Shown here piece by piece: positions 1 to 12,281 of a stretch of DNA of 12,281 nucleotides (the first letter of the stretch is position 1; each line of letters starts with the position of its first letter). The notes below the pieces were generated by a model, which was not told where the DNA came from, did not search any database, and saw nothing but the letters and a program-made list of their open reading frames with translations. The position numbers and the translations under genes are program-made. The stretch is from Leucogyrophana mollusca (taxonomy: Eukaryota; Basidiomycota; Agaricomycetes; Boletales), in the NCBI GenBank assembly GCA_021014945.1, contig MU266824.1, positions 1-12,281 of the forward strand, written 5' to 3'.

Positions 1-232
1 GTCAATAATCCATGTTCTCGCTACCAAACACTTTTGGTGCGTGACAATGCCCTGCAGATGCGCCGATTTCACTTGAATCTGCACCACCGCCAACTTTTCT
101 GCAAACAGCAATAAATTGGATTTAACGCTCTTTACACAAGTGTAATTGTGGGCACCACCAGCCACCTCATCCCGCCTCTATGGCTTGCACCTTTCCCGTG
201 CTGAGGCCTGGCCTGGGGAATGGTAGGGCCCC
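1..232 (+). other. Leader / 5' region of the outer element, non-coding
   Basis: No credible coding sequence is seen. A perfect 6-bp inverted repeat with a 4-base loop lies at 23-38 (accaaa/tttggt), and a GC-rich near-palindrome (ggccccatgggcc) overlaps the first gag ATG. An in-frame TAG at 224-226 closes the gag frame just upstream of the ATG at 233. By position this should hold the promoter, 5' UTR and perhaps the left terminal repeat of the outer element, but no TATA box or repeat boundary could be assigned. The minus-strand frame across it is low in information and taken as noise. Confidence 0.45.
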
Positions 233-340
233 ATGGGCCAACATTCTTCGCGTCAAGCACCCCATGCGTCCCTCTCAGAAATGACAAACATCCACAATGT
301 GTCAGCTTCCAACCCCCTATCATTAAGGGGTACTTATAGC

Positions 341-393
341 GAGACAAGCGTCCCGATAGAGGCCTTGCCTCTCCTTGACGCTGTTCCTGTCTC
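341..393 (+). other. Three-tier nested inverted repeat (potential RNA stem-loop) in gag 5' fragment
   Basis: Three perfect pairs nest within one another: gagaca (341-346) with tgtctc (388-393), agcgtc (347-352) with gacgct (377-382), and gaggc (359-363) with gcctc (367-371) around a 3-base loop. Seventeen base pairs over 53 bases, separated by internal loops, would make a stable RNA hairpin. It lies within gag codons 37-54, eight bases before the copia insertion point. Function unknown; possible roles are packaging or translation control. Confidence 0.5.
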
Positions 394-401
394 ACTAGGT
401 G

Positions 402-406
402 GGTTA
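402..406. repeat. Target-site duplication, left copy (GGTTA)
   Basis: GGTTA directly precedes the left LTR and is repeated exactly at 7236-7240 directly after the right LTR. A 5-bp duplication is the usual product of Ty1/copia integrase, and its intact state shows that the two LTRs belong to one insertion event. Confidence 0.93.
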
Positions 407-654
407 TGTCGAAGATATTAGGTGTAAATCTTAGAGTATATTCGACGATAACTACACAGTATATATAGTGAATGATAATGGTGCACAGACCAGGTGAACA
501 TATATGTACGAGTTGTTGTACTACACATGGAAAGCATGAAAGGAATCTATCTAAGTATAACTATGATACTAGAATGTTCCAGTAGTCCATACTGGCTATG
601 ATAAGTCATATACTAACATGTGATAAGGAGAAATCATATACTACATGTTCAACA
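407..654 (-). repeat. 3' LTR of the copia element (248 bp)
   Basis: Begins tgtcgaagatat and ends acatgttcaaca, matching 6987-7235 over its whole length. It follows the polypurine tract in the sense of the element and so is the 3' LTR. Terminal inverted bases are TGT/ACA, extending to TGTYGAA with one mismatch. Compared with the right LTR, three of eight substitutions lie at CpG sites (TCG here against TTG there; CTG and TCA here against CCG and TCG there), in keeping with methylated-cytosine decay in both copies after insertion. Confidence 0.95.
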
Positions 655-663
655 CTCCCACTC
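655..663 (-). other. Polypurine tract
   Basis: On the minus strand the sequence is GAGTGGGAG, ending exactly at the first base of the 3' LTR (TGTTGAAC...). This is the normal site of plus-strand DNA priming in LTR elements. The pol stop codon (TAG, 668-666) lies two bases before it. Confidence 0.85.
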
Positions 664-665
664 AA

Positions 666-2061
666 CTAAGTAGCCGAGTTGACTAAGCCCAAGTCTTTGC
701 AGAACTTGATATGCTTTTGGAAAGCAAGTGGCTTTGTCATGAGATCCGCCATTTGGTCTTCCATAGGTACAAAGAATAATTCGGCATGGCTGGCTTCAAG
801 GAAGTCCCGTATAAAATGGTAACAGATATCAATATGCTTCGTCCGATGGTCCTGAGCAGGATTAACTGCAAGAAATATTGAGCCTTGATTATCTCCGCAG
901 ATGGGAGTAGGCTGTGGCGAGTCAAATCCAATTTCTCTTTGGAAGGACCGAAGCCAAGAGAGTTGACGACAGGCATCAGACATAGCCATATACTCTGCTT
1001 CCGTACAAGACAGTGCGACTGTCTTTTGCCGTCTTGAGACCCATGATACCACTGTGTCGGCTAATAGGGATACGAAGCCCATAGTGCTTCTTCTGTCGTC
1101 TTTGTCACCGGCCCAATCTGCATCCGTATAACAGATAAGTCCCGATAGGAGTCCACCTTGATAGAGAATTGCAAATGTAATCATGTGATTCAAATATCAT
1201 AAGATGTAAATTCCAGCACGGTAATGCTCTTGATTTGGATGAGCACTGTAGGATGCTAGTTTGGTGACTGCATATGCAATGTCAGGCCGTGTGCCAAGCA
1301 TGACATATAATAATGTGCCAACTAGGGATTGGAATTTGGTTTGTAACCGAAGGTCAACACATGTGTTGGGGTCTGATTTCCTAAGGTTAATTCCTGATGG
1401 AAGTGGAGTACGAGCAGGTTTGGAGTTCTGCATCTGGAATGTTTCTAGGGCATCCTGAATATATTTTTGTTGATCAAGGAAAAGCTTGCATTCTTTCCTA
1501 TCTCTTCGGATACGCATTCCTAAGAATAATTCCGCAGGTCCAAGATCTCGCATCTTGTATTGCTCCATCAAGGCCTTCTTGATGTCGTTGATTTCTTTCT
1601 TGGATGATCCCATAGGAAGTAAATCATCAACATAAAGAACCAAGATTAGACTTCCTTTCATTTTCTCGTAAACGTAAATGCCTGTGTCCGAATGAGTTCT
1701 GATGAATCCCATATCGAGTAACGTCTTATGGATCTTTTTGTTCCACGTGAGAGAAGCTTGCTTCAGGCCATATATCACCTTCCACAATCTACAAACTTTC
1801 TTCTCTTGCCCTTTGACGACAAAACCTTCTGGTTGTTCCATATATATCTCCTCGTCTAATTCTCCATAGAGGAATGCCGTTTTAACATCTAACGCTTCTA
1901 TTTCCCAATCTTCTAACGCTGCATGCGCGAGTAGGAAACGAATAGATTCGAAGCGTGCGACAGGAGAGAAGTTTTCTTTGTAATCAATGCCTTGAATCTG
2001 TGTGAACCCTTTGGCGACTAATCTAGATTTTCGTCTGCCATCTGATTTGACTGAAGACCCA
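666..2061 (-). pseudogene. copia pol, reverse transcriptase - RNase H portion
   Basis: C-terminal part of the inner polyprotein, which copies the element's RNA into DNA. The frame is open from about 2061 to the TAG at 668-666, apart from one TGA at 1199-1197. Read from the start it has the copia RT palm motif DVKTAFLYGEL, the downstream EQPEGF and YGLKQ motifs, the catalytic YVDD (1634-1623), and the fingers/thumb region ending near the SLVGTLLYVMLGTRPDI motif. RNase H follows with TDADWAGD, the TEAEYMA motif, GDNQGS and TKHID, so its acidic residues are all present. At its upstream edge (about 2051-2054) it is out of frame with the preceding segment; loss of a GT dinucleotide from a short AGTGTC repeat would explain this. 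Apart from those two lesions the domains look complete. Confidence 0.93.
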
Positions 2062-3640
2062 TTTGGGCTTTATGGTCTTCCGACCCGGAGGTAAATTGAC
2101 TAATTCCCAGGTTCCATTTTCCTTATGGGAATTCATTTTGTCCTGCATTGAATCCTCCCACTCTTTTCAATCAGGGAGAGATTGAATTTCCCAATAAGAG
2201 TTAGGTGCTTTGGTAACTGATGCCAGAAGAAGCTTATGAAGAAGGGGATTTCCCGCTTCTAGAACATCTTGCTCTACTATCTTTGGCATAGAATCCATCT
2301 GTTCGTCTGGATCTTCTATATCCATATTGTCACCTAAGTTAGGATGACATTCCTGATCTACTGGATTACAATCTCCATAGGTGTTATTTTCATTTCACCA
2401 AGGATTACGTCCAGCATTCTCACGTCTGGGTCTAGCGGGTAAAGCTTCTGGAAGTTGCCTTTCCAATGGATCAGCAGGTGGAGGTGCTTCTCCTCACCAG
2501 TAATGTGGATGTGGATGATTATATTGACGTGGATTGTAGTATCTAGGAGGTGATACAGGTTGACATGGTGGATTTCTAGGAGGACCATTGCGTGGTATAG
2601 GACGTATAGGTCTAGGTGGACATGGCGGAGGGCCAGGGTCTGCCTGCCTAGGTTCTTCTTGCCTTGGTTCCTGTGGCTCAGGGTCAACAGGTTCTTCGGC
2701 TTGTTCCGGTATCGCGGGTTCATCTTGTTCAGGTGGTGATTCCTGAACTTGAGGTTCTTTGGGCATAGGAACAGGTTCGTCGTCATCCTCTTGTGGAGGT
2801 GGAAGTGCTTGTTCCTTGTGTGGTTGATTGTTTTGTTTGTTTGGGTATACAGATTCATTGAAGGTTACATCTCGGGATAGTACTATAGTACGTCTTTCCT
2901 TGTCCCAGAAATGATAGCCTTTAGAGCCTGGCTCGTATCCAACGAATACCATAGGTTTTGCTTTTACGGCTAGTTTGTTTTGCCTTCGTTCTTTCTGTAT
3001 ATGGACATATGCTAAATATCCAAATACACGGAAATAGGATATATCCGGTATGGTTCCATTCCAGAGTGTAATAGGACATTTCCATGTGGCTTGTCTGATT
3101 GGTTGATGATTATAGATATGTACTGCCACTTCTATAAAGAGTTTCCAGAGTCCATTTGATAAGCCAGCATCATGACGCATTGCTTCGGCTTTTTCCACAA
3201 TGGTTCTTTGGAATCGTTCTGCTCGTCCGTTTTGCTGAGGAGTTTGTGGCATTGAGGCTTCTCGTTCAATTCCAGAATTGGCTAGTGGACGATCAAATTC
3301 GGCTGATAAGAACTCCCCCCCTCGATCCGAACGGAATCTTTTCAGGGTGGATTCGAGTTGATTTTCAGCCCAAGTCTTGTAACTTTGAAAGACTTTGATA
3401 GTGTCCGACTTGTTCTTCAGGAAATACATTATTCCAAAAGAAGAATAACCGTCGAAGAACATTGCAGTCCATTTGTAGCCATCTATTGATAGATTTGGGA
3501 ATTCATCGAGATCCGCATGTACTAATTCTAGTAGTTTGGTCGCATGGGAAGTTGAGGGTGGGAACGGTAAGCAATGCGATTTTCCGAATTCACAACCTTC
3601 ACATGGTTTATTTTCAGAAGGAAGTTTGATATCCAGAGGT
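2062..3640 (-). pseudogene. copia pol, integrase and linker to reverse transcriptase
   Basis: DDE integrase that joins the element's DNA to the target. The frame, upstream of the internal ATG at 3462, begins near 3637 with CEGCEFGK, the second half of an HHCC zinc-binding motif. Catalytic residues are Asp at 3513-3511, Asp at 3327-3325 and Glu at 3219-3217: D-61-D-35-E spacing, as usual. The core is followed by a GYEPGSKGYHFW-type copia motif and a very Pro/Glu-rich linker (about 2830-2500, with PPPCPPRPIRPIP), then the start of the RT domain (TWELVNLPPG, KPKWVF). Three in-frame TGA stops break the linker and RT N-terminus: 2496-2494, 2397-2395 and 2169-2167. It is shifted relative to both gag-protease (near 3634-3637) and RT (near 2051-2054). 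Confidence 0.92.
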
Positions 3641-5047
3641 CTTTAACCAATTTAGGAAGCTTTTTTAGAGCTTGTTTCCCAGCATGTCCAAAACGTCTAT
3701 GCCACAAGTCGTATTCAGAAGGAGCTACAGCATTTACCGAAGTAAAGCGCTTCTTCATACGATTTATAGGATTATAGATGTCTGCATTAAACCAATGCAG
3801 GGTATCTCCATCACGGTGCAATTGACCAGTAATAAGAAGACGTCCATTAGGTTTGTCCCAAATATTTGTTTCTTGCCCATATGAAGCAAGATATGCGCCT
3901 TTTCCCAGAGCTTGATTATTTGAGAATATTCTTCCAAATGCTTCTGGTACATAAATAACAGGTTCCAGCGTGACTTGAACTTCTCTGCCTTGGCCGTTGA
4001 TGTGCTTGAGAATTACAGCACCATGACCTAAAATGGCAATGTGGTGATCCTTACCGGCTAATTTTGCTTCGCCTGGTTTAGGGAAATCTTTATACCACAA
4101 GAAGTCGTCTTTGTGACATGTCACATGTTGAGAACAGCCAGAATCCATGAGCCACTCAGTTGATTCACACACCGAATACAAGGAAACGGAGATGGATTGA
4201 GACTCGGATACTGTTACATCTGGCATCGAAACTATTTCTAACGAATTTAGGAGATTCTGTCCAGAAGACTGTCTGCCGGAGTTATTCGTTCCGGAAGGGT
4301 TGCCTTTACCCTTCCCTTTCCCTTTCCCTTTGCCTTTGCCGCCGCTTTGATTCCCGCCAGCTTGTCCAGAGGAAGATGGCCTGCCATTCTCCCAGTGCTG
4401 TTCAGTGGTGTGGTTTGTCCTCCCACACTTGTCGCACTTTTTCTTTATGGGGTTAGTATTGGAAACCCTGTTAATCTGGACTTTATTAGCTGACCTGCGT
4501 GATTCCTCTTCAATGATTTTAGGAATGATGTCAGACGGCTTAATGGAGGATACCGTAAGCGTAGCCATCAGTGAGGAAATTGCTGACAAATAGCTTTGAG
4601 GTAGCGCATTGCAAATTTGAAGCGCCATGAGCTGATCGGAAATTTCAATCCCGCTGTCTTTGGCTAGAGATCTTCTGTTCTCCATTTCGGAGATCTGGTT
4701 CCGCATGCTCTTGTTGGCGTCAAGTTTCATCTCCATGAGTTCTTTATAGTATACAAATGCGCCCAAGGTGCCCTTCGCTCCATATTTGGACTTGAGTTTG
4801 TCCCAAACATCCTTTGCGCTTGTGGAACTTCCGATGTTGAATCAGAGAGTGGATTTCATATAAAGTTCCATTGCACCTAAGGCACATTCCTTTTGTTCGC
4901 TTGAAGTGGCACCAGGATCAGTGATGGCAGTATAGCAACCTGCCATTCGGAGATAACCCCTCATGGCAGATGACCATGTTTCGTAATTTGTGCCATCAAA
5001 TGCGACAACTGATTTTGGGCTTTGGAAAGATCCGTGGAAGAAGCCAT
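3528..5047 (-). pseudogene. copia gag and protease portion
   Basis: Gag forms the virus-like particle and the protease cleaves the polyprotein. The proposed start is the ATG at 5047-5045 (MASSTD), but after about seven codons it is one base out of frame with the conserved gag reading (SPKSVVAFDGTNYETW), so a 1-base loss near 5025 is inferred. Conserved parts in order: the FDGTNYETW/AMRGYL N-terminus, a TGA break at 4844-4842, a helical capsid-like stretch, a zinc knuckle at 4436-4395 reading C-X2-C-X4-H-X4-H (His for the usual last Cys), a Gly-Lys repeat tract, the protease active site DSG (4145-4137) in the context WLMDSGCSQHVT, and the pre-integrase WHRRFGHAG motif. The frame then shifts near 3634-3637 and runs out at 3528. 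Confidence 0.92.
4295..4342 (-). repeat. Gly-Lys repeat tract in Gag (hexamer microsatellite)
   Basis: On the + strand cccttt units recur in tandem with variants (gccttt), encoding GKGKGKGKGKG and flanking Gly/Ser-rich sequence right after the zinc knuckle. The strong positive charge next to a zinc knuckle fits RNA binding by the nucleocapsid. Tandem hexamers are prone to slippage, so the number of units probably varies between copies. Confidence 0.75.
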
Positions 5048-5049
5048 TA
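5045..5049 (-). promoter_or_regulatory. Overlapping stop-start TAATG between ORF2 and gag
   Basis: On the minus strand the TAA of the 161-codon upstream frame (5049-5047) and the presumed gag ATG (5047-5045) share a base, giving TAATG. This arrangement is known to couple translation by termination-reinitiation in some LINE elements and fungal viruses. The bases before it are CT-rich (ctccttctatatc), like a fungal 5' leader, so ordinary initiation on a separate mRNA is equally possible. Confidence 0.4.
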
Positions 5050-5532
5050 TAGATATAGAAGGAGTTTGAGATGATGAGGAAGCGAAGAAGTCGGAGATGA
5101 ATAGGTAACAGGAATATGATCGTGAGCTTTGAAGGTATTTTTATAATCCCTTCGCCAATCGCGTTCCAGCCAGTTGAAATAAAGACTGATATGGTAATGA
5201 TAACCAGCAGTCTGGCTGTGCGGTCCACAAACAAAAGGTTTAACAATAGAACCTTTGGCTTTTCGCGTAATGATTTTATCCCAATCCTTTTGTCGTTCTT
5301 CTTCCGTAAAACTGTTGTATGTTGAGCTGCCGACCCCTTTATAGATATATGTGAATTGTTCTTCTGCTGTATATCCTGCAGAGTATGGGTAGAGAATGCT
5401 CTGATCGTAGGAATTGTCTAGTTCTGGAGTGAAATCGTGTTTTGTGGGAAAGAAGACGTATGGGTGTTGGTGATAATATGGCGTGGGATATAAGGCGTGT
5501 AATTTGATTGACGGCGACTCTGTGGAGGCCAT
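5047..5532 (-). CDS. ORF2 of copia 5' region: unidentified 161-residue protein
   Basis: An unbroken frame between ORF1 and gag on the gag strand. The ATG at 5532-5530 follows a TAA in frame 24 bases upstream and has G at +4 (ccATGG), so the start is well set; the stop overlaps the gag ATG. It begins MASTESPS, resembling the presumed gag start MASSTD. The protein has no other Met, is very rich in Tyr and His in its first half (LYPTPYYHQHPYVFF), and has a basic middle (ERQKDWDKIITRKAKGS) and an LERDWRRDYKN stretch. No signal peptide or membrane segment is seen. I recognise no family. It could be an accessory protein, a captured host fragment or a regulatory upstream frame. The last 25 or so codons resemble an ordinary CT-rich leader, so the real protein could end differently in other copies. 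Confidence 0.5.
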   Translation of the reverse strand: MASTESPSIKLHALYPTPYYHQHPYVFFPTKHDFTPELDNSYDQSILYPYSAGYTAEEQFTYIYKGVGSSTYNSFTEEERQKDWDKIITRKAKGSIVKPFVCGPHSQTAGYHYHISLYFNWLERDWRRDYKNTFKAHDHIPVTYSSPTSSLPHHLKLLLYL

Positions 5533-5766
5533 GGAAGAAATCTTGATTTAGAGACGACGAGACCCCCCTGCTCCAAAGAGTTGTGGATCAATCCAAACGT
5601 CTAAGAATTACTTCTGACAAGAGGCCCCTTCCACAAGCAGCTGCCTCAATCCGAACAGAGGTGCTTTTTGAATCACACGATGACAGGATAGCCCGTATCA
5701 ATGATGACAGCACAAGAACCAAATCTGCACAATGATTACTCAAATTGTGGGACAATCTAGAGGGAT
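5533..5766 (-). other. Spacer between ORF1 and ORF2 of the copia 5' region
   Basis: No coding frame of note. It contains no ATG on the minus strand. Bases before the ORF2 ATG (TCTCTAAATCAAG) loosely resemble a fungal branch site plus 3' splice site, and a GTACGA donor-like sequence lies near the end of ORF1, but no convincing intron of normal fungal length joins the frames. A C-run (accccccct on the + strand) lies near 5565. Confidence 0.4.
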
Positions 5767-6945
5767 CTAAGGTTCAGTGGGGCTTTCCGCGTGGTGTGGG
5801 CGAATTTGAGCAAAAAGAAGCTCGTACTGGAAAAACCGATCTTGTAGGTTCAAATGAAACCAGGCAGCGAATAAATTGGGTTCTAAAGCTGCGGATGGTT
5901 CTTCCCAATGATATTCTTGGATTTCCCTAAAGACACTGTCGTATCTTGAAGGGAAAACAATCCAATCTGGGTAAGAGCCATCAGGAAGTCGAGCGTGTTC
6001 TTCAAAAAGTTTGAATTCTAAATCAGAGGAATGAGAAGATGCGTTATCTTCAGCGTCGGCGAAATCCGAGTCGTAAGTGATGCAGCCTGGGATAAATTCC
6101 GGAGTGGGAAGACGACGAGGAGGTACTGGGATGTATTGAAGGGTAAGTCCTTGAGAAAGTTGACCTATGTCTTCGTTGTCAGTAAAGCCGTAAGGGTCGG
6201 TAAAAGAGCCAACGTCTCCGTAAGTTGCAATTGAACGGAGGAAAAGATAATAAGCGGGCCAAGGTTTGGTCCTTGGGTTTTGGTCTGGGAAGACGCTGTC
6301 AACGTCAAGTGGATCTCCCAATTCGTAGGGAGCAAATGTGTCGTAGTTGAAGTGGTCAGTGTAAGAACCCAACTGTAGGATATGTTCCCATTGCCACTCG
6401 CATACTTGGAGATAGGAGGCGCAGTGGTCATTGATGGTGGGATAACCGCCTGTTAAAAACCTATTGAAATCGTAAAACTGCTGTGGGAGAACTTCATATT
6501 CAATGAGTCGTTGTTGAACTTGATTTGCAATGTGAAGTTCAGCAAGGAATAGGTGTAGGCGATCGTGATACCCAGGGTTTGCTACTCCGTCAAATAAAAC
6601 CGTTTGCTGATTGAAGACAAGATAAGGAGCAAGCTCTTCAAAGCGAGTCCAAGGACAAGTGTCGACGTAGTCTGGAAGAGGTTCCCAGTCAACGATGTCT
6701 TCAGGAAAGGCTCCCAAAGTAAATAGTATGGGAGTGTTAGAGTCAGCGATGTATGGAGGAGGGTTTGGACAAGGTAGTGTGCGATGATTGGGAGTATACC
6801 ATATGTTCAACCAGTGTTCTGTCGAATCGGATTCAGACAGAATGCGTTCAACTGCTTCTGCATTGACCGAGCGTAGTTGTTGCTGTTCTTGACGAGTGCA
6901 ACGAGTAAAGAAGAAAAGATGCGCGGTTTGAGCTAGAAGATCCAC
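5767..6945 (-). CDS. ORF1 of copia 5' region: unidentified 392-residue acidic protein
   Basis: A 392-codon frame starting 42 bases after the LTR edge, on the gag strand, and unbroken although gag-pol carries five stops. The listed start is a GTG (6945-6943, atcGTGGatc); no ATG occurs in frame anywhere from the upstream TGA to the TAG at 5769-5767. The start may be a mutated ATG, a non-AUG codon, or supplied by splicing. The product is acidic and rich in Tyr, Trp and Phe, with a Gln/Glu-rich N-terminus (CTRQEQQQLRS), Pro-rich turns (CPNPPPYIAD, IPVPPRRLPTPEF) and a Ser/Asp-rich segment (DAEDNASSHSSDLEF). No signal peptide, membrane span or zinc motif is visible. I recognise no family. At least two CGA codons (about 5989 and 6509) remain unmutated. 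Could be an accessory protein, a captured host gene exon, or a fortuitously open leader. Confidence 0.5.
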   Translation of the reverse strand: MDLLAQTAHLFFFTRCTRQEQQQLRSVNAEAVERILSESDSTEHWLNIWYTPNHRTLPCPNPPPYIADSNTPILFTLGAFPEDIVDWEPLPDYVDTCPWTRFEELAPYLVFNQQTVLFDGVANPGYHDRLHLFLAELHIANQVQQRLIEYEVLPQQFYDFNRFLTGGYPTINDHCASYLQVCEWQWEHILQLGSYTDHFNYDTFAPYELGDPLDVDSVFPDQNPRTKPWPAYYLFLRSIATYGDVGSFTDPYGFTDNEDIGQLSQGLTLQYIPVPPRRLPTPEFIPGCITYDSDFADAEDNASSHSSDLEFKLFEEHARLPDGSYPDWIVFPSRYDSVFREIQEYHWEEPSAALEPNLFAAWFHLNLQDRFFQYELLFAQIRPHHAESPTEP

Positions 6946-6964
6946 GATGAGTTGAGTGAAGTAG

Positions 6965-6982
6965 TTAGAGCACGGGGCTCAT
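6965..6982 (-). other. Five-codon upstream frame created by the primer-binding site
   Basis: Because the primer-binding site pairs with a CAU anticodon loop it must contain ATG. Here that ATG (6982-6980) opens MSPVL followed by TAA (6967-6965). It would be among the first AUGs met by a scanning ribosome on the genomic RNA. No function shown. Confidence 0.35.
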
Positions 6983-6986
6983 AACC
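6970..6986 (-). other. Primer-binding site matching initiator tRNA-Met anticodon arm (half-tRNA priming)
   Basis: The + strand reads gcacggggctcataacc directly against the LTR. This is not the 3' end of a tRNA but the D-side-to-anticodon region of eukaryotic initiator tRNA-Met: ggg-ct-CAT-aa-cc gives stem, loop and CAU anticodon. Drosophila copia and yeast Ty5 are known to prime from such cleaved 5' halves. The primer would end at about tRNA position 39-40. Confidence 0.75.
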
Positions 6987-7235
6987 TGTCGAAGATATGA
7001 GGTGTAAATCTTAGAGTATATTTGACTATAACTACACAGTATATATAGTGAATGATAATGGTGCACAGACCAGGTGAACATATATGTACGAGTTGTTGTA
7101 CTACACATGGAAAGCATAAAAAGGAATCTATCTAAGTATATCTAAGATACTAGAATGTTCCAGTAGTCCATACCGGCTATGATAAGTCGTATACTAACAT
7201 GTGATAAGGAGAAATCATATACTACATGTTCAACA
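6987..7235 (-). repeat. 5' LTR of the copia element (249 bp)
   Basis: Matches the left LTR end to end; begins tgtcgaagatat and ends acatgttcaaca on the + strand and is followed by GGTTA. It borders the primer-binding site and is therefore the 5' LTR that drives leftward transcription. It has one extra A in an A-run (cataaaaagg) relative to the left LTR. Its outer edge also supplies an ATG (7226) that is in frame with the outer gag remnant. Confidence 0.95.
7040..7047 (-). promoter_or_regulatory. Likely TATA box of the copia promoter
   Basis: The 5' LTR contains TATATATA in the minus-strand context cactaTATATActg, 53 bases before the LTR's internal edge. A start 25-35 bases downstream would leave a short R/U5 of roughly 20-30 bases. 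The same motif is in the 3' LTR near 460-467. Confidence 0.5.
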
Positions 7236-7240
7236 GGTTA
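7236..7240. repeat. Target-site duplication, right copy (GGTTA)
   Basis: Identical to 402-406 and directly abuts the outer base of the right LTR. Confidence 0.93.
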
Positions 7241-8560
7241 TTTTCTATCCTTCCCTCTCTGACCTCATCCCTTGACAATGTTCCCACCTTTGATGGATTA
7301 TATTCTCGCTACAACCTGGGGTATGTCGATATAATCTCACATATGATGGAAAATGCAAGCTCGTCATCCCAAACACTCGAAAACACTCGAGAAATCAGTC
7401 TGAGCATCACTGCTCAAGCAAATCAGGTCGAGGCCTGTCTCGATGCCATCAAACAATTCAAACATGGAGACATCACCTATGCAGATGTGCTCAAAACCAT
7501 ACACAACACTCTTGTTAGAGCAGTGCCTGATGATTCCAGCACCGATCCTTCGTTCAAGGGAGCGTTCTCCACATACCTCGGGATGCTCGATGCTGTTAAT
7601 TCTTTGCATTGGGTCGCCGTCAAACAGGGAAAGGGGACAAATAGAGCCAATGAAGAAGAGGAAACTGAGGGGAGAGGTCCTGGAATGGGGGAGGAAGAGA
7701 CAGAGGACTCAAGAGCCAACAAGGAGACTGAGGTTGTTGAAGAGTCACAGCCCAAGCATTGGAAGGTTGACAAGACTAGGTTTGTGTGGATCCAACCAGA
7801 CACGCTAGCCCGAGCAAGACCTGTCGACCCCATTGTCCAGCAAACAATCAACGCCCTCTCCAATTGGGCAAACAACCCTTTCTTTGTTCGATCGAGACTC
7901 CTTCTTGCCCCAGGGTGCCCTGACTTCCCAGCAGATCAGTGGCTCAACATCTGTCGAGGAAATGTCATTGACCTTGACAAGGTGTTCACCACCGTCTATA
8001 CGACTGACCTCAAGCAGAAACAAACCCATGACATTGGAGACTTCCAAATCTCCCTTAAAGTGTCAAAAACTAATTGAGACGTTCGAAGTTTCAGGGAGTG
8101 GCTCATCGCGTATGCAAAGTACGTTAGGGCCCTCACCTTCATCATGCCCTGGGTCCACGAGGAGCAACTCGGATACCAGGAGTTTATCATCCAGTCCTTC
8201 ACTGCCATCAGCGTTGAGCATCACCTCCAGGTCATTGAGTTTGACAAAGCCTGTCAATTGCAGGTGTCCCATCAGAAACATCTCCGGCTCAACCACATCT
8301 CCAATTTCAACGACTTGCAAACCGTATACCTCACCTCATATGGTATGGTGGCGAGCAGATCATCAGGGACCTCATCCAGTGGTGACAAAGGAAAGAAAGG
8401 AGGATCAGGGTGACGTGAGCCTTGTCACAATTGGAACTGAGGCAAGTGCAGTAAGTCCCCTGCAGATTGTCTCCACGAGCATTGTTGCGACCTCTGTGGA
8501 TGTTGCGGAGCCCACAAACGCACCGAATGCCCCAACGTGTCCGCTGGCAGGTCTGCCTGA
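7236..8560 (+). pseudogene. gag of outer element, distal part (with CCCH and knuckle-like zinc motifs)
   Basis: Continues the gag begun at 233. After the insertion point come FSILPSLTSSL, a GYVDII segment, a helical region, a very acidic stretch (about 7650-7750, EEEETEGR...GEEETEDS), a conserved-looking region (DKTRFVWIQPD, then FREWLIAYAKYVRALTF) and a Ser/Gly/Lys linker. The C-terminus has a C-X7-C-X6-C-X3-H zinc finger (about 8420-8484) followed by a C-X2-C-X5-H-X4-C knuckle-like motif, as expected for an RNA-binding Gag. In-frame TGA codons at 8075-8077, 8411-8413 and 8438-8440 break it; each is one C-to-T step from CGA. The TGA at 8558-8560 may be the true end or a fourth such change. 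Joined to the 5' piece, gag would be about 498 codons. Confidence 0.8.
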
Positions 8561-8603
8561 GCCCAAGTACAAACAAGGAATGGTTTGGTGAGATAGTGGG
8601 GAT

Positions 8604-10325
8604 GTGCACAGTCGGACCGTGATGTGGACTGAAACGGCGGAGGCCCTACTGAGACCACCGTCCCATGAGTTCAATAACCTTGGCGCTTTGCACACCATCG
8701 CTCTCCATCCTGATCTTTTTCAAGTCTCAACTCCTATCAACGTCGATCTTTTTGAATCCCTTCTGTCCTCCCATCCCAACCACCCCTTTGTTATTTCTGT
8801 TTGCCGGGGCCTATGCGAGGGGTTTTGGCCCTTCGCTGATACTAATCTTGGGTCGTATCCTGTAACATGGGATAACTCTGATCAGATAGCAAAGGAGGCG
8901 TTAGCTGGGCAATATTCGTGCGTGTTCAGTCTGGATTTACTTCCCGGGATGTACAGCATGCCTACTCACATGGTTCCTAAACCAGGAGGAAATTTTCGGC
9001 TTATAACCAATCACAGCACTGGAGAGTACTCACTCAATTCTATGATTTCCCGAGAAAGTATAGTGGGAGTCACACTAGACAACGTCCGGGACCTTGGCAA
9101 TGCTTTGTGCAGGCACTGTCGTCTATACAGTAATGAATTCCTGCATCTCTGGAAAGCTGACGTCATGGAGGCATATTGACATATGCCAATGCACCCCCTC
9201 TGGCAAATCAAACAGATTGTCTCCTTTGAGGGCCAACATTGGGTGGACTGGAAAAATGTCTTCGGGGGGCGAGCGTCACAACAAATTTGGCATACCTTCA
9301 TGGCCCTCATCCTCTGGATTGCTGTTGTCCGACTCTGTCTTGTGGCCTTCCTGTATGTGGACGACTCTTTCTCATTTGAACGAGGAGGAGTTGTGGCCTA
9401 CTACGCTCCATATAAAAAATATCTCCCGCACAGTCTTGGGTCCTTACTCGAATTATGGGACTCACTTGGAATTTCACATCACGAGGCCAAGCAGGTTTTT
9501 GGATACAAACTACCCATCATTGGGTTTGAAGTCAACCCTAACGTGATGTTGGTACAGATATCAGACGAATCACGTAAAAGGTTGATTGAAAGGTTGATGG
9601 GGTTCGCAAAGTACAACAAGAGGTGAAAATTGAGGGAGTTTCAGAGCATTGTGGGCGACCTTAATTGGGCCCTGAACGTATACCCTCTGCTGCACCCGGG
9701 CCTGTGTGCTATCTACTCTAAGATCGTGGGCAAACAAAGCCCATCGGCTCCCCTCTGGATTAACCATGCCGTTGTCGAGGAACTTCTGTGGGTTGTTCAT
9801 CACCTCACCACCTCTGAGGGAATCTTCTTCTTAAAATCAGTCCCATGGATGGCATCTTCAGCGGCTCCTGACATTTTCCAAGTCATGTGCGATGCTTCTG
9901 GCGTAGCAATGGCTTTCTGGTACCCTAGCCTCGGGCTTGGTTTCCAGTTGCTGTTACCCCCTCACCCTTGGAGGGGGACCATCCTCTTTCACGAAGCCTT
10001 AGCTGTCTGCTCAGCCATTCACGAAGCTGGGCATCATTTTCCCCGTGGGTCACGCCTTGCCGTCTTCACCGATAACATGAACACTGTCCACATGTTCAAT
10101 TCTCTGGCCGCCGATCCGGATTACAATCCCATTCTAATCTTGGCAGTAAATGTGATCCTTGCGTCTCGCATCAATGTGCACATCTTTCACATTGCTGGTG
10201 TCGATAATATTGTTGCTGACCATCTCTCGCAAAACCAAAATGTCCTCGCTGAGCGTGCAGCACCCAGGCTGGTGATTGAAACCTTTCAACCCCCACAGGA
10301 TGTGCTGGGGGCAGTCAAAAAATGA
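8604..10325 (+). pseudogene. pol of outer element: reverse transcriptase - RNase H
   Basis: Copies the element's RNA and removes the template. One frame throughout, with TGA breaks at 9177-9179 and 9624-9626, both explicable as CGA to TGA. RT motifs in order: VPKPGGNFRLITNHS (about 8970), LWKADVMEAY with the first catalytic Asp just before the first break, and YVDD at 9354-9365, followed by LWDSLGISHHEAKQVFG. RNase H has MCDASG, FHEALAVCSAI, FTDNMNTVHMF and VADHLSQ, so the D-E-D-D residues are present. It ends at TGA 10323-10325. The ATG at 8604 is the first after a TGA at 8589-8591; that TGA could itself be a mutated CGA, so the original start may lie further up and overlap gag in another frame. 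Confidence 0.88.
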
Positions 10326-10514
10326 ACTTCAGCGTGAATGCCAGGCAACCCTATCGGTGGAGTGGGGCTATCTGGAACAGCCCGACAGGCTGTAGCTGGC
10401 TTGCTGAAGGCTCTCGAACGCTCCGAAGGAGCTCACACCGACCCAAACAGCAAAGGTGGTGGTGGTTGCAGTGATCCTAACCCTAAGTGACATGAGACCT
10501 ATCTAAGTATCTAG
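10326..10514 (+). other. Spacer between pol and recombinase
   Basis: No coding frame of note; the recombinase frame is closed by a TAG at 10512-10514. A perfect 6-bp hairpin with a 5-base loop lies at 10377-10393 (acagcc/ggctgt). There is no room for the methyltransferase-like domain found at this point in DIRS1-type elements. Confidence 0.55.
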
Positions 10515-11561
10515 GACTCCAACGACTCCTCCGAGACCTCTGGCACTCCCAGCCAGGTCTCCTCTGACCAGGTCTCCCCACCACATCGGGAAGCCTGGCC
10601 CCTGGAGTGGCTCATACACGAGTGCTCCATCATGCTTGGTTTGAGTCTCAGTCTTGCAACGAATGCAGCATATTCCTCCGCACTCAGCTCATACATCTCC
10701 TTCTGCCACGCACACAATTTTGACTGCTCCCCAACACCCGAAACCCTCTTGTTTTTTGTGACATACATGTCTGCTCATATCAACCCTCAGTCTGTCGCAA
10801 GTTACCTATCCGGCATCATAGACAGTCTCCTCCCCTTTTATCCTGACGTGAAGGCCACATGGGGTTCAGCGTTGGTCAAGTGGACTTTGCAGGGTTGTCA
10901 TTGCTGCTTCGGGACCCCAACAAAGCGCAAACTACCTCTCACTCATGATGATCTTGTACGTGCAGAGATGTCACTAACATGCCCCCTGTTGTTTGACAAC
11001 CTATTGTGGGTCGTTCTCCTCTTCATGGGCTTCTTTGGCCTGCTGCGCCTCGGGGAGCTGGCTTGGCCCAACCCATGTGTGCTTCATGATTACAACAAGT
11101 TGTCGTTACGCAGTTCGGCCACCTTTGGCGAGGACTGGTTCCAGTTCGCGGTGCGTGATGCCAAGTCCAACTCACGTTTTGAGGGGGACGTCATCCGTAT
11201 TCAACGCTCTGCTCTTGCGCCCGACCCTCTGTCACATTTCCTCTCATACTTGCATGCACATGATGGCCGTTTCCCATTTCACCCTCATCTCTGGCTACGT
11301 CAGAACGGGTCTATTCTGACGCGCTCCTGGTTCCTCGGTTGTCTCCGTTCTATATTCCCCACTGCCATTTCTGGACACTCGATGCAGGCTGGTGGTGCCA
11401 CCTCATTGGCGGCGGCAGGTGTTCCCCCGGCCCAGATTCAGGCCATCAGGCGGTGGTCATCAGGTAACTGGCAACATTACATCCGCAAAAACCCTGTGCT
11501 TTTGCAGGGGCTTCTCTTCAATGGACATGGGATACATGATCCTCCCTTTGCTAATGTTTAG
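10515..11561 (+). CDS. Tyrosine recombinase (integrase) of outer element, catalytic Arg II replaced by Gln
   Basis: Inserts the circular DNA form of the element by site-specific strand exchange. The frame is open from 10515; the first ATG is at 10632 (MLGLSLSLATNAAYSSALSSY), but the residues before it (EAWPLEWLIHECSI) look like part of the domain, so the true start may be a non-ATG, a lost ATG or a fusion with an upstream exon. N-terminal SAM-like domain: AAYSSALSSYISFC and SVASYLSGI. Catalytic domain: Arg I in GLLRLGEL (codon 11046-11048), His in GHSM (11376-11378), Trp in RRWSS, and the Tyr nucleophile in HYIRKNP (11478-11480). Arg II, expected three residues after the His, is Gln (CAG, 11385-11387), one G-to-A step from CGG. 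The frame has no stop but is probably inactive. The stop is TAG at 11559-11561. Confidence 0.88.
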   Translation, partial: DSNDSSETSGTPSQVSSDQVSPPHREAWPLEWLIHECSIMLGLSLSLATNAAYSSALSSYISFCHAHNFDCSPTPETLLFFVTYMSAHINPQSVASYLSGIIDSLLPFYPDVKATWGSALVKWTLQGCHCCFGTPTKRKLPLTHDDLVRAEMSLTCPLLFDNLLWVVLLFMGFFGLLRLGELAWPNPCVLHDYNKLSLRSSATFGEDWFQFAVRDAKSNSRFEGDVIRIQRSALAPDPLSHFLSYLHAHDGRFPFHPHLWLRQNGSILTRSWFLGCLRSIFPTAISGHSMQAGGATSLAAAGVPPAQIQAIRRWSSGNWQHYIRKNPVLLQGLLFNGHGIHDPPFANV

Positions 11562-11620
11562 TGCATTGCTTCCTCTTGTGTTTACTTACATCAATTCCCT
11601 CTTCTTTCCATCCATCTATC

Positions 11621-11646
11621 CCCCCCAAAAAAAAAATGAAAAAAAA
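11621..11646. repeat. Low-complexity C-run and A-runs
   Basis: A stretch of seven C is followed by nine or ten A, TG, and eight A. The position shortly after the recombinase stop could mark a former polyadenylated 3' end, or may simply be slippage-prone sequence. Confidence 0.6.
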
Positions 11647-11778
11647 CGCTTTATAGCCATTGTACACGCATTCGTCAGTTGTTCACTCTGGTCATGATTT
11701 TGAATCAGACCTTTTTTCTCTTTGATCTCGCTATGTCTTACTTGTGTAGCCTACAGCTCTCGAATACTACTCTACAGG

Positions 11779-11801
11779 GTCCCCATGCCAATGCAGGGGA
11801 C
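11779..11801. other. Hairpin 3' of the recombinase gene
   Basis: gtcccc (11779-11784) pairs with ggggac (11796-11801), and tgc pairs with gca inside, leaving a one-base bulge and a caat loop: nine base pairs in 23 bases. It could act in 3'-end formation or be part of a terminal structure used by the element. Function unproven. Confidence 0.5.
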
Positions 11802-11906
11802 TTGTGTTTATTGCTGGCTATTCTGCTATCCTCTCAATCCCACACACCCAGTCGCTCAACGTCAGACCAATTAGATGCATTGTAATGTCCCAAGGCAGAC
11901 TCTTTT

Positions 11907-11923
11907 TTGGAATGACATTCCAA
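11907..11923. repeat. 17-bp near-perfect palindrome
   Basis: ttggaatg and cattccaa flank a single central base. Dyad symmetry of this size resembles a protein-binding site; in a tyrosine-recombinase element a core site with inverted arms is one possible reading, but there is no further support. Confidence 0.4.
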
Positions 11924-12281
11924 TAGCCTTGACACAACATTGCAACCCCCGCTCAAGCCTTGAATCCTGGTTGCCATGGGTACGGTAGACTGTGTATATC
12001 AGGTTGATTTTTCATAAATAAAATCAAAACAAAATCATATTGTTTGGTAATTGTTCGGAGCATATACCAAATATGGTAATTTCCCACGCCTCCCACCGCA
12101 CCTCGCACACTGTCGGGTGGGGCATGCTCACTGTGGGCAACAACGAGCAGCTATATTGTAACGGTTTTGTTATACTTGTTCACTCAAGACCACTAACACG
12201 ACCACTCGGTGTATTTGATGGTAAGTAAGTGAAAAGTACAGTCATTGTAAATAAGGTTTTTCTATGTATTTATAGTAGGTA

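Follow-up and report, generated by a model that had tools for sequence, protein, structure and literature searches.

LTR retrotransposons are generally described as producing Gag and Pol either within a single frame or through frameshifting. Proteins encoded in front of gag raise the problem of how ribosomes get to gag, and this is the situation in a decayed element of the Ty1/copia type that lies on the minus strand of contig MU266824.1 of the wood-rotting fungus Leucogyrophana mollusca (Boletales), of which a stretch of 12,281 nt, hereafter the window, was analysed (Table 1). An earlier note on this DNA had placed two extra, unbroken frames of 392 and 161 codons (here P392 and P161) on the minus strand between the primer-binding site (PBS) and gag, and had counted five stops and three frame changes in gag-pol. 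Both observations hold on re-reading, the in-frame stops lying near 4844, 2496, 2397, 2169, and 1199 and the frame changes near 5040, 3640, and 2050. The note overlooked how scarce ATG is in every frame, the starts other than ATG, and the P161/gag junction.

Table 1. Features of the copia element, in positions of the window.
Feature	Position	Strand	Basis or remark
5' LTR	6987..7235	-	direct repeat and sequence; TATA-like stretch near 7047; GGTTA at 7236-7240
PBS	6970..6986	-	complementary to anticodon arm of genome tRNA-Met, nt 28-41
PBS uORF, five codons ATG...TAA	6965..6982	-	sequence; inside and just after PBS
P392, accessory frame, 392 codons	5767..6945	-	between PBS and gag; probable start GTG
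P392-P161 spacer	5533..5766	-	no ATG in window; two types among copies
P161, accessory frame, 161 codons	5047..5532	-	between PBS and gag; ATG start in window
gag-pol, decayed	669..5047	-	copia gag, Pol_BBD, integrase/SH3, RVT_2, RNase H region
3' LTR	407..654	-	direct repeat; purine-rich tract just before, 655-667; GGTTA at 402-406

Both LTRs have TG...CA ends with the 5-bp target duplication GGTTA outside each. Pfam matches follow one another on the minus strand as Retrotran_gag_2 (5.7e-11), SH3_retrovirus (4.3e-28), and RVT_2 (1.1e-36), i.e., with integrase before reverse transcriptase, which is the Ty1/copia order and not the Ty3/gypsy order of Ogre and Retrosat2; gag starts in the window at the ATG 5047-5045. 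Drosophila copia is primed by an internal part of the initiator tRNA-Met, a feature not common to all copia elements. Here the PBS matches 10–16 nt exactly, in the five copies tested (two of them entered without the first two PBS bases), to a tRNA-Met that we take from its sequence to be the initiator, and the ATG of the PBS uORF is the complement of its anticodon CAT. The possibility that a tRNA gene accounts for the PBS-like motif seen at C322 and C422 was ruled out at the two loci tested.

Are P392 and P161 genes of this element? Nine LTR matches run into the PBS, and all eight that do not end with the contig continue into P392. Internal stops are absent from both frames of the window and few among the copies: P392 has none in 7 of 10, one each in C446 and C448 and three in C520, while P161 has none or one across nine; frame changes are also present in C448, C371, and C520. 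In all pairs with computable dS (35/42) dN/dS is 0.14–0.33, with the caveat that CpG hypermutability inflates dS somewhat; for P392 this range covers 14/21 pairs, dS being saturated in the other 7, and for P161 the values are 0.15–0.32 in 21/21. The copies compared are related by descent, though the P392 DNA of C416 and C491 is no longer alignable, and P392 of C491 retains ~35% amino acid identity to that of C416 and C541 without a blastn match of the DNA. Since the protein is conserved to such an identity and dN/dS is this low, P392 and P161 are not chance frames. Protein searches of the genome placed every row in element copies (12/12 for P392, 9/9 for P161). The two frames thus belong to the element, because all evaluable copies with LTR and PBS have P392, dN/dS is low, and neither protein is found outside the copies; they are conserved genes under purifying selection.

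The earlier note had offered two origins for these frames, accessory proteins or captured host sequence, and had named as decisive against a function copies lacking the region, copies with many stops, or dN/dS near 1. We found no such copies and a dN/dS far below 1, and the comparisons support the first origin, probable accessory proteins of a copia lineage of which we found no description. A captured host sequence, carried as a functionless passenger, would agree with the lack of a known domain in either protein, but the dN/dS values and the confinement of both proteins to elements in the L. mollusca genome make it barely credible. The protein database likewise yielded no relative of P392 or P161 outside this species; it holds seven deposited P392 relatives, and for P161 none was found, L. 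mollusca included. A further idea, that the frames stayed open for having few mutable CGA codons, describes at most a minor factor: CGA occurs twice as a codon of the window P392 and three to five times in the other five copies counted. Pfam gave no match for P392, P161, or five relatives, PHROGs gave at best E 0.4 (for P161), the best PDB match of a P392 profile (E 0.068) was taken as chance, and no relation of P392 and P161 to each other was found. AlphaFold2 reached a mean pLDDT of 32.5 for P392 (8-sequence alignment) and 32.6 for P161 (single sequence).

From the P392 start to gag, ATG is depleted in every frame of the leader, and much more strongly than CAT. ATG in all three frames was counted in nine stretches against the mean of 1000 dinucleotide shuffles (C371, C520, and C400, which are short, rearranged, or P161 only, were left out), and in 9/9 stretches 0/1000 shuffles were at or below the observed number. 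Observed counts and shuffle means are 0 and 12.0 in C446 (1419 nt), 2 and 13.4 in C448, 2 and 21.4 in C416, 1 and 10.8 in C412 (partial), 1 and 9.3 as well as 1 and 10.8 in the two parts of C541, 8 and 22.1 in C491, 9 and 23.4 in C486, and 15 and 29.6 in C148. The antisense CAT stands at 77–92% of its mean, a count that 16 to 264 of 1000 shuffles matched or undercut; since it is mildly low in all nine stretches, composition may account for a small share of the ATG deficit. Within gag-pol ATG is as expected (C491 103/91.2, C148 88/87.1, C486 94/86.3, observed/shuffle mean). When protein and codon usage were kept fixed in 2000 synonymous shuffles, out-of-frame ATG in P392 numbered 0 against a mean of 9.4 in C446, 1 against 11.0 in C416, and 1 against 7.2 in C541 (0/2000 shuffles each), the shuffle figures for C491, C148, and C486 being 25, 19, and 57 of 2000. 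Four gag-pol control frames were at or above their means, and P161 taken alone shows a weak effect (2 to 270 of 2000).

Strict absence of ATG is seen only in C446, the other stretches having 1–15. Of the ATGs found, 30/39 have ACG opposite them in one or more of the other copies, and none is common to more than two rows; we infer that those in C491, C148, and C486, and in the P161 of C400 (outside the shuffle test; 5 ATG, ~7 expected from codon shuffles), are products of CpG decay of ACG. Were gag served by internal ribosome entry within the leader, there would be no reason for depleting ATG 5' of the entry site, and an Rfam search of 4900-7300 returned no match. In favor of such a site are the two spacer types among the copies, both without long frames, but we regard it as very unlikely.

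The starts of the two genes are peculiar as well. Among nine copies P392 begins with GTG in seven, CTG in two, and ATG in none, with A at −3 and G at +4, and in the window an in-frame TGA inside the PBS lies 12 codons 5' of the GTG. The window P392 has zero methionine codons; 5/6 copies have none and C148 has one, against 10/412, 6/322, 9/214, and 7/175 codons in controls. P161 starts with ACG in 4/7 copies and with ATG in the window and C416. Its stop TAA shares one base with the gag ATG in the window; the junction reads TAATG in C491, C486, C412, and C448 (4/9 copies), and in C148, C446, C416, C541, and C400 (5/9) the stop lies 2 nt before the gag ATG. Both arrangements would suit a coupling of P161 to gag by termination-reinitiation at UAAUG, with little or no leaky scanning, and the non-LTR element SART1 is a precedent in the part of the source available (PMC5902531). 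Such coupling would make the gag level equal to that of an ACG-started protein, and it leaves unexplained why ATG is depleted over P392 and the spacer and why the starts are non-ATG, so as the principal route it is improbable; termination-reinitiation may nevertheless act at P161/gag in addition to leaky scanning.

We therefore favor, with a probability of about 0.7, a single RNA with three cistrons, in which P392 and P161 would be translated from weak non-AUG starts and gag would be reached by leaky scanning. Scanning 40S subunits would pass the five-codon PBS uORF, or translate and leave it; a minority of ribosomes would start P392 at GUG/CUG, or at AUC/AUU just before, another minority would start P161 at ACG, and most would arrive at the gag AUG as the first effective AUG. 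We propose that ATG is kept out of the leader because an AUG there would divert ribosomes from gag. The P392 and P161 products would presumably be made at a low level relative to Gag, and might act as accessory proteins, e.g., associated with the particle or directed against host silencing. Host-facing accessory proteins often exchange or diverge fast, and P392 might do so faster than gag-pol. Judged from these sequences, it also seems rather likely that the element represents a fungal copia lineage with two orphan proteins made from GUG/CUG and ACG, whose leader of up to ~2 kb is kept AUG-free for access to gag.

Among the points that count against leaky scanning, GUG and ACG are weak start codons; the 1.9 kb to be scanned would, if the reading is true, be about twice the distance in rice tungro bacilliform virus (RTBV); and the ATG of the PBS uORF, which has a purine at −3, lies in the way and would have to be passed. 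A shunt structure of the RTBV type has a short ORF that stops immediately 5' of a large stem; here a short ORF is present, and the fold of 6800-7020 has a z of −1.36. Gag could instead come from an RNA from which the leader has been spliced out, with P392 and P161 made from unspliced or their own spliced RNAs. Splicing is known in Ogre elements, as far as the accessible text goes (PMC6317226), and donor-like words occur in the leader of 6/8 stretches, GTACGC and GTGTGT being common to C148, C486, and C416 (GTGTGT also to C541), so that splicing is possible in these copies. However, splicing would not need the removal of ATG in all frames, the U5/PBS of the window has no donor-like GTRNGY, C448 and C412 have no donor-like words and none is common to all copies in the leader, and the nearest YAG lies 93–138 nt 5' of the gag ATG in 8/8 stretches; overall this explanation is unlikely. 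At the conserved end of P392 (DWNGEY) a splice donor was considered and rejected, GT being there in C148 and absent in C486, C416, and C520 (3/4 aligned copies).

If leaky scanning past non-AUG starts is indeed used, the AUG-purged leader would be a sequence-level fingerprint of one solution to the access of gag, convergent with that of plant pararetroviruses, and both long-distance leaky scanning and initiation at non-AUG codons become directly testable in Basidiomycota. Where annotation requires ATG, such genes are missed or misplaced, and thus accessory genes before gag may be commoner than recorded; the problem is visible here, in that two of the seven P392 relatives deposited carry the label partial and none was found for P161. 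A literature search that covered few subscription papers did not find an LTR retrotransposon with an AUG-free leader, and we know of none that combines such a leader with non-AUG upstream genes.

Within the same genome, the copia family C311 has the same PBS motif GGTTATGAGCCCCG including its ATG, but its gag ATG follows 267 nt after the PBS ATG with no ATG between and no accessory frame. The comparison of other copia families at the 5' end covered C311 alone, leaving aside C502, C493, C527, and others; C302, by eye a Ty3/gypsy-like frame, was excluded from it. In Ogre, ORF1 is located before gag. As far as the accessible parts of these sources describe them, Ogre and other plant Ty3/gypsy elements have additional ORFs and make their polyprotein with the help of splicing (PMC6317226), and the rice LTR elements Retrosat2, RIRE3, and RIRE8 carry an ORF0 5' of gag-pol that evolves faster than gag-pol (PMC3485330), being unlike the L. 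mollusca element in having one ORF only and in their Ty3/gypsy lineage, and with neither AUG depletion nor a non-AUG start mentioned for them. Badnaviruses, in the sections available, have ORFs I and II without internal AUGs and a predicted leaky scanning through both (PMC5902531), whereas their starts are AUGs in suboptimal context and their hosts are plants. A close counterpart is RTBV (Caulimoviridae), for which the available text describes ORFs I, II, and III with AUU as the first start, leaky scanning over ~895–900 nt, and two ORFs without other AUGs before the third (PMC3542737, PMC5902531). It shares with our element reverse transcription, a non-AUG first start, and AUG-poor upstream ORFs, but RTBV is a pararetrovirus of plants whose structured leader is shunted and whose ORF II starts at AUG, whereas the L. 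mollusca element is a fungal LTR retrotransposon with 1.4–2.15 kb before gag, in most copies of which both ORFs open at a codon other than AUG; the likeness drawn here is one of organization.

The window element is a Ty1/copia retrotransposon on the minus strand, with its domains in copia order (gag, Pol_BBD, integrase with an SH3-like domain, RVT_2). The earlier note had described two extra unbroken frames between its primer-binding site (PBS) and gag, here called P392 and P161, and regarded them as possible accessory proteins or captured host sequence. The positions given there for both frames are exact, and gag-pol as read here shows as many stops and frame changes as the note counted. The observation holds, and it is of greater interest than the note suggested: beyond merely carrying extra frames, the leader, the PBS-to-gag region with P392, a spacer and P161, appears shaped for leaky scanning. 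The copia element adjoins the 5' side of a decayed second retroelement, with a GGTTA duplication. The 309-codon frame of this neighbor has no Pfam match; its end looks, by eye, like the tyrosine recombinase found in DIRS/Ngaro elements.

Coordinates of the retroelement features in the window
Feature	Positions	Strand	Remarks
LTRs	407-654 and 6987-7235	minus-strand element	GGTTA outside each
P392	6945-5767	-	accessory frame
P161	5532-5047	-	accessory frame
Decayed second retroelement, frames	7226-11561	+	weak Pfam matches and a frame with recombinase-like end
Weak RVT_thumb and RT_RNaseH matches	9630-10325		second retroelement
309-codon frame	10632-11561	+	second retroelement

Copies in the same genome (C-numbers are their contigs; C491 is the window copy) were surveyed with P392 DNA, the P161 region and the LTR as queries, together with protein searches and maps of 13 stretches, and the resulting counts are lower bounds. 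P392 occurs on at least 10 contigs (C491, C148, C446, C486, C448, C371, C412, C520, C541, C416) and P161 on at least nine (C491, C148, C416, C541, C400, C412, C486, and partially C446 and C448). The PBS is reached by nine of 28 LTR rows; one of these, C201, stops at the contig end, and P392 follows in all eight others, so that the copies lacking this region that the earlier note had envisaged were not found among them. No copy running directly from PBS to gag was seen among the LTR rows followed, namely these nine plus C163 and C357, and neither frame lies in the stretches examined of C201, C163 (LTR at the contig end) and C357 (3' part of a copy). P392 is still present in C520, where the PBS is damaged. 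In C541 (5000-10110) about 1.8 kb of unrelated sequence separates P392 from the P161 region, and C400 (4000-13900) retains P161 with a gap from just past the gag start to the Pol_BBD region. The 5' and 3' LTRs differ at 3/250 aligned sites in C148, 2/243 in C486 (8 gap columns) and 8/247 in the window, and a stop is already present in the RT region of both C148 and C486.

Both frames bear the mark of coding constraint, with dN/dS of 0.15–0.32 in all 21 pairs for P161 and of 0.14–0.33 in 14 of 21 pairs for P392, dS being saturated in the other seven. P392 of C491 shares about 35% of residues over the aligned part with C416 and C541, where blastn finds no match to it, while LTR, P161 and gag remain at about 80–83%. 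Between C486 and the window gag-pol is 91–94% identical, P392 is 72% identical over the alignable part, and P161 aligns only in its gag-proximal third; C486 and C412 carry a second P161 type with about 50% identity to that of C491. It follows that the leader genes are mosaic, or that they diverge faster than gag-pol. The end of P392 is also variable: SGNLNDGYAPDWNG(E/K)Y is terminal in C148, C486 and C416 and missing in C491. Predicted structure models of both proteins were unusable.

The principal evidence is the scarcity of ATG, counted in nine stretches of eight copies: whole leaders, from the first P392 codon to the gag ATG, of C491, C148, C446, C486, C448 and C416 (C446 and C448 short of part of P161), C541 in two parts, and the last 1005 nt of C412. 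In all nine the count is lower than in every one of 1000 dinucleotide shuffles. CAT is mildly low in the same stretches (77–92% of the shuffle mean, with 16 to 264 of 1000 shuffles at or below), and gag-pol ATG is at or above the shuffle mean in all three copies tested. Shuffles that preserve the protein and its codon usage show a strong deficit of out-of-frame ATG within P392 for C446, C416 and C541 (0 of 2000 shuffles) and a lesser one for C491, C148 and C486 (25, 19 and 57); six P161 frames gave a weaker effect (2 to 270 of 2000) because this frame is short. Depletion is not clear in the decayed, P161-only C400, with 5 ATGs in P161 against about 7 expected. The nine stretches contain 39 ATGs, 30 of which are aligned with an ACG in one or more other copies; no ATG is common to more than two rows. 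A change of ACG to ATG is the trace expected from CpG decay, so under this inferred polarity the original copies probably held fewer ATGs than present ones.

P392 opens with GTG in seven of nine copies, CTG in two and ATG in none, position -3 always being A and position +4 always G, and an in-frame stop within the PBS precedes it in eight, C520 differing there. The codon immediately 5' is AUC or AUU in eight of nine, and could itself be the P392 start. P161 opens with ACG in C148, C486, C412 and C541, ATG in C491 and C416, and ACA in C400; ACG is read as the older state, since the other two are both its CpG decay products. A further ATG within the PBS, which matches a tRNA-Met of the genome, is forced as the complement of anticodon CAT and opens a five-codon uORF. 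The PBS-complement-like motif GGCTAGAGCGCGGGGCTCATAACC is found four more times (twice on C322, once each on C422 and C502), and at C322:23900-24100 it lies within a palindromic repeat. Neither there nor at C422:14760-14960 did ARAGORN or Rfam detect a tRNA.

A scanning constraint would explain why a single triplet is purged in all frames across P392, P161 and the spacer, the proteins themselves being predicted. Neither an IRES in the leader nor a preference in amino acids predicts such removal. Nor does splicing as the route to leader and gag expression. A search for splice signals showed that the window's U5/PBS contains no donor-like word and the leader has none that all copies share, but GTACGC and GTGTGT are common to C148, C486 and C416; splicing is therefore unlikely, though it may occur. 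At the gag junction, the P161 stop and gag ATG share one base (TAATG) in C491, C486, C412 and C448, and the gag ATG lies 2 nt past the stop in C148, C446, C416, C541 and C400. Termination-reinitiation at UAAUG may also contribute to gag output in some copies, a mechanism for which SART1 offers a precedent (PMC5902531).

In protein searches the family was met only in this species, though it may be spread more widely. A P392 alignment profile searched against about 5.8 billion proteins recovered seven, all from L. mollusca and none from elsewhere; a single-sequence protein search with P161 gave zero relatives, and the six family proteins deposited are all hypothetical proteins of this fungus. 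Another copia family of the same genome (C311; RT 32% identical) has the same PBS motif, and its gag ATG lies 267 nt past the PBS ATG with zero ATG in between, so the long leader is not universal among the copia elements of this host, as compared with this one other family at the 5' end. In rice tungro bacilliform virus (RTBV), translation of ORF I begins at AUU, and apart from the weak start of ORF II there is no AUG over the about 895 nt of ORFs I–II, the same logic of AUG-poor ORFs passed by scanning as is proposed for the copia leader (PMC3542737; PMC5902531). The element joins two known kinds in a new variant: LTR retrotransposons whose accessory frames precede gag, and, on the proposed reading, polycistronic scanning of the RTBV type.
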